A stretch of DNA of 64,000 bases from Halorubrum sp. PV6 (GTDB taxonomy: Archaea; Halobacteriota; Halobacteria; Halobacteriales; Haloferacaceae), in NCBI RefSeq assembly GCF_003990725.2, contig NZ_CP030064.1:2666001-2730000 (forward strand). The letters are read 5' to 3'. A program made the position numbers and the translations under genes. Of the stretch, positions 1 through 64,000 are shown piece by piece; position 1 is the first letter of the stretch; each line of letters begins with the position of its first letter. Below the pieces are notes generated by a model, which ran no database searches, was not told where the DNA came from, and worked only from the letters and a program-made list of their open reading frames with translations.

Positions 1-336
1 GCGACCGGCCTCGTCGACGGCGCGTTCGGGGGCGTCGCCCTCGGCGGCCCGTCGTGGCTCACGCTCCCGCTCGTCGCGCTCCTCCTCGCGCTCGCGGCGC
101 TGTCGCTCGGGAACGCGCTCGTGAACGTCTCGCTGGCGACGCTCGTCTCCACGTCCGCCGACGACGCGGCACAGGGCGCGGCCTTCGGCGTGACGCAGGG
201 GGCGTCGAGCCTCGGTCGAACCGTCGGCCCGCCCCTGATGGCCGCGCTCTACACCGTCGCCGTCGCGTCGCCGTTCCTCGCCGGCGCGCTCCTGCTCGTT
301 CCCGTGGCCGTCGCGTTCGGTCGCCGCCGCGAGTGA
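1..336 (+). CDS. MFS transporter, C-terminal part (truncated by window edge)
   Basis: The last 111 residues of a membrane protein are open from base 1. Two hydrophobic stretches are visible, one around residues 19-50 and one near the end (about 80-107), ending in a short RRRE tail. The loop between them contains QGAAFGVTQGASSLGR followed by a GP pair. This Gly/Gln-rich pattern is typical of helices 10-11 of drug-efflux type major facilitator proteins. The substrate cannot be told. The start lies outside the window. Confidence 0.75.
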   Translation, partial: ATGLVDGAFGGVALGGPSWLTLPLVALLLALAALSLGNALVNVSLATLVSTSADDAAQGAAFGVTQGASSLGRTVGPPLMAALYTVAVASPFLAGALLLVPVAVAFGRRRE

Positions 337-398
337 CGGGGCGCCGAGCGGCGCGATAGTTTTACACCCCGCGTGGTCATCGCAATCGGTATCGACAG

Positions 399-2183
399 AT
401 GGCACTCGATCTCGTCCCCGCGTGGCCGGCCGTCGGATCGATCGCCGGCGGAGCGGGGGCGCTCGCGCTCGCGTGGGCGATCAGAGACCACCGCGGGCGC
501 CCCGGAGTCGACTGGTTTCTGGGCGTCTTCGCCGCCCAAGCGGTCTGGTGTCTCTCCTACGGCGCCGGGCTCCTCGTCGACGACCTCGCCCTCCGGGCCG
601 CCCTGGAGGGGGCGATGTGGCTGGGGGTCGTCTGGACCGGCGTCGCCTTCCTCGGCTTCGCGCTCGCCTACACCGGCCGGAGCGACGTGGTCCGGAGCCG
701 GCTGTTCGCGGCGGTCGTCGCCTTCGGCGCCCTCTCGACCGCGCTGATCGCGACGAACCCCCTGCACGGCGCGTTCTGGACCGGCCTCGAACCTGCCCCG
801 GCGTTCGGCGTCGCGACCGTCTCGTACGCGTTCGGTCCGTGGGCGTACCTCGTCGTCGCCGTCGAGACCGTCCTCGTCGCCAGCGCGGTCTTCCTGCTCG
901 TCGACACCCTCCTCAGCTACGGCCCGCTGTACCGCCGCGAGAGCGCCGCCGTCGCCCTGAGCTCGCTCCCGCCGGGGTTCGCCCTGGTCGCGTGGGCGCT
1001 CGAACTCGGTCCCGTCCCGCAGCTGCAGTTGGCCCCCGTCCTGTTCGTCCCGCACGCGCTCATGGACGCGTACGCGTTCAACCGGGCAGAGATGTTCGAC
1101 CGGAACCCCACGACCAGCCGGGCGGCGGAGCGCACCGCGATAGACGACCTGAACGACCCCGTCGTCGCGCTCGGGCTCGACAACCGCATCGTTCGGCTCA
1201 ACCCCGCCGCGGAACGGGTGTTGGGCGTCGGCGCCGAAGCCGCTCAGAGCCGCTCGCTCGACGAGTTTCTCGACATCCCGATCGGTCTGGGGGCCGAGTC
1301 CGGAGCGGAGGGTGCCGAGTCCGAAGGGATCGACGGAGAGACCGCCAGCGAGACGGTCGAGGTCGCGGGGACCCCCGAAGCGGGTCGGCGGACCTACGCC
1401 GTGTCGACCGCGCGGCTGACCGACCCGAACGGGACACACGTCGGGTACACGGTCGTCCTCTCGGACATCACCGAGCGCGAGCGGCGGCGCCAACAGCTCG
1501 AGGTGCTCAATCGGATCTTGCGTCACAACCTTCGCAACGACGCCGGCGTGGTCCACGGCTACGGCGAGATTCTCCGCGACCGGCTCGACGACCCCGACCT
1601 GACCCGGATGGCCGACGCCATCGAGCGACGGGCGGGCGCGCTGGCCGCGCTCGGCGAGAAGGCCGGCACGGTGGAGCGGCTCGTCGCCGACGGGGAGGCA
1701 CACGATGTCGCCGTCGACGACCTCGTCGAGCGAGTCGTCGAGGAGGCGCAGAACAGCAACCCCGACGCAACCGTCGAGTTGCTGGTGGACGACGGCGACT
1801 GGACCACGTGCGTCCGGGGCGACGCGCTGGGGGCGGTGGTCGAGAACACGGTCGAGAACGCGCTCGACCACCACGACGGCGAGGGCAGCGAGCGCGACGA
1901 CGGCGGCGCGTGGGTGCGCGTGACGTTGGAACGAGCGGGCGACACCCAGCGCGAGGCCGACCAGTTCGTCCTCACCGTCACAGATGACGGGCCGGGGGTC
2001 CCCGATCACGAGGTCGAAGCGATAGAGGCCGGTCAGGAGACGGCGCTCGAACACGGCTCGGGGCTCGGCCTCTGGGTCGTCGAGTGGGGGGCCGCGGCGA
2101 TCGGCGCGGCGGTCGAGTACGCCGACCGCGAGCCGCGCGGGACGCGCGTGACGGTGTCGATTCCGATCGTAGACGAGCGGTAA
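399..2183 (+). CDS. Membrane sensor histidine kinase (7TM-PAS-HisKA-HATPase)
   Basis: 594 residues. About seven hydrophobic helices fill residues 8-230, matching the 7TM sensor module of haloarchaeal kinases. A PAS domain follows (about 245-355, ending in the typical TERERR hinge). The dimerisation helix carries RILRHNLRND with the phospho-acceptor His near residue 375. The ATPase domain has an N-box (VENTVENALDHH), a G1 box DDGPGVPD and a G2 box GSGLGLWVVEW. It should sit in the membrane and pass a phosphate to an unknown regulator. No response regulator gene lies nearby, so it is an orphan kinase. A TATA-like gttttacac at about 357-365 precedes it. The gene converges with PCNA. Confidence 0.88.
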   Translation: MALDLVPAWPAVGSIAGGAGALALAWAIRDHRGRPGVDWFLGVFAAQAVWCLSYGAGLLVDDLALRAALEGAMWLGVVWTGVAFLGFALAYTGRSDVVRSRLFAAVVAFGALSTALIATNPLHGAFWTGLEPAPAFGVATVSYAFGPWAYLVVAVETVLVASAVFLLVDTLLSYGPLYRRESAAVALSSLPPGFALVAWALELGPVPQLQLAPVLFVPHALMDAYAFNRAEMFDRNPTTSRAAERTAIDDLNDPVVALGLDNRIVRLNPAAERVLGVGAEAAQSRSLDEFLDIPIGLGAESGAEGAESEGIDGETASETVEVAGTPEAGRRTYAVSTARLTDPNGTHVGYTVVLSDITERERRRQQLEVLNRILRHNLRNDAGVVHGYGEILRDRLDDPDLTRMADAIERRAGALAALGEKAGTVERLVADGEAHDVAVDDLVERVVEEAQNSNPDATVELLVDDGDWTTCVRGDALGAVVENTVENALDHHDGEGSERDDGGAWVRVTLERAGDTQREADQFVLTVTDDGPGVPDHEVEAIEAGQETALEHGSGLGLWVVEWGAAAIGAAVEYADREPRGTRVTVSIPIVDER

Positions 2184-2237
2184 GCCGGAAAAGAGATCTC
2201 GGCCCGCAGCGGTTCAACAGCGATCGAGTTCGGTCTT

Positions 2238-2981
2238 TCAGTCGCTCTGGATACGAGGCGCGAGCATGAAGGTCACGTTTCCGAGCCCCTCGGCGAAGCC
2301 GTAGTGGAGCTTGACGGGGAACTCCTCGCCGAGTTCGATGGTGACCTCGGCGTCGGAGGGGATCGCCTTGTTCATGTCTTTCAGGTAATCGAGGCTGAAA
2401 AGCGAGTCGGCGGGGCCGGCGGTGAGCGCGATGAGGTCCTCGCGGGCGAGCCGCAGGTCGACGTCGTCGGTGTCGCCCTCGGCCTCGATGAAGAACGCCT
2501 CGTCGCTCTCGTCGACGCGGAGGCGGATGTGGTCAGAGACCATGTCGGCGGCCTTGATCCCGCGGTCGATCTGCGCGCCCTCGACGACGATCTCGGAGGC
2601 GAGATCGAGGTCCGGGATGTCCGGCTCCTGCCGGATGGAGTCGGGGTCGATAAGCGCGAGGGTGTAGGAGAGCCCGTCGATCTCGATGTGGAGTTTGCGG
2701 GTCTCCTCGTCGAGTTCGAGGTGGATCAGGTCGCCGGAGTTGGCCATGCCGGCGATGTCTTCGAGGCGGGCGAGGTTGACACCGATGACGCCGCCGTCGG
2801 CCTCGTAGGACTCGAACGCGGCGGCTTCGAGCGTGAGATCGACCATGCCGACGTTGGCGGGGTCGACGGCCCGGATGGAGAACTCCTCGTCGTTCAGTCG
2901 GATCTTACACTCGTCGACCAACACGCTCACCGAGTCGAGCGCGTCCTGTAGCGTCGACGCGCCCACGATGGCCTTGAACAT
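2238..2981 (-). CDS. pcn: DNA polymerase sliding clamp (PCNA)
   Basis: 247 residues, the normal length of archaeal PCNA. It starts [19 protein letters not shown] and contains the conserved [13 protein letters not shown] segment and the C-terminal [20 protein letters not shown] strand. The family forms a homotrimeric ring that tethers DNA polymerase, FEN1, ligase and Hel308-type helicases to DNA. The very acidic surface suits a high-salt cytoplasm. A TATA-like box (3006-3015) is centred about 30 nt upstream of the ATG, so the transcript is probably leaderless. It is a single gene between a kinase and a phosphohexomutase. Confidence 0.97.
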
Positions 2982-3005
2982 ATACGTTCGGCTAGGGCGG
3001 TATCA

Positions 3006-3015
3006 CCTAAAAAGG
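3006..3015 (-). promoter_or_regulatory. TATA-like box of PCNA gene
   Basis: The sequence cctttttagg, read on the minus strand, is centred about 30 nt before the PCNA start codon. This is the spacing expected for a leaderless haloarchaeal transcript. Confidence 0.6.
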
Positions 3016-3119
3016 CACCCGATCGCACCGGCCGCGGGAGCGCGCACGGCGACCGGATCAAACGGGGGATCGCGGGAGCGATCCTACCGGCGGATCGGGC
3101 CGCTCTCGGGGCCGAGCGT

Positions 3120-4520
3120 TCAGATGAGCGGCTCGACGATGTCGCGGCCGTCGGCCAGCAGTTCGTCGACCGCCTCGTCGCTGTCGGCCTCGGCGTACAC
3201 CCGGAGCTTCGGCTCGGTGCCCGAGGGGCGGACGAGCAGCCACGACCCGTTCTCCAAGAGGAGTTTGAACCCGTCGAGGGTGACGACCTTCGCGACGGCG
3301 TGGCCCGACACCGACTCGGGGATGTGGTCGTCCAGCTCTTCGAGGACGCCGGCCTTCCGGTCGTCGGGGCAGTCGAGCGACACCTTCCCGGCCGCGACCT
3401 GTCCGTGCTCGTCGACCAGCCGGTCAACGCGGTCGTCGAACGGTTCCGCGGCCTCGGCCGCGGCCGCGAGCAGCGCCATCAACACGCCGTCCTTCTCCCG
3501 GACGTGGCCGCGGAGCGTGAACCCGCCCGACTCCTCGCCGCCGAACAGCGCGTCGTGTTCGCCCATCGCCTCGGCGACCCATTTAAATCCGACAGGAGTC
3601 TCGTACACCGCCTCGCCGTGCGCCTCCGCGATCCGATCGATGAGGAACGTCGTCGAGACGGTGCGAACGGCCGGGCCGGAGTCGAACTCCAAGAGCCGGT
3701 CGTAGCAGGCGGCATAAAAGAGGTTGGCGTCCAACACGCCGCGTTCGGGCGTGACGACCGCGATCCGGTCGGCGTCGCCGTCGTTGGCGACCCCCAGATC
3801 GACGTCGCTTTCGGGGTCGGTGACGCGCTCTGCCAGTTCTTCGAGGTGTTCGGCCGACGGCTCCGGTGAGTCGCCGCCGAAGGTCACGTCCCGGTCACAG
3901 CGCAGGCGGACGACCTCCGCCCCGGCCGACTCGAGGAGGGCGTCGGTGACGCCGCGCCCGCTTCCGTGCATCGCGTCGTACGCGACCGTGAGCCCCTCCA
4001 GATCGACGCCCGCGCCGCCGGTCGCGCCGCCGACGACCTCGCGGGCCGCATCGGCGTGGTCGCTCACGAGGTCGACGCGGGAGATGTCGCCGCGCTCGGC
4101 TTCGGGGAGCAGGTCGGGCTCCGCGAGGCGGCCGACCACGTCCTCAGTCACGTCCGGGAGGGCTGGCGCGCCGTCGCTCGGGATGAACTTCACGCCGTTG
4201 TACTCCGGCGGGTTGTGCGAGGCGGTGACCATGCAGGCGCCGGCGAGCCCGCGCTCGACGATGGCGTGCGCGATGACGGGCGTCGGCGCGTCGCGCTCGG
4301 GGAGAATCACGTCGAAGCCGTTGCCGGCGAACACCTCGGCGAGGCTCTCGGCGAACCCCTCCGAGGTCTCGCGGGCGTCGTAGCCGACCGCGACCGGGTC
4401 GTCGTGGCCCGCCGCCGCGAGGTGGTCGGCGACCGCCTGCCCCACGATCCGCACGCGGTCGTCGGTGAAGGTGTCGAGCGTCGCGCGCCACCCGTCCGTG
4501 CCGAAGGATATCTCGTCCAT
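3120..4520 (-). CDS. Phosphoglucomutase/phosphomannomutase family enzyme (GlmM-like)
   Basis: 466 residues of the alpha-D-phosphohexomutase family. The catalytic serine loop TASHNP is near residues 98-103, the Mg-binding loop DGDADR near 246-251, the sugar-recognition loop GEESGGF in the third domain, and the phosphate-binding RPSGTEPKLR in the C-terminal domain. All four signature loops are intact, so the enzyme should move a phosphate between C1 and C6 of a hexose. The sequence alone does not decide among glucose, mannose and glucosamine substrates; these feed sugar-nucleotide, glycosylation or storage pathways. The gene has its own TATA-like box at 4543-4550. Confidence 0.9.
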   Translation of the reverse strand: MDEISFGTDGWRATLDTFTDDRVRIVGQAVADHLAAAGHDDPVAVGYDARETSEGFAESLAEVFAGNGFDVILPERDAPTPVIAHAIVERGLAGACMVTASHNPPEYNGVKFIPSDGAPALPDVTEDVVGRLAEPDLLPEAERGDISRVDLVSDHADAAREVVGGATGGAGVDLEGLTVAYDAMHGSGRGVTDALLESAGAEVVRLRCDRDVTFGGDSPEPSAEHLEELAERVTDPESDVDLGVANDGDADRIAVVTPERGVLDANLFYAACYDRLLEFDSGPAVRTVSTTFLIDRIAEAHGEAVYETPVGFKWVAEAMGEHDALFGGEESGGFTLRGHVREKDGVLMALLAAAAEAAEPFDDRVDRLVDEHGQVAAGKVSLDCPDDRKAGVLEELDDHIPESVSGHAVAKVVTLDGFKLLLENGSWLLVRPSGTEPKLRVYAEADSDEAVDELLADGRDIVEPLI

Positions 4521-4542
4521 ATCGGCACCTCGGCGGCGGGGA

Positions 4543-4550
4543 CAATAATG
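4543..4550 (-). promoter_or_regulatory. TATA-like box of phosphohexomutase gene
   Basis: Minus-strand cattattg is centred about 27 nt before the start codon at 4520 and is the only A/T-rich stretch in the spacer. Confidence 0.5.
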
Positions 4551-4679
4551 CCCGGTGCCGCACGCGAACGTTGCGGGGCCGGGGACGTGCCGCGAGCGAG
4601 CGCACAGGACCGACTGATACGGGGTGTCGGTGCGGCCGCGAGCGGCAGGGGTTTCCCCCGCGAGACCAACGTCGTACCA

Positions 4680-5051
4680 ATGAGTCGCGTGCTCCCAGAC
4701 GAGTTGGCCGAGCGCCTCGGCACCGACGACGAGCCGATCGTCGTCGACATCCGGCCCGAGTCGGACTACGAGAGCGGGGCGATCGGCGCGAGCCGAAACG
4801 TGCCCGTGTACGACGACCTCCGGAGCGGCGACGAGACGACCCTCCGAGAGCGGCTCGACGAGGTGCCGGACGACCGAGAGATAGTCACCGTCTGCAAGAT
4901 GGGTATCGTCGCAAAGCGGGCGACCCGCGTCTTCGAGGAGGCGGGCTACGAGGCGTCGACGCTCGCGGGCGGAATGAGCGGGTGGAACGGGTACGAACGG
5001 AACTCGCTCGGCTACCGGCTCCGATCGCTGTGGTGGCGCCTGCGCGGGTGA
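4680..5051 (+). CDS. Rhodanese-domain protein
   Basis: 123 residues, a single rhodanese domain. It shows VDIRPESDYESGAIGAS (the conserved D-R-x-x-x-E/D-Y-x-x-G-x-I pattern), the cysteine loop VCKMGIVAKR and the closing LAGGMSGW. Such proteins carry sulfane sulfur on the loop cysteine, for thiolation reactions or sulfur relay. In the usual CRSGxRS loop an arginine sits five residues after the cysteine; here that position is Val, so the anion cradle may differ. The ATG at 4680 starts the conserved domain, although the frame is open further upstream. It is followed after about 57 nt by hjc on the same strand. Confidence 0.85.
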   Translation: MSRVLPDELAERLGTDDEPIVVDIRPESDYESGAIGASRNVPVYDDLRSGDETTLRERLDEVPDDREIVTVCKMGIVAKRATRVFEEAGYEASTLAGGMSGWNGYERNSLGYRLRSLWWRLRG

Positions 5052-5095
5052 GCGCGACCCGTCGCCCTTTTGCCCGACTCACGTCTACGGAGCCC

Positions 5096-5131
5096 ATGAC
5101 CGAACCGGGTGACGACGACCGTGGCCGCTAA
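5096..5131 (+). other. Possible 11-codon ORF overlapping the hjc start
   Basis: An ATG at 5096 opens [11 protein letters not shown] and stops at 5129-5131, in a different frame from hjc and across both candidate hjc starts. A weak T-rich box (cccttttgccc, about 5065-5075) lies about 26 nt before this ATG, where a leaderless start would be expected. It could be a regulatory upstream ORF, or a sign that the true hjc N-terminus is shifted by a base error. Confidence 0.3.
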
Positions 5132-5660
5132 CCGAAAGGGCGACCGCCGCGAGCGCGAGCTGGTGAACGCCTTAGACGAGGCCGGGTTCGCCGTGATGCG
5201 CGCGCCGGCGAGCGGCGCCGCGACCGAGCGGGAGCTCCCGGACGTGCTCGCGGGCGACGGCGAGACGTTCTACGCCATCGAGGCGAAATCGAGCGCCGGC
5301 GACCCGATATACCTCACCGGCGAGGAGGTGGAGGCGCTGCTCTTCTTCGCCCAGAACTTCGGCGCGAAGGCGCGGATCGCGGTCCGGTTCGACCGCGAGG
5401 ACTGGTACTTCTTCCACCCCGGCGACCTGTACACCACCGACGCCGGGTCGTACCGGGTGAAAAAGGAGAAAGCGCTGGCGGACGGCACCGACTTCGCCGA
5501 GTTCGTCGGCGAGACGGAGAAGGTGACGCTCGCCGAGGCCGGGCGGCGCGCGAATGACGACGACGACACCGCCGACCCCGAGGCGGCGGAGCGCCGGGAG
5601 ATCCTCGAAGCGGTCCGCGACGGGCACATGCCGGTCGAGGACGCGATGGACGTGCTGTGA
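5109..5660 (+). CDS. hjc: Holliday junction resolvase Hjc
   Basis: 183 residues if started at GTG 5109; GTG 5121 would give 179 residues. The core [20 protein letters not shown] holds the early catalytic Glu. The nuclease motif is ELPDVLAGD, followed by YAIEAKSS, i.e. the D...ExK pattern of archaeal Hjc. The enzyme resolves four-way DNA junctions as a homodimer. Most archaeal Hjc proteins are about 120-140 residues. The extra C-terminal region here ends in a small helix [20 protein letters not shown], an addition I believe is common in haloarchaeal Hjc. The start is uncertain because no in-frame ATG exists near the likely promoter. Confidence 0.93.
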
Positions 5661-5695
5661 CGGCCGCGGGAGCCGCGCCGGCGTCGGACCCGCCC

Positions 5696-5703
5696 CCTTA
5701 AGC
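5696..5703 (+). promoter_or_regulatory. TATA-like box of rio1
   Basis: ccttaagc is centred about 29 nt before the ATG of the RIO kinase gene, in an otherwise very GC-rich spacer. Confidence 0.5.
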
Positions 5704-5728
5704 CGCGCGCCCCCGAACGTCGGGGTGA

Positions 5729-6712
5729 ATGAGCGAGGAGTTCGTCCTGCTAGAGCCCGACGAGCAGCCCGGCGACGAGTGGGAACAGCTGGACGTCTCC
5801 GACACGGAGGCGGACCGGATCGCCCGCCGACAGGACCGGGAGTTCGACGAGTTCCGCAAGCGGATCAAAGACACCGAGCAGTTCAAACTCCAGGAGTCGG
5901 TGTTCGACGACGCCACGCTGGCGGCCGTTTATAAACTCGTCCAGGACGGCTACGTCGACGCCTTCGGCGGCCCGGTGTCGACGGGGAAGGAGGCGAGCGT
6001 CTTCGAGGCGCTCGGCGGGCAGGCCGGCGAGCGACCGGAGCCGGGGTCGGCGGCGGCCGGCGGCGGGCCAGAGGGCGTCACGCCGGAGCGCGAGGTCGCG
6101 GTGAAGGTGTATCGGATCAACTCCTCGAACTTCCGGCAGATGCGCGATTACCTGGAGGGCGACCCGCGCTTCGAGGGCATCGCGAGCGACAAGAAGGCGG
6201 TCGTGTTGGCGTGGACCCGCAAGGAGTTCGCGAACCTCAAGCGGGCGCGCAAGGCCGGCGTGCGCGTGCCCGAGCCGATCGCGGTCCAGCGGAATGTCCT
6301 CGTGATGGAGCTCGTGGGGCACGCCGACGAGCGCGCTCGTCGGCTGAACGAGGTCGACGTGGAGAACCCGGAGACGGCCTACGAGGTCGTCCGCGAGTAC
6401 ATGCGCCGGCTCTACGGCGCCGGCCTGATCCACGGCGACTTATCGGAGTACAACATGATCATCCACGACGGCGAGTTGGTGATCATCGACTTGGGACAGG
6501 CCGTGACGGTTCACCACCCGAACGCCGGGGAGTTCCTCCAGCGCGACTGCAAGAACGTGGCGGCGTTTTTCACCCGCGAGGGGATCGACGTGGACCCCGA
6601 CGACCTCCGCGCGTACGTGACGGAACCGGAGCCAGATCCGAGCGGCGAGCCGGACGCGGGCGGCGAGTCGGACGCGGGCGGCGAGTCGGAATCGGCGAAC
6701 GCCGACGAGTAG
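5729..6712 (+). CDS. rio1: RIO1-type serine protein kinase
   Basis: 327 residues. The P-loop region is STGKEASVFEALGG, the ATP lysine is in VAVKVYRI, the catalytic loop is LIHGDLSEYNMII and the metal-binding loop is IIDLGQAV, all diagnostic of RIO kinases. The YMRRLYGAGLIHGDLSEYN stretch is the RIO1 type. The family acts in late maturation of the small ribosomal subunit. An insert of about 25 residues rich in Gly/Pro/Glu splits the N-lobe (about residues 100-123). The C-terminus ends in an acidic repeat of the SDAGGE type. The gene for a Dim2-like KH protein follows about 100 nt downstream, a pairing seen widely in archaea and one that fits a shared role in 16S rRNA processing. Confidence 0.95.
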   Translation: MSEEFVLLEPDEQPGDEWEQLDVSDTEADRIARRQDREFDEFRKRIKDTEQFKLQESVFDDATLAAVYKLVQDGYVDAFGGPVSTGKEASVFEALGGQAGERPEPGSAAAGGGPEGVTPEREVAVKVYRINSSNFRQMRDYLEGDPRFEGIASDKKAVVLAWTRKEFANLKRARKAGVRVPEPIAVQRNVLVMELVGHADERARRLNEVDVENPETAYEVVREYMRRLYGAGLIHGDLSEYNMIIHDGELVIIDLGQAVTVHHPNAGEFLQRDCKNVAAFFTREGIDVDPDDLRAYVTEPEPDPSGEPDAGGESDAGGESESANADE

Positions 6713-6784
6713 GTCTCGGACCCGACGCCCTCAAGCGGCCGGAGACACCGTCACGCGGCCACACACCGCCCGCAGCGGAACACG

Positions 6785-6792
6785 TTTAAAAG
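6785..6792 (+). promoter_or_regulatory. TATA-like box of KH-domain gene
   Basis: tttaaaag is centred about 27 nt before the ATG at 6815, so the KH gene can be transcribed separately from rio1. Confidence 0.5.
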
Positions 6793-6814
6793 GCTCGGCC
6801 GGGTATCGGTTCGT

Positions 6815-7357
6815 ATGCAACACGTGACGGTTCCGCAGGACCGGATCGGCGTCGTCATCGGCGCCGGCGGTGAGACGATGCGAGAGATAGAGGAGCGGGC
6901 GAACGTCCGGCTCGACATCGACTCGGAGTCGGGCAGCGTCGCCATCGAGGAGCGCGACGACCCGGTAGCGGCGATGGTGGCCCCGGACGTGATCAAAGCG
7001 ATCGGCCGCGGATTTAAACCGGAGACCGCGCTGTCGATCCTCGACCACGACCTCCGGACGCTCGATCTGATCGACCTGTCCGAACACACTCGCAACGACA
7101 ACGACCTCCAGCGCAAGAAGGGCCGGATCATCGGCGAGAACGGTCGGACCCGCGAACTCCTCGAAGAGCTGTCGGGCGCGAACGTCGTCGTTTACGGGTC
7201 GACCGTCGGCGCCGTCGGCCAGCCCGAAGAGCTCGAAGTGGTCCGCCGGGCGGTCGGGATGCTGCTCGACGGCGCCCCGCACGGCGCGGTGTACTCGTAC
7301 TTAGAGCGCATGTCGAACGAGCTCGACGACGACGTGAGCTTCAACGCGCCCCAGTAA
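6815..7357 (+). CDS. KH-domain RNA-binding protein (Dim2/Krr1-like)
   Basis: 180 residues with two KH domains. KH1 has the RNA-gripping loop GAGG in VVIGAGGETMREIEE, and KH2 has GENG in RIIGENGRTRELLEEL. This is the archaeal homologue of Dim2/Pno1, which binds the 3' end of small-subunit rRNA and works with RIO kinases and Nob1. Its place next to rio1 supports that role. Both GxxG loops are intact. Confidence 0.9.
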   Translation: MQHVTVPQDRIGVVIGAGGETMREIEERANVRLDIDSESGSVAIEERDDPVAAMVAPDVIKAIGRGFKPETALSILDHDLRTLDLIDLSEHTRNDNDLQRKKGRIIGENGRTRELLEELSGANVVVYGSTVGAVGQPEELEVVRRAVGMLLDGAPHGAVYSYLERMSNELDDDVSFNAPQ

Positions 7358-7467
7358 GGACCGCCGACGTCGACGACGGGAGCGTATCGCCGTTTCACCC
7401 GGTCTGCGAGCCGACGTACCCCGTTTTTCCGAGCCGAACTCCGTCTCCCAGCGGTCGATCTGCGGTA

Positions 7468-7559
7468 CTATATAAATGGCCGTGTGAACGTGGCCCACAC
7501 CGGCCGTCTCCCACCCACCGTGTTGCGGTTTCTCACGCAGTAAGCAAAGGGTTTATATA
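7468..7559 (+). promoter_or_regulatory. Thermosome promoter region with two TATA-like boxes
   Basis: The 218-bp spacer before the thermosome gene holds two strong A/T boxes: actatataaatgg at about 7468-7480 and tttatata at 7552-7559. The second is centred 20 nt before the ATG at 7576 and 29-30 nt before the in-frame ATG at 7585. Two boxes could give basal and heat-induced transcription, as known for haloarchaeal chaperonin genes; that function is inferred. Confidence 0.55.
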
Positions 7560-7584
7560 GAATCACAAACAATCAATGGCTGTA

Positions 7585-9267
<1,683 letters not shown>

Positions 9268-9552
9268 ACGTCCGATAGGACACACACCCACCCCTAACCG
9301 CAGTCGCTTCGCTGAACCGACCCGCCGACCGACCGTCGGGCGCCCCTTTCGGGCCTCGACGACACACAATTTTATCGACGCCTCGCTCGCGGAGCGACAC
9401 GCTCGTCGCCCCGCCACGGACAACGGTATCAACCCACACGGCCGGCTCGCGCGACGCGCGGGTAACACCCGCGTAACCACCGGACGGCGGCGTCCGCGAG
9501 CGATTAAGTGGCTCCCGGACCTCTACTTGTTGACGAGGTTTTCACGTTCACC

Positions 9553-10209
9553 ATGCCACAGCAGAAGGCCGACTACGCAGACGACACCGAGATCGACGCG
9601 GAACTGGACGAGCTTCCCGACGACGAGACCGTCGCAGAGACCGTCGCGAACCTAGAGGAGCGCGGCTTCGACGTGGTCGTCGTCGACGACGCCGACGAGG
9701 CGCTCGACGCGGTCCGGTCACAGATCCCCGCGGGCGTCTCCGTGATGAACGGGCACTCGACGACGCTCGAAGAGATCGGCTTCGACGAGTTCCTGAGCGA
9801 GGGCGACCACGAGTGGGAGAGCCTCCCCGACCAGATCTGGAGTATCGACGACGACGCCGAGCGACAGACCGCACGCCGGGAGTCGCAGACGGCCGACTAC
9901 TTCCTCGGCGGTATTAACGCGGTCGCACAGACGGGCGAACTCGTCGCCGCCGACCTCTCCGGGAGCCGGATCGGGGCGTACCCGTTCGCCGCCGGCAACG
10001 TGGTGATCGTCACCGGGACGAACAAGATCGTCCCGACGCTCTCGGACGCCTTCGACCGGCTGGAGTCGGTCGCGTACCCGCTGGAAAACGAGCGCGCACA
10101 GGAGGCGTACGGCGTCGAGTCGGCGATCGCCAAACAGCTCGTCTACCGGCGCGAGACCGAGGAGGGCCGGACGACGGTCGTTCTCGTGCGCGAACAGCTC
10201 GGGTACTGA
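9553..10209 (+). CDS. LUD-domain protein (LutC-like, DUF162)
   Basis: 218 residues. The conserved parts are IPAGVSVMNGHSTTLEEIGF near residues 58-77, the ADYFLGGINAVAQTGELV segment and the PFAAGNVVIVTGTNKIV segment. These are the three signature regions of the LUD (lactate utilisation, DUF162) fold. Bacterial LutC works with the Fe-S proteins LutA and LutB in lactate oxidation. Here the protein stands alone with no Fe-S partner nearby, so a lactate role is not shown. ATG 9553 (MPQQKADYAD) is chosen over the upstream in-frame GTG because homology starts there. The 285-bp spacer before it holds only a gattaag box near 9502. Confidence 0.85.
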   Translation: MPQQKADYADDTEIDAELDELPDDETVAETVANLEERGFDVVVVDDADEALDAVRSQIPAGVSVMNGHSTTLEEIGFDEFLSEGDHEWESLPDQIWSIDDDAERQTARRESQTADYFLGGINAVAQTGELVAADLSGSRIGAYPFAAGNVVIVTGTNKIVPTLSDAFDRLESVAYPLENERAQEAYGVESAIAKQLVYRRETEEGRTTVVLVREQLGY

Positions 10210-10300
10210 GCCGTTCCGCTGCGGCGACGCCTCCGACTTTCTTTCCCCGGTTTCGACGACAGTGAGCCGCTGCCCGCGAGATGCTCGCGGCGAGAAGTAC

Positions 10301-10322
10301 GGGGCGGGAGGGATTCGGACCA
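10301..10322 (-). repeat. Degenerate copy 1 of tRNA-Lys 3' end
   Basis: gggcgggagggattcggacc matches the 3' end (acceptor plus T-arm) of the tRNA-Lys gene at 10526-10599 with one deletion and one substitution. It has no 5' half. It lies about 225 bp beyond the 3' end of the real gene. Confidence 0.6.
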
Positions 10323-10417
10323 CGTCCAGACGTGCTCGTTCGCTGCGCTCACTGCGCGCGACTGGCCTCTTCGAATCTCTCTAGCGTTTTCACTGCTCTC
10401 GTCGGTCGCAGGAAAAC

Positions 10418-10440
10418 GGGCCGGGAGGGATTCGAACCAC
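10418..10440 (-). repeat. Copy 2 of tRNA-Lys 3' end
   Basis: 21 consecutive bases (gggccgggagggattcgaac plus c) are identical to the 3' end of the tRNA-Lys gene, read on the same strand. No 5' half is present. The spacing to the real gene is about 109 bp. A further gattcgaaccctccc at 10469-10483 resembles a T-arm on the opposite strand. The spacers carry cttcgcttcgctcc-type repeats. Confidence 0.7.
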
Positions 10441-10525
10441 GGTCACTTCGCTTCGCTCCGTTCCCTGATTCGAACCCTCCCTCGGCACAGCACCGCCGCT
10501 CGCGATATTGCTCGCGGCGGTACAG

Positions 10526-10599
10526 CGGGCCGGGAGGGATTCGAACCCCCGACCGTCCGGTTAAAAGCCGGACGCTCTCCCTAACTGAGCTACCGGCCC
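10526..10599 (-). tRNA. tRNA-Lys (anticodon TTT)
   Basis: 74 nt on the minus strand. The acceptor stem pairs GGGCCGG with CCGGCCC, with discriminator G. The D-arm has TAGCTCAGTTAGG, the anticodon stem TCCGG/CCGGA encloses loop CTTTTAA (anticodon TTT), and the T-arm is GGGGGTTCGAATCCCTC. CCA is not encoded and no intron is seen. A TATA-like box (10627-10635) lies about 32 nt upstream. Confidence 0.95.
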
Positions 10600-10626
10600 A
10601 GACGATTCGTCGTAGGGACAGACCAC

Positions 10627-10635
10627 GGATAAACG
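10627..10635 (-). promoter_or_regulatory. TATA-like box of tRNA-Lys
   Basis: Minus-strand cgtttatcc is centred about 32 nt before the tRNA 5' end. Confidence 0.5.
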
Positions 10636-10708
10636 TTTAGAAACCGCCCGCGGGAGGCGCGTCGCCCCGATCCGAAACGGTTTCCGGGGGGCCGCCGTCG
10701 GCGCGGGC

Positions 10709-12052
10709 ATGGACTTCGACATGCGCGCGTTCGCCGCCGACTGCTGCCGGTTCGCCTCCACGGCCGGCGAGGAGGCCGCCGTCGCCGAGTTCGTCGAACG
10801 CGAACTCGACGCGCTGGGGTTCGAGACGTACACGTGGGACGCCGACCCGGACCTGCTCGCCGACCACTCCTCCTTCCCGGACGACCTCGACGAGGCGGCG
10901 CTCGCGGGGCGACGGAGCGTCGCCGGCGTCCTCACGCTGGGCGGCGACGGCGACGCGGGCGGCGCAGACGGCGACGGCCCGACCGGAGACGACGCGAGCG
11001 ACGACGTCCCCACCATCGTTTTAAACGGCCACATCGACGTGGTGCCGGCCGAGCCCGCCGAGTGGTCGAGCGACCCCTTCGAGCCGGCGTGGGGGACCGA
11101 CGAGGACGGCCGCGAGACCCTCACCGCCCGCGGCGCCGCGGACATGAAGTCGGGGGTGGCGGCGTGCGTCGGCGCGGCCGTCGACCTGCGCGAGTCGGTC
11201 GCGGCGGGCGACCTCGACCTCCCGTCGGCCGGGCTCCGGGTCGTCGTCGAAGCCGTCGCCGGCGAGGAGGACGGCGGGTACGGCGCCGCGACCGCGGCGC
11301 TCGCGAACCCCTACCCCTTCGAGCGCGACGCCGTCGTCGTCGCGGAGCCGACGGAGTTGCGCCCCGTGGTCGCCTGCGAGGGGTCGCTGATGGCGCGGCT
11401 GGAGCTGACCGGGCGGAGCGCCCACGCAGCGACGCGGTGGCGGGGCGAGGACGTGCTCCCGCGGTTCGAGGCGATCCGGGAGGCGTTCGCCGACCTGGAG
11501 ACCGAACGCGGCGAGACGGTCGATCACTCCCTGTTCGGCGAGTTCCCGGTCCCGTGGCCCGTCGTCTGCGGACGCGTCGAGGCCGGGTCGTGGGCCTCGA
11601 CGGTCCCGTCGACGCTGTCCGCCGAGTTCCGGATCGGCGTGGCGCCCGGCGAGACGGTGAGTGAGGTGGAGGCGACGTTCCGCGAGCGGTTACGCGAGGT
11701 GGCCGACGACGACCCGTGGCTCCGCGAGCACCCGCCGACGTTCGAGCGCTTCTCGGTGCAGTTCGAGCCGGCGGAGATTGCCGTCGACGAGCCGATAGTC
11801 GAGGCGGCGCGGGCGGGGCTCACCGCGGTCGGGCTCCCCGACCCGGAGCCGACCGGAGCGACCTACGGGGCCGACTCCAGGCACTACGTCGCGGCCGGCA
11901 TCCCGACGGTCCTGCTCGGACCGGGGACGATAACGGAGGCGCACTACCCGGACGAGACGATCGTGTGGGAGGAAGTCGAGCGCGGGCGAGAGGCGCTCGC
12001 GGCGACGGTCGGTGCGTTCGCGACCGATCACTCGGGCGTCGACGCGAAGTAG
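10709..12052 (+). CDS. M20 family metallopeptidase/deacylase (ArgE/DapE-like)
   Basis: 447 residues. Metal-ligand motifs of clan MH are visible: LNGHIDVVPAE (His, Asp), RGAADMKSGVAACV (bridging Asp), AVAGEEDGG (general base Glu and ligand Glu) and SRHYVAAGIPTVLLGPG (last ligand His). A dimerisation domain lies between, with the HAATRWRGEDVL loop. The family hydrolyses amide bonds of N-acylated amino acids or dipeptides; the exact substrate (acetylornithine, succinyl-DAP or other) is not decided. An acidic low-complexity insert of about 25 residues follows residue 75. Its 3' end overlaps the opposing gene by 25 bp. Confidence 0.85.
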   Translation: MDFDMRAFAADCCRFASTAGEEAAVAEFVERELDALGFETYTWDADPDLLADHSSFPDDLDEAALAGRRSVAGVLTLGGDGDAGGADGDGPTGDDASDDVPTIVLNGHIDVVPAEPAEWSSDPFEPAWGTDEDGRETLTARGAADMKSGVAACVGAAVDLRESVAAGDLDLPSAGLRVVVEAVAGEEDGGYGAATAALANPYPFERDAVVVAEPTELRPVVACEGSLMARLELTGRSAHAATRWRGEDVLPRFEAIREAFADLETERGETVDHSLFGEFPVPWPVVCGRVEAGSWASTVPSTLSAEFRIGVAPGETVSEVEATFRERLREVADDDPWLREHPPTFERFSVQFEPAEIAVDEPIVEAARAGLTAVGLPDPEPTGATYGADSRHYVAAGIPTVLLGPGTITEAHYPDETIVWEEVERGREALAATVGAFATDHSGVDAK

Positions 12053-12693
12053 TCGGCGAGCGCGTCGGCGACGATGTCGCCGGGGGCCGTGGTCTGGTTC
12101 GAGGCGCGGCGTCTGAGTTCGACGTACGTGTCACGCGGGAGCGTGAGGCCGACGTGGCCCAGTTCGACGCCGGCTTCGGCGACCGCGGTCGCCACGTCGC
12201 TCCCGTCGTTGACCGCCGAAGCGATGGCGCGCACCTCCCGGACCGTGAGGTCGCCGTCGATGGCCGCCCACGCCAACAGGTAGCGGTCGGTGCCGCCGAG
12301 GCGCGCGACGTGTTTCGCCGTGCTGGGCGCGATCTGCCCGCTCGCGACCTGCCGGCGGATCGCCTGCGGGAGGTCGTGGACGCGCGCCCACTTCCGGATG
12401 AAGGCCACCGAAACATCGTCGCCGGCGCGTTCGGCGGCGGATTTATACGATCCGACGCCGCGAACGAGCGCGGCGCAGGCGGCGGCTCCCCGGAGCATCA
12501 ACACGTGGTCGTCGTCGCCGACGTCGCCGGCCGCGAAGCGCGCGACCGTCTCGGCCGCCTCGGCGACGCTGTCGGGGTCGTCGGGGTCGAACCCGACCGC
12601 TTCGGCGGCTCGGTCGCCCGTCACCGCCGGGTCGGACCGGACCACCGGTTCGCCGACGGGAGAGCGTCTGTCCGCGGGTGACTCCTCGGTCAT
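12028..12693 (-). CDS. Conserved haloarchaeal protein with ParB-like helix-turn-helix region
   Basis: 221 residues from ATG 12693, chosen because a TATA-like gcttatgtg (centre about 12718) is 25 nt upstream; the frame stays open further upstream. The middle (about residues 85-140) reads like a ParB/KorB-type DNA-binding segment: FIRKWARVHDLPQAIRRQVA, then GQIAPSTAKHVARL, where one expects 'helix, intact signal, then SxxHAR'. The C-terminus has LTLPRDTYVELRRRASN, resembling a CopG-like tail. No catalytic motif is seen. I do not know its function; DNA binding is an inference from this pattern. The 3' end overlaps the M20 gene tail. Confidence 0.7.
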   Translation of the reverse strand: MTEESPADRRSPVGEPVVRSDPAVTGDRAAEAVGFDPDDPDSVAEAAETVARFAAGDVGDDDHVLMLRGAAACAALVRGVGSYKSAAERAGDDVSVAFIRKWARVHDLPQAIRRQVASGQIAPSTAKHVARLGGTDRYLLAWAAIDGDLTVREVRAIASAVNDGSDVATAVAEAGVELGHVGLTLPRDTYVELRRRASNQTTAPGDIVADALADYFASTPE

Positions 12694-12797
12694 GCCTATC
12701 TGTTCGGGTGCGCGCACATAAGCGACCGGCACCGGGGCAGGTTTCGCTGCTGACGGCGACGGGCGACGTCCCGGCGGGGCGAGTCGACGGAGACGCC

Positions 12798-12805
12798 TTT
12801 GTATT
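12798..12805 (+). promoter_or_regulatory. TATA-like box of M29 aminopeptidase gene
   Basis: tttgtatt is centred about 25 nt before ATG 12826 and so selects this ATG over the upstream in-frame ATG at 12799. Confidence 0.5.
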
Positions 12806-12825
12806 CGGCGGGCGAACGCCCCGGT

Positions 12826-13959
12826 ATGGACGAACGCGTACGCGAACACGCCGAACTGCTCGTCGATTGGAGCGCGCGGGTCGAACCCGGAGACGACGTC
12901 GTCGTAAGCGTCGCCGAGGACGCCCACGAGCTGGGCGTCGCGGTCGCCGAGGCGCTCGGCGAGCGCGGCGCGACCGTGACGCCGCTGTACGGGTCGGCCG
13001 AGCTCTCGCGAGCGTATTTAAAAGGCGCCGAGGCCGCGGACGGCGAGGACGGCCCCGAGTTCGACGACGACCCGGCCGTCGACCGCGCAATCTTCGACGC
13101 CGCCGACGTCTACCTCCGGATCGGCGGCGGGCGCAACACCACCGCGACCGCGGACGTGTCGAGCGAGACCCGGCAGGCGTACGCGAAGGCGAGACAGCCC
13201 GTCCGCGAGGCCCGGATGGACACCGACTGGGTGTCGACGGTCCACCCCACGCGCTCGCTCGCCCAGCAGGCGGGGATGGCCTACGAGGAGTACCGGGAGT
13301 TCGTCTACGACGCGGTCCTCCGCGACTGGGAGGCGCTCGCCGACGAGATGGCGCGGATGAAGACGGTCCTCGACGAGGGCGACGAGGTCCGGATCGTCAC
13401 CGAACGCGACGACGCCCCCGACACCGACGTTCGGATGTCGATCGCGGGTCGCACCGCGGTCAACTCCGCCGCGTCGGTCGCGTACGACTCGCACAACCTG
13501 CCCTCCGGCGAGGTGTTCACCGCCCCCTACGACACCGAGGGAACGGCGTTTTTCGACGTGCCGATGACGATCGACGCGACTCGGGTCCGAGACGTCCGCC
13601 TCGTCTTCGAGGGCGGCGAGGTCGTCGATTTCGCCGCCGGCGCCGGCGAGGACGCGCTCGCGAGCGTCCTCGACACCGACCCCGGCGCGCGACGGCTCGG
13701 CGAACTCGGCATCGGGATGAACCGCGGCATCGATCGGTTCACCGACTCGATCCTCTTCGACGAGAAGATGGGCGACACGGTTCACCTCGCGGTGGGGCGC
13801 GCCTACGACGCCTGCCTCCCGGACGGCGAGTCCGGCAACGACAGCGCGGTCCACGTCGACATGATAACCGACGTGCAACGCGACTCGCGGCTGGAGGTCG
13901 ACGGCGAAGTCGTCCAGCGAAACGGCGTCTTCCGGTGGGAGGAGGGGTTCGAGGCGTAA
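12826..13959 (+). CDS. Aminopeptidase, M29 family
   Basis: 377 residues, normal length for M29 (AmpS/thermophilic aminopeptidase). Visible marks are AGRTAVNSAASVAYDSHNLPSGEVF (substrate/metal loop with the conserved NLPSGE), ELGIGMNRGI, the lysine-containing FDEKMGDTVHLAVG and the terminal SAVHVDMITDV, which carries metal-binding His and Asp. These are the catalytic-domain signatures of the family, which removes N-terminal residues from peptides with two metal ions. The protein is cytoplasmic with no signal peptide. The start at 12826 fits the TATA spacing and the conserved MDERVREHAELLVD opening. Confidence 0.9.
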   Translation: MDERVREHAELLVDWSARVEPGDDVVVSVAEDAHELGVAVAEALGERGATVTPLYGSAELSRAYLKGAEAADGEDGPEFDDDPAVDRAIFDAADVYLRIGGGRNTTATADVSSETRQAYAKARQPVREARMDTDWVSTVHPTRSLAQQAGMAYEEYREFVYDAVLRDWEALADEMARMKTVLDEGDEVRIVTERDDAPDTDVRMSIAGRTAVNSAASVAYDSHNLPSGEVFTAPYDTEGTAFFDVPMTIDATRVRDVRLVFEGGEVVDFAAGAGEDALASVLDTDPGARRLGELGIGMNRGIDRFTDSILFDEKMGDTVHLAVGRAYDACLPDGESGNDSAVHVDMITDVQRDSRLEVDGEVVQRNGVFRWEEGFEA

Positions 13960-13988
13960 GCCGGGAGATCGACTGAAAAAGGGGAGCG

Positions 13989-14141
13989 CTACTGTACGAC
14001 GGAGCGCGTCTCCGCGTCAGCCTCCGGATGGCTGCTCACCGCGTCCCACTCGTCGGCACACGTCACACAGAGGTAGTAGGCGAACCCGTCGACGTCGCAG
14101 AACCGAACGCGGCGCTCTTTGCCGCACTTCTCGCAGTTCAT
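13989..14141 (-). CDS. Zinc-finger microprotein (50 aa)
   Basis: 50 residues: it starts MNCEKCGKERRVRFCDVDG and continues with an LCVTCADEW block. Two CxxC knuckles (Cys3/Cys6 and Cys25/Cys28) plus Cys15 give a likely zinc site. It is too short for many gene finders. A TATA-like atacttatcg (about 14165-14174) sits about 28 nt upstream of the ATG, which argues that it is real and leaderless. Small CPxCG/CxxC proteins are abundant in haloarchaea and some affect motility or stress, but I cannot assign this one a role. Confidence 0.75.
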   Translation of the reverse strand: MNCEKCGKERRVRFCDVDGFAYYLCVTCADEWDAVSSHPEADAETRSVVQ

Positions 14142-14245
14142 ACCGAAACGCATCGGGAACTGCGATAAGTATCTTCTGTTCCGGATCTCTCGATCCTGAA
14201 TCAGCGTGAAATCGTCCGATCCGGAAGTTCCGCCTGCGGGCGGCG

Positions 14246-15985
14246 TTACGCGCGCAGCGCGTCGAGGTGGAACTCGAAGGCGGCGACGGGAACTTCCAAG
14301 TCGTGTTCGACGAGGACGGCGGGGTCGACCTCGCCGATGACACCGACCGTCTCGCCGTCGATCACGACCGCGGCGGTCCGGCCCTCGATGAAGGAGGGGT
14401 GTTCGGTTCGCGGCGTCTCCAGATCGGCGCCGAAGTCGTCACAGACCGACTGCAGGCGCCCCTTCGCGGCCTCGTAGGAGGCGTCGCGCCGGGCGACCGC
14501 GCCGGCGACGTGGCGGCGCTCGGCGACGTTCGTGTTCGCCGCGTCGTCGCGCTCGGCCGCGAAGCCGACCTCGGCGACGTCCTGCGGGTACGCGTTGTGG
14601 GTGTTGCGTTCGAGCAGCATGAGCAGCGAGGGGAGCGCCCACGTCCGGAGTTGGGTGTACTCCTCGCTGTACGGCTCCGTGATCGCGACCGGCTCGCCGC
14701 CGCCGAAGGCGTCGGTTCCCGGTTCGACGTGCATGCGGTCGTAGTTCTCTCTCCCGCTCGTCATGTGGAAGTTCAGCAGGTCCTCGAAGCCCAGACCGAC
14801 GAGGCTCGTCCGGACCGCGTCCTCCAGCCGCGAGCGCTCGTGGCGCCCGCCGACCGTCCCCACGTCGGGGTAGCGCGGCTCCAGGTTGTCGAAGCCGTAG
14901 GCGCGCCCCACGTCGTCGACCAGATCGAGCGGGTGGAGCACGTCGACGCGGTACGGCGGAATCTCGACCTCGTAGGTCACGTCCTCGTCGAGCGTGTAGG
15001 TGGCGTCGAGACCGGCGCGTTCGAAGCAGTCGACGATCTCCTCGGGCTCGAAGTCGACCCCGAGCAGGGTCTCGATGCGGTCGTGTGTCACCGACTTCTC
15101 GTCGGTGTCGAGGTTCGGGCGGACCAGTTCGGCCCCGTACTCGCTCGGCGCGGTCGCGCCGTCGGTGTAGTTGACCTCGACCTCCTCGATGGTCGCGCCG
15201 CGGGCGGAGAGGGCGTAACAGATGATCGAACACATCCGGTCTATCGTCCACTGGTCGGTGCCGGTGAGCTCGACGAGCAGTTCGCGAGAGCCCGTCGTCA
15301 CTTCGGTGCGCTTACCGTTGATGACGGGCGGGAACGAAAAGAGCCCGAGCTCGTCGTAGATCGCGGGGTAGCGGTCGAGGTCTTCGACGAGGTCGGCGTA
15401 CGTCTGGCCCGTGGCGTGGTCGTCGAGTACCTGGTTCGGCGTCAACTCGTCGTTGGCGTCGAGCGGGACGAAGGTGACCCCGTCGGGGTCGACGCCGCGG
15501 TAGGAGATAGACGGCTCCGCGCCCTCTTGGAGCGGCGCGCCCTTCACCATCGCGAGGTCGTGGATGCCGATGGCGCCTTTCGCGCGACCGCGACCCATCG
15601 TCGCGTGCAGTTTCTCTTGGAGTTGGATCAGCGAGTCGAGCGCGCCCTCGTCGAGGTCGACGCCGCGGATCACGGCGCCGGTCACGTAGGGGCGCTCGTC
15701 CGGGACTGACTCGTCGACCTCGATGGTCCACTCGGCGTCGTTCGTCTCGGGGACGTAGACGCCGCGGTCGTCGCCGTAGTGGTAGCGGAGCGAGCGCGCG
15801 ACGCCCTCGACCGAGAGCCGGTCGAGCCGGTCCGGCGCGAACTCGAACTGGAGGAGGCCGTCGTCGGTCTCCCCTTCGAACTCCAAGCCCAGCCCGAACA
15901 GGTCCTTTTTAAACTCCTCGTCGGTCGTGTCCGTGCGGCCGGTGAGTCCGCGCAGCTCGTCGGTGTCGATGTCGACGACGGGCAT
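14246..15985 (-). CDS. pheT: Phenylalanyl-tRNA synthetase beta subunit
   Basis: 579 residues, the short archaeal/eukaryotic-type beta subunit. It starts MPVVDIDTDELRGLTGRTDT. The B3/B4 editing region (around 100-260, with KGAIGIHDLAMVKG) and the B5 domain (about 300-380) precede the catalytic-like module, which contains GLGFEDLLNFHMTS and ends VAAFEFHLDALRA. It forms an alpha2-beta2 complex with PheS that charges tRNA-Phe and hydrolyses mischarged Tyr. The ATG shares one base with the stop of pheS (tga/atg overlap), so the two are co-transcribed and translationally coupled. Confidence 0.96.
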   Translation of the reverse strand: MPVVDIDTDELRGLTGRTDTTDEEFKKDLFGLGLEFEGETDDGLLQFEFAPDRLDRLSVEGVARSLRYHYGDDRGVYVPETNDAEWTIEVDESVPDERPYVTGAVIRGVDLDEGALDSLIQLQEKLHATMGRGRAKGAIGIHDLAMVKGAPLQEGAEPSISYRGVDPDGVTFVPLDANDELTPNQVLDDHATGQTYADLVEDLDRYPAIYDELGLFSFPPVINGKRTEVTTGSRELLVELTGTDQWTIDRMCSIICYALSARGATIEEVEVNYTDGATAPSEYGAELVRPNLDTDEKSVTHDRIETLLGVDFEPEEIVDCFERAGLDATYTLDEDVTYEVEIPPYRVDVLHPLDLVDDVGRAYGFDNLEPRYPDVGTVGGRHERSRLEDAVRTSLVGLGFEDLLNFHMTSGRENYDRMHVEPGTDAFGGGEPVAITEPYSEEYTQLRTWALPSLLMLLERNTHNAYPQDVAEVGFAAERDDAANTNVAERRHVAGAVARRDASYEAAKGRLQSVCDDFGADLETPRTEHPSFIEGRTAAVVIDGETVGVIGEVDPAVLVEHDLEVPVAAFEFHLDALRA

Positions 15986-17493
15986 CAGTAGCTCACCTCC
16001 GCGTCTCGCAGGAACTCGATGTCGGCCAAGGTCCCGTGGAGGTCGCGGATATCCTCCGCGCCGGTGGTGAGCATCGCGAGTCGCTCTAAGGCGAGCCCCC
16101 ACGCCATCACGTCGCAGTCGACGCCGAGCGGGCCGGTGACCTCCTCGCGGAAGACACCCGAGTTCCCGATCTCGATCTCTTCGCCCGTCTCCGGGTGTTC
16201 GCCGAACAGCTCGAAGGAGGGCTCGGTGTAGGGGTTGTAGTGCGGTTTGAATCGAATGTCCGTGATGCCGAACTGCCGGTAGAACTCCTCGAAGGTGCCC
16301 ATCAGGTCGCGTACCGACAGGTCCTCGGCCATCACCCACCCCTCGATCTGGAAGAACTCCAGGAGGTGGGTCGGGTCCAACGTGTCGTTGCGATACACCT
16401 TCTCGACGGAGAAGTAGCGCTGCGGGGGTTCGAGTTCCGCGCCGGCGATACCGGAGAGGTACCGCATCGACAGCGAGGTGGTGTGGCCGCGGAGGGCGAC
16501 CTCGCGGGCGAACTCCTCGGACCACGGCGAGTGGTAGCCGTCACCGTCGTCGCCCCAGCCGTCGCGGTGCGCCGACTCGACCCGCCGGATCAGCTCGTCC
16601 GGGATGTCCTCCATCGGGTCGACATCCAGCGCGAACCGGTCCCAGTGGGTCCGTGCCGGGTGGTCCTGCGGCATGAACAGACAGTCGTTGATCCAGAAGT
16701 CGCTGTCGGCGTGCGGGCCCTCCATCTCCTGAAAGCCCATCCCGACGAGCACGTCCTTCACGCGGTCGGCCGTCCGGCGGAGGACGTGTTTCCGGCCGCC
16801 CTGTGTCGTGGGCGCGTCGGCCTCGACGTTGTACTCGGAGAACTCCACGTCGCGCCACTCGCCGCTGGCGAGCAGTTCCGGCGTGAGCTCCGAGACCGTC
16901 TCCGTCGCCTCGACGCCGAGCATCAGCGCGTCGACGCCGTCGTCGGTGAGCGTCACCGACCGGGTGAGCGACTCGCCGCGGTCGACGAGCCCGCGGGAGG
17001 CGAGCTGATCGAGCGTGGCGTCGTCGGCCGCCGGGTCGTCGCCGGCGGCGAGCGCCGCGAGCGCGGCCGCCTCGGGGTCGCTGTCTGGATCCGCGTCGGA
17101 CGCGACCGCCAGTTCGCCCGAGTCGATCGAGCCGAAGCCCTTCCGGGCGAAGTTCGAGAGCGCGATGTCGACCTCGGGGCCGTCGAGGGCGGCCTCGCCG
17201 ATGACTCGGCCCATCGAGACGGGAGCGTCGTCGGCGTCGAGCCCGACGCCCGCGCGGTAGAGCCGCGTCTCGGGGAGGTCGTCGTCGACGTAGCCCCGCC
17301 CCTCGTCGGTGAGAGCGAGGGTCTCGGCGGCCCGTTCGTCGACGGAGAGCAGCCCCTCGTCGCGGAGGTCGAAGGCGGCGCCGGTGACCGTCTCCGGCTT
17401 CAGCCCCGTCTCCGCCGCGATCTCGTCTATCGTCCGTTCGTCCGTCGCGCTCGCGGCTTCGAGGACCGCGAGCTGTCGTTCCGGGAGTCGCAT
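15985..17493 (-). CDS. pheS: Phenylalanyl-tRNA synthetase alpha subunit
   Basis: 502 residues from ATG 17493 (MRLPERQLAVLEAA). An N-terminal winged-helix region occupies about residues 1-180. The class II catalytic core shows motif 2 (RYFSVEKVYRNDTLDPTHLL) and motif 3 (WGLALERLAMLTTG). It makes phenylalanyl-adenylate and attaches it to tRNA. Upstream in-frame codons would add 16 residues, but the conserved homology starts at this ATG. It is first in the pheS-pheT operon. Confidence 0.96.
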   Translation of the reverse strand: MRLPERQLAVLEAASATDERTIDEIAAETGLKPETVTGAAFDLRDEGLLSVDERAAETLALTDEGRGYVDDDLPETRLYRAGVGLDADDAPVSMGRVIGEAALDGPEVDIALSNFARKGFGSIDSGELAVASDADPDSDPEAAALAALAAGDDPAADDATLDQLASRGLVDRGESLTRSVTLTDDGVDALMLGVEATETVSELTPELLASGEWRDVEFSEYNVEADAPTTQGGRKHVLRRTADRVKDVLVGMGFQEMEGPHADSDFWINDCLFMPQDHPARTHWDRFALDVDPMEDIPDELIRRVESAHRDGWGDDGDGYHSPWSEEFAREVALRGHTTSLSMRYLSGIAGAELEPPQRYFSVEKVYRNDTLDPTHLLEFFQIEGWVMAEDLSVRDLMGTFEEFYRQFGITDIRFKPHYNPYTEPSFELFGEHPETGEEIEIGNSGVFREEVTGPLGVDCDVMAWGLALERLAMLTTGAEDIRDLHGTLADIEFLRDAEVSY

Positions 17494-17695
17494 TCGAGTT
17501 GTGTGTATAGGTGTGTGGCTGGTTGGTAACGGTTCCGGCACGCTGTCGTCGCGAGGGGCGTGTCGTCGCGCCCGACCGCTCGGGCCGCGGCGCTCGTCCC
17601 CTCAGCCGCGCCCGATCGGTCGCCGCCCGCGACGCAGAACGGCCAGACGTGTACCGCGCCTTATAAATATCAAAAATGGTAATTTAAAATACAAC

Positions 17696-17703
17696 TTTAT
17701 ATA
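17696..17703 (+). promoter_or_regulatory. Strong TATA box of HalOD1 gene
   Basis: tttatata is centred 26 nt before the ATG at 17726. The whole 17660-17710 stretch is unusually A/T rich (taaatatcaaaaatgg and tttaaaatacaac), which marks a strong promoter region. Confidence 0.65.
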
Positions 17704-17725
17704 CACAGATTGCCCCAAGACTAGT

Positions 17726-18028
17726 ATGAGCAGCGCGACGTTCGGGCCGAACGAGGAAATGCCGGGTGCGAGAGCAGTTCGCGTCACGCACGGTGGAGAC
17801 GAGCGATTACCGAGCCGCGCCGTCGTCGAGGCGATCGCCGAACTCGCCGGGGTCGACCCCGACGAACTCGCCGACGAGACCGGGATCGTCCTCTACGACT
17901 ACGTCGATCCGGACGCGCTGAACGCGATGGTCGGGACGCGCCCCGACTCCGGCGTCGACATCTCGCTGACGGTCGGCGACTACGCGGTCTCCGTCGACGA
18001 GATGGCCGCCGTCGCTCGGCCCGAGTAA
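17726..18028 (+). CDS. HalOD1 output-domain protein
   Basis: 100 residues. The body LPSRAVVEAIAELAGVDPDELADE, followed by LYDYVDPDALNAMV and then DISLTVGDYAVSV, matches the halobacterial output domain HalOD1, a fold often fused to receivers or alone. The family is thought to act at the output end of signalling, but its biochemical role is not established. The ATG is fixed by the TATA box 26 nt upstream; the open frame further upstream is a pheS shadow. Confidence 0.8.
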   Translation: MSSATFGPNEEMPGARAVRVTHGGDERLPSRAVVEAIAELAGVDPDELADETGIVLYDYVDPDALNAMVGTRPDSGVDISLTVGDYAVSVDEMAAVARPE

Positions 18029-18044
18029 CGTCGACCCCACACCC

Positions 18045-18743
18045 CTATTCTCCCGCGGACTCGCTTCGAGCCCGCAGCGCCGCGATCCGATCGCCGAGCG
18101 GCGGCTGAACCTCGAACCACGTCGACCAGTCGCCGGTGGCGGGCTCGACGCCGCGAGCCGCCGCCGCGCGCTCGAAGGCGTCGGCGACCAGATCCGCGCC
18201 GACGGCGTCCCCGGCGCGAGCGTCGGCCGCGTACTGTACCCGCCGCCCCGCCCAAAAGGCCGCGAGCCCGACCGCGACGAGCGACGCGAATCCGGCGTCG
18301 AACGGGACGGTCGCCGTGACGATCGCCGCCAGCACGCCGACGACGGCCGCGACCGCGAGCGCACGGAACTCGCCGTAGTACGTCTCGACGCGACCGGCCT
18401 CGGCCGCGAGCAGCCCGAGCGCGGTCTCCTCGTCGAGGTCGTCGAGGACGGCCGGCGAGAGGAACAACACCCGCCTTCGAGGCGGGCCGCGAACCGCCAC
18501 CTCGATGCGACCGACATCCTCGACAGAAGTGTCCTCTCGCTCGCGGTCCGCGTCGTCGCGGCGCGCGATCGCGACCCGGTCAACGTCGAGACCGGCCCGC
18601 TCGCGGAGGGCGTCGAGCCGACGCCGTTCGGCGTCGCTCGGGTCGCGACGCTCGCGAGACCGGTCGGCCGCGTACAGCGGCCCGATCTCGACGGTCAGGA
18701 ACGTCAACACGGCGACGCCGACGAGCAGAGCGGCCGTAAGCAT
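18045..18743 (-). CDS. Membrane protein resembling an M48 (HtpX-like) peptidase with lost zinc site
   Basis: 232 residues with one N-terminal helix (about 2-22) and two more near 125-165. The order of landmarks follows M48 peptidases. FLSPAVLDDLDEETALGLLAAEAGRVE is where active members have ...ELEAVLAHELGHV. YAADARAGD is where they have the EFEAD glutamate ligand. PPLGDRIAAL is the typical end. The HExxH zinc motif is replaced by AEAGR and the third ligand by Ala/Asp, so it should not hydrolyse peptides. This reading is mine from the pattern. A TATA-like box at 18767-18776 supports the start. It lies downstream of the MinD-like operon on the same strand. Confidence 0.65.
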   Translation of the reverse strand: MLTAALLVGVAVLTFLTVEIGPLYAADRSRERRDPSDAERRRLDALRERAGLDVDRVAIARRDDADREREDTSVEDVGRIEVAVRGPPRRRVLFLSPAVLDDLDEETALGLLAAEAGRVETYYGEFRALAVAAVVGVLAAIVTATVPFDAGFASLVAVGLAAFWAGRRVQYAADARAGDAVGADLVADAFERAAAARGVEPATGDWSTWFEVQPPLGDRIAALRARSESAGE

Positions 18744-18766
18744 CGCCCGAGAGTCGGACACGAAGC

Positions 18767-18776
18767 GGTAAAAAGG
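18767..18776 (-). promoter_or_regulatory. TATA-like box of M48-like membrane protein gene
   Basis: Minus-strand cctttttacc is centred about 28 nt before the ATG at 18743 and shows the gene has its own promoter. Confidence 0.5.
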
Positions 18777-18835
18777 CGCGAGTTCGCGGTCCGGTGACCG
18801 AAGGCAAGGGCGGCAACAGAGGCGGTCGGCCCCCC

Positions 18836-19489
18836 TCACTCGGCGGGAACCCGACGCGCGAGGTCCCGAACGGCGTCCGCTGCGGCGCTGTCCGGCGCCG
18901 CGTCCACGACGGGTCGCTCCTCGGTGACCGACCGCCCGACGCGCGGATCGGCGGGGACGACGGACGCCGGCGCGCCGAGGGCGTCGGCGATCGCCTCGGT
19001 CGGCGGCGACGCAGTGACGCGGTTGACCGCGCAGCCGACGAGGCCAGCGTCGAGTTCGCGGGCGAGTTCGCGGGTGCGGATCGCGTCGGCGAGCGCGAAC
19101 GCCCGCGGCGACACGACGAGGAGACACGCGTCCGCGACCGCGAGCGGGACCCCGGCGTCCGAGCGTCGCCCGGCCGGGCAGTCGACGACGACGGTCCCGC
19201 GTGCGCGCTCGATCGCCGTCACGGCCGATTCGAGTCGCCTGAGGTCCGCCGCCCGCGCGCCGGCGAGCGTTCGGCCGCAGGGCACGATGTCGACTGGGCC
19301 GGGGCGGAGCGTCTCGATGGGTGCGGCCGCGCCGGCGAGCACGTCGTGGAGGTCGGGCCCGCGACCCGCCGGGAGGTCCGCCATGCCGAGGTCGGCGTCG
19401 ACGACGACCGCGTCGCACGCGGCGGCGACGTTGTACGCCAGCGTCGTCTTGCCGACGCCGCCCTTCCCGCCGGCGACCGCGAGGATCAC
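18836..19489 (-). CDS. MinD/ParA-like P-loop ATPase
   Basis: 217 residues from GTG 19489. The deviant Walker A motif GGKGGVGKTT is at residues 7-16, VVVDADLGMADL follows (A'), and TVVVDCPAG is the Walker B. This is the SIMIBI class ATPase family that positions complexes in cells or loads cargo, forming dimers with ATP. The size is short for MinD, and I do not see a clear C-terminal amphipathic helix. The start overlaps the stop of the upstream gene by four bases (gtga), so the two proteins are probably made together and may be partners. The target is unknown. Confidence 0.85.
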   Translation of the reverse strand: MILAVAGGKGGVGKTTLAYNVAAACDAVVVDADLGMADLPAGRGPDLHDVLAGAAAPIETLRPGPVDIVPCGRTLAGARAADLRRLESAVTAIERARGTVVVDCPAGRRSDAGVPLAVADACLLVVSPRAFALADAIRTRELARELDAGLVGCAVNRVTASPPTEAIADALGAPASVVPADPRVGRSVTEERPVVDAAPDSAAADAVRDLARRVPAE

Positions 19490-20265
19490 GCCAGTCGCTC
19501 CAGCGCCGCGATCGGCGCGTCGGTCGCCTCGGCCCGCGCCGCGAGCTCCGCGGCGCGCTCGCTCACCTCGCGGAGCCGCTCGGCGTCGGCGGCGACGCGG
19601 TCGTCGAGCCCCGAAAGCGCCGCGATCCCGTCGGCGTCGGCGACGACATCGGTCGCGGTCGCCACGTCGGCGTCGGTCAGTCGCTCCGCCCGATCGATGC
19701 GCGCTTCGATCGCGTCCAACCGCGAGTCGACCGCGGCCGCCCACCCGCCGGATTCGGTCGGCGACCGAGGCCGATCGCCTCGTTCGCGCTTCGATTCGTC
19801 CCGTCCGCTCGAATCGAGAGCGTCGTCGGCGATGTCGCCAGCGTTCGCGGTGTCGCCAGCGTCCGAGTCGGTGACGCGGTCCGGCTCGTCGGTCTCGCCG
19901 ATGACCGCGGCTCTCGGCGGGCGATGCTCCCCGAGCTGTCGCAGGGCGGCGGTCGTCGGCACGGCGGACGGCTCCGTGTCGGCCGCCGGATCGAGCGGGA
20001 CCGCCTCGGCGACCTCGACAGGCGGGTCGACGGGCGGCGCCCGGACCGCGAAGCCGAACGGGCGGTGCGCTCCCGAGTCGAGCCGAAGCGTCGCCCCCGA
20101 GTCGTCCCAGCCGGACGCCGGCACGCCGCCCCGCCGAGGCGGGAGCACGGGTGCGTCGAACCGGCTCTCGACCCTGACGCGACGGGGAACGTCGTCCTCG
20201 TTGCACACGCGGCCACGGACCAGCGACACGTCTCCCGCTCGGTCGACGTCCCACGAGAGTTCCAT
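19486..20265 (-). CDS. Haloarchaeal protein of unknown function, operon partner of MinD-like ATPase
   Basis: 259 residues. The N-terminal domain (about 1-85) begins MELSWDVDRAGDVSLVRGRV and contains PRRVRVESRFDAPVLPPRRG, a beta-rich module I recall from haloarchaeal proteins without known function. An acidic disordered linker (85-175) follows. The C-terminal part from about 175 is Ala/Glu/Arg-rich, with heptad-like helices (AERLREVSERAAELAARAEA) that could form a coiled coil. The four-base overlap with the ATPase gene suggests a partner or adaptor role. A T-rich box at about 20284-20293 lies 24 nt upstream of the ATG. Confidence 0.7.
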   Translation of the reverse strand: MELSWDVDRAGDVSLVRGRVCNEDDVPRRVRVESRFDAPVLPPRRGGVPASGWDDSGATLRLDSGAHRPFGFAVRAPPVDPPVEVAEAVPLDPAADTEPSAVPTTAALRQLGEHRPPRAAVIGETDEPDRVTDSDAGDTANAGDIADDALDSSGRDESKRERGDRPRSPTESGGWAAAVDSRLDAIEARIDRAERLTDADVATATDVVADADGIAALSGLDDRVAADAERLREVSERAAELAARAEATDAPIAALERLA

Positions 20266-20685
20266 ACGAGCGGCTGCCGCGCCATCGCAGAAAAACGGCT
20301 GGGCGCCGAGGGATCTCAAATCGGAGCGAGCCGTGAAGGACGTGGGGGGTGGAGCAAGAGTGCGGTCGCGTTCGTTCGGGCGCATGTTGCGTCGTGTTCA
20401 CAATCACTGCAGTGGTCGTCGTGGTGACGCTTCCCTGAGGATACCCACGAGACTCCGATATGACTCCCGACAACGCGCCAGACGTGTCATTAGTAGAACT
20501 TTTTTGGCGGCGTCAGGCACAAAACCGCTCAACACGCATCAACGCCGCCTTCCAGCGCCGTTCCCACAGATTTCACACTTGAGATTCCTGCCATTAACTA
20601 CATAAGCACCCCCGACATACCAGTAGGTAACCAGCAACCGATCGGAATGGGTCGCCCATTCGTCGGTGGACCGCTGGGTTCAAAC
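20266..20685. other. 420-bp intergenic region at the edge of the low-GC island
   Basis: No gene is supported here. The GC content drops sharply from about 20480. An 8-bp inverted repeat ggcggcgt (20506-20513) and acgccgcc (20542-20549) brackets 28 bases next to a six-T tract. A TATA-like ttaactacataag (about 20594-20606) probably drives the pilin gene with a leader of roughly 55-60 nt. Confidence 0.5.
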
Positions 20686-21042
20686 ATGAAATTACAAAGC
20701 CAATCCAACGCGGAAGACAGGGCAGTGAGTCCCGTCATCGGCGTTATCCTGATGGTCGCAATTACCGTGATTCTGGCCGCCGTCATCGGTACGTTCGTCC
20801 TCGGCCTCGGTGAAAGTGTTGACCAGGGTGCAACTGCAGGTATCAGCTACGACGCCAACAGTAGTAATGTGACTGTTATTTCACTAGGCCCAAACACAGA
20901 AACAGTCGCATGTGGGTCTGCCGATAGTGTTAATAACAGTAGTGCTGTTGGAGGAGAGTTCTCTTGTGCCCAAGGCTCCAATGTCGTTGCTGTAACTCCT
21001 GGTGGTGAGGCAACCGTTATTAGAACGGACCTTGGGAACTAG
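20686..21042 (+). CDS. Type IV pilin (archaeal PilA-like)
   Basis: 118 residues from ATG 20686. The N-terminus has a short charged leader ending in [20 protein letters not shown], the class III signal peptide and hydrophobic stalk of archaeal type IV pilins. The prepilin peptidase should cut just before the AVSPVIG segment. The rest is a small Asn/Ser/Val-rich head with two Cys (near residues 78 and 94). The codon use is much more A/T rich than the neighbours, and the gene sits in an accessory island, so recent transfer is likely. No pilus biogenesis genes are close. An upstream in-frame ATG at 20647 would add 13 residues but spoil the signal-peptide geometry. Confidence 0.88.
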
Positions 21043-21114
21043 CTCTAATTAGTTACCCAATTCTTCAGTGATGGCACCGCCACTTGAAATATTTTCGGAC
21101 ATTTTAAGAGCGGT

Positions 21115-21797
21115 GTTCAGATAAGGTTTGAAAGGTGAAGCGGTGCGTTTCAAAGTGTTCTATGCCCGAAAACGACCGCCTTAGCGGCTGTTTAGACGAT
21201 ATTAACTTAGAGTTTGTGGTGCGAGAAGCAACACCGAAGTTGTTGATGAATCTCAGTATTCAGCTCCACCTTGCTGGATCATCGCTTTCGAATGCTGTTT
21301 CTTTTCTTGAGATATTCGGTGTTGAAAGAGTTCGATCTACTGTTCATAACTGGGTTCACGAGGCCGATCTACAGCCAGAGTCTGGGCGGAGCCCGAATCA
21401 CGTTGCGGTCGATGAAACTGTGATTCGACTTGACCATAAACAGTATTGGCTGTACGCTGCGGTCGATCCAGAAACGAACGATCTGCTCCACACACAGCTT
21501 AAACCAAGGACAAAAAAGTTCTCACAGATCAGTTTTTCGCTGATCTCCGTGACAAACACGATATTGATGACGTAACTGTTCTCGTCAATGGATCAGCCTC
21601 AGTTCAGCGAGCCTGTCGCAAACACGACCTCAATTTTAGATACGAACGGCATGGAAATCGGAACAGCGTCGAACGTGTCTTTCGTGGGATAAAACGCCGA
21701 ACTACTGTTTCTTAAACTGTTTCAGCAACGCCGACGCAGAAACTGCTGACGAGTGGCTGAGATCGTTTGCCTTCGCATGGAATCAGCTTATCTGAAC
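21115..21797 (+). mobile_element. Decayed IS6-family insertion sequence with intact terminal repeats
   Basis: About 683 bp bounded by 11-bp inverted repeats: gttcagataag at 21115-21125 and its exact complement cttatctgaac at 21787-21797. An outer agcggt also matches after a 3-bp gap. The right repeat overlaps the transposase stop codon. The length and single transposase fit haloarchaeal IS6 elements of the ISH14/ISH15 type. No 8-bp target duplication is visible, so the ends have rearranged or the element is old. The transposase is frameshifted. Confidence 0.75.
21162..21795 (+). pseudogene. IS6-family transposase, broken by two frameshifts
   Basis: The first frame (21162-21575) holds the N-terminal helix-turn-helix-like part (VERVRSTVHNWVHEADL) and the first catalytic Asp in VAVDETVIRL. 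After a shift near 21530 a second frame continues FADLRDKHDIDDVTVLVNGS, then ERHGNRNSVERVFRGIKRR with the catalytic Glu. After a second shift near 21706 the third frame gives FSNADAETADEWLRSFAFAW and ends at 21795. The second catalytic Asp (normally VDG) is Asn here. The element can no longer move by itself. Confidence 0.85.
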
Positions 21798-22199
21798 GCT
21801 ACCGCTGAGACACCGGACACCGACCGCAGAGATGTTATGGCTGACCGCGATCAGATACCGACTCTCGGGGACGCCGAGGATGTCGCCGAGGGGCACGACC
21901 ACGTCGGCTGGCACGGCGAACACGAGGATGGGTGGGTTCACCCTGTCAGTCGACATTCTGCGAGTCTCTGTCAGGGCACTCTGAGTGGTCGCTTCAGAAT
22001 ATAGTCACCTTTATTCCAGCAGAATGATGTCATTGGAGTCGATGGCCCCCCACACGCCGAGAGTTCCTCCGTCTGCTTCCGCTTGGTGTGATAACTGGAA
22101 CGGGTGGGTGTGTTCGGCCTGTCTTCGACGGCCTCACTCAATCACCCGCTGCGTGGAAGGTTTCAACGGCTGTGTTGGATCGCTGTAGGGCGGAGAGAT
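21798..22199. other. Accessory DNA without a convincing gene
   Basis: Only a short reading frame is seen (21838-22004, starting MADRDQIPTLGDAEDVAEGH, with HVGWHGEHEDGWVHP in the middle). It looks like the front of a real protein cut off by rearrangement, but I do not recognise it. The remaining bases, up to the IS5-like fragment, show no start, motif or promoter that I can support. Confidence 0.4.
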
Positions 22200-22320
22200 T
22201 CACTGTGTGACGAAGCGTTTGATGCTATAGACGACACACATCAGCGCGATTTCTCGGAACTCACGGAAGAACGAAAGCATGCGTCTCGCACTATTACGGC
22301 GTCTATCCCGACGCAGTCAT
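22200..22320 (-). pseudogene. C-terminal fragment of an IS5-like transposase
   Basis: On the minus strand the frame ends FFREFREIALMCVVYSIKRF, then VTQ and stop. The REFREI..MC.VY.IKR pattern is the usual C-terminus of haloarchaeal IS5-family transposases. Only about 40 codons remain, no catalytic residues are present and the 5' part is missing, so this is a remnant. Confidence 0.65.
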
Positions 22321-22485
22321 GCGATTAGAACGGTACGAGCGCAACGGGCGCTACTTTGACTGTCGAACGACTCAACCTTTCAGGCGTGAGGCGACCGAAT
22401 TCGATGTCATTGAAACGGTGGTATCCGACATCGTTCAGCCGACTATAACAAAATCTACACGGATGCAGCACCGACACCAGAGTGA
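22321..22485. other. Unassigned stretch upstream of the doc gene
   Basis: A + strand frame from 22319 begins MRLERYERNGRYFDCRTTQP and stays open past the doc start in another frame. It may be the rear part of a lost gene, possibly including a former antitoxin; I cannot identify it. An A/T-rich gactataacaaaatc at 22440-22454 may serve as the promoter of doc. Confidence 0.3.
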
Positions 22486-22974
22486 ATGGCCGACTCGTTG
22501 TGGTACCCGTCCGTCGACGACGTCGTCGCCATCCACGACGACATCGTCGCGGAGTACCCCGATACTCCCGCCGGTGTTCGGAACCACGGCGACATCGAGT
22601 TCGCGCTGAACTACATCGAAAAGGGCAGCTTCGGCTCAGCGCCGGAAACCGTCCACGAGAAGGCGTACAATCTTCTGCGGCTCCTCGTCGCCAATCACCC
22701 CTTCGTCGATGCGAACAAGCGCACCGCGCTCAACGTGACCGCCGTCTTCTACTTCCTCAACGGGTATCGGTTCGAGTACGACAGCGAAGTGAGGACGATT
22801 CTGAAAGCGTTCGGCACCGACGAAGCGGCGGTGGATGAGGAGGACACCACCGAGTATCTGCGATTCCACACCGAAGAGTTGGATCTGGCCGGTGAGATCG
22901 ACGAATGGCGAGACGAACTCGTCCAGTACGGCTTAGCGGAGTTAACAGGCGATTCCTCGGACCCGAACGATTAA
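22486..22974 (+). CDS. Doc/Fic-family toxin
   Basis: 162 residues. The Fic motif appears as NHPFVDANKRTALN (His near residue 71), the Doc variant HxFx(N/D)(A/G)NKR. The helix before it (VHEKAYNLLRLLVA) and the following FYFLNGYRF also fit. Bacterial Doc phosphorylates EF-Tu and stops growth, and is normally held by an antitoxin. The catalytic His and Arg are present, so it may be active. Neighbours are IS remnants upstream and a 46-residue acidic protein 26 nt downstream, which could be its antidote. It sits in the island next to tRNA-Arg. Confidence 0.85.
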   Translation: MADSLWYPSVDDVVAIHDDIVAEYPDTPAGVRNHGDIEFALNYIEKGSFGSAPETVHEKAYNLLRLLVANHPFVDANKRTALNVTAVFYFLNGYRFEYDSEVRTILKAFGTDEAAVDEEDTTEYLRFHTEELDLAGEIDEWRDELVQYGLAELTGDSSDPND

Positions 22975-22999
22975 CGGCATTCGACGCGTTCGTACAGGC

Positions 23000-23140
23000 A
23001 TGGCCACCGAAGAGGGAGCGGAAACGACATCACCGCTCGACGACGTGATGGAGGACATCCGGCGAGAGTTGGTTCGGCGGGTCGCCGCGGACGACCGAGA
23101 TTCGAATCGGGACGTCTACGACGCCCTCGAAGACGAGTAG
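23000..23140 (+). CDS. Small acidic protein downstream of doc (possible antitoxin)
   Basis: 46 residues, beginning MATEEGAETTSPLDDVMEDI and ending YDALEDE. It is predicted to be mostly helical, with a charged amphipathic core RRELVRRVAADDRD. It starts 26 nt after the Doc stop on the same strand and so is probably co-transcribed. Its size and position suit an antitoxin, but I see no recognisable Phd-type domain. A chance ORF is possible. Confidence 0.45.
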   Translation: MATEEGAETTSPLDDVMEDIRRELVRRVAADDRDSNRDVYDALEDE

Positions 23141-23202
23141 CCGGCGCTGCCACGTTTTTATCCTATCTACCCGGTTGTACTCTGTCGATCAGAGCGATAC
23201 CG

Positions 23203-23364
23203 GCGCGACGGGATCCTCGCGAGTGAGCGGAGCGAACGAGCGAGGGTCAGTCGCGCCCGTGATTGAGCGAAGCGAAGGAACGGGCGCGACGGGATCCTCG
23301 CGAGTGAGCGGAGCGAACGAGCGAGGGTCAGTCGCGCCCGTGATTGAGCGAAGCGAAGGAACGG
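23203..23364 (-). repeat. Two tandem 81-bp repeats beginning with tRNA-Arg 3' end
   Basis: Two units (23203-23283 and 23284-23364) repeat at exactly 81 bp. Each begins gcgcgacgggat, identical to the corresponding part of the tRNA-Arg gene, which starts a third copy at 23365. After this shared stretch the units have cctcgcgagtgagcggagcg and then cgaacgagcgagggtcag, while the tRNA continues with its own T-arm. The units look nearly identical to each other. The repeats lie on the 3' side of the tRNA, facing the island. Confidence 0.85.
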
Positions 23365-23434
23365 GCGCGACGGGATTTGAACCCGCGGCATCTTGGTCCG
23401 GAACCAAGTGCTCTGTCCGCTGAGCTACGCGCCC
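23362..23434 (-). tRNA. tRNA-Arg (anticodon CCG)
   Basis: 73 nt on the minus strand. Acceptor GGGCGCG pairs with CGCGCCC, discriminator G. The D-arm has TAGCTCAGCGG, the anticodon stem CTTGG/CCAAG encloses TTCCGGA (anticodon CCG), and the T-arm is GCGGGTTCAAATCCCGT. No intron and no encoded CCA. A TATA-like cgttaaacg (about 23459-23467) is centred about 29 nt upstream. The 3' end borders the 81-bp repeats. Confidence 0.95.
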
Positions 23435-23458
23435 TCGGAAACGGCTACCCGCGGCGAG

Positions 23459-23467
23459 CGTTTAACG
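23459..23467 (-). promoter_or_regulatory. TATA-like box of tRNA-Arg
   Basis: Minus-strand cgttaaacg, about 29 nt before the tRNA 5' end. Confidence 0.45.
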
Positions 23468-23603
23468 CTTCTGACTGCGAGCGTCCGAGACGGGTGACAG
23501 CGAGCGAACGCCACCGAAAGATGGCCGAATCGAGGCGAAGCGATCGCCTGCCGTCGCCGGAAACCCACCCTAATTATCTGGTTTAATATTTCTAGCGAGC
23601 ACC

Positions 23604-23610
23604 TTTATAT
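23604..23610 (+). promoter_or_regulatory. TATA-like box of PAS histidine kinase
   Basis: tttatat is centred about 34 nt before the GTG start at 23641, leaving room for a very short leader. Confidence 0.45.
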
Positions 23611-23640
23611 GATCAGGCCCGAACGGTCAAGCGAATTAGC

Positions 23641-25239
23641 GTGACTCTTCGCCCGACAGACTGCTCGACAGATACGCTCCGCGACGTCTCCGAAGACGAC
23701 GAGTACGGAGCGACAAGAGGGGCGAGTGAGGCCGGTTCCGCCGCCGATCCAGCGAGGGCAGGGGAGTCAAGTGACACGAACGAGACGAGGCGACGCGGGC
23801 AGTCGGCGTCGCCGGGCGCCGATCGGTTCGTCGCGGCCGTCGCAGTCGACGGCGAGGTGCTGTTCGCCGGACCCGCCGTGCCCGCGGTCCTCGGCGTCGA
23901 CCGGGGAGCGCTCGTCGGCGAGGACCTGTTGGCGCGCGTCCACCCGAACGACCGCGGCCCGGTCGCCGACGCCATCTCGGCGGTCGCCACGGAGCGCGTC
24001 GTCACCCATCGACTGCGACACGCGAACGGGGGATTCGTCTGGGTCGAATCGGTCGTCGACGAGGAGTTGGCCCCCGAGTTCGGCGGGCGCGTCGTCACGG
24101 CGCGGCGCGTCGACCGCGACGCGGCCTTCCCGGAGCGGTTTCAGAAGTTCTTGGAGTACGGGTCGGACCTCGTCACCGTCGTCGACGCGGACGGCCGGGT
24201 CCGGTACGAGAGCCCGTCCGTCGAGGAGGTGCTCGGCTACGAGCAGGGGTCGACCGTCGGCCGGTCGCCGCTGGGGTACGTCCACCCCGACGACCGCGAA
24301 CGCGTGACGGAGCAGTTTTACCGCGCGTTGAGCGACCCCGACGAGAGCCCGACCCTGGAGTACCGCTACCGCACCGCCGACGGCGACTGGGTCTGGCTGG
24401 AGTCCCGGACCCGGTCCCTGCCGGCCGACGCCGAGGTAGGTCGCCTGCTCATCAACTCGCGAGACGTGAGCGAGCGAAAGGAGCGCGAACGCCGGCTCAC
24501 CGACCGCAACGAACAGCTCGACCGCTTCGCGAGCATCGTCTCACACGACCTCCGGAACCCGCTGGCCGTGATCCGCGGGTCGATGGAGATGGCACAGCTG
24601 AAAGACGATACCGAGCCCTTAGAGCGCGGCGAGCGGGCGGTCGACCGGATCGACCAGCTGGTCTCGGAGCTGCTGACGCTCGCGCGACAGGGCTCCGGGA
24701 TCGACGACCCGACCGAGTTCGCGCTCGGCGCCGTCGCCCGCGACGCGTGGGACACCGCCGGGGGCGACGACGCGGACCTCGTCGTCGGCGCGGACGCGAC
24801 GATCCGCGGCGACCGCGGCCGCCTGCGACAGGCGTTCGAGAACCTGTTCCGGAACGCGGTGGAACACGCCGCGCCCGAGGCGGTCGGTGAGACGGAGGGC
24901 GGCCGAGGCGACGAGAACGGCGCCGACTCGCTCACCGTCGTGGTGACCGCGACCGACGGGGGGTTCCTCGTCGCCGACGACGGGCCGGGCGTCGACGCGG
25001 ACCACCGCGAGTCGGTGTTCGAACCGGGCTTTACCACCTGCGAGGACGGCACGGGGTACGGGCTCGACATCGTTCGGGAGGTCGTCGAGTCCCACGGGTG
25101 GACGGTCGACCTCTGCGACGGCGACGCCGCGCCCGCGAGCTCCGAAGGCGTGACCGTGCCCGACGGGGCGTGTTTCGTCTTCTCCGGCCCCGGCCCGGAC
25201 GCGGACTCGGAGCGGCCGCTGTGGATAGACGGCCGATAG
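23641..25239 (+). CDS. Cytoplasmic PAS-PAS histidine kinase
   Basis: 532 residues from GTG 23641; no membrane helices. A charged N-terminal tail (1-60) leads to a first PAS domain (about 62-150) and a second (about 163-285, with ESPSVEEVLGYE and the VHPDDRERV turn). The HisKA box is FASIVSHDLRNPLAVIRG (His near 302). The ATPase domain has FENLFRNAVEHA, VADDGPGVD and GTGYGLDIVREVVESHGW. It should be a soluble sensor that autophosphorylates; no response regulator is adjacent. The N-terminus up to about residue 45 may be shorter in reality, as no ATG is present. Confidence 0.88.
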   Translation: MTLRPTDCSTDTLRDVSEDDEYGATRGASEAGSAADPARAGESSDTNETRRRGQSASPGADRFVAAVAVDGEVLFAGPAVPAVLGVDRGALVGEDLLARVHPNDRGPVADAISAVATERVVTHRLRHANGGFVWVESVVDEELAPEFGGRVVTARRVDRDAAFPERFQKFLEYGSDLVTVVDADGRVRYESPSVEEVLGYEQGSTVGRSPLGYVHPDDRERVTEQFYRALSDPDESPTLEYRYRTADGDWVWLESRTRSLPADAEVGRLLINSRDVSERKERERRLTDRNEQLDRFASIVSHDLRNPLAVIRGSMEMAQLKDDTEPLERGERAVDRIDQLVSELLTLARQGSGIDDPTEFALGAVARDAWDTAGGDDADLVVGADATIRGDRGRLRQAFENLFRNAVEHAAPEAVGETEGGRGDENGADSLTVVVTATDGGFLVADDGPGVDADHRESVFEPGFTTCEDGTGYGLDIVREVVESHGWTVDLCDGDAAPASSEGVTVPDGACFVFSGPGPDADSERPLWIDGR

Positions 25240-25307
25240 CGACCTCGACGGTCGCGATCTGACGGCGCATCGTGCCCGCGGCCGTCGCGGACGCACCGTC
25301 CCGTCGC

Positions 25308-25315
25308 GTTTATTC
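25308..25315 (+). promoter_or_regulatory. TATA-like box of rimI-like gene
   Basis: gtttattc is centred 26-27 nt before GTG 25338. It sits inside the longer open frame that begins at 25272, so it argues for the shorter protein. Confidence 0.55.
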
Positions 25316-25337
25316 CTTCCCCGTGCCAACCCCACTC

Positions 25338-25826
25338 GTGACACCCGTCGACGCGACCCTCCGGCCGGTCGAGCGCGCCGACCTGCTCGCGGTGGTGCGG
25401 ATAGAGCGGGCGTGCTTCGGCGACCCGTGGCCGTACGACGCCTTCGAGCGCCTGCTCGAAGAGCCCGCGTTCCTCGTCGCGGAGCGTGAGGGCGCCGTCG
25501 TCGGCTACGTCGTCGCCGATGCGACGCCGAACCACGGGCGCGACATCGGCCATATAAAAGACCTCGCGGTTCACCCCGAGGCGCGCGAGCGCGGAATCGG
25601 GCGGACCCTGCTCCGGTCGGCGCTCGTCCGACTCCGCACCGTCGGCGTCGCCGTCGTGCGCTTAGAGGTTCGCGAGAGCAACGGCGTCGCGCGCTCGCTG
25701 TACGCGGACGAGGGGTTCGAGCCGATCCGCCGCATCTCCAACTACTACCGGGACGGCGAGGACGCGCTGGTGTTGGTGGTCGACCTCGCGGAGTGGGGCG
25801 ACGAGCAGCGCGGGAACAGCGGGTAG
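25338..25826 (+). CDS. rimI: N-acetyltransferase, RimI-like (GNAT)
   Basis: 162 residues from GTG 25338. The GNAT acetyl-CoA loop is ARERGIGRTLLRSAL (the R/Q-x-x-G-x-G/A pattern), preceded by HIKDLAVHPE. The later GVARSLYADEGFEPIRRISNYY is the RimI/Ard1 signature. The archaeal enzyme acetylates N-termini of proteins such as ribosomal proteins. The TATA box position rules out the upstream start. The gene lies between a kinase and PepF, each with its own promoter. Confidence 0.85.
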   Translation: MTPVDATLRPVERADLLAVVRIERACFGDPWPYDAFERLLEEPAFLVAEREGAVVGYVVADATPNHGRDIGHIKDLAVHPEARERGIGRTLLRSALVRLRTVGVAVVRLEVRESNGVARSLYADEGFEPIRRISNYYRDGEDALVLVVDLAEWGDEQRGNSG

Positions 25827-25909
25827 CGCAGGACGGGTAGCGCGAGAGTCCCCGCACGCAGCGCCTCGTTTATACCAAGACTTAGTTTCCCGGACGCCAA
25901 CCTCGTGGT

Positions 25910-27709
25910 ATGAGTTCGGTTCCCGAGCGGTCCGACATCGACGCGGCGTATAAATGGGATCTCCAGGACATCTACGCGAGCGACGAGGCGTGGGAGACCG
26001 CGTTCGAAGCCGTCTCGGAGCGCGTCGAAGAGGTGGCCGACTACGAGGGCCGCGTCACCGACGACGCCGCCACCCTCCTCGAACTGCTGGAACTGCGCGA
26101 GGACATCTTCCGTGACCTCCAGCAGGTGATGACGTACGCCCAACTCCGGAGCGCCGAGGACACTCGAAACCAGGAGTATCAGGCGATGTCGGCGCGAGCC
26201 TCCGCGCTCGGCTCCGAGGCATCGAGTGCGATCTCCTATCTCGAACCGGAGCTGCAGTCGCTCACCGAGGCCGACGTTGCCTCATTTATCGACGACGAGC
26301 CGGAACTCGCCGCGTACGACCACTACCTCGACGACGTGTTGCGGATGAAAGACCACACGCGCTCGGCCGAAGTGGAGGCGGTCCTCGCGGATCTCTCGGA
26401 GGTCACCGACGCGCCGAGCGAGATCTACTCGATGCTGACGAACGCCGACATGACCTACGGCGTCGTCGAGGACCCCGACGGCGACGAAGTAGAGATCACG
26501 CAGTCGAACTTCACGAAGCTCCAGACGAACCCGGACCGGGAGTTCCGCCGCCGGGTTCACGAGACGTTTTACGACGAGTGGGAGGGGGTTCGCAACACGG
26601 TCGGTACGTCGCTTAAAAAGGCGGTCCGGAAGCACGCGACTGACGCCGAGATCCGCGGCTACGACTCCGCCCGCGCGGCCGCGCTCGACGGGTCGAACGT
26701 TCCGGTGGAGGTGTACGACACGCTCGTCGAGACCGTCGACGAGAACCTCGGCGTGCTCCACCGCCACGCCGACCTGAAGGCGCGGGCGCTCGGCGTCGAC
26801 CAGTTGGAGAGCCACGACTTGTACATGTCGCTGACAGGCGATCAGGGGCCGGACGTCGAGTACGAGCAGGCCCGCGAGTGGGTGATCGAGGCGGTCGCGC
26901 CGCTCGGCGAGGCGTACCAAGAGCGGATGGCCGAGGGGCTCGACTCGCGGTGGGTGGACGTCTACGAGAACCGGGGGAAACGCTCCGGGGCGTTCTCGTC
27001 GGGCACGTACGACACCCAGCCGTTCATCATGATGAACTACCAGGACGACATCGCCTCGATGTACACGCTGGCCCACGAGCTCGGCCACTCGATGCACTCG
27101 GAGCTGGCCGGCGACGCCCAGCCGTGGCACGACGCGAGCTACGATATCTTCGTCGCGGAGATCGCCTCCACGGTCAACGAGACGCTCCTCACCCACCACC
27201 TGCTCGACACGGTGGAAGACGACGAGTTGCGCACCCACATCCTCGACGAGTACCTCGAACGCTTCCGGTCGACGCTCTTCCGGCAGACGATGTTCGCGAC
27301 GTTCGAACAGCAGATTCACGAGCGCGTGGAGGCCGGCGACGCGCTCACCCCCGACGCCTTCGACGAGATATACGCCGACCTGAAAGGCGACTACTACGCG
27401 CCCGCCGACCTGACGGGCGGCGTCGAGCGCGAGTGGCAGCGGATTCCGCACTTCTACTACAACTTCTACGTCTACCAGTACGCGACCGGCATCTCCGCGG
27501 CCGCCGCCATCGTCGAGCGCGTCTTAGACGAGGGCGAACCCGCGGCCGCCGACTACCGCGAGATGCTGGCCGCGGGCGGCTCCGACTACCCCCTCGACGT
27601 GGTGGAACTGGCCGGGATCGACATGGCCTCGCCCGAGCCGATCGAGTCGGCGGTCGGGATCTACGACGACTACCTCGGCGAGATCGCGTCGCTGCTCGAT
27701 CTGGCGTAG
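25910..27709 (+). CDS. pepF: Oligoendopeptidase F (M3B)
   Basis: 599 residues. The zinc motif is LAHELGHSMHSEL (HExxH near residues 388-392), with the third ligand Glu in FVAEIASTVNETLL about 25 residues later. IPHFYYNFYVYQYATGISAA is the C-terminal substrate-cleft signature. This cytoplasmic metallopeptidase trims short peptides of about 5-20 residues. The length and motifs are typical, and nothing looks damaged. A TATA-like gtttatacc lies at 25868-25876, giving a leader of about 10 nt. Confidence 0.95.
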   Translation: MSSVPERSDIDAAYKWDLQDIYASDEAWETAFEAVSERVEEVADYEGRVTDDAATLLELLELREDIFRDLQQVMTYAQLRSAEDTRNQEYQAMSARASALGSEASSAISYLEPELQSLTEADVASFIDDEPELAAYDHYLDDVLRMKDHTRSAEVEAVLADLSEVTDAPSEIYSMLTNADMTYGVVEDPDGDEVEITQSNFTKLQTNPDREFRRRVHETFYDEWEGVRNTVGTSLKKAVRKHATDAEIRGYDSARAAALDGSNVPVEVYDTLVETVDENLGVLHRHADLKARALGVDQLESHDLYMSLTGDQGPDVEYEQAREWVIEAVAPLGEAYQERMAEGLDSRWVDVYENRGKRSGAFSSGTYDTQPFIMMNYQDDIASMYTLAHELGHSMHSELAGDAQPWHDASYDIFVAEIASTVNETLLTHHLLDTVEDDELRTHILDEYLERFRSTLFRQTMFATFEQQIHERVEAGDALTPDAFDEIYADLKGDYYAPADLTGGVEREWQRIPHFYYNFYVYQYATGISAAAAIVERVLDEGEPAAADYREMLAAGGSDYPLDVVELAGIDMASPEPIESAVGIYDDYLGEIASLLDLA

Positions 27710-27734
27710 CCGCGTCACGGTCGCGTGCGGCCGG

Positions 27735-29132
27735 TCACTCCTCGGGTTCTTCGTGTGCCGGCGCGACCCGCTCCGATCGGACTGTCCCCTCCCCGTCGCC
27801 GTTAAAGTGCCTCGCGAGGGCGCCGGTGCGGTCGGTGCGCGAGCGGGCGTACGCGAGGTACCAGAGGGCGCTGCCGACGCTGATGCCGACGGCGCCGACG
27901 ATCGAGAGCCACCCCATCTGGACGATCAGAACCCCGCCGCCGACCACGCCGAGGATCTGCACGAACGGGTAGCCGGGAGCGACGAACTCTGGGTCGTAAA
28001 AGTCGAAGCCGGTCTCCCGGAAGACGATCACGGAGACGTTCTCTAAGGAGAACACGAGGATGAGGAAGGCGCTGGCCAGTTTCGCGAGGTTGACCACCGG
28101 CACGAACGCGATGAGCGCGAGCAACACCGCGCCGGTCGCGAGGACGGCGTTCGCCGGCGTGAGGAACCGGGGGTTGATCCGCCCGATCCGGTCGGGGAGG
28201 AGCGAGTCGCGGCTCATCGCGAGCAGGAACCGAGACGTGCCCAACACGCCGGCGTTCGCCATGCTGGTGAGCGCGAGGACGGCCGTGATCGCGACGAGCG
28301 TGACGCCGACCCCGCCGAACACCTGTCCGGCGCCGTCCGCCATCGGCGTGAGCGACGTGCCGCCGTCCGGCCCGCTGCTGACGAGGGTGTCCGCCGGGAC
28401 GATACCGACGACGACGCCCACGACCGCGGTGTAGATGACCATCATCACGCCGATGGAGATGAGCATCGCGCGGGGGATGTTCCGGCCGGGGTCGGTGATC
28501 TCCTCGGCGACGGAGGCGACCTCCCCGATCCCGGCGTACGAGACGAAGACGAACGCGGTCGCGGTGGCGATGCCGCCGAGCCCGTGGGTGGTAAACGGCG
28601 CGTACTGGGTCGCGGCCGACGGGCCGACCCCGCCGACGACGTAGGCGCCGAGGACGAGGACGACGAACGTGACCAAGATCCCCTGCACCTGGCCGCTCTT
28701 TTCGGTGCCGACGATGTTGAGCAGGATGACGACGGCCCCGAGCGCGAGCGCGACGACCTTGACGAGGCCCGACGGAATGCTCACGAGGAGGAGCAGGTAC
28801 GCGCCGAGGCCGACGAGCGCGAATGCACTTTTAAACACGAGCGAGAACCAGACGCCCATTCCGGCGATGGTGCCGAAGAGCGGGCCCATCGCACGATCGA
28901 TATAAATGTACGTGCCGCCGTCTTCGGGCATCGCCGTCGCCATCTCGGCCTTCGAGAGCGCGTTCGGGAGGACGACGACCCCGGCCAGCAGGTACGCGAG
29001 GATGATCGCCGGCCCGGCCTTCTCGTAGCCGACGGCGGGGAGAACGAAGATGCCGCCGCCGATCATCGCACCCATGCTCAGCGTCACCGCCGAGTAGAGC
29101 CCCAGATCTCGGTTGAGGTCTCCGTCTGCCAT
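27735..29132 (-). CDS. APC-family amino-acid permease without UspA domain
   Basis: 465 residues, about 12 membrane helices. The first helix has MGAMIGGGIFVLPAVGYEKAG, the APC substrate-site glycine motif. The helix 6 region shows FVFVSYAGIGEVASVAEEIT and helix 8 has SMANAGVLGTSRFLLAMSRD, both typical of the CAT/ApcT-like branch. A short cytoplasmic tail ends in acidic residues. It probably imports an amino acid or polyamine by proton or sodium coupling. Two perfect dyads lie upstream (29180-29192 and 29209-29225), suggesting repressor control. Unlike the permease at 32299, it lacks UspA domains. Confidence 0.9.
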   Translation of the reverse strand: MADGDLNRDLGLYSAVTLSMGAMIGGGIFVLPAVGYEKAGPAIILAYLLAGVVVLPNALSKAEMATAMPEDGGTYIYIDRAMGPLFGTIAGMGVWFSLVFKSAFALVGLGAYLLLLVSIPSGLVKVVALALGAVVILLNIVGTEKSGQVQGILVTFVVLVLGAYVVGGVGPSAATQYAPFTTHGLGGIATATAFVFVSYAGIGEVASVAEEITDPGRNIPRAMLISIGVMMVIYTAVVGVVVGIVPADTLVSSGPDGGTSLTPMADGAGQVFGGVGVTLVAITAVLALTSMANAGVLGTSRFLLAMSRDSLLPDRIGRINPRFLTPANAVLATGAVLLALIAFVPVVNLAKLASAFLILVFSLENVSVIVFRETGFDFYDPEFVAPGYPFVQILGVVGGGVLIVQMGWLSIVGAVGISVGSALWYLAYARSRTDRTGALARHFNGDGEGTVRSERVAPAHEEPEE

Positions 29133-29179
29133 TGTGCGAATATTGTGACGAATACAGTTAGGTCTTCGTAATCAGTAAT

Positions 29180-29192
29180 ATACGGGCCGTAT
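29180..29192. promoter_or_regulatory. 13-bp dyad upstream of APC permease
   Basis: atacgg-g-ccgtat, six-base arms around one base, lies about 48 nt upstream of the permease start. It is part of an A/T-rich control region. Confidence 0.4.
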
Positions 29193-29208
29193 TTTTCAGA
29201 TACGCCGA

Positions 29209-29225
29209 CATACAACAGTTGTATG
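29209..29225. promoter_or_regulatory. Perfect 17-bp palindrome, candidate operator
   Basis: catacaac-a-gttgtatg: eight-base arms are exact complements around a central A. It lies 77-93 nt upstream of the APC permease (minus) and about 125 nt upstream of the TPR gene (plus), so it could control either. The binding protein is unknown. Confidence 0.5.
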
Positions 29226-29350
29226 ATAGGTAGCGATCCGGACGCGGCCCCGATGCGCCGAGCGGCGTCGCCGCGCTCGGCCCGTGAGCCGCGCGATGCG
29301 ACGACCCGCCGACGCAACCCTTACGCCTCGTGACCGTCAAAACCGGGTAT

Positions 29351-30235
29351 ATGACCGACGAACGCGACGGCGACCGCCACGAGTTCTCCGCCGGGCAGGG
29401 CGTCGACGCCGACTACGAGGAGTTCACCCTCGACCCCGAGGAGATCGACGCCGACCCCAACACGGTCGACCCCGTCGACTCCCGCGTCCTCACCGACATC
29501 ATGGACAAGCGAAACGTCGAGAGCGACGCGGTCGACGTCGAGCGACTGGTCGACGTGGGGCTGTCGTACATGGGCATCAACCGCTTCGAGGAGGCGACGG
29601 AGACGTTCGAGCGCGCCGCGAGTTTCGCCGACGAGGACTCGCTGGAGGCCCAGGAGGCGTGGGTGAACAAGGGCGCTGCACACGCACAGCTGGAGGAGTT
29701 CGATCAGGCCATCGGCGCCTACCAGGAGGCGCTGCGCATCGACGAGGACTCCGAGCACGCGGCGACCGCCGAGACCAACCTCGCGTACGCGCTCTGGGAG
29801 TCGGGGCGCAGCGAGCAGGCGCTCGAACACGCCGAACGCGCCGTCGAGGCCGACCCGCGCTTCGCGGAAGCGTGGTACAACCGCGGGTTCCTGCTGGTCG
29901 AGCGCGGCCTCGCCGAGGACGCCGTGAGCTGTTTCGACAACGCGATCCGACTCGGCTACCGGAGCGCGGACGTGTTAGAGGAGAAGGCGCGCGCGCTGGA
30001 GGAGGCGGGCGAACACGAGCAGGCCGAGGAGGTCGCCGACCGCGCCGACGAGATGCGCCGCGAGGCCGAAGAGCAGATGGTCGAAGAACAGACCGGCCAG
30101 GCGCCCGGACCGGGCGGTCGACCCGGCGCCGGCGGACAGCCCGGTGCCGGCGGTCGCGGCGGTCGCGGCGGGCAGGGCGGCACGCGCGAGGAGCCGGAGC
30201 GAGAGCTCCAGGGCGAGGGGCCAGAGGGCTTTTAA
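29351..30235 (+). CDS. TPR-repeat protein with Gly-rich tail
   Basis: 294 residues from ATG 29351. Tetratricopeptide repeats span about 70-230, with clear A-helix/B-helix pairs such as VDVGLSYMGINRFEEATETF and AWYNRGFLLVERGLAEDAVS. A charged helix (EEVADRADEMRREAEEQ) follows, then a Gly/Pro/Arg-rich tail (GGRGGRGGQGG). It is a protein-binding scaffold with no catalytic domain. The stop is followed at once by the ATG of the DUF424 gene (taaatg), so the two are co-transcribed. The partner is not known. Confidence 0.85.
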   Translation: MTDERDGDRHEFSAGQGVDADYEEFTLDPEEIDADPNTVDPVDSRVLTDIMDKRNVESDAVDVERLVDVGLSYMGINRFEEATETFERAASFADEDSLEAQEAWVNKGAAHAQLEEFDQAIGAYQEALRIDEDSEHAATAETNLAYALWESGRSEQALEHAERAVEADPRFAEAWYNRGFLLVERGLAEDAVSCFDNAIRLGYRSADVLEEKARALEEAGEHEQAEEVADRADEMRREAEEQMVEEQTGQAPGPGGRPGAGGQPGAGGRGGRGGQGGTREEPERELQGEGPEGF

Positions 30236-30535
30236 ATGCTCCTCCGCGAGCGCGACACCGCCGAGGGGCGGCTCGTCTCCGTCTGCGACGCCGACTGTCT
30301 CGGGGAGACCTACGACAACGGCCGAGCGACGATCACGGTGAGCGAGGAGTTCTACGGGGGCGAGGAGGCAGTGGAGGCGACCGCCGAGGAGGTCGTCGCG
30401 GGGCTCGGCCGCGCGCAGGTCGCGAACATCGTCGGCACGGAGGCCGTCGGCGTCGCCGTCGAGGCCGGCCTCGTCGACGAGGAGGCCGTCTTGGAGTTCG
30501 ACGAGACCCGACACGCACAACTGCTCTGGCTGTGA
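30236..30535 (+). CDS. DUF424 family protein
   Basis: 99 residues starting MLLRERDTAEGRLVSVCD. The conserved segments are CDADCLGETYDNG and the centre QVANIVGTEAVGVAVEAGLV, which mark archaeal DUF424. The family is widespread in archaea. Its function is not well defined; some members are reported as ribosome-associated, which I cannot verify here. It starts directly on the TPR stop codon and lies 18 nt before the next gene, giving a three-gene operon. Confidence 0.85.
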   Translation: MLLRERDTAEGRLVSVCDADCLGETYDNGRATITVSEEFYGGEEAVEATAEEVVAGLGRAQVANIVGTEAVGVAVEAGLVDEEAVLEFDETRHAQLLWL

Positions 30536-30553
30536 GGGGTCGGTGATGAGACG

Positions 30554-30862
30554 ATGAAGCGACTCACGAGAGCCGAGTTGGCAGAGCGCGTGGGACCGCG
30601 GCCGCCCTCGGACGCGTTCTGGAGCCGAGTTATCGCGGCCGAACGCGGGACGATTAGCGTCGGCCCGGCGGTCACCGGCGACACGGATCGTCGGGCCAGG
30701 GAGAACCGGCGACGGCGCGGCGAGTCCGGCGACGACGGGCCGCTCTCGCCCGGCGACATGATCGACGTGGGCGAGGAGTCGTTCGTCGTCGTCGGGGTCG
30801 AAGAGACGAAGCCGGGCGGCCGGCGGTATCAGATCGAGTTAGTCGAGCCGCGACGGACCTGA
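30554..30862 (+). CDS. Conserved small haloarchaeal protein (102 aa)
   Basis: 102 residues, beginning MKRLTRAELAERVGPRPPSD. The basic middle (DRRARENRRRRGES) is probably disordered. The end, SPGDMIDVGEESFVVVGVEE followed by GGRRYQIELVEPRR, reads as a small beta barrel (SH3-like), possibly nucleic-acid binding. I do not recognise the family. It is the last gene of the TPR-DUF424 operon and converges with the aminotransferase. Confidence 0.65.
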   Translation: MKRLTRAELAERVGPRPPSDAFWSRVIAAERGTISVGPAVTGDTDRRARENRRRRGESGDDGPLSPGDMIDVGEESFVVVGVEETKPGGRRYQIELVEPRRT

Positions 30863-30884
30863 GCGCGTCGGGGAGTCGGCCGCG

Positions 30885-32003
30885 TTACAGCCCGGCGACG
30901 TCCTCGATGGCGTCGGTGAGTTCCTTCACGCTCTCGACGGTGTGTTCGCCCATGTGACCGATGCGGAACGTCTCCTCGGCGATGTCGCCGTAGCCGTTCG
31001 AGAAGGCCATGTCGTACTCCTCGCTGACTTCTTCGATGGTCGCGGCGACGTCGATACCCTGCGTGTTCTCGATGCAGGCGACGGTCTGCGACTCGTACCC
31101 CTCCTCGGGGAACATCGCGAAGTGCTCGTCGGCCCAGTCGTGGACGTACTCCATCATCTCGCGGTGACGCTCGTCGCGGGCGCGGTGGCCCTCGTCGAGC
31201 ATGTGTTTCATCTGCTGGCGGTACGCTAACATGATCGGGATGGCGGGCGTCGAGTGCGTCTGCCCCTTGCGGTCGTAGTAGTCGATGGCCCGGCGGAAGC
31301 CGCCGTACCACGAGGAGTCGCCCTTCTCGACCTCGCGGTCGTAGGCGTCGTCGCTGACGACACAGACCGCGAGCCCCGGCGGCATCGCGAACGCCTTCTG
31401 GGTGGACGCGAAGATGACGTCGATGTCGTGTTCGTCGATGTCGACGTAGTCGCCGCCGAGCGACGAGACGGCGTCGACGGCGAAGTAGGTGTCCGGGTAC
31501 TCCGCGATGACGTCGCCCATCTCCTCGATGGGGTTGCGGACGCCGGTCGAACTCTCGTTCATGACGCCCGCGACCATGTCGTACCCCTCGTCGCTGGTTT
31601 CGAGGGCCTCGCGGATATCCTCGGGCTTGACGGCCTCGCCCCACTCGTACTCCAGGCGAGTGACGTCCTTGCCGAGGCGCTCGGCGACGTTGGCGAAGCG
31701 CTCGCTGAAGCTGCCGCAGGTCGGCACTAAGACGCGTTCGTCGACGAGGTTCAGCGTCGACGCCTCCCAGAACTCCGTGCCGGAGGCGGTGAGGATGATC
31801 ACGTCGTTGTCGGTGCCGAGGAACGTCTTCGTGTCCTCGACGATGGTCGTGTACAGGTCGGTCATCCGGTCCATCCGGTGGCCGAACGTCGACTCGGTCA
31901 TCGCCTCGATTACGTCCTCGCGGACCTCGGTCGGACCGGGAATGTACAGCGTCTTGTCGTCGTAGTCGTCGCGGTATTCGCGTTTCTTCGTCACGGGATC
32001 CAC
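30885..32003 (-). CDS. Class V aminotransferase (alanine/serine-glyoxylate type)
   Basis: 372 residues from GTG 32003; GTG 31994 is an alternative that would fit the common MTKKREYRDDY start. The opening YIPGPTEVREDVIEAM and ASGTEFWEAS (substrate/PLP loop) are characteristic. FAVDAVSSLGG holds the pyridine-binding Asp, and the PLP lysine is in FASTQKAFAMPPGLA. The family exchanges amino groups between serine or alanine and glyoxylate, pyruvate or other keto acids. With serA and serB also in the window, a role in serine/glycine balance is possible but not shown. Confidence 0.88.
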   Translation of the reverse strand: MDPVTKKREYRDDYDDKTLYIPGPTEVREDVIEAMTESTFGHRMDRMTDLYTTIVEDTKTFLGTDNDVIILTASGTEFWEASTLNLVDERVLVPTCGSFSERFANVAERLGKDVTRLEYEWGEAVKPEDIREALETSDEGYDMVAGVMNESSTGVRNPIEEMGDVIAEYPDTYFAVDAVSSLGGDYVDIDEHDIDVIFASTQKAFAMPPGLAVCVVSDDAYDREVEKGDSSWYGGFRRAIDYYDRKGQTHSTPAIPIMLAYRQQMKHMLDEGHRARDERHREMMEYVHDWADEHFAMFPEEGYESQTVACIENTQGIDVAATIEEVSEEYDMAFSNGYGDIAEETFRIGHMGEHTVESVKELTDAIEDVAGL

Positions 32004-32224
32004 CTGTTGGATCGTATCGAGACGCGAGCGGGTATGGTCCTTGTGATATGTTCGAACGCCACGGCGTCTGTCGCCGTCGCCGCGGGGCCGGGCGGCGGGG
32101 CGGTGATTCGCGAGCGCGCCGGCGAGCCGGACCGGGTTTAAACCGCGCGCCGGGGGAAGCGACGCGCCGCCGTTCCGGAGGGCCGACGAGTTCCGGAGAC
32201 GGGACCGTTACACGGATCAGCCGG
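32004..32224. other. Divergent spacer between aminotransferase and permease leader ORF
   Basis: About 220 bp without a supported gene. A weak gatacgatcc box near 32011-32020 may serve the aminotransferase on the minus strand. An isolated gtttaaac sits at 32135-32142. Confidence 0.4.
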
Positions 32225-32232
32225 CTTTATAC
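32225..32232 (+). promoter_or_regulatory. TATA box placed for the leader mini-ORF
   Basis: ctttatac is centred 26-27 nt before ATG 32255 but 70 nt before the permease GTG. This puts the transcript start at the mini-ORF. Confidence 0.6.
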
Positions 32233-32254
32233 GAACGGACGAGAGAAGAACGGT

Positions 32255-32302
32255 ATGAGATACGCCCGAAGAGTACCAACCGTCCGAGGTGGCCCGCCGT
32301 GA
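32255..32302 (+). CDS. 15-residue leader peptide ORF, coupled to the APC-UspA permease
   Basis: ATG 32255 encodes [15 protein letters not shown] and stops with TGA at 32300-32302. This stop overlaps the GTG start of the permease in a gtga pair. A TATA box 26-27 nt upstream puts the transcript start at this ATG. The mini-ORF would then be translated leaderlessly and the permease would be reached by termination-reinitiation. The peptide holds four Arg, so it could sense arginine supply; that is speculation. Alternatively the permease start is elsewhere. Confidence 0.45.
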
Positions 32303-34671
32303 GCGGGGACGAGGAACTGGCGAAAGACCTCGGCCCGCTCGCGGCGCTGACGATCGGGATCGGGACGATGATCGGCGCCGGGATCTTCGTGTTGCCCGGC
32401 ACCGCGGTCGCCCGCGCCGGCCCGCTCGCGGCGTTCACGTTCGTTCTCGGCGGCGTGATCGCCTTATTCACCGCGCTGTCGGCCTCCGAACTCGGCACCG
32501 CGATGCCGAAGTCGGGCGGCGCCTACTTCTACGTCAACCGCGCTTTGGGGCCGATGTTCGGCTCCGTCGCGGGGTGGGCGAACTGGCTCGGGCTCGCGTT
32601 CGCGTCCGCCTTTTATATGTACGGCTTCGGGGAGTACGTCAACGCGCTCCTCGGGCTCGGCCCGATCGGCCTCGGGCCGCTGACGCTGGAGGCGGCACAG
32701 GTGATCGGGCTCGCCGGCGCCCTCCTCTTTATCGCGGTCAACTACTTCGGCGCGAAGGAGACCGGCGGGCTCCAGATCGTCATCGTGATGTCGCTTCTGG
32801 GGATCCTCGCCGTCTTCACCGTCGTCGGCCTGCTGAACGCCGACATGGAGTCGCTGCGACCGCTCGCGCCGCCGGGGACGACGAGCCAGGTGCTCCCGGT
32901 GACGGGGATCATCTTCGTCTCCTATCTCGGATTCGTCCAGATCACCTCGGTCGCCGAGGAGATCAAGAATCCGGGGCGGAACCTCCCGCTCGCGGTCCTC
33001 GGCTCGGTCGTGATCGTCACGCTCGTGTACGCGCTGTTCCTCGTCGTGTTGCTCGCGGCGGTCCCGAACGAGCTCGTCGCGAACAACGACACCGCCGTCG
33101 TCGACGCTGCGCGACTCCTATTCGGCAACTACGAGGTGTTCGGCTACTCGCTCGGCGCGGTCGGCGCCGGCATGCTGCTCATCGGCGGGCTGCTCGCGAC
33201 CGCCTCCTCGGCGAACGCGTCGATCCTCTCGTCGTCGCGGATCAACTTCGCGATGGGCCGCGAGAAGATCGTCACGCCGTCGCTCAACGAGATCCACGAG
33301 CGGTTCGGCACGCCGTATAAATCGATCGCGCTCACCGGCGCGCTCATCATCTTCTTCCTCGTCGCCGGCAGCGTCGAGTCGCTGTCGACGATGGGATCCG
33401 TCCTCCACCTCGTCGTCTACGGCCTGCTCAACCTCGCGCTCATCGTGATGCGCGAGTCGGAAGTCGAGGGGTACGACCCCGACTTCGAGGTCCCGCTGTA
33501 CCCCATCGTCCCGATCATCGGGACGGTGTCGTCGTTCGCGCTGATCTACTACATCGAGCCGACGATCATCCTGCTTTCGGCCGGGCTCGTCGTGTTCGCG
33601 CTGCTCTGGTACCTGCTGTACGCTCGCAACAAGGTGGAGTCGCGGGGCGTGTTGGGGGCGTGGATCCTCGACCGCTCCGACGAGCTGCCGAAAGCCGCCG
33701 TGTCGGCGGCGACGTCGGTCCAGCCGAGCGGCGACGACTACCGCGTGATGGTGCCGCTCGCGAACCCCGCGACCGAGGAACACCTGATCACGCTCGCGTC
33801 CGCCATCGCCAAGCAGCGCGACGGGACCGTCGTCGCGGTCAACATCGCGAACGTGCCGGACCAGACCTCGCTGGAGGCGGCCCGCGACCGCGGCGCCCAC
33901 GAGGCGGCACACAACTTGGTCGAAAAGGCCCGCGACGACGCCGAGACGTTCGGCGTCGACGTGGAGACCCACGTCGTGCTCTCACACCGCGTCTTCGAGG
34001 AAGTGTTCGACGCCGCGCGCACGTACGGCGCCGACATGACCGTGATGGGCTGGGGTGCGGACTCGCACGGGGCGCCGGGACGCGCCGAGTCCGCCGTCGA
34101 CGAGTTGGCGCACTCGCTGCCCTGCGACTTCCTCGTGTTCCGGGACCGCGGGTTCGACGCCTCGCGCATCCTCGTCCCGACCGCCGGCGGCCCGGCCTCC
34201 GACCTCTCGGGCGCGGTCGCGAAGATGCTGCAGGCCGAGTTCGGCAGCGAGGTCACGCTGTTACACGTCGCCGACGACGAAACGGCGGGGCGGGCGTTCC
34301 TCGGCGAGTGGGCCGAACAGCACGACCTCGGGGACGCGACCCTGCGCGTCGAGAGCGGCGACGTCGAGGCGTCCATCGAGCGCGCCGCGCGCGACGCCAC
34401 GATGCTCATCGTCGGCGCGACCGAGAAGGGCCTGCTCTCGCGGCTGGTCAGCGGAACGCTCGTGTTGGACGTGTTAAACCACGTCGAGTGCTCCGTGCTG
34501 CTCGCGGAGAAGCGCAGCGAGCGCGGCCTCTTCAGTCGGCTGTTCGGCAGCGGTGCGCGGTCGAACGACGTCGTCGACGCCGACCAGCCGCCGGCCGAGA
34601 CCGGCGTCACGACGGAGCCGTCGACGCCGGAGATAGACGGCGACGGCGACAGCGACGACGCGAAGGCGTAA
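32299..34671 (+). CDS. APC amino-acid permease fused to two UspA domains
   Basis: 790 residues from GTG 32299. Residues about 10-445 form the permease: [14 protein letters not shown] in helix 1, [19 protein letters not shown] in helix 6, and [20 protein letters not shown] in helix 8. A cytoplasmic part follows, with UspA domain 1 (about 475-615) and UspA domain 2 (about 618-735). The nucleotide loop of the second is [17 protein letters not shown], close to the GxxxGxxxxxxxGS pattern. The tail is acidic. UspA domains may let ATP or energy state control uptake. The substrate is unknown. The start overlaps a leader ORF stop. Confidence 0.88.
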
Positions 34672-34780
34672 CGCGGGGCCTCCCGGCCGGGCGCTGCGCT
34701 GATTCGGTCGGCGATTAGTTATCAGCGATATCGAACGTCCGGGGCGACACCCATTAGCGCGCGGAGCCGCAACTCGGCGT

Positions 34781-35038
34781 ATGGCTACGGAGTCCTGTGA
34801 CGTCTGCGAGCGGTCCGTCAGGATCGCCGGCGGAATCGGCGACCTGTGGAACTTCGCGTTCGAGTCGACGCAGGGACTGACGCTCGAACTCACCGACGGC
34901 TCGGAGTTCTTCCTCTGTTTCGAGTGTATGGAGTCGCTGCCGGACGACCACGAGCCGACCGCCGAGGACGTCGCGGACCTGAGATCTCGGACCGATCCCG
35001 TCGAGGAGGACGGGAACGACTTCTGGCACTGGGGGTGA
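34781..35038 (+). CDS. Small protein with two CxxC pairs (85 aa)
   Basis: 85 residues. CDVCERSVRIAGG near the start and FFLCFECMESL near residue 45 supply two CxxC pairs, enough for one zinc site. The tail is acidic and ends in FWHWG. A box cattagcg (34751-34758) lies about 26 nt before the ATG. I know no function. It resembles the other CxxC microproteins at 13989 and 50045 in size and layout but not in sequence. Confidence 0.7.
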   Translation: MATESCDVCERSVRIAGGIGDLWNFAFESTQGLTLELTDGSEFFLCFECMESLPDDHEPTAEDVADLRSRTDPVEEDGNDFWHWG

Positions 35039-35055
35039 ACGCCGGCCGGCGACGC

Positions 35056-36231
35056 TTACGCCCGGTCGACGCCGATGACGTGCGCGTCCGCCGGGTCGAA
35101 CCCGACGGCGACCTCCCCGGAGAGCGGGTCACGCGTCCGGACCACCACGTCGCGGCCGCCCCAGTCGAGGGTGACGCGCGTCGTCTCGCCGAGGAACTCC
35201 GCGCTCTCGACGGTCGCCGTGAGGCGGCTCTCGCCCGCGCCGATCCGGAGGTACTCGGGGCGGACGCAGGCGGTGAGCCGGTCGCCGACCGCGACCGCGT
35301 CGCCCCCCTCGGTCGCGACGCCGTCCCCGCCGAGCGCCACCCGTAACGTCTCTCCGCCGACGTCGATGGCGGCGGTTCGGGCGGCCCCGTCGTCGGACTC
35401 GTCGCTCGCGGGCGCGTCCACCGCGGTCACCCGGCCCGCGAACACGTTGTTGTCGCCGACGAACTCGGCGACGAACCGGCTCGACGGCTCCCGGTACACC
35501 GTTCGCGGGGGGGCGACCTGCTCCGGGGTCCCGTCGCGCATCACCGCGACGCGGTCTGAGATGGCCAGCGCCTCCTCCTGGTCGTGGGTGACGTAGACGG
35601 TCGTTATGCCGAGTTTCGACTGGATCTGCCGGACCTGCACCCGGAGCCGCTCGCGGAGTTGGGCGTCGAGCGCGCTCATGGGCTCGTCGAGCAACAGAAT
35701 CTCCGGTCCCGGCGCCAGCGCGCGAGCCATCGCGACGCGCTGCCGTTGCCCGCCCGAGAGACGCTCCGGGTCGCGGTCGGCCGCGTCGGGCAGGTCGACC
35801 AACGCGAGCAGTTCGGCGACGCGCTCGTCGCGAGAGACGCCGCCCGGCGGGTCGGCGAAGTTGAGCCCGTAGCCGACGTTCTCGCCGACGGTCATGTGGG
35901 GGAACAGCGCGTAGTTCTGGAAGACGACGCCCACGTCGCGCGCCTCCGGGGGCACGCCCGCGACCGACTCGCCGGCGAACCGGACGGTCCCCGAGGTGGG
36001 CTCCTCGAAGCCGGCTATCAGCCGGAGCGTCGTCGTCTTCCCGCAGCCGGAGGGGCCGACGAGCGTGAAGAACTCCCCGTCGCGGACGCTGAGGCTCACG
36101 TCGTCGACGGCGGTCGCGTCGCCGTAGCGTTTCGTCACGCCGTCGAGGTCGACCGCCGGGGGACGGTCGGGGTCGCCGGCGGTCGGGGCGGCGTCGGCCG
36201 CGCTCGGCTTCTCAGAGGCCACGGGTCTCAC
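35056..36231 (-). CDS. thiQ: ABC transporter ATP-binding protein (thiamine-type)
   Basis: 391 residues from GTG 36231 (GTG 36222 also possible). Walker A is GPSGCGKTT, the signature is LSGGQRQRVAMARAL, Walker B is ILLLDEPMSAL and the switch His is in VYVTHDQEEAL. A C-terminal TOBE-like region (about 270-390) is longer than bacterial ThiQ and closer to PotA/MalK types. It powers uptake with the fused permease upstream, whose 3' end it overlaps. The ligand assignment rests on the binding protein in this operon. Confidence 0.85.
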   Translation of the reverse strand: MRPVASEKPSAADAAPTAGDPDRPPAVDLDGVTKRYGDATAVDDVSLSVRDGEFFTLVGPSGCGKTTTLRLIAGFEEPTSGTVRFAGESVAGVPPEARDVGVVFQNYALFPHMTVGENVGYGLNFADPPGGVSRDERVAELLALVDLPDAADRDPERLSGGQRQRVAMARALAPGPEILLLDEPMSALDAQLRERLRVQVRQIQSKLGITTVYVTHDQEEALAISDRVAVMRDGTPEQVAPPRTVYREPSSRFVAEFVGDNNVFAGRVTAVDAPASDESDDGAARTAAIDVGGETLRVALGGDGVATEGGDAVAVGDRLTACVRPEYLRIGAGESRLTATVESAEFLGETTRVTLDWGGRDVVVRTRDPLSGEVAVGFDPADAHVIGVDRA

Positions 36232-38068
36232 CTCCGAGCCGGTCGATGACGACGAAACTGAGCCCGGTGACGACGAGGAGGACGACGCCCATTGCGGTCG
36301 CCGGTCCGAGCCGACGCCCGATGAACCGTTCGATGGCGACCGGCATCGTGTACGCGTCGGCGCCGGTGGCCAACACCACCGTCGCCGTGAACTCGCCGAT
36401 GGAGATGGCGAACGCGAACGCCGCGCCCGCGACGACGCCCGGCCACACCAAGGGAAGTTCCACGTCGCGGATCACCCGCGCCCGCGACGCGCCGAGCGCC
36501 CGCGCCGACTCGATCAGCGAGCGATCGAGCCCCGCCAGTCCGGGCGCGACGGTCCGGACGACGAACGGGTAGCCGGCGACCGCGTGCGCGACGACGATGG
36601 CGGCGGCGCCGGTCGCCGCGAACCGCCACCCCGCGATCTCAACCCCGAAGACGAGCCCCCGGAGGAGCCCGAGGCCGACGACGATCCCCGAGACCGCGAG
36701 CGGCGCCATCGCGGCCGCGTCGACGAGTTTCCGTCCGCGATACCGCCGGGTCGTCAACACAGCGACGACGACCCCCATCGGTAAGGCGATCAGGGTCGCG
36801 ACGCTCGCGAACGCGAGCGAGTTGCGGATCGCGGGCCACGGTCGCACCTGAAACGCCGCCCCGGTGCGCTGGCGGTCGAGGAGGAACCGGTAGTGGTCGA
36901 GCGTGAGCGCGCCGTCCCCGCCGGTCACGCTCGCGAGGACCATCGAGGCGATTGGCGCGAGGAAGACGAGCCCCGCGAGGAGGAGGTAGGCAGCGAGCCC
37001 GAATCGGGTGAAGAGCCCGCGGAGCGACGGCGACTGAGGGAGAAGGGGCTTTCGCGGAAGGGGCCTGGCGCCCCGCGACCGGACGGCGTTTTTCGCCTCG
37101 TAGCGCAGGTACGCGAGCAGCACGCCGAGCGAGATGACGAGTTCGATGATCGCCAGCGCGGCCGCCTCGGCGTAGTTCAGGTCGCGGACGAGCCGGTAGA
37201 CGAACACCTCGACGGTCGCGAGTTCGAACCCGCCGAGCGCCAAGACGATGGGGAAGGTGCCGAACGTGAAGACGAACGTGAGCGCCGCCCCGGTTAGTAC
37301 AGCCGGGTACACCTGCGGCGCGACCACGTCGTAGAACGCGCGTATCGGCCCGGCGCCGAGGCTGCGGGCGGTCTCGACCGCGCGGGCGTCGACCGACTCC
37401 CACGCCGCGGTGGTCACCCGAGCGACCAGCGGCGCATTATAAAAGGCGTGGGCGATCACGACCGCCTCCAGCGTGAACAGCAGGTCGACGGGCGGGAGTC
37501 CGAGCCCGGTGAGAACGGCGTTGAGCGTCCCGTTGGTGCCGAACGTGGCGACGAAGCCGACGGCGACCATGATCGACGGGAGGACGAACGGGACGATGGT
37601 CAGCGATCGAACGGTGCGCCGACCGGGGAACTCGAAGCGCGCGAGGAGGTAGGCGGCCGGCAGCCCGAGCGCGACGCTCGCAATCGTCGACAGCGCGGCC
37701 TGATACGCCGTGAACCCGACGATCCCGAGCCGACGGTCCGGGCCGAGGAGGGCGCGCGCGACGGCGAGCGGCGATTCGCCCGCGAACAGCCGGGCGAGCT
37801 CGCCGAAGTAGAACGGGTCGCGAACGACCTCGACGAAGACGGCGAGGGTGAGGACGCCGTCGACGAGGACCGCCTCGATCAGGACGGTGCCGACCGGATA
37901 ATAAAACGCGACGACGAGGACGACGCTCGTGACGGCCGCGAGCGCGGTCAGGAGCCGTCCACGGAGCCGGGCCAAGAGGCCGTCGCGGAGCGACCGGGCG
38001 CGGCTGTCGGTGGCCACGTCGGGATCAGTTCCCGGCGAACTGCCGCTCCCAGTTTTCGACCCACTCAC
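36212..38068 (-). CDS. thiP: ABC transporter permease with two fused membrane domains (ThiP-like)
   Basis: 618 residues. Two permease halves lie in tandem, each with an EAA loop that docks the ATPase: ETARSLGAGPIRAFYDVVAP (about residue 235) and ESARALGASRARVIRDVELP (about 525). There are about 12 helices. This tandem fusion is the layout of ThiP, FbpB and similar proteins. The start is uncertain: ATG 38068 overlaps the binding-protein gene by 44 bp, whereas GTG 38017 (MATDSRARSLRDG) lies just after that gene's stop and would avoid the overlap. Confidence 0.87.
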   Translation of the reverse strand: MSGSKTGSGSSPGTDPDVATDSRARSLRDGLLARLRGRLLTALAAVTSVVLVVAFYYPVGTVLIEAVLVDGVLTLAVFVEVVRDPFYFGELARLFAGESPLAVARALLGPDRRLGIVGFTAYQAALSTIASVALGLPAAYLLARFEFPGRRTVRSLTIVPFVLPSIMVAVGFVATFGTNGTLNAVLTGLGLPPVDLLFTLEAVVIAHAFYNAPLVARVTTAAWESVDARAVETARSLGAGPIRAFYDVVAPQVYPAVLTGAALTFVFTFGTFPIVLALGGFELATVEVFVYRLVRDLNYAEAAALAIIELVISLGVLLAYLRYEAKNAVRSRGARPLPRKPLLPQSPSLRGLFTRFGLAAYLLLAGLVFLAPIASMVLASVTGGDGALTLDHYRFLLDRQRTGAAFQVRPWPAIRNSLAFASVATLIALPMGVVVAVLTTRRYRGRKLVDAAAMAPLAVSGIVVGLGLLRGLVFGVEIAGWRFAATGAAAIVVAHAVAGYPFVVRTVAPGLAGLDRSLIESARALGASRARVIRDVELPLVWPGVVAGAAFAFAISIGEFTATVVLATGADAYTMPVAIERFIGRRLGPATAMGVVLLVVTGLSFVVIDRLGGETRGL

Positions 38069-39317
38069 TGACCGACTCTTGTAACTCGTCGTACGTGAAC
38101 GTCACCGGTTCGGCCGGCTGCTGGGCCAGGTCCGCGTAGTCGTCGGGGAGCGTGGCGGTGTCCGTGGCGGGGAACGCGACGTTGCGCTGGGCGATCTCTC
38201 CCTGCACGTCCGGTTCCAGCATGAACGACATGAACTCCCGCGCGAGGTCCGGCTCCTCGGCGTCGGCGAAGACGGCCATCCCCTCCGGGTTCGCGTACCC
38301 CTGATCGTTTAAAAAGCGGATCTGGTGTTCCTCGAGGTCCTCGCCCGCGTCGGCCGCGAACACCTGATCGGTCGAGTACGAGACGACCATCGGGGCCTCG
38401 CCGCTGCTCCACGCGGTGTACGCGTCGTCCCACGAGCCGAGGACCCGCACGTCGTTGGCCTGCAGATCCGCCCAGTAGTCGAGGTAGTCGTAGTCGGCGT
38501 CGCCGTCGCCGCCCGCGACGCTCCCGTCTGCCCCGTCGCCGAAGCGGTGGACCGTGTGAAGCAGGAACGACCGGCCCGTCGAGGAGCCGCCCGGATTCTG
38601 CGCGATGAGCGCGCCCGCGTGATCGTCATCGAGCAGCCCCTCGAACGTCTCCGGCGCCTCGGTGGCGGTGCCGTCGTACACGAGGCTCACGTACCCGGTG
38701 TCGAAGGGGACCGCGCGGTCGAACGGGTCGAAGAGGAGCCCCTCGCGCACGTCGTCGAACCCGTCGACCGCGCCGCGCTCGGCGAACAGGTCGTCGTCGA
38801 GCCGGTCGTCGACCCGAACGAGGTCCTCGGTGGTGAGCCCGACGTAGAGGTCGGCGTCGACCGACACGCCCGAGGCGGCCCGCTCGATGTAGTAGTTCAG
38901 TTCGTTGTCCGGCGTCGCCCACTCCAGCGTCGCGTCGAAGCGGGACTCGAACTCCGCTTTGAGCCACTCGCCCGGACTGACGGAGGGCGCGTCGATGAAG
39001 TTGGTGTAGGTGGCGACCGTCAGCGTCGGGGCCTCGGCGTCGTCCCCGCTGCTCTCGGCGTCGGCTTCGGAGCCGTCACCGTCGGAGGCGTCTCCCTCGC
39101 CCCCGGAGCCGTCGCTCTCGCTTTCGCCCGTCGGCTCGGCGCTACAGCCCGCGAGCGCGACGGCGCCGGCCGCCCCGCCGAGCGCGAGGAACCGACGCCG
39201 AGTGGACCGGGGGCGCTCGGGGGCGTCGAGCCGCGCGCCGTCGCCCGGTCGCTCGTCGAGACGGGCGTCGTCGTGAGCGTCACACCGATCGGTCTCGGCC
39301 GCATCGCCAGCAGTCAT
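38025..39317 (-). CDS. thiB: Thiamine-type ABC transporter substrate-binding lipoprotein
   Basis: 430 residues. The N-terminus carries a twin-arginine signal (TRRRFLALGGAAGAVALAG) with a lipobox before Cys, so it is exported folded and lipid-anchored. An acidic linker precedes the binding domain (from about residue 95). The order VLGSWDDAYTAWSSGEAPMV, SYSTDQVF, REFMSFMLEPDVQGEIAQRN and FPATDTATLPDDY closely parallels ThiB of bacteria. The cargo is therefore probably thiamine or a phosphate ester. It is first in the operon, with a dyad (39328-39345) 11 nt upstream of its ATG. Confidence 0.87.
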   Translation of the reverse strand: MTAGDAAETDRCDAHDDARLDERPGDGARLDAPERPRSTRRRFLALGGAAGAVALAGCSAEPTGESESDGSGGEGDASDGDGSEADAESSGDDAEAPTLTVATYTNFIDAPSVSPGEWLKAEFESRFDATLEWATPDNELNYYIERAASGVSVDADLYVGLTTEDLVRVDDRLDDDLFAERGAVDGFDDVREGLLFDPFDRAVPFDTGYVSLVYDGTATEAPETFEGLLDDDHAGALIAQNPGGSSTGRSFLLHTVHRFGDGADGSVAGGDGDADYDYLDYWADLQANDVRVLGSWDDAYTAWSSGEAPMVVSYSTDQVFAADAGEDLEEHQIRFLNDQGYANPEGMAVFADAEEPDLAREFMSFMLEPDVQGEIAQRNVAFPATDTATLPDDYADLAQQPAEPVTFTYDELQESVSEWVENWERQFAGN

Positions 39318-39327
39318 TACCGAGTTG

Positions 39328-39345
39328 TTGTACTTGGTGGTACAA
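39328..39345. promoter_or_regulatory. Dyad operator candidate before the thiamine transporter operon
   Basis: ttgtac-ttggtg-gtacaa: perfect six-base arms with a six-base spacer, centred about 19 nt upstream of the binding-protein start. It overlaps where the TATA box and transcript start should be, so a bound protein would block transcription. No TPP riboswitch fits in this short space. Confidence 0.5.
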
Positions 39346-39400
39346 AAGCGGTCGGTGTTGTCGACGAGCCAGCGCGCGCCGTCGCCGGGCGGATCGACCC

Positions 39401-39408
39401 GTTTAATC
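39401..39408 (+). promoter_or_regulatory. TATA-like box of hisA
   Basis: gtttaatc is centred 27-28 nt before the hisA ATG. Confidence 0.5.
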
Positions 39409-39431
39409 CGCGGCCGGGACTCACGACGCGT

Positions 39432-40172
39432 ATGAGCGACTTCCCCGAGTTCGAAGTGATCCCCGCCGTCGACGTGCAGGACGGCGAGGTCGTGCAGTTG
39501 GTCGGCGGCGAGCGCGGCACCGGCAAGCGGTACGGCGACCCGGTCGAGGCCGCCGACCGCTGGATCGAGGCGGGCGCCGAGACGCTCCACCTCGTCGACC
39601 TCGACGGCGCGTTCGAGGGCGAGCGCGTCAACGCGGAGGCGATCGGATCGGTCGTCGAACACGTCCCGGACGAGGTCGGCCTCCAACTCGGCGGCGGGAT
39701 CCGGGAGGCCGAGGGCGCCCGCGACCTGCTCGATCTGGGGCTCGATCGCGTGATCTTAGGCACTGCGGCGATCGAAACGCCGGAGATCGTCGCCGAAATC
39801 GACGACACCCATCCCGGCAGCGTCGTCGTCAGCCTCGACGCGAAAGACGGCGAGGTCGTCGTCAGCGGGTGGACCGAGGGGACCGGCCTCGACCCGGCCG
39901 CGGCCGCCGCGCGCTACGAGGAGCTGGGCGCGGGCGCGATCCTCTTCACGAACGTCGACGTGGAGGGGCAGTTGGCGGGCATCGACCGCGAGGCGGTCGC
40001 GAGCGTCGCCGACGCGGTCGACATCCCGGTGATCGCCTCCGGCGGCGTGGCGACCGTCGACGACGTGGTGGATTTACAAGCCGCCGGCGCGGCCGCGGTC
40101 GTCGTGGGGACCGCGCTGTACGAGGGGCGCTTCACGCTGCGGGAGGCGCAGGCGGCCGCTGACGACGCCTGA
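39432..40172 (+). CDS. hisA: Phosphoribosylformimino-AICAR-P isomerase (HisA)
   Basis: 246 residues, a TIM barrel. The catalytic Asp is in IPAVDVQDG at the first strand, and the second catalytic Asp lies in the half-barrel repeat around ILFTNVDVEGQL. The phosphate loops are LQLGGGIR and IASGGVATVDDV. It opens the ribose of ProFAR in histidine synthesis. The gene stands alone, away from other his genes except hisB about 2.4 kb downstream, which is the scattered layout usual in haloarchaea. Confidence 0.95.
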   Translation: MSDFPEFEVIPAVDVQDGEVVQLVGGERGTGKRYGDPVEAADRWIEAGAETLHLVDLDGAFEGERVNAEAIGSVVEHVPDEVGLQLGGGIREAEGARDLLDLGLDRVILGTAAIETPEIVAEIDDTHPGSVVVSLDAKDGEVVVSGWTEGTGLDPAAAAARYEELGAGAILFTNVDVEGQLAGIDREAVASVADAVDIPVIASGGVATVDDVVDLQAAGAAAVVVGTALYEGRFTLREAQAAADDA

Positions 40173-40194
40173 ACCGGGTACGCGGCCGGGCCGA

Positions 40195-41001
40195 CTACTC
40201 CTCGGGGCGAGCGCGCTGGACGACCAACACCGGGCCGAGGAAGCGCTCCGCCACCTGCGCCGACGGCATCCCGAAGACGAACGTCGTGACCGACGGGTCC
40301 GTCTCGCCCATCACGACCACGTCGTACGACGCGGCCCGGTCGGCGATGGCGTCGACCGGAACGGTCGCGTCCTCGACGACGGTGTCGATCCGGTCTTCCG
40401 CGATGCCGCGCTCGGCGAGCGCCGCGGCGACATCCGCCGCGAACGACGCCCCGTCCTCGGGCGATTCGTCCGCGCCGAGGGCGTGGTACAGCGTCACGTC
40501 AACGTCGGTGTCGGCGAACAGTCCGGCGACGAGGCGGCTGTTCCGCTCGACGCCGACCGTCCCGCGGAGCGGGAAGAGCACCGACTCGACCTGCGCGACG
40601 CCGTTCGGCACCAACACCGCGAGACAGTCGTGTTCGTAGATGAGCCGGTCGATCGTCGTCGCCTCGTCGTGCGTGAACACGAGGCGCGTCTCCACGTCGG
40701 CGCCGGCCGCGGCGAACGCGTCGGCGAACTCGTCGAGCTTCGCCATCCCTGTCTCGCCGAACTGCTCGCGCGCCTGCTCGGCCGCCGTCTGCTCGGGGAT
40801 GACGTGGTAGCCCAGCAGGACGACGTGGGCGTTGGCGAGCAGTTCCGGCGTGCCGTTCGGGAGCGACGCCCCCTTCAGCACTTCCAGCGGGACCAACACC
40901 GACGGCCGGTCGGTCGGCGCGGCCGCATCCGGTCGGTCGCCGGGCGCCCCGTGGTCGTCGTTCGCTGCCCGTTCGCCGTCGTCCGTGGGTGTCTCGGTCA
41001 T
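40195..41001 (-). CDS. UspA-domain protein paired with an APC permease
   Basis: 268 residues. An acidic disordered tail (1-33) is followed by two Usp-like halves: SVLVPLEVLKGASLPNGTPE to about residue 140, then to about 262 with VVVMGETDPSVTTFVFGMPS. The glycine loop of the ATP site is not clearly kept in either half, so nucleotide binding is uncertain. Its start (41001) shares a base with the permease stop, and both are read in the same direction. It is probably the separate counterpart of the UspA part fused to the permease at 32299. Confidence 0.82.
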   Translation of the reverse strand: MTETPTDDGERAANDDHGAPGDRPDAAAPTDRPSVLVPLEVLKGASLPNGTPELLANAHVVLLGYHVIPEQTAAEQAREQFGETGMAKLDEFADAFAAAGADVETRLVFTHDEATTIDRLIYEHDCLAVLVPNGVAQVESVLFPLRGTVGVERNSRLVAGLFADTDVDVTLYHALGADESPEDGASFAADVAAALAERGIAEDRIDTVVEDATVPVDAIADRAASYDVVVMGETDPSVTTFVFGMPSAQVAERFLGPVLVVQRARPEE

Positions 41002-42443
41002 CAGAAGTCACCTGCGAGTTCGATGTCGGTCGCGTAGTGTCGGTACCAGCCGTAGGCGGCGAGCATCACCGCCGCGCCCACGCCGATCGACGCCGGCTGC
41101 ATGAACGCGATGAGCGCGAAGCTCGCGAGCCCGCCGACCCCGGCGACGGCGACGCCGGCCGGACAGCGGAACGACGGGTCGTACCACGCCGGGCGCTCTC
41201 GGCGCAGTCGGATCAGCGCGACGCAGATCAGTCCGTACATCACGAGGTGGAGGAACGACGCGACCTCCGCGAGCAGCGCGACCCGTCCCGTCGCCGCCAG
41301 GACGACGATCGGTCCCCCGGCGAGCCCGAGCGCGACGTGCGGAGTGCCGTACGCGAGGTTGAGGCGGCTCGCGGCCGCGGGTAAGATTCCGTCGCGGCTC
41401 ACGGCGTACACCGCGCGGGAGGCGCTGAGAATGGAGGCGTTCGCGCTGGAGAACGTCGCCAGGAGTCCGGCGAAGACGATCGCCAGCGCCCCCGGGAGCC
41501 CGACGAACGAGCGCGCGACCTCAACCATCGCGGTCTCGCCGAACTCGCCGAGGCGGGCGCTGCCGAAGGCGCTCGTCGCGACGAAGATGGTGACGACGTA
41601 GAGGACGCCGACGATGAGCACGGAGCCGACCATCGCCAGCGGCAGGTTCCGGCTCGGTTCCCGGATGTCGCCCGCGACGGTCGCGACCTGCGCGAACCCG
41701 AGGTAGGAGGTGAACACGAGCGCCGCGGTCTGTAACACCGGGAGCGCGCCGCCGGGCGGGAAGAACCGCTCCGGGGTCGACTGGACGCCGAAGACGCCGA
41801 GGGCGTCGAGCGAGCCGTAGCTTAAAAAGACGGTGAGGATGACCAGGAGGAGGACCACGATGCCGTTCTGGAGCGCCGCGGTGTTCTCGGTCCCGAAGAG
41901 GCTGAGGACCGTGAGTCCGACGCCGAACGCGACGCCGAGGGGGACGGCGGGGTCGACCGGGAGCGCGATTCCCGCCTCGAGGAACACCTGCCCCGCGTAG
42001 CTGCCGAGCCCGACGAGATAGAAGGCGGAGGCGAAGACGAGTCCGAGCCAGAGCCCGAGCCCGACGACCGCGCCGGCGGCGGTGCCGAGCCCGCGCGAGA
42101 TGAAGAAGTAGCCGCCGCCGCTTCGCGGCATCGCGGTGGCGAGCTCCGACGCCGGAAGCGCGACGAGGAGCGCGATCACCGCCCCGATGGCAAAGGAGAG
42201 CGACGCGGCCGGGCCGGCGTTCGCCGCCGCGAGCCCCGGAAAGACGAATATCCCCGCGCCGACCATCGTCCCCACGCCGATCGCGAGGCCACCGACGAGG
42301 CCGATCGTGCGTTCGAGTTCGCCTGCTCCCGTGTCGGCGTCGACGGCGGCGGCGAGCGTCTCGGCGTCGCCGCCCGGCGGGCCGGGATCGGGGTCCGGCG
42401 CGGAGGGCGGGTCGGGCGTCGCGGTCGGATCGGAGTCGTCCAT
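41001..42443 (-). CDS. APC-family amino-acid permease (UspA encoded separately)
   Basis: 480 residues from ATG 42443. An N-terminal Pro/Asp-rich tail (1-45) precedes helix 1, with [40 protein letters not shown] is the helix 6 region, and [20 protein letters not shown] is helix 8. There are about 12 helices. It is close in pattern to the permease part of the protein at 32299. The downstream UspA gene overlaps its stop by one base. It probably imports amino acids; the substrate is not known. Confidence 0.88.
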
Positions 42444-42536
42444 CCCGTGCCGAGGCGACACGGAGGAGGGGCAAATAGCCACCGCCGGGGGCCACCCACC
42501 CGCAACCGACTTACGAATCCGCCGCGACGGGCCGAT

Positions 42537-43133
42537 ATGAGCGAGCACGACCGGACGGCCGCGGTCACCCGCGAGACGAGCGAGACGACGATCCAGCTCA
42601 CCCTCGCTATCGACGGCGACGGCGACAGCGAGATCGACACCGGAGTGGGGTTTTACGACCACATGCTGGCGTCGTTCGCCAAGCACGGCCTCTTCGATCT
42701 CACCGTCGCCTGCGACGGCGACACGGAGATCGACGACCACCACACGGTCGAGGACGTGGCGATCTGCCTCGGCGAGGCGTTCGACGAGGCGCTCGGCGAC
42801 AAGCGGGGCATCCGGCGGTACGCCGACCGGCGGGTCCCCCTCGACGAGGCGGTCGCGAGCGTCGTCGTCGACGTGGCCGGCCGCCCGTACTACGACTTTT
42901 CCGGCGAGTTCTCACAGGAGTCGGTCGGCGAGTTCACCAGCGTGATGGCCGACCACTTCGCGCTCTCGCTCGCGCACAACGCCGGCCTGACGCTCCACGC
43001 CGCGATCGAATCGGGCGACAACGCCCACCACGAGGTCGAGGCGCTTTTTAAGTCGCTGGCGCGGGCGCTCGACGACGCGACCCGGCTGGACGAGCGGCGC
43101 AGCGACACCCCGAGTACGAAAGGGGAGCTGTAG
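42537..43133 (+). CDS. hisB: Imidazoleglycerol-phosphate dehydratase (HisB)
   Basis: 198 residues. Metal-binding His-rich motifs are [37 protein letters not shown] and the second-half matches [19 protein letters not shown] and [17 protein letters not shown]. These are the four His blocks of the Mn-dependent dehydratase, which forms a 24-mer. It is the monofunctional form without the phosphatase domain. The start at 42537 is supported by an acttacga box 25 nt upstream. Confidence 0.96.
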
Positions 43134-43185
43134 GCGGTCTGGCGGTTCGGCCGCGCGTTCGGCCCCCCAGCGACCCGTTCCGACG

Positions 43186-43193
43186 GTTTAAAT
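43186..43193 (+). promoter_or_regulatory. TATA-like box of hel308
   Basis: gtttaaat is centred 28-29 nt before the hel308 ATG. Confidence 0.55.
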
Positions 43194-43217
43194 CGGGCGG
43201 GACCCCACTCACCACCA

Positions 43218-45662
43218 ATGCAACCGAGTTCGCTCTCCGGGCTCCCCGCGGGCGTCGGCGAGGCGCTCGAAGCGGAGGGCGTCGCGGAGCTGTACCCCCC
43301 GCAAACCGCCGCCGTCGAGGCCGGCGTCGTCGACGGCGAGAGCCTCGTCGCCGCGGTGCCGACGGCCTCCGGGAAGACGCTCATCGCCGAACTCGCCATG
43401 CTCTCTGCCGTCGAGCGCGGCGGGACCGCCTTATATATCGTCCCCCTGCGCGCGCTCGCCAGCGAGAAGAAGGCCGAGTTCGAGCGCTGGGAGGAGTTCG
43501 GCGTCACCGTCGGCGTCTCCACCGGCAACTACGAGTCCGACGGCGAGTGGCTCGCGACGCGCGACATCATCGTCGCCACCTCGGAGAAGGTCGACTCGCT
43601 GATCAGAAATGGTGCCCCGTGGATCGACGACCTCACCTGCGTCGTGAGCGACGAGGTCCACCTCGTCGACGACCCGAACCGCGGCCCCACCCTCGAAGTG
43701 ACCCTCGCGAAGCTCCGGAAGGTGAATCCCGGCCTCCAGACGGTCGCGCTCTCGGCGACCGTCGGCAACGCCGACGTCATCGCCGACTGGCTCGACGCCG
43801 AGCTGGTCGAGTCCGACTGGCGCCCCATCGACCTCCGGATGGGCGTCCACTTCGGCAACGCCGTCGACTTCGCCGACGGGAGCAAACTGGAGGTCCCCGT
43901 CGAGCGCGGGGAAGACCAGACCGCCCGGCTCGTCGCCGACGCCTTGGACACCGAGGAGGACGGCCAGGGCGGCTCCTCGCTCGTCTTCGTCAACTCCCGG
44001 CGCAACGCCGAGTCGTCGGCCCGCAAGCTCACCGACGTGACCGGCGCTCGGCTCACCGACGACGAGCGCGACGCCCTCCGCGAACTCGCCGCCGAGATCC
44101 GGTCCGGCTCCGACACCGACACCGCCGCCGACCTCGCCGACGCGGTCGAACAGGGGTCGGCGTTCCACCACGCGGGCCTCCGGAGCGAGGACCGCGCCCG
44201 CGTCGAGGACGCGTTCCGCGACCGGCTGATCAAGTGTATCTCCGCGACGCCGACGCTCGCCGCCGGGGTCAACACCCCCGCGCGACGAGTTATCGTGCGC
44301 GACTGGCGCCGGTATGACGGGGAGTTCGGCGGGATGAAACCCCTCGACGTGCTGGAGGTCCACCAGATGTGCGGGCGCGCCGGCCGCCCCGGTCTCGACC
44401 CGTACGGCGAGGCGGTCCTCCTCGCGAACGACGCGGACACGAAAGAGGAGCTGTTCGAGCGGTACCTCTGGGCCGACCCCGAGCCGGTCCGGTCGAAGCT
44501 CGCCGCCGAGCCCGCGCTCCGGACGCACGTCCTCGCCACGGTCGCCTCCGGATTCGCCTCGACCCGCGAGGGGCTCTTATCCTTCCTCGATAACACCCTC
44601 TACGCGACGCAGACCGACGACTCGGGACGGCTCGGGGCCGTCACGGACACGGTGCTCGAATACCTCGCCGTCAACGAGTTCATCGACCGCGACCGCGGCA
44701 ACGGGAGCGAGAGCCTGACCGCGACCGGCATCGGCCACACCGTCTCGCGGCTCTACCTCGACCCGATGAGCGCCGCGGAGATGATCGACGGGCTGGAGTC
44801 CGTGAGGAGCGCGGCCACGGCGAGCGACGACGCCGGCGCGTTCGTCAGGGCCGACCACGGCGACGCGGCGAGCGACGGCGACGAGCCGGGATTCGGCACG
44901 TACACGCGCGCCGGCGACGACGAGCCGGACGAGGGGGACGGAGAACGCGAGGCGGCGGCGCCCCCCGAAGTCACCCCGCTCGGCCTCTATCACCTCGTCA
45001 GTCGCACGCCGGACATGTACGAGCTCTACCTCAAATCCGGGGACCGCGAGACGTACACCGAAGTCTGCTACGAGCGCGAAGGCGAGTTCCTCGGGGACGT
45101 ACCCTCCGAGTACGAGGACGTGCGCTTCGAGGACTGGCTCGCCTCGCTGAAGACGGCCCGCCTGCTGGAAGACTGGGCCAACGAGGTCGACGAGGACCGG
45201 ATCACCGAGCGATACGGCGTCGGCCCCGGCGACATCCGCGGGAAGGTCGACACCGCCGAGTGGCTCCTGCGCGCGGCCGAGACCCTCGCGCGGGACGTGG
45301 AGGGGGTCGACGGCGACACCGTCGTCGCGGTCCGCGAGGCCAGAAAACGGATCGAGTACGGGGTCCGCGAGGAGCTGCTCGATTTAGCCGGGGTCCGCAA
45401 CGTCGGCCGGAAGCGCGCCCGCCGGCTGTACGAGGCCGGCGTCGAGACGCGCGCCGACCTCCGCGAGGCCGACAAGGCGGTGATCCTCGGCGCGCTCCGG
45501 GGACGCGAGCGGACGGCCGAGCGCATCCTCGAACACGCCGGGCGCGAGGACCCCTCGATGGACGAGGTGCGACCCGACAAGTCGGCGTCCGCGGCCGCGA
45601 CCGCCGGCTCGGCGAGCGACGGAGACGGCGAGGGGCAGGCGAGCCTGGGTGATTTCCGATGA
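43218..45662 (+). CDS. hel308: Hel308 family ATP-dependent DNA helicase
   Basis: 814 residues. Helicase motifs in order are: Q-motif region [12 protein letters not shown], motif [14 protein letters not shown], motif [10 protein letters not shown], motif III LSATVGN, motif [12 protein letters not shown], motif [14 protein letters not shown] and motif [22 protein letters not shown] winged-helix and ratchet domain follow, then a helix-hairpin-helix near the end ([14 protein letters not shown]). The C-terminal SLGDF resembles a PCNA-binding motif. Hel308 unwinds lagging strands at stalled forks. An acidic insert is present at about residues 540-580. cgi121 overlaps its stop by four bases. Confidence 0.95.
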
Positions 45663-46255
45663 GCGAGGCGGCGGACCGAGACACCGAGGGCGGCGACGCG
45701 CCCGCCTCGTCGCCGACCCCGCCGCACCGGCTCGTCGCGGGGACCGCCGCCATCGACGACCTCGACGCGTTCCTCGCGTCGCTCGACGAGGTGGCCGACG
45801 CGACCGGCGCGGTGGTGCAGGCGTTCGACGCGAGCCTGATCGTCTCGGCGACGCACCTCGGCGAGGCCGCTCGCCTGGCGGCTCGTTCGATCGGCCGCGG
45901 CGAGGCCGTCGCCCGCGACCCCGGCGTCGAGATCATGCTGTACGCGGCCGGGAGCCGCCAGATCGACCGCGCGCTCTCGCTCGGCGTGGAGGAGGGGAGA
46001 AGTCGGGTCGTCGTCCTCGTCGCAAACTTCGGTGCGGTTCGGGGCGCGGACCGAACGGACGCCGACCTCGACGCGGCCGCCGAGTCGGTCGCCGACCTGC
46101 TCGAATCGCCCGCGACGGGGGCGTTCGAACCCGCGTTCGATCGCGAGCGCGTGACGGCGTTCTACGACATCGGCGAGCGCGAACGGGAGGCGACCGCGGG
46201 CGGCGTCGCCGACATCGTTCGCGAGCGCGTCGCGCTCCTCGACGTCGAGAAGTGA
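45659..46255 (+). CDS. cgi121: KEOPS complex subunit Cgi121
   Basis: 198 residues. An acidic N-terminal tail (1-22) leads to the Cgi121 fold. The helix [20 protein letters not shown] and the segment [20 protein letters not shown] are family marks, and a conserved pattern ends in VRERVALLD. In the KEOPS complex (Kae1, Bud32, Cgi121, Pcc1) it binds the tRNA 3' end during t6A37 synthesis. It overlaps hel308 by atga, so the two are one transcript. The link between helicase and tRNA modifier is common in haloarchaea, as I recall it. Confidence 0.88.
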
Positions 46256-46266
46256 TACCCCCTTTC

Positions 46267-46313
46267 TTCGATTGGAAACCGCAGTACGTAACGGCGTTAT
46301 CGTTCCAGTCGAA
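46267..46313. terminator. Stem-loop after cgi121
   Basis: ttcgattggaa (46267-46277) pairs with ttccagtcgaa (46303-46313) with one mismatch. Inside lies a smaller gtaac-ggc-gtta hairpin. It begins 11 nt after the cgi121 stop. It may be a terminator or processing signal, or a protein site; no T-run follows. Confidence 0.35.
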
Positions 46314-46424
46314 ACGAGATTGATTCCGCCAGCGCGCGTCTCGTCGCTGGGGGTGAGCGCGGGTCCGACAGCGAGGAGTCACAGCGACGGTGAGCGTCGA
46401 CCGGCGCGAAACGGGTCGCGAGAA

Positions 46425-46497
46425 TAGTCCATCCTGGATTCGAACCAGGGTCGTTGCCCCCAGAAGGCAACAGGATTGGCCACTACCCCAATGGACT
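46425..46497 (-). tRNA. tRNA-Gln (anticodon CTG)
   Basis: 73 nt on the minus strand. Acceptor AGTCCAT pairs with ATGGACT, discriminator A. The anticodon stem TTGCC/GGCAA encloses TTCTGGG (anticodon CTG), and the T-arm is CCTGGTTCGAATCCAGG. No intron and no encoded CCA. A box gcttacaaac (46528-46537) lies about 35 nt upstream. Unlike the other two tRNA genes in the window, no copies of its 3' end are visible. Confidence 0.93.
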
Positions 46498-46652
46498 GTG
46501 CGCACCAGCAGATAGCCAGCGGGTGTTTGTAAGCGTTGCGCGTCGCCGGCTCTCTGGTACGCGTTCACACGTAGAGCCGGCGGCCGTTCGACGGACCGAG
46601 TTCGCCCGCGTGGCCCGCAGACCTGATCGTCGAACGTGCGTATATCGATGCG

Positions 46653-46660
46653 CTTTACTC
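46653..46660 (+). promoter_or_regulatory. TATA-like box of purO
   Basis: ctttactc is centred 26-27 nt before the ATG. A second A/T patch, tatatcg, is at 46641-46647. Confidence 0.45.
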
Positions 46661-46682
46661 GGCTGAATAGCCACGACCCTGT

Positions 46683-47291
46683 ATGTACGTCGGACGATTC
46701 GTCGTCGTCGCTCCCGGTGTCGGCGCCTACCGCGTCTCCTCGCGCTCGTTCCCGAACCGCCGCGTGACGGACCGAGACGGAACGCTCACCGTCGGGCCGA
46801 CTCCCGACGCGCCCGAGACGGACAACCCGTACGTCTCGTACAACTGCGCCCGGTCGGTGCGGACGCCGACGGGCGAGTCGCTGGCGGTGGTCGGCAACGG
46901 CTCGCACGTCGACCCCATCGCCGAGAAACTCGAAATGGGATACCCCGCCCGCGACGCGCTGGCGACGCCCCTGCTCGCGCTGGATTTCGAGAAGGACGAC
47001 TACGACACGCCGCGGATCGCCGGCGTCGTCGGGGCCGAGACCGCGACGATAGGCGTCGTGCGGCGCGACGGCCTCGTCGTCGAGGCGGTCGAGGAGCCGA
47101 CCATCGTCGCCACCTACGAGACGGACAGCCCCGAGCCGTACGCGCTCGCGGCGGCCGACGCCGAGACGCCCGCTCCCGAGGCGGCCGCGTCGGAGGTCCT
47201 CGGCGCCGACTTCGAACACCCGGTGTGTGCCGCCGGCGCGACCGTCGACGGCGACGGCGTGACGCTGGCGTTCGACAACGACCCGGCGTAA
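46683..47291 (+). CDS. purO: Archaeal IMP cyclohydrolase (PurO)
   Basis: 202 residues, the usual length. The start [20 protein letters not shown] and the segment [11 protein letters not shown], followed by [18 protein letters not shown], are the PurO signatures (NTN-hydrolase-like fold). It closes the ring of FAICAR to give IMP, the last step of purine synthesis, replacing the bacterial PurH C-terminal step in many archaea. The gene stands alone, downstream of tRNA-Gln. Confidence 0.93.
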
Positions 47292-47313
47292 CGGCGCGGT
47301 CGCGGACGGGCGG

Positions 47314-47691
47314 TTACGCCGCCTCGTCGGGGTCGAAGCCGTCGATGGCCGCGTGGACCCCCTCGACCCACTCGTCTAAGGCGTCGTGGAGCCGCTCTTT
47401 CGCCTCGGGGACCGGGATGGCGGTGTACTGGTAGACGTAGCCGCCCGAGTCGAGCAGCCGGCGGCGGCGCTCCGCGAGCCCCTTCTCGCGGAGCGTCGAC
47501 AGCGACCGGTTCACGTTCGACCGGTCGCGGTCGAGAGTGTCGGCGAGCTCGGCGACCGTGCTACCGGGGTGATCGAGCAGCGTCAGGTAGGTGCGGCTCT
47601 CGTGGTCTCGGACGCCGAACACACAGGAGAGGACGTGATCGAAGGACGGGGAGACGTCACCGACGAGGTCTTCGATCTCGGGGTCGCTCAT
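47314..47691 (-). CDS. Winged-helix transcription regulator (TrmB/MarR-like)
   Basis: 125 residues. A helix-turn-helix occupies about 35-80: YLTLLDHPGSTVAELADTLD, then RDRSNVNRSLSTLREKGLAE. A beta wing follows (ERRRRLLDSGGYVYQYTAIP). A C-terminal helix may dimerise. No ligand domain is fused. It is a small DNA-binding regulator with unknown targets, possibly purO or itself; it converges with purO. Confidence 0.82.
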   Translation of the reverse strand: MSDPEIEDLVGDVSPSFDHVLSCVFGVRDHESRTYLTLLDHPGSTVAELADTLDRDRSNVNRSLSTLREKGLAERRRRLLDSGGYVYQYTAIPVPEAKERLHDALDEWVEGVHAAIDGFDPDEAA

Positions 47692-47807
47692 GGAGGTGAT
47701 TCGACGGCGCTCGGGTTAAAAGTCGCTATCCGCGGGCTGTGGGGTCGGTCGCGGCGGTTCGACACACCATCGTGGCGCTCACTCGTCGATCGTGGCGCCC
47801 GCGGCGG

Positions 47808-48050
47808 TCACTCGTCGCCCGCAGCGTACCCCATCCGGCGGATGCAGCCGCGCATACCGGACTCGTCGCTGTGGCGGTGGAGGTTCGTGGGCGTGTCACA
47901 GAGGTACGTCTCCCCGTCGTACCGCAACACGACCTCGTGGTCCCCGCCGGCGACCTCGACGTCGACGAGGACCCGCCGCCCGTCGTTGAGCGCGTCGATG
48001 AGCTCGTCGGCCGACAGCTCGCCGGCCGCCACCCGGAGTAGCTCGGTCAT
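47808..48050 (-). CDS. Conserved small haloarchaeal protein (80 aa)
   Basis: 80 residues. The first part, MTELLRVAAGELSADELIDA, is helical, followed by beta strands (VLVDVEVAGGDHEVVLRYDG) and a tail with one Cys and several His (HRHSDESGMRGCIRRMGYA). I do not recognise a named family. No promoter is clear. It lies between two other minus-strand genes about 115 bp apart on each side. Confidence 0.6.
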   Translation of the reverse strand: MTELLRVAAGELSADELIDALNDGRRVLVDVEVAGGDHEVVLRYDGETYLCDTPTNLHRHSDESGMRGCIRRMGYAAGDE

Positions 48051-48163
48051 TGGCGTTCGTTCGGGGCTCTGTGGGTTAAGTTCGACGTGTTCGGGTCAAC
48101 GAGTGTTCGGGGGGTCGGCCAAACCTCGCCGCTCCGCGACGCCGGAGGCTCGCGCCGACCGCC

Positions 48164-48850
48164 TCAGGTCATCGTCGAGTCCGGACCGCCCTCCTCTTGG
48201 GGCGGTTCGACCCCTTCCGCGGCGGCCACGTCCTCGGTCCGTTTCTCGACTTCGACGTGCCAGCGGTCGATTTCGGACTCGTACTCGGCGAGGATGTCGC
48301 TCACCTCGCCTTTCAGCTCGTCGTCGTTGACGTTCACCTCGAAGACGAAGGTCTCGCCGTCGTCGCCGCGGCCGACCTCCTGGATGTTGGCGCTGACGAG
48401 TTCGTTGTCGAAGTAGTACGGCGCCACCTGCGTCATCACTTTTCTGTAGACCGCGTCCTCGACGGTCCGGAGCGCCTTGCGGCTCGCGGAGTCGGCCGCG
48501 CGGGCCACGTGTTCGATGGACTCGCCCCAGCTTTCTATCGCGCTTTCGGTGTCGTTCTCCTCGACTTTCTCGTACGACTCGGTGAGCTTCTCGCCGGCCG
48601 TCTGGAGGTCGTCGCCGGGCGTCTTCCCGGCGCGTTCGCCCTCGCCTTCGCTGACGGAAGCCTGTTCGGCGGTCTTCGCCGAGACATCCTCGTCGATGCG
48701 CTCGTGGGACTTCGGGCGCCACTCGTCGAACTCGTAGAAGGCGTCACCGTCGGCGCCCGTCTCGCGAAGCGCGAGGGTGATGCGCTCGCCGTGTTCGACG
48801 ACGTCGCCCCAGTCCCCGCGCGTCTTGAACCCGGAGATGCTCTCTTCCAT
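48164..48850 (-). CDS. DUF5828-like haloarchaeal protein
   Basis: 228 residues from ATG 48850, fixed by a TATA-like cttatac (centre about 48882) 32 nt upstream; the upstream in-frame ATG at 48901 lies before that box. It begins [20 protein letters not shown]. The first 60 residues are a small alpha/beta region. The middle is a charged helix bundle (about 75-150), and the end has an alternating strand-helix part ([20 protein letters not shown]) with a glutamate-rich tail. I recall the start pattern from haloarchaeal DUF5828. No function is known. Confidence 0.7.
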
Positions 48851-48949
48851 CTTGTTCGCCCGGTATGGCGCGGACGCGTATAAGTCTCCCCGAGCCGACA
48901 TAGCACGCCGCGCAGCGAAAAAGAGCGGTCTGCGGCGTCGAAAGGCGAG

Positions 48950-49153
48950 TTATACCGAGTTGCCGCCGGCGCCGAGTTCGGCCTGCGCGTCGTCGTCGTC
49001 GCCCTCGTCGAGTTCGGCCTGCTCGCTGTCGTCGGGGGTGGGCGTGTGGGCGCTCTCGCCGACCGCTCCCCAGACGAGATACAACATGACGGCGACCATG
49101 AGAACCGTCACGACCGTCGCGGCGATTCCCGCTGCGGACACGTTGATGAACAT
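48950..49153 (-). CDS. Small single-pass membrane protein (67 aa)
   Basis: 67 residues. One hydrophobic helix fills residues 8-32 ([20 protein letters not shown]) and an acidic tail ([20 protein letters not shown]) follows, probably cytoplasmic. No signal cleavage site. This kind of small anchored acidic protein is common next to haloarchaeal membrane complexes, but no such partner is near. The function is unknown. Confidence 0.6.
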
Positions 49154-49263
49154 GGTGCGCGCTGGGCGGGCACGACGTATCAACGTATCGGCTTTCGGTG
49201 ATCGGACGGTCGCCGGTCACCGATCGCGCTACCAGCGGGCACCGATCGGGCGGCTGTCACCAT

Positions 49264-49271
49264 GCTTTAAC
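49264..49271 (+). promoter_or_regulatory. TATA-like box of upp
   Basis: gctttaac is centred 28-29 nt before the upp ATG at 49296 and selects it over the longer open frame. Confidence 0.55.
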
Positions 49272-49295
49272 TCGGCCGCGTCGATTCCTCCGATA

Positions 49296-49970
49296 ATGAC
49301 CATCGAAGACCGCGACAATGCACACCTCATCACCCACGCGCTGGCGAAAGACACCCTCTCGCGGCTCCGAGACGTCGAGACCGAGCAGGTCGCGTTCCGG
49401 AAGGGGCTGGTGAAGCTCGGCCGCATCTGCGGGTACGAGATCATCGACGGCGCGATGGGAACCGAGTACGTCCCGGTCGAGACGCCCTTAGAGGAGACGA
49501 CCGGCGAGCGCGTGAAGGGCCTCGACGACGTGGTCATCATCAACGTGTTGCGGGCCGCGACGCCGTTCGTCGAGGGGCTTTTAAAAGCGTTCCCGCGCGC
49601 CAAGCAGGGCGTCATCTCGGCCGGTCGCGACGAGGCGGCCGGAATGACCGACGGGGAGTTCCCGATCACCATCGACTACGTGAAACTGCCGGAGATCCGG
49701 CCCGACGACACGGTGATCGTCGCGGACCCGATGCTCGCCACCGGCTCGACGATGTGCGCCGTCCTCGACCACGTCCTCGACGAGGCGGGCGAGTTCGAGG
49801 ACCTGTTCGTCCTCTCGGCGGTCTCCGCGCCCGAGGGGCTCGTGCGCGTGAGCGAGTCCGTCCCCGCGGCCGACCTGCTCACGGTCGCCATCGACGACCA
49901 CCTCGACGACGACGGGTTCATCGTGCCGGGGCTCGGCGACGCCGGCGACCGCGCGTTCCGGACGGTCTGA
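49296..49970 (+). CDS. upp: Uracil phosphoribosyltransferase
   Basis: 224 residues. The PRPP-binding loop is [20 protein letters not shown], the type I PRTase motif. [20 protein letters not shown] and the uracil-site end [18 protein letters not shown] match Upp. It salvages uracil to UMP with PRPP. The ATG at 49296 starts [19 protein letters not shown], the normal archaeal N-terminus. It stands alone in the window with no uracil permease beside it. Confidence 0.95.
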
Positions 49971-50044
49971 GGCCGCCGGGGCGGCGCGACGGCCCGCCGC
50001 GACCGCCGACGTACTTTTAAGAGCGACCGGCGCGACCCTCCGGT

Positions 50045-50260
50045 ATGAGCGACGCGCCGACGACCGAGCCCTGCGACGGCTGCGGCGACCCCACCACGGA
50101 CGCGCTCTCGCGGACCGTCCGGCTGAGCGTCGACCGGGCAAACATCGACACCCAGCGGCTCTGTCCCGACTGTTTCGCCGACTGGATTCGACGGTATCAA
50201 GACCGGCTGGGCTCGGGCGGCGACACGAGCGACGGGAGCTCCGAGATCATCGTCGACTGA
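50045..50260 (+). CDS. Zinc-ribbon-like small protein (71 aa)
   Basis: 71 residues. CDGCGDPTTDALSRTVRLSV and RLCPDCFADWIRRYQDRLG give two CxxC pairs about 30 residues apart, a zinc-ribbon layout. The tail is short and acidic. A TATA-like cttttaaga (50014-50022) is centred about 27 nt before the ATG. Function unknown; the fold suggests binding of nucleic acid or protein. Same type of protein as those at 13989 and 34781. Confidence 0.75.
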   Translation: MSDAPTTEPCDGCGDPTTDALSRTVRLSVDRANIDTQRLCPDCFADWIRRYQDRLGSGGDTSDGSSEIIVD

Positions 50261-50312
50261 CGGCCCGAGCGTCCCCGCGAGGCAGACGGCAACGTCCGTC
50301 CCGACCGCCCGT

Positions 50313-50318
50313 CTTAAG
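50313..50318 (+). promoter_or_regulatory. TATA-like box of thrC
   Basis: cttaag is centred about 28 nt before the thrC ATG. Confidence 0.4.
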
Positions 50319-50343
50319 CCGCGGCGGAACGGACGGCGACGTA

Positions 50344-51627
50344 ATGGATCTTGCCATCGACACCCCGGCGCCGACGGCGCCCGACTCCGCCGAGGACGGG
50401 ACGTGGCTCGCTTGTATCGAGTGTGACGAGACGTTCGCCCCCTTCGAGGACGTACGCTACACCTGCGACGAGTGCGACGGCCTGCTCGAAGTCCGGTACG
50501 ACGACCCGCCGACGTTCGAGGAGTTCGGCGCGGGCGCCCCCTCCGACGGCCCCGACCGCGGCGTCTGGCGGTACCGCGAGGCGCTCCCCTTCGATCTGGG
50601 CGTGACGCTCCCCGAGGGCGACACCCCGCTCCACCGCGTCCCCCGGATCGAGGAGGCGGTCGGCGTCGACGCGCTCCGGATCAAACACGAGGGGATGAAC
50701 CCCACCGGCTCGTTCAAGGACCGCGGGATGACCGTCGGCGTCCGGGTCGCGAAGGAACTCGGCGTCGGCGCGCTCGCCTGTGCGTCCACCGGCAACACCT
50801 CGGCCGCGCTCGCCGCCTACGGCGGCCGCGGCGACATGCAGACGCTCGTGCTCCTCCCGCAGGGGAAGGTCGCGGCGGGGAAGGTCGCGCAGGCGAGCCT
50901 CCACGGCGCGCGCATCCTGGAGGTCGACGGCAACTTCGATTCCTGCCTCGACATCGTCCAGGAGCTCGCCGCCCGCGGCGAGGCGTACCTGCTCAACTCC
51001 CTGAACCCGTTCCGCTTGGAGGGCCAGAAGACGATCGGCTTCGAGATATTAGAGGAGTTTTACGCCGACTACGGGGCGTTCCCGGACCGGATCGTCCTCC
51101 CCGTCGGCAACGCGGGCAACACCTCGGCGCTTTATAAGGGGTTCCGCGAACTCGTGCAGGCGGGTGCGCTCGACGTCGACGAGGTACCCAAGCTCACCGG
51201 CGTGCAGGCTGAGGGGGCCGCGCCGATGGTCGAGGCGATAGAGGAGGGGAACGACGAGGTCCGTCGCTGGGAGGACGTCGAGACGCGCGCGACCGCGATC
51301 CGCATCGGCAACCCGGTCAACGCGCCGAAGGCGATCCCCGGAATCAGGAACACCGGCGGCACCGCCGTCGCCGTCAGCGACAACGAGATCACCGCCGCCC
51401 AGCGCCACCTCGCGGCCGAGGGCGTCGGCGTCGAGCCCGCCTCCGCGGCGAGCCTCGCGGGACTGAAGAAGCTCCGGCGGCAGGGCGTCGTCGACGACGA
51501 CGAGCGCGTCGTCTGTCTCACGACCGGCCACCTGTTAAAAGACCCCGAGGCGGCCTACGAGGTCGGCAGCGACCCCGAGCCCGTCCCGAACGACGCGGAC
51601 GCGGTGCTCGACCACGTGCGCGGGTAA
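50344..51627 (+). CDS. thrC: Threonine synthase
   Basis: 427 residues. An N-terminal zinc-ribbon (ACIECDETFAPF and YTCDECDGLLEV) is followed by the PLP type II fold. The PLP lysine is in NPTGSFKDRGMTVGVRVA, ACASTGNTSAALAAYGGRG holds the phosphate/substrate loop, and LPVGNAGNTSALYKGF is the PLP phosphate loop. It makes threonine from O-phosphohomoserine. The zinc ribbon suits the archaeal type. The gene converges on serA, with a T-run at 51653-51657 between them. Confidence 0.94.
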   Translation: MDLAIDTPAPTAPDSAEDGTWLACIECDETFAPFEDVRYTCDECDGLLEVRYDDPPTFEEFGAGAPSDGPDRGVWRYREALPFDLGVTLPEGDTPLHRVPRIEEAVGVDALRIKHEGMNPTGSFKDRGMTVGVRVAKELGVGALACASTGNTSAALAAYGGRGDMQTLVLLPQGKVAAGKVAQASLHGARILEVDGNFDSCLDIVQELAARGEAYLLNSLNPFRLEGQKTIGFEILEEFYADYGAFPDRIVLPVGNAGNTSALYKGFRELVQAGALDVDEVPKLTGVQAEGAAPMVEAIEEGNDEVRRWEDVETRATAIRIGNPVNAPKAIPGIRNTGGTAVAVSDNEITAAQRHLAAEGVGVEPASAASLAGLKKLRRQGVVDDDERVVCLTTGHLLKDPEAAYEVGSDPEPVPNDADAVLDHVRG

Positions 51628-51648
51628 CTTCGAGAAGCGTCGCCGTCG

Positions 51649-51660
51649 GCTGTTTTTAAA
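51649..51660 (+). terminator. T-rich terminator candidate between thrC and serA
   Basis: gctgtttttaaa follows the thrC stop by about 20-30 bp. Archaeal transcription often stops at such T-runs. It lies between convergent genes. Confidence 0.4.
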
Positions 51661-51687
51661 TAGAACTGCGCGGAGACCGCTCGACCG

Positions 51688-53292
51688 TTACTCCGCCTGC
51701 CGCTCGTCGGCGTCGTCCAGCGTGATCTCCGTCACTTCGATGACGCGGTCGTCCTCCAGCAGCGTCTCGATCGCGGTGTCTGGGACATCCTGATCGAGGT
51801 TGTAGACGGTGAGCGCCTCGCCGCCCTGCGTTTCGCGGGCGTTGTACATCCCGGCGATGTTGACGTTGTGGTCACCGAGGACGCTCCCGATGAGGCCGAT
51901 GACGCCCGGCTCGTCGGTGTTGCGCGCGACGAGCATGTTGCCGTACGGGACCGCGTCGACGCGGAACCCGTCGATCCTGACGATGCGGGGGTCCTCGCCC
52001 GCGAACAGCGTCCCCTCGACGGAAATGGAGTCGTCGCCGTTGTGGACGGTCACGCGGACGAGACTCTGGAAGTCGTCGGTCTGGCGGGTCTTCGACTCGG
52101 TGACGTCGATGCCGCGCTCCTCGGCGAGCCGCGGCGCGTTCACCGAGTTCACCTGCCACTCCAGGGGTTCGAAGACGCCCTTCAGCGCGCTCGCGGTGAC
52201 GAGTTCGACGTCCTCCTCGGCGATGTCGCCCTCGTAGGTCGTCTCCACGCTCGTGATGCGGCCGTCGAGCAGCTGCGCGGCGACCTTCCCGGCGGTCTCC
52301 GCCACGGCGATGTACGGCTTGATCCGCGGGAACGCCGTCTCGTCGACGGAGGGCGCGTTGAGCGCGGTCAACACCGGCTCGTCCGCGAACGCCGAGAGCA
52401 CGGCCTCCGCGGTGTCGACCGCGACGTTCTCCTGGGCCGCCTCCGTCGAGGCGCCGAGGTGCGGGGTCAAGACGATCTCCTCGACGTCGAGCAGCGGCGA
52501 GTCCTTCGGGAGCGGCTCCTCGGCGAAGGAGTCGAGCGCGGCGCCCGCGAGGACGCCGTCGTCGACCGCTTCGGCGAGCGCGTCCTCGTCGACGATGCCG
52601 CCGCGGGCGCAGTTGATGAGGTAGCCGCCCTCGAGTTGGGCCAGCTCGTCCTCGCCGATCATCCCCTCCGTCTCGGGGAGCAGGGGGGTGTGAACGGTGG
52701 CGAAGTCGCCGGCCGCGAGCGCGTCGTGGAGGTCGTCGACGAGTTCGGCGCCGAGCCGGTCGGCGCGATCCTCGGAGATGTACGGGTCGTAGACGACCAG
52801 GTCCATCCCGAGCGAGTCGAGGCGCTTCGCGACCTCTTGGCCGACGCGACCGAGGCCGACGATGGTGAGCGTCTTGTTGTTCACTTCGGTGCCGAGGAAC
52901 TCGCCTTTGGCCCACTCGCCCCCGACGAGGCGGCTGTGCGCCTGCGGGATCGAGCGCGCGACGGCGAACGTCATCGCGACGGTGTGCTCGGCGGCGGCGC
53001 GGACGTTGCCCTCGGGGGCGTTGGCGACGATGACCCCGTGGTCGGTGGCGGCCTCGATGTCGATGTTGTCGACCCCGATGCCTGCGCGGCCCACGATGAC
53101 GAGGTCGGACGCGGCGTCGAAGACGGCCTCGGACACGTCGGTCCCGGACCGGACGATGAGCGCGTTGGCATCGCTCACGGCGTCGAGAAGCGCCTCGCCC
53201 TCGGCGTCGTAGTCTGTGACGACCTCGTGGCCGGCGTCTCTGAGTCGGTCCAACCCCGCGTCCGCGATGGGGTCAGTTACGAGTACCTTCAT
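51688..53292 (-). CDS. serA: D-3-phosphoglycerate dehydrogenase
   Basis: 534 residues, long-form SerA. The start is ATG 53292 (MKVLVTDPIADAGLDRL); a box ggttaacc is 28 nt upstream. The NAD loop is VGLGRVGQEVAKRLDSLGMD. Catalytic Arg and Glu follow in NCARGGIVDEDAL, and the catalytic His in TPHLGASTEAAQ. An intervening ASB-type domain (about 320-440) precedes a C-terminal ACT domain (NTDEPGVIGLIGSVLGDHNV) that may bind serine for feedback. It starts serine synthesis; serB lies about 9 kb away in this window. Confidence 0.95.
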   Translation of the reverse strand: MKVLVTDPIADAGLDRLRDAGHEVVTDYDAEGEALLDAVSDANALIVRSGTDVSEAVFDAASDLVIVGRAGIGVDNIDIEAATDHGVIVANAPEGNVRAAAEHTVAMTFAVARSIPQAHSRLVGGEWAKGEFLGTEVNNKTLTIVGLGRVGQEVAKRLDSLGMDLVVYDPYISEDRADRLGAELVDDLHDALAAGDFATVHTPLLPETEGMIGEDELAQLEGGYLINCARGGIVDEDALAEAVDDGVLAGAALDSFAEEPLPKDSPLLDVEEIVLTPHLGASTEAAQENVAVDTAEAVLSAFADEPVLTALNAPSVDETAFPRIKPYIAVAETAGKVAAQLLDGRITSVETTYEGDIAEEDVELVTASALKGVFEPLEWQVNSVNAPRLAEERGIDVTESKTRQTDDFQSLVRVTVHNGDDSISVEGTLFAGEDPRIVRIDGFRVDAVPYGNMLVARNTDEPGVIGLIGSVLGDHNVNIAGMYNARETQGGEALTVYNLDQDVPDTAIETLLEDDRVIEVTEITLDDADERQAE

Positions 53293-53470
53293 GGGCGTTT
53301 TGACCGGGGGCGCGAGGTTAACCCTTTCCTCATCGCTCCGTTTTGCCGACCGTCGCGATCCGCGATCGCGGGCATCGAACCCCACCGTTTCGAGTGGAAC
53401 CAGCGCATTCGTGGGTACCGCGATCCGGTCGGCGACGGTCGCCAGTCGGGGTCGGCCTCCGCCCGTCGCC
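53293..53470. other. Spacer upstream of serA and the tandem repeat
   Basis: Apart from the serA promoter box (about 53317-53324) I see no gene or RNA feature here. Confidence 0.4.
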
Positions 53471-53558
53471 CGATTCGGTCATCATCCGATTCGGTCATCA
53501 TCCGGTTCGGTCATCATCCGGTTCGGTCATCATCCGGTTCGGTCATCATCCGGTTCGA
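53471..53558 (+). repeat. 16-bp tandem repeat, five units plus a part
   Basis: The unit is cgattcggtcatcatc in the first two copies and cggttcggtcatcatc in the next three (53471-53550), then cggttcga. The period of 16 is not a multiple of three, so no protein repeat is coded. The array lies in the noncoding spacer about 90-180 bp before the gene at 53650. Confidence 0.9.
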
Positions 53559-53629
53559 CCGACGCCGACCGCGACGACGCCGAGGCGGGTTACCTATAAC
53601 ACAACATACATATCCGTCCGGCAGAATCT

Positions 53630-53643
53630 GAACGTATACGTTC
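53630..53643. promoter_or_regulatory. Perfect 14-bp palindrome at the promoter of the zinc-finger gene
   Basis: gaacgtatacgttc is its own complement and ends seven bases before the ATG at 53650. TATA-like boxes lie at about 53590-53599 (ttacctataa) and 53603-53613 (catacatatc), so the palindrome sits at the transcript start and could bind a repressor. Confidence 0.55.
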
Positions 53644-53649
53644 TCAGTC

Positions 53650-54495
53650 ATGATGGTTCGATGGGGGTGTGACCGGTGTGGGTTCGTCGCGTGGACGCCG
53701 GACCGGGCGGCGATGCGCGAGGTCACCGGCTCGCACCTGTTGGCGCACCACTCCGAGGCCGTCAGCCGCTCCGACTTCCGGACGACGTGGGACTGCCCGT
53801 ACTGCGCGACGACGAAGACGTCCTACGACACCGACGACGCGGTCGAGGAGTTCAAGACGCACCTCCACGACCACGTCTCCGGCCGGATAGAGGAGGGGAC
53901 GCACATCGCCGAGCGCGTCTCGTGGGACGGCACCGTCCAGGTCGCGGCGCCCGTCGACAGCGAGGACGCGGACGCGCTCCGCGCCCACTTTCACGCCGGC
54001 AGCGACCTGGTGATCGCGGTCACGGCGGACCCGGAACGCACCGTCCGCTTGCTCGACGAAGAGCTGGCGGCGTGGCCGCGACAGACCGTCGTCGTCAGCA
54101 CGGAGCCGTATCCCTTCGAGTCGGCGCCGGACGTGGAGTTCGCGGAGATTCCCATCGAGGTCGTCGAGCTCGACCCCCGGCTCGGCCCCGACGAGCTCGG
54201 CCCCGACGAGCTCGGCGAGACGGTGTCGCGGATCATCGACGCCAACCGCGTCGCGGGCGACGTGATATCGCTGGAGGTGAGCGTGTTCCACGAGGTCGTC
54301 CGGTCGTTCGACCTCCGGACCGCCTGCGACTTCGTGCGGATGCTCTCGGCCCGGCTCGACGACGACGGCGGGGTCCTCCAGCTGTACGTCGACGCCGACG
54401 CGGACCCGAACGTCTCGACGGTGCTGAACTTCCTCGACGACGAAATTGACTTAAAAATCGCGTCCGAGGACGGGCGGTTCGTGCGGCGGGGGTGA
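53650..54495 (+). CDS. Haloarchaeal zinc-finger/DUF7504-like protein
   Basis: 281 residues. Two Cys/His fingers come first: CDRCGFVAWT...HLLAHH (residues 7-34) and CPYCATTKTSYDTDDAVEEF...HLHDH (50-76). The rest (about 90-275) is alternating strand/helix without a Walker motif: LVIAVTADPERTVRLLDEEL, VSRIIDANRVAGDVISLEVS and the end DLKIASEDGRFVRRG. It resembles the haloarchaeal family I recall as DUF7504, which looks like a P-loop fold with lost ATP site. An in-frame GPDEL duplication (15 bp, 54186-54215) is present. ATG 53653 is an alternative start. Confidence 0.7.
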   Translation: MMVRWGCDRCGFVAWTPDRAAMREVTGSHLLAHHSEAVSRSDFRTTWDCPYCATTKTSYDTDDAVEEFKTHLHDHVSGRIEEGTHIAERVSWDGTVQVAAPVDSEDADALRAHFHAGSDLVIAVTADPERTVRLLDEELAAWPRQTVVVSTEPYPFESAPDVEFAEIPIEVVELDPRLGPDELGPDELGETVSRIIDANRVAGDVISLEVSVFHEVVRSFDLRTACDFVRMLSARLDDDGGVLQLYVDADADPNVSTVLNFLDDEIDLKIASEDGRFVRRG

Positions 54496-54501
54496 CGCGA
54501 C

Positions 54502-55755
54502 CTACTGCGAGCGCTTCTCCGTGTAGTCCGCCGGGCGACGCACGTAGATGTAGTCGAGCGAGCGGTCGGCGGCGGCGGCCGCGGTCTGCGCTTTGATCCG
54601 CCGGATCGCCGAGCGGGCACGGGCTCTCGCGTCCGGGTCGGTACCCTCGTCGGCGGCGAGCGCGCGGAGGGCCTGTTCGAGCCCGGACCCGTCGAGTCGC
54701 GGCAGGTAGGCGGCCGCGATGTCGGCGACGTACGCGTCCTCGTGTGCGAGCGCGTCGAGCAGCCAGCGCTGGGCGTCGTCGGGGGATCCGGCCTCGGAGG
54801 CGGCAAGTTCACCGCACAGCCACATCGCGTGGCGCTCGGCCGCGGCCGGGAGGCGAGTCGACGCCGACCCCGCCGTGACGTCGTAGAACAGCCTCGCGGG
54901 GTCGCCGTCGTCGTCGTCGCTTCCGAGGGGGCTGTCGCTCGCGAGCCGCTCGCGGACGTCTCGGCCGCGGACCGCGTCGCCCGCGGCGAGGAGCCGCGCC
55001 AACGACGCCGCCGCCGTGCGCCGCACCGCGAGGGAGGGGTCCCGCATCGCGTCGAGGAGGATCGTCGCGGACGCGGGGCTGTCGAGGTCGGCGAGCCGGT
55101 CGACGACGGTCTTGCGGAGCCGGTCCCCGCCGTCCGCGGCGGCCGTCGCCAGCAGGTCCGTCGCGTCGGCGGTACCGATCGACACGAGGGCGTCGACGGC
55201 CGCCTGCCGGACGAGCCGGTTCGGCGTGCGCAGCAGCGGTCGGATCGGCGCGACCGCCTCGCCGCCGAGAGCCGCGTAGGACCGCACGGCGCGGGCGCGG
55301 ACTCGCGCGTCGTCGTCGTCGAACGCCTCGCGGAGCCGGCGCGTCGCGTCCGGAGAGGCCGGAGAGTCCGCCGCCCCCACCCCGGTCGCGCCGGCCATCC
55401 GGTAGGCGGCGTGGCCGCTCGTCAGCCACCGGAGAAAGACGGACTGAGGGTCGTCGTCACCGTCGCGGCGTCGGACCGCGTCGGCGACGCGGGCGACCAG
55501 TTCGTCGATGTATCGGTCGCCGTGGAAGTACAGCGCGTCGATGGCCTCGGCGCGGACCGTCGCGTTCTCGTCGGTGAGGACGACTCGCAGGAGCCGGTCG
55601 GCGATGCGCCGCTCGCTGCCGGTCATCGAACTCGACGGGTTGCCGAGCGCCTCGACGCCCTCCAGCCGGGTGGCCGCGTCGTTCCCCGCGTCGAGCAGGG
55701 CGAACGCCCGCGGGCGCTCGCCGTCCGTCCGGTCCTGTCGGGAGTCGTCCTGCAT
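54502..55755 (-). CDS. HEAT-repeat protein
   Basis: 417 residues. About eight HEAT-like helix pairs run from residue 30 to 380, e.g. RARAVRSYAALGGEAVAPIR, RQAAVDALVSIGTADATDLL and VRRTAAASLARLLAAGDAVR. The C-terminus ends SLDYIYVRRPADYTEKRSQ, a short conserved tail outside the repeats. No catalytic motif. It is a soluble scaffold for proteins or nucleic acid. A TATA-like box (55781-55788) is about 30 nt upstream. It converges tail-to-tail with the zinc-finger protein, six bases apart. Confidence 0.82.
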   Translation of the reverse strand: MQDDSRQDRTDGERPRAFALLDAGNDAATRLEGVEALGNPSSSMTGSERRIADRLLRVVLTDENATVRAEAIDALYFHGDRYIDELVARVADAVRRRDGDDDPQSVFLRWLTSGHAAYRMAGATGVGAADSPASPDATRRLREAFDDDDARVRARAVRSYAALGGEAVAPIRPLLRTPNRLVRQAAVDALVSIGTADATDLLATAAADGGDRLRKTVVDRLADLDSPASATILLDAMRDPSLAVRRTAAASLARLLAAGDAVRGRDVRERLASDSPLGSDDDDGDPARLFYDVTAGSASTRLPAAAERHAMWLCGELAASEAGSPDDAQRWLLDALAHEDAYVADIAAAYLPRLDGSGLEQALRALAADEGTDPDARARARSAIRRIKAQTAAAAADRSLDYIYVRRPADYTEKRSQ

Positions 55756-55780
55756 TCGTTGACATTTCTTCCGGGCGGCT

Positions 55781-55788
55781 TTTTAAAC
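55781..55788 (-). promoter_or_regulatory. TATA-like box of HEAT-repeat gene
   Basis: Minus-strand gtttaaaa is centred about 29-30 nt before the ATG at 55755. Confidence 0.5.
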
Positions 55789-55917
55789 GTGCCCCCGCGA
55801 GTATCACGGCCGAGAACGGTCCAGGTCGCGGACAGCGTGGTCCGGGTCGCGGGCGGCGTGGTCCGGCGCCGCGACGAGCGCGAGGGACGCGACGGACGCG
55901 ACGAGCGCGGTAGGAGT

Positions 55918-57696
55918 TTATAAGCGCTCGCGGAGCGACCGGGCGGTCGCGTCGCCGACGCCGTCGACGTCGGTGAGGTCGTCGCGGGAGGCCGACCGGA
56001 CGCTGTCGACGGAGCCGAACCGACGCAGGAGTCGGCGGCGGGTCTGCGGCCCGACGCCCGGCACGTCGTCGAGGACCGTCTTGACCTCGTCGCGGACGGT
56101 CTGGTGGTAGGAAACGGCGAAGCGGTGCGCCTCGTCGCGGACGCGCTGGAGCAGGTGCAGTTCGGACGCCCCGTCGTCCCACCGCCGGGTGCCGGTCGGG
56201 GTGACGACCAGCTCCTCGGCCTTCGCCAAGGCGACGACCGGCACGTCCCAACCGGTCTCCGCGAGCGCGTCGCCGGCGGCCCCGAGCTGCCCCTCGCCTC
56301 CGTCGATGAGGAGCAGATCGGGGTCGGGCCGGTCGTCCGTGCCGGCGACCGCGCGGTCGGCCCGCCACCGGACCAGCTCGCGCATGTTCGCGTAGTCGTC
56401 GTTGCGCTCGGTGAGTTTTTTCCGACGATAGTCGCTGGTCTCCGCGCTCCCGTCGACGAAACAGACGTTCGAGCCGACCACCGCGGTGCCCTGCGCGTGG
56501 CTCACGTCGAACCCCTCGATCCGGGCGGGGCGGTCGATGCCGAGCCGCTCGCCGAGCGCGCCGACCGGGTCGTCGCGACCCCCGCGCTTGCGGGCGTTTT
56601 TCAGCGCGAGTTCGACGAGTTTTGCCTCCCGGCCCGCGCCGGGAACGCGGACCGAGACGCCCTCCGCCTCCAGCCAGTCGACCACGTCCGGGTCGGCCGG
56701 GCGCTCGGCGAGCAGCACCGCCTCGGGGAACTCGCGCTCGGCGTAGTACTGCGAGAGGAACGCCGACAGCACGGCGGCGGGGGTGTTGGCGTCGGGGTCA
56801 GCCGGGGACGAATCGCGGTCCTCGCTCCCCTCGCCCGCCGCCGCGGCGTCTAGGCGGTGCCGGCTCCGGTCGACCAGCTGGCCGCGCTCGCTGTGGAGCC
56901 GGGCCACGCGAGCGACGTCGCCCTCGACGGCGGCGGCGAGCACGTCGACGGTGCGGTCGTCGCGCCGGTCGCTCACGGCCTCGCCGCCCTCGCCGTGGAA
57001 GGCCTCCACGGCCCGGAGGCGGTCCCGGAGGTTCGCGGCGCGCTCGAACTCCGCCTGCTCGGCGGCGGCCTCCATCCGGCGCCGGAGGGGGTCGGCGAGG
57101 ACGCCCGTCTCGCCCTCGAAGAACCGGCGGGCGGCCGCGACGTCGTCGGCGTAGGCCTCGGGGTCGATTTCGCCGGTGCAGGGCGCCGAACAGATGCCCA
57201 TCTCGTAGTCGAGACAGGGGCGGTCCCGGTTCGCGTACTTGTGGTCCGAGCAGCCGCGGAGCCGGAACTCGTCGCGGATCGCTTTGATCACCGCCTCGAC
57301 GCGCCCCTTGTTCGTGAACGGGCCGTACGCGACCGCGCCCTCGGCGGGGTCGCGGGTCACTTCGATCCGGGGGACGGGGTGGTCGGTGAACGCGACGAGC
57401 GGGTACGACTTGTCGTCCTTTAACCGGACGTTGTAGCGCGGCTGGAGCCGTTTGATCAGGTTCGCCTCCAACAACAGCGCCTGCGTCTCGGTGTCGGTGA
57501 CCGCGAACTCGATGTGGTCGGCGCGGCCGACCATCCCCCGGATCCGGCCGGAGCGGGGGTCGGCGTACGACCTGACGCGGTCGCGCAGGTCGACCGCCTT
57601 GCCGACGTACAGCGTCGTCTCGCCGGCGCGGAACTGGTAGACGCCGGGCTCCGCGGGGAGGTCCCCGGCCCGCTCGCGCACGGCGTCGGCGTCCAT
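55918..57696 (-). CDS. uvrC: Excinuclease ABC subunit C
   Basis: 592 residues from ATG 57696. The GIY-YIG nuclease is at the front ([20 protein letters not shown], residues 18-37). A Cys cluster follows ([20 protein letters not shown], then CSAPC), which in bacterial UvrC holds an Fe-S site. The UVR motif ([20 protein letters not shown]) binds UvrB. The RNase H-like nuclease shows [19 protein letters not shown] and [14 protein letters not shown], and a helix-hairpin-helix pair ends the protein. It cuts both sides of a DNA lesion. The uvrA and uvrB genes are not in the window. An acidic insert is present at about 290-320. Confidence 0.95.
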
Positions 57697-57827
57697 CGGA
57701 TCGGGAGTAGTCGTCGGACGCGTTTGAACGCTGCGGGCGGATCGGCGGGCGAGGCGGCGTCGGACGGGTCCGGGTTCGTCCCCGACCGGACCGATCCAAT
57801 TATCAGTTCTGAGCAGCAGGAGCGATG

Positions 57828-57835
57828 GTTTATTT
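57828..57835 (+). promoter_or_regulatory. TATA-like box of soluble transducer gene
   Basis: gtttattt is centred about 31 nt before the transducer ATG. Confidence 0.5.
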
Positions 57836-57862
57836 GATTGGTTCGGAGAGGAGCGAGTAGCA

Positions 57863-59494
57863 ATGACGGGACTTCGAGGGCTGCTCCGACGCGCGTTCGG
57901 TCGGGATCGAGACTCGCGGTCGGTCCCGGACGGTGGGGTCGTGGTGGACGACCCCGCCGAGGCGACCGGAGCGAGCGCGGGCGGCGGACAGGAGTACAAC
58001 ATCACGGACGAGGACGGCGTCGACCGCGCCGAGACGCTCGCCGCCGCCGGCTTCGAACAGGTGTTCAACGCGACCGGTGTCCCAACCTTCATCCTCGACG
58101 CCGAGGGGAACGTCGCCGAGTGGAACGAGTCGATCGCGTCGCTCACCGGGAAGGCCCGCGAGGACGCGATCGGTCACGCGCACGTCTCGGAGCTGTTCTA
58201 CCCCGACGGGCGGCGGGCCGACACCCTCGCCGACAAGGTGCTCGACGCGCCGGAGACCGCGGACGAGGAGTACGGCGTCGAGCGCTGCGACTCGGCACAG
58301 ACCCGGTACCGCGACACCAGCACGATGGTGGACCGCCACGGCGAGGAGAAACACATCGAGTTCACGGCGACGCCCCTCTACGAGGGCGACGCGCTCGTCG
58401 GCGTCACCGAGGTCGTCATCGACCGGACGGAGAACATCAACCAGCGCGACGCGACGAAGCGGCTGGTCTCGGAGATCCGCGGGACGGCCGAATCGATCGG
58501 CGAGGGGAACCTCGACGCCCGCGCCGTCTGCCACGAGGAGTGCGAGATCCTAGACGAGGAGCTTCTGGGCGTCATCGGCGTCGTCAACCGGATGGCCGAG
58601 AACCTCCAGGACCTCTCGGAGAGCGTCCACGAGCAGGCCCGTCAGATCGACCAGACGGTCCAGAAGGCCAGCACCGCGGCCGCCGACATCGCCGAGAACG
58701 TCGACGAGCAGAACGAGCTGTTAGACGAGAGCGTCTCCGAGATGCAGTCGTTCTCGGCCGGGATGGAGGAGGTCGCCGCGACGGCCGACCAGGTCGACTC
58801 CGCCGCCGTGGCCGCAAGCCAGGCCGCGGACGAGGGGCTCGACGCCAGCGAGGACGCCCGCGAGGCGACCGAGGACGTCGTCGAGATCGGCGACGAGCTC
58901 GTCGAGAGCGTCGGCGCGCTCTCGGACCGCATGGACGACATCGAGGAGGTCATCGAGGTCATCTCCGACGTGGCCGAACAGACGAACCTGCTCGCGCTCA
59001 ACGCCAACATCGAGGCCGCCCGCGCCGGCGAGGGGGGCGACGGCTTCGCGGTCGTCGCCGAGGAGGTGAAGAAGCTGGCCGACGAGACCCGCGGCTACAC
59101 CGAGGAGATCACACAGAGTTTGGCCGAGCTGCAGGCGCAGTCGGACGAGACGAGCACCGCCGTCGAGCGCTCGCACGACCGCATCGAGGACGCGGGCACG
59201 GAGATCGAGACGGTGTTAGACTCCCTCGAAGAGATCGCCGACGCGGTGGACGAGGCCGCCGCCGGCGTCGCAGAGGTCGCCCGGACCACCGACGATCAGG
59301 CCGCGACGGTCGAGGAGCTCACGTCGTCGCTAGAGGGGGTGCGGGAGCGCTCGGATCGCACCGAGGAAGCGACCGATCGCATCGTCGACGCCACCGACGA
59401 TCAGGAGGTCGCCGTCGAGGAACTCATCACTCGCGTCGAGCGGTTAGACGCCCAACGAGAGGGGCAGCGGCAGGGATCCGGGCGGAGTTTGTAA
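57863..59494 (+). CDS. Soluble methyl-accepting transducer with PAS domain
   Basis: 543 residues, no membrane helix. A basic N-terminal tail (1-20) and an acidic linker precede one PAS domain (about 65-185, [22 protein letters not shown]). A HAMP-like helical segment follows (about 190-245, [20 protein letters not shown]). The signalling hairpin tip [20 protein letters not shown] is complete, with [20 protein letters not shown] after it, so it can activate CheA. Glu-rich helices flank the tip as methylation sites. It probably senses an internal cue (redox, light or metabolite) for taxis. No che genes are near. Confidence 0.9.
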
Positions 59495-59567
59495 GCGCGG
59501 TCGGCGGCGGTGGTTGCCCCGCGCTACGGGGCGCGGATGACCCGGCCGTGTTCCCTCCCCGCCGAAC

Positions 59568-59575
59568 GTTTAACC
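59568..59575 (+). promoter_or_regulatory. TATA-like box of cytochrome P450 gene
   Basis: gtttaacc is centred 26-27 nt before the P450 ATG. Confidence 0.5.
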
Positions 59576-59597
59576 CCGCCGAGACCCTTGTTTTCGT

Positions 59598-61010
59598 ATG
59601 TCCGCCACGCCGCCCGGACCCATCGGCGACCCCCTCTTCGGCAACGGTCGCCAGTTCGCAGACGACCCGTTCTCGTTTATGCACGCCTGCGCCGACAGCT
59701 ACGGCGACGTCGTGCGGTTCGACCTCGGGCCGCGAGAGACGTACCTCCTGACGAACCCCGCAGACATCGAGCGCGTCCTCGTCGGAGACGCCGAGCGGTA
59801 CCGAAAGCCGCAGTTCGGCGACGACGCCATGGACACCCTCCTCGGAGACGGCCTGTTGATGAGCGAGGGGGACACGTGGCAGCGTCAGCGGAAGCTGGCG
59901 AACCCGTCGTTCCACACCCAGCGGATCGGCGCGCTCGACGGGACGATGGTCGATCACACGCGCTCTCAGCTCGCGGACTGGAGCGACGGCGAGGTGGTCG
60001 ACATCCAGCTGGAGGTCGCTCGGCTCACCGTCAAGATCATCGTCTCGGCGATGTTCGGCGCCGACATCACCGACGAGGAGGTGAAGACGGTCCAAGAGAA
60101 GCTGGAGCCGCTCGGCGCGCGGTTCGAGCCAGACCCGCGGCGCTTCCTGATCCCGAACTGGGTGCCGACCCGCGAGAACCGCGAGTTCGACGCCGCCATC
60201 GACACCCTCGAAGGCGTGATCGACGGCATCGTCGAGCGCCGTCGCGGGACCGAGCGCGACCCCGCCGTGGACCCGGCCGGCCCCGAGGGCGTGGCGGTTC
60301 GCGGGCCCGCAGGCGACGGCGACGGCGACCTGCCGATGGACCTGCTCTCAGTCCTGCTTCGCGCTCGCGACCGCGGCGAGCAGACCGACGAGAACCTCCG
60401 CGACGAGCTGGTGACGATGCTGCTCGCGGGCCACGACACCACCGCGCTCACGCTGACGTACACCTTTTATCTGCTCTCGAACCACCCGGCCGCCCGCGAG
60501 CGCGTCGTGGCGGAGGCCGAGGCGGCGACCGGCGGTGACGCGGGCACCGCCGACGGCCGGCCGACCGCGGCCGACGTTCGCGAGATGCAGTTCACCGACC
60601 GCGTCCTCAACGAGTCGATGCGGCTGTACCCGCCCGTCTACACCCTCTTTCGCGAGCCGAAACTCGACGTGAAACTGGGGGGGTATCGGATCCCCGAGGG
60701 CTCCGCACTGATGCTCTCGCAGTGGGTCACCCATCGGTCCTCGCGCTGGTACGACGACCCCGACCAGTTCGACCCCGACCGCTGGCTGCCGGAGCGCCGG
60801 AGCCAGCGGCCGCGGTTCGCCTACTTCCCGTTCGGCGGCGGGCCGCGCCACTGTATCGGCAAGGCGTTCTCGCTTTTGGAGGCGAAACTCATCCTCGCGG
60901 AGGTGTGTTCGCAGTACGACCTCGAGTACGAGGGCCCCGACCTCTCGTTGCGCGGGTCGCTGACGATGCATCCGAACCACCCGGTGCCGATGCGGATCCG
61001 GGAGCGCTGA
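59598..61010 (+). CDS. Cytochrome P450
   Basis: 470 residues, soluble (no N-terminal anchor). The I-helix oxygen motif is LLAGHDTTALTLTYTF (AGxDTT), the ExxR pair is NESMRLYPP, the later PERF-like segment is FDPDRWLPER and the heme loop is FPFGGGPRHCIGKAFSLLEA with the axial Cys. All catalytic parts are intact. It resembles class CYP102/CYP4-type soluble enzymes that hydroxylate fatty acids or terpenoids. No ferredoxin or reductase gene is adjacent, so the redox partner and substrate are unknown. A short acidic insert is at about residues 222-248. Confidence 0.92.
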   Translation: MSATPPGPIGDPLFGNGRQFADDPFSFMHACADSYGDVVRFDLGPRETYLLTNPADIERVLVGDAERYRKPQFGDDAMDTLLGDGLLMSEGDTWQRQRKLANPSFHTQRIGALDGTMVDHTRSQLADWSDGEVVDIQLEVARLTVKIIVSAMFGADITDEEVKTVQEKLEPLGARFEPDPRRFLIPNWVPTRENREFDAAIDTLEGVIDGIVERRRGTERDPAVDPAGPEGVAVRGPAGDGDGDLPMDLLSVLLRARDRGEQTDENLRDELVTMLLAGHDTTALTLTYTFYLLSNHPAARERVVAEAEAATGGDAGTADGRPTAADVREMQFTDRVLNESMRLYPPVYTLFREPKLDVKLGGYRIPEGSALMLSQWVTHRSSRWYDDPDQFDPDRWLPERRSQRPRFAYFPFGGGPRHCIGKAFSLLEAKLILAEVCSQYDLEYEGPDLSLRGSLTMHPNHPVPMRIRER

Positions 61011-61073
61011 GAGGCGCTCGCCCGCGGGCTCGCCTCCCGACCCCGCTCATGTGGGCTCGCCTCCCCCCTCCTC

Positions 61074-61373
61074 TCACGCGGAGAGGAGTTCGGGCGCGGA
61101 AGTGATGACGACGAGCAGGCTCACCAGGACGGATATCGACGCGATCCGGAGGATCCCGGCCGCTCGTCGGCGACGTTTCGGCAGGGACTCCGCGACGCCG
61201 GACAGCGCCATGCCGGCGCTCATGACGAGTGCGAAACGGTTCGGCGTGAAATCCGTCAGGAGGACGTAGTACCCGTACGAGCCCGACAGCAGGAGCGCGC
61301 CGGAGAGGTAGACAACGCCGAGGAGACGGCCGGAGGGCTCGCTGAACAGCGTTCGGTCGACGGTGGAGGACAT
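61074..61373 (-). CDS. Small three-helix membrane protein (99 aa)
   Basis: 99 residues. Hydrophobic helices lie at about 17-40 (LLGVVYLSGALLLSGSYGYY), 46-62 and 72-94 (ILRIASISVLVSLLVVITSA). A basic PKRRRRAAG loop separates the last two, which puts it in the cytoplasm. No motif points to a function. It lies downstream of the P450, read the other way. Confidence 0.6.
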   Translation of the reverse strand: MSSTVDRTLFSEPSGRLLGVVYLSGALLLSGSYGYYVLLTDFTPNRFALVMSAGMALSGVAESLPKRRRRAAGILRIASISVLVSLLVVITSAPELLSA

Positions 61374-61462
61374 CGGGCGTGTCGTTTCGCGCGAGAGGTA
61401 AATACGTACTGCGTGCCCCCTGCTGGCGAGGAGTCGCCGACCGATGGGCTCGCCGCCGTCGC

Positions 61463-62014
61463 TTATAAGTCGATGGTCGCGGCGACCTCGCGGTAGTCGG
61501 GGTCGTACACGTCGAGCGCGTGGACGCGCCACCGGACCGGCTCGAACGAGCTCGCGACGAGGTCGGCGACGACGCCGGGGTCGGGGCTTCCACCACGAGC
61601 CAGCGTGACGTGCGGCTCGTAGTCGTCACCCTCGATGCCGGGGATCGGGCCATAGGCGTCACAGAGCCGCCGGTGGAGCCGGACCAGCCCCGCGCTCTCG
61701 ACGGCGAGGTACACGACGGGGCGAGAGCCCGAAGCCGGGTCGTCGAAGACCTCGACGCCGGTCACGGCCACGTCGAAGGGCGCGGTGGCGGACAGGACGG
61801 GTCTGAGGTCGCGCCGGAGCACCCTGAGCGCGTCCGGTTTCGAGGGGGTCGCGTCGTCGGGTCGACTCGACGCCGCGTCGATGTCGTCGACGCCGAACCG
61901 CTTACAGACGAGGGTGTGTCGCTCGCGAACCCGGTCGAACCCCGACCGTTTCAGGTGGAGATCGGTAGCGAGGCGGCTGACCGCGGGCGCTAACGGAACG
62001 TTCAGGCTGAACAC
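61463..62014 (-). CDS. 2H phosphoesterase (2'-5' RNA ligase/ThpR-like)
   Basis: 183 residues from GTG 62014. The second catalytic motif is EPHVTLARGG (HxT). At the place of the first motif the sequence is ERHTLVCKRFG, with HTL rather than HxT, so that half of the site looks altered. The typical two-lobe layout and length fit cyclic-phosphodiesterases acting on 2',3'-cyclic RNA ends. The function in tRNA or RNA repair is inferred. It starts three bases after the stop of the small gene at 62018-62221, on the same strand. Confidence 0.75.
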   Translation of the reverse strand: MFSLNVPLAPAVSRLATDLHLKRSGFDRVRERHTLVCKRFGVDDIDAASSRPDDATPSKPDALRVLRRDLRPVLSATAPFDVAVTGVEVFDDPASGSRPVVYLAVESAGLVRLHRRLCDAYGPIPGIEGDDYEPHVTLARGGSPDPGVVADLVASSFEPVRWRVHALDVYDPDYREVAATIDL

Positions 62015-62017
62015 GCC

Positions 62018-62221
62018 TTAGATGCGGTCGGTGAGCCGTAAGGCGATCAACACCACGATGACGACGGCGAGAAGCGGCGAGATGGCGTCTACGAGCGCGA
62101 ACGTGAGGTTGAGCACCGTGCCGACGATCTCCAAGAGAAGCCACGCGATGGCGAGCACCAAGATGAGTTTCAGGAGGTCGTCGACGTCGACGTCGGCGCG
62201 GTCCGCGTCTGTTCGATCCAT
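62018..62221 (-). CDS. Small haloarchaeal membrane protein (67 aa)
   Basis: 67 residues. An acidic start (MDRTDADRADVDVDDLLKLI) is followed by two helices (about 16-36 and 40-63) with the turn DAISPLLAVV. It matches a short two-helix family I recall in haloarchaea (DUF7554-like). It begins an operon with the 2H phosphoesterase. A box gctttttgcc (62245-62254) is 28 nt upstream. Confidence 0.7.
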   Translation of the reverse strand: MDRTDADRADVDVDDLLKLILVLAIAWLLLEIVGTVLNLTFALVDAISPLLAVVIVVLIALRLTDRI

Positions 62222-62284
62222 ACCCGCACAACGGTAAGGCGGGCAAAAAGCCCGGCGGGGACGCGCCGCGTTGCGCGATCAGGT

Positions 62285-62292
62285 GTTTAAAA
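62285..62292 (+). promoter_or_regulatory. TATA-like box of serB
   Basis: gtttaaaa is centred 28-29 nt before the serB ATG. Confidence 0.55.
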
Positions 62293-62316
62293 ACCCCTCC
62301 GGGCCGAACGGAAGCC

Positions 62317-62961
62317 ATGAGCCTCATCGCGTTCGACTTCGACGGCACGCTCTCAGACTCGGAGATGACGGTCCTGCTCGCGGAGCGCGCGGGCGTCGCC
62401 GACGAGGTGGCAGAGATTACGGAGCGGGCGATGAACGACGAACTCAGCTACGCCGAGAGCCTCTACCAGCGGGCCGAACTGCTGGCGGGGCTCGACGAGG
62501 ACGCGGTCGCGGCCGCGTTCGACGCGGTCACGCTTCGGCCGGGCGCCGGCGACCTGATCGAGCGCCTGCAGGCCGAGGGCCACCACGTCGCCGTCCTCAC
62601 CGGCGGCTTCGAGCGCGGGGTCGAGGCCGCGCTCGCGAAGGAAGGCGTCACGGCCGACACCATCGTCGCCAACCGCCTGCCGATGGCCGGCGGCGCGCTC
62701 ACCGGCGGCGCGGAGGGGCCGCTCATCGAGGGGACGAAAGACGACGCGTTGGAAGCGCTGGCCGACGACGTCGGCGTCCCGATGGCCGAGACGATCGCGG
62801 TCGGGGACGGCGCCAACGACCTGCCGATGTTGGAGGTGGCGAACCTCGCGGTCGGGTTCGAGCCGAAGGACGCGGTCCGCCCCGTCTGTGACACGGTCGT
62901 CGAGTCGATGTTCCGGCTCGAAACCGTGTTAACGGGGTACGACGTGCTCTCAGAGGAGTGA
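62317..62961 (+). CDS. serB: Phosphoserine phosphatase
   Basis: 214 residues of the HAD family. Motif I is FDFDGTLSDSE (nucleophile Asp), motif II is VLTGGFERGVE, a conserved Lys is in EGTKDDALEAL, and motif III is VGDGANDLPMLEVA, the SerB form. It removes phosphate from phosphoserine, the last step of serine synthesis after SerA. The family may also include other HAD phosphatases, but GDGANDLPML is specific for SerB-like proteins. Confidence 0.88.
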   Translation: MSLIAFDFDGTLSDSEMTVLLAERAGVADEVAEITERAMNDELSYAESLYQRAELLAGLDEDAVAAAFDAVTLRPGAGDLIERLQAEGHHVAVLTGGFERGVEAALAKEGVTADTIVANRLPMAGGALTGGAEGPLIEGTKDDALEALADDVGVPMAETIAVGDGANDLPMLEVANLAVGFEPKDAVRPVCDTVVESMFRLETVLTGYDVLSEE

Positions 62962-63076
62962 CCGACGCGACGACGGAATGGGCGGTCCCGTCGGGAACAC
63001 CCACACTGTTTGGACGGGCGCTTAATAAGCAGCGGTGCGAAAACGATGGCATGATTGGCGTTTCTGGGGTGAGTCG

Positions 63077-63907
63077 ATGCTCCCGACACTGACGTACCTC
63101 CAGTTTCACCTCGTCTTCAGCCTCCCCGTCCTCGCGGCGCTGTGGTACCTCGCGCCGCGGTACGGCGGCGTTCGGCAACGACGAGCAACGGCGGGTATCG
63201 CGATCCTCGTCGCCATCGCGTACGTGTACACGACGCCGTGGATCAGTTATATGATCCGGCGGGGGGCGTGGGGGTACGCGGACGGCGCGGTCCTCGTCCG
63301 GGCGCTGTCGATCCCGCTCGGCGAGTACCTCTTTTTCGCCATCCAGACGGTCGTCACCGCGTTCGCGCTCCACCTGATCGGGTTCGACCCGACGTTCCGC
63401 GAGGGCGACTTCGACTGGCGGCCCCGGATCGCCGGCGTCGTCGCCGGGGTCGCGATGGTCGTCGTCGGCCTCTGGCTCGTCACGCTCGACCCCTCGTACC
63501 TCTACCTGGGCGGTCTGATCGCGTGGGTCGGCCCCGTCTTCGCGCTCCAGTGGTCGGTCGGCGGCGGGTACTTGGTCCGGACGCCGCGGATGTGGCTCGC
63601 GGCGACGCTCATCCCGGCCGCGTACTTCTGGGTCGCGGACCGGATTGCTATCGAGATGGGCACGTGGCGGCTCTCCGCGGAGCTCACGACCGGCGTGAGC
63701 GTCCTCGGGCTCCCGATAGAGGAGATGCTGTTTTTCGCCTCGGCCGGCGTGATGACCGTGAACGGCCTCGTGCTGTTCGAGTGGGTCCTCGACTGGAACG
63801 ACCGGCGCGGGCGGCCGACCGAGTCCTCGGTCGACGCGTTCGACCCGGACCGGAAGCCGGACCCGCCGGAGCCGGAGCCGGAAGCCGTCGAACCGATCAA
63901 TGACTGA
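63077..63907 (+). CDS. crtY: Lycopene cyclase (CrtYcd-type, membrane)
   Basis: 276 residues from ATG 63077. About seven helices. Two internally related halves each have a cyclase motif: TPWISYMIRRGAWGY with IPLGEYLFFAIQT, and later GTWRLSAELTTGVSVLGLPI with EEMLFFASAGVM. This is the fused heterodimer-type lycopene beta-cyclase of archaea and some fungi. It turns lycopene to beta-carotene. The upstream frame from GTG 63035 would add a charged 14-residue tail; the cttaataag box (63021-63029) permits a leader of about 25 nt before 63077. Its end overlaps the next gene by eight bases. Confidence 0.9.
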   Translation: MLPTLTYLQFHLVFSLPVLAALWYLAPRYGGVRQRRATAGIAILVAIAYVYTTPWISYMIRRGAWGYADGAVLVRALSIPLGEYLFFAIQTVVTAFALHLIGFDPTFREGDFDWRPRIAGVVAGVAMVVVGLWLVTLDPSYLYLGGLIAWVGPVFALQWSVGGGYLVRTPRMWLAATLIPAAYFWVADRIAIEMGTWRLSAELTTGVSVLGLPIEEMLFFASAGVMTVNGLVLFEWVLDWNDRRGRPTESSVDAFDPDRKPDPPEPEPEAVEPIND

Positions 63908-64000
63908 GGCGGCGACGGGGACGGGGGCGCGGAGCGACCCGACGGCGACGTGGCGCGACGAGGGCGCCCGGTCGGCGGTCGATCGCTGGTTCGCGCTGTA
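63900..64000 (+). CDS. Start of a protein, probably Brp/Blh beta-carotene dioxygenase (cut by window edge)
   Basis: 33 residues are visible, beginning MTEAATGTGARSDPTATWRD. The ATG lies eight bases inside crtY (atgactga), so the two are translationally coupled. In haloarchaea the gene after this cyclase is usually blh/brp, which cuts beta-carotene to retinal. The visible part is only an acidic tail and shows no domain, so the name rests on position alone. Confidence 0.45.
   Translation, partial: MTEAATGTGARSDPTATWRDEGARSAVDRWFAL

Follow-up and report, generated by a model that had tools for sequence, protein, structure and literature searches.

The tRNA-Arg(CCG) locus of Halorubrum sp. PV6 raises the question of what the short tandem units are that follow an intact tRNA gene and repeat its 3' end, and how they came to lie there. 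The locus was analysed within a window of 64,000 nucleotides (contig NZ_CP030064.1, positions 2,666,001 to 2,730,000 of the forward strand), to which the coordinates given below for the tRNA-Arg and tRNA-Lys loci refer. The tRNA gene, identified by ARAGORN and by Rfam (RF00005, 69 bits), is intact and lies on the minus strand between positions 23362 and 23434, the point of insertion being its 3' end at 23362. It is followed on the same strand by two units of 81 bp: cassette 1 (23281 to 23361) adjoins the tRNA, which in orthologous loci lacking the unit abuts the flank, and cassette 2 (23200 to 23280) lies beyond it. Tandem Repeats Finder returned a period of 81 with 100% matches between 23202 and 23376, an exact repeat of 93 bases starts at 23203, and the two units compared in register differ at a single base (99% identity). 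The first-pass annotation, which had described two 81-bp units with the tRNA-Arg as a third register, was thus borne out.

The last 15 nt of the tRNA (ATCCCGTCGCGCCCG) recur on the minus strand as an exact copy in cassette 1 (23281-23295) and as a copy with one mismatch in cassette 2 (23200-23214), the latter being the final tail before the host flank TATCGCTCTGATCGACAGAG. The repeat search revealed a perfect 11-nt inverted copy of the acceptor end (GTCGCGCCCGT) on the plus strand inside each unit, at 23331-23341 in cassette 1 and at 23250-23260 in cassette 2. An inner hairpin (GATCCTCGC...GCGAGGGTC) was predicted by DNA folding on the plus strand from 23293 to 23329, with the cap GA-GT-GA-GC-GGA-GC-GA-AC-GA, a GNA triloop with tandem G.A mismatches; its stem reads CCACGC/GCGTGG or CCCCGC/GCGGGG in relatives. 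A second GA/GNA hairpin core (GATTGAGCGAAGCGAAGGA; 23342 to 23360, plus strand, repeated at 23261-23279) joins the inverted copy to the tRNA tail, and both cores of a unit follow the pattern GA-NN-GA-GC-GNA-GC-GA-NN-GA on the plus strand of the window. Along the tRNA strand the order is accordingly the tRNA end ATCCCGTCGCGCCCG, the spacer TTCCTTCGCTTCGCTCAATC, the inverted tail ACGGGCGCGAC, TGACCCTCGC-loop-GCGAGG and ATCCCGTCGCGCCCG, after which the whole series is repeated. Folding of the 81-bp unit as DNA gave -24.8 kcal/mol (z -3.8) for the plus strand and -22.2 kcal/mol (z -4.1) for the minus strand, with an energy model that may not credit GNA loops or tandem G.A pairs. The annotation had recognised the bases shared with the tRNA, which proved to be its last 15 nt, but its label of a private spacer is not supported, since the inverted tail and the two hairpin cores make up most of that spacer.

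The 81-bp unit is too short for a gene, and the open reading frames across the array merely traverse the repeat. A search of the array against Rfam gave the tRNA itself as the sole match, the cassettes matching no curated family. The genes flanking the array encode a Fic/DOC protein and a histidine kinase. At the far array end (22486-23140, plus strand), the Fic/DOC-family protein (162 aa) is followed by a 46-aa ORF, and the two are probably a toxin-antitoxin pair; the 46-aa small gene also seems to follow the empty tRNA-Arg in locus L028. Elsewhere in the window (53470-53557), a 16-bp unit (CCGGTTCGGTCATCAT) is repeated 5.5 times with 98% matches.

The same layout had been claimed for tRNA-Lys and was found there. 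Behind tRNA-Lys(TTT) (10526 to 10599, minus strand; RF00005, 70.6 bits), an array at 10300-10525 consists of two minus-strand units of 109 and 117 bp. The 109-bp cassette (10417 to 10525) contains the inverted tail GAGGGAGGGTTCGAATC, the core GGAGCGAAGCGA and a tail copy, and the 117-bp cassette (10300 to 10416) contains the conserved core CAGTCGCGCGCAG...CGAGCACGTCTG of the type designated A below (model R1 match at 10303-10385, E 9.7e-12).

All 46 tRNA genes of the 3.04-Mb genome were scanned with their surroundings. A copy of the gene's own 15-nt tail, with at most 2 mismatches, was detected within 400 nt on the 3' side of 16 of the 46 genes and in the 5' flank of one. When tails were paired 200 times with the flanks of unrelated tRNAs, the mean was 0.05 and the maximum 1, so the tail copies are not due to chance, in agreement with the earlier view that one design at unrelated tRNAs points to a mechanism; similar arrays, which were to be sought at other tRNA 3' flanks, accompany roughly one in three of the genome's tRNA genes. 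The lone upstream case, the tRNA at 116800, carries a second whole tRNA in its flank, the two complete genes standing in tandem; the other gene of the pair is counted among the 16 partly on this account, and it has in addition a true tail copy further on. The motif GAGCGNAGCGA showed no genome-wide enrichment (57 sites against 57 for the reversed control) and is special by place only, about 21 of its 57 sites lying within 400 nt on the 3' side of a tRNA.

Distinct units, 202 in number, were cut by script from collected loci; as the collection was made partly by a search for the type A core, the counts given here are not frequencies. Type A, in which the local tRNA's T-arm recurs inverted, comprises 131 units (median 126 bp), and type B, with the inverted acceptor end, comprises 30 (median 81 bp), to which the units of the Arg array belong; 36 units fit neither rule and 5 fit both. 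Units are bordered by tail copies of about 14-22 nt, the match to the tRNA being mostly at least 20 nt in type A and most often 14-15 nt in type B. The inverted arms correspond to the local tRNA: with at most 1 mismatch, the inverted T-arm matched the unit's own tRNA in 105 of the 202 units and another tRNA's T-arm in 10, and the inverted acceptor end matched its own tRNA in 24 and another's in 1. Type A cassettes at Arg-CCG (L080) and Arg-CCT (L081) are alike before the arm and related outside the tail, L080 carrying ATTTGAACC and L081 ATTCGAACC, each complementary to its own T-loop. In locus L057 (G000:C1:1711557, tRNA-Tyr), two 135-bp units contain a partial tRNA-Tyr whose T-arm is interrupted by hairpins, and the layout of L162 and L260 is similar.

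The cassette body thus consists of an inverted part of the local tRNA tail and of hairpins with GNA loops and tandem G.A pairs, which stand in the sense orientation in type A and in the antisense orientation in type B. With sense defined as the tRNA strand, GA-NN-NNN-NN-GA hairpins numbered 122 sense and 16 antisense in type A, and 2 sense and 50 antisense in type B. This opposite strandedness speaks for a role at the DNA level, and the terminator array that the first reading had offered is not favoured, since the best-folding type B hairpins lie on the strand opposite the tRNA. The hairpin loops are mostly GNA triloops; DNA mini-hairpins of the GNA/GNNA kind with G-C closing pairs are exceptionally stable, GCGAAGC having a Tm of 78 °C (PMC4686876). 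The type A core AGTCGCGCGCAGCG-N-GCGAGCACGTCT is common to 90 sequences with little variation, an invariance that is partly imposed by the search pattern, which fixed most of the core and left the outer stems free. In the stems of these 90 sequences, 92.4% of the cells were paired, and cells altered on both sides without loss of pairing numbered 151, compared with 48 +/- 6 in shuffled and 3 to 59 in slid controls. The conserved core of type A sits inside a covarying stem.

The type A core pattern matched 37 of 59 relatives, with 0 matches for the reversed control, and in a named genome collection the core was found in haloarchaea of many genera. Where a tRNA was in reach, almost all haloarchaeal core matches shared its strand and followed it at a distance of about 50-225 nt, usually with a copy of that tRNA's tail after them. 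A covariance model derived from the type A alignment and applied to six genomes (E < 0.01) returned 89 places, of which 78 lay at most 500 nt on the 3' side of a tRNA on the same strand, against about 0.4% expected by chance. At E <= 1e-6, all 11 genomes of Halobacteria were matched, against 0 of 69 genomes from elsewhere in the phylum. A full type A cassette stands behind tRNA-Val on a contig of the Bacteroidetes bacterium QS_9_68_14 MAG (L186), likely a misassigned haloarchaeal contig; bacterial core matches were otherwise without a tRNA and chance-like. Carriage by viruses or plasmids was considered and dropped, the matches being one viral contig and one megaplasmid, with none in the 50,697 phage records searched. 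The viral contig (L241, IMGVR_UViG_3300027007_000028; 10.9 kb) carries tail-virus-like genes and ends in the 3' half of a tRNA-Gly followed by a type A cassette, and it is probably the right end of a provirus with a host array; a search of viral contigs with an integrase as query found nothing. On the megaplasmid, the match lies beside a tRNA-Val that is visible in the sequence and absent from the gene table.

Orthologous loci were then compared, one genome per species, so that the states at each site fit gain or clean loss alike. Among 31 Halorubrum genomes, the Arg-CCG site was empty in 22 (including L010, where a loose match 446 nt off was scored as empty), and it carried B in 6, a truncated B in 1, BB in 1 (Halorubrum sp. 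PV6) and AB in 1. Whether or not cassettes are present, the flank that follows the tRNA 3' end is of the same kind, giving clean empty-site junctions. The flank TATCGTTCTAATCGCATGAC and its close variants were found directly behind the tRNA (L014, L025, and similarly L013 and L021), behind B (L002, same flank) and behind A-B (L080, similar flank), and the flank TCACGTTTTCTGACGG was found both at empty sites (L020, L027, and similarly L012, L016 and L017) and behind B (L003/L074). Identical flanks with and without units could also be explained by homologous recombination between species. At Arg-CCT, one species (L081) carries B-A-B. The Lys loci of 30 genomes held 0 to 5 units with the same lead modules in differing order. 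Unit number, the variation of which the annotation had proposed to count between strains, thus ranges among species representatives from 0 to 2 at tRNA-Arg and from 0 to 5 at tRNA-Lys. A cassette exactly fills the space from the 3' end of the intact tRNA to the host flank and has a tail copy at its end; depending on the species, a given tRNA is followed by A and B cassettes alone, in tandem or in mixture.

Larger elements are found at these tRNA ends too. Some tRNAs are separated from their cassettes by gene-bearing islands of 1.9-8.2 kb (L243 of Halorubrum sp. PV6, L244, L247, L252), with tyrosine integrases in L244, L247 and L252, that of L252 in two overlapping frames; integrase islands also sit at the cassette-bearing tRNA ends of L253-L255. 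The island of L252 ends in its own 3' tRNA-Gly copy. The units A, B, another A-like one and B stand beyond that copy, so they are not simply the ends of the island. A model match (E <= 0.05) was found near the integrase gene in 5 of 30 integrase loci, those inspected lying beyond the island tail copy. The idea that the cassettes are the integrase-side ends of islands, that is, their miniature derivatives, was abandoned, the inspected matches being separate from the islands. The link between integrase and cassette is one of position only. The integrase family of L247 occurs in 150 of 195 haloarchaeal genomes; being widespread, it is a plausible helper and no more. Inserts in which no integrase was recognised run straight into the type A end in L243 and L171, and these may be island-end derivatives or large cassettes of the same family. 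In L243 (G000:C1:302450-304321), the insert between tRNA-Ala and the type A cassette is 1.9 kb long and AT-rich, with two ORFs that have no Pfam match. In L171 (Halorubrum alkaliphilum), a 1.8-kb insert occupies the same kind of position, between tRNA-Ala and a type A cassette, and by eye its genes look like a nucleotidyltransferase/HEPN pair.

We consider it rather probable that the 81-bp units belong to a class-wide family of very small non-coding elements, here called tRNA-tail hairpin cassettes, whose site of insertion is the 3' end of haloarchaeal tRNA genes. The fixed place, the restored tail, the mixed arrays and the variable presence are read directly from the loci. Among the three options that the annotation had offered, a small selfish repeat inserting at tRNA tails fits best, while simple amplification of an attachment site by a resident element disagrees with the cassettes of L252 and L253-L255, which lie beyond the island tail copy. 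A rival reading, rather unlikely in our judgement, is that of ancient palindromic tRNA-end repeats which only expand and contract as their tail copies slip or cross over unequally, and which spread with their locus by homologous recombination, with no transposition. The tandem arrangement and 99% identity of the Arg units, the tail copies of 14-22 nt that flank most units and permit clean loss, the related Arg cassettes at the same tRNA in several species, and the extra base in the T-loop copy that some tRNA-Ala cassettes of several genera have in common all count in its favour. However, in-place duplication does not bring a single core to tRNAs of many kinds throughout the class and fit its arms to each of them, and the relatedness outside the tail of cassette A at Arg-CCG and Arg-CCT, as well as the variation in unit order and mixture within one flank background, also speak against it.

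Selection could instead have kept the units as a structured RNA of the tRNA read-through transcript, such as a trailer-processing, terminator or small-RNA element. Type A, downstream of the tRNA and on its strand, with a conserved core and a covarying stem, would suit such a role; we nevertheless hold it improbable, because type B has the folding motif on the opposite strand, presence varies freely among congeneric species, Rfam gave no match, and the loops are mostly GNA triloops, which are typical of very stable DNA mini-hairpins, though they would be compatible with RNA too. Even less credence is given to the view that the units are scars, in which a tyrosine-integrase island or provirus lost its interior by deletion and only attachment sites were left. 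It draws on the integrase islands at the same tRNA ends (L244, L247, L252, L253-L255), on the hairpin similar to GAGCGAAGCGAG near the tail of some island ends (L253, L254, L282) and on the viral contig with the partial tRNA-Gly and type A cassette. Yet the cassettes of L252, L253, L255 and L260 come after the island's tail copy and are thus older or independent, random deletions would not give one core at many kinds of tRNA, and the 50,697 phage records gave no match.

If the units are insertable cassettes, an insertion would restore the tail, the target would survive, and more cassettes could be added, giving arrays. Because a double-stranded circle of only 81 bp would be under strain, a folded single strand or a recombination route is favoured here, rather than the circular intermediate of classical elements. 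We infer that the cassettes move, probably in the form of a folded single strand or another short intermediate of recombination, with a recombinase acting in trans; the first candidates would be the tyrosine integrases whose targets are these tRNA ends. Hairpin-templated repair probably copies the inverted arms anew from the local tail, so that one core would be able to serve many different tRNAs, and units may be lost cleanly by recombination between tail copies. A bolder version, put forward as a tentative possibility, is that of a gene-less cassette system of the whole archaeal class, in which folded single strands recombine at any tRNA tail, with the universal T-arm as the feature recognised, and adapt their own arms to each new tRNA, so that one core could colonise the whole tRNA set harmlessly.

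Several known systems resemble the cassettes in part. REP/REPIN elements and integron cassette arrays offer parallels in short hairpins that probably work as folded single strands and in arrays that grow at a fixed target. The present units differ in that they include no coding cassettes and have the tRNA tail as target, and no REP transposase or integron integrase is tied to them. REP/REPINs are dispersed extragenic hairpins, whereas type A matches concentrate at tRNA 3' ends (78 of 89), and against an integron stand the Fic/DOC and histidine kinase neighbours of the Arg array and its units without coding sequence. Casposons are defined by a target duplication of 14-15 nt at a tRNA end, terminal inverted repeats and Cas1; the type B repeat length of 14-15 nt agrees with this definition, and the unit has no room for Cas1. 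Tyrosine-integrase elements (archaeal proviruses and integrative elements) occupy tRNA 3' ends (PMC8371274, PMC7921747) and likewise target the 3' part of the tRNA, produce a direct repeat, leave the tRNA intact and allow tandem integration. The cassettes have the border repeats, the intact tRNA and the empty site in relatives; they encode no integrase, are usually 60-130 bp long and geneless, use one core for many tRNAs and contain the inverted local tail. The SMRs (80-110 bp) and PATEs of Haloquadratum walsbyi are described as lacking target duplications, and SMRs as lying mainly in other mobile elements (PMC3119063). They too are very small non-coding haloarchaeal repeats with inverted repeats or palindromes and with mobility that is unknown or borrowed, but, judged by their descriptions and not their sequences, they differ from the cassettes, which stand at tRNA ends and are bordered by tRNA-tail copies where SMRs have no target duplication. 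In Haloferax gibbonsii LR2-5, partial tRNAs beside full copies were counted as remnants (PMC7921747), in an account that mentions neither a repeat family or core nor inverted arms or empty sites. These partial tRNAs and the Haloquadratum small repeats were the closest entries in the open-access literature searched, which contained no description of the cassette family; it is apparently an undescribed family of tiny insertable elements.

The cassettes may explain some annotations of partial tRNAs, and they can mislead searches for provirus attachment sites. If the reading as insertable cassettes is right, an overlooked family of minimal elements capable of insertion accompanies some of the most conserved genes in every haloarchaeon sampled. 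The tRNA-tail arrays would then be a natural record of insertion and loss, and the arms copied from the local tRNA would offer a direct handle on DNA-hairpin repair and copying in archaea.
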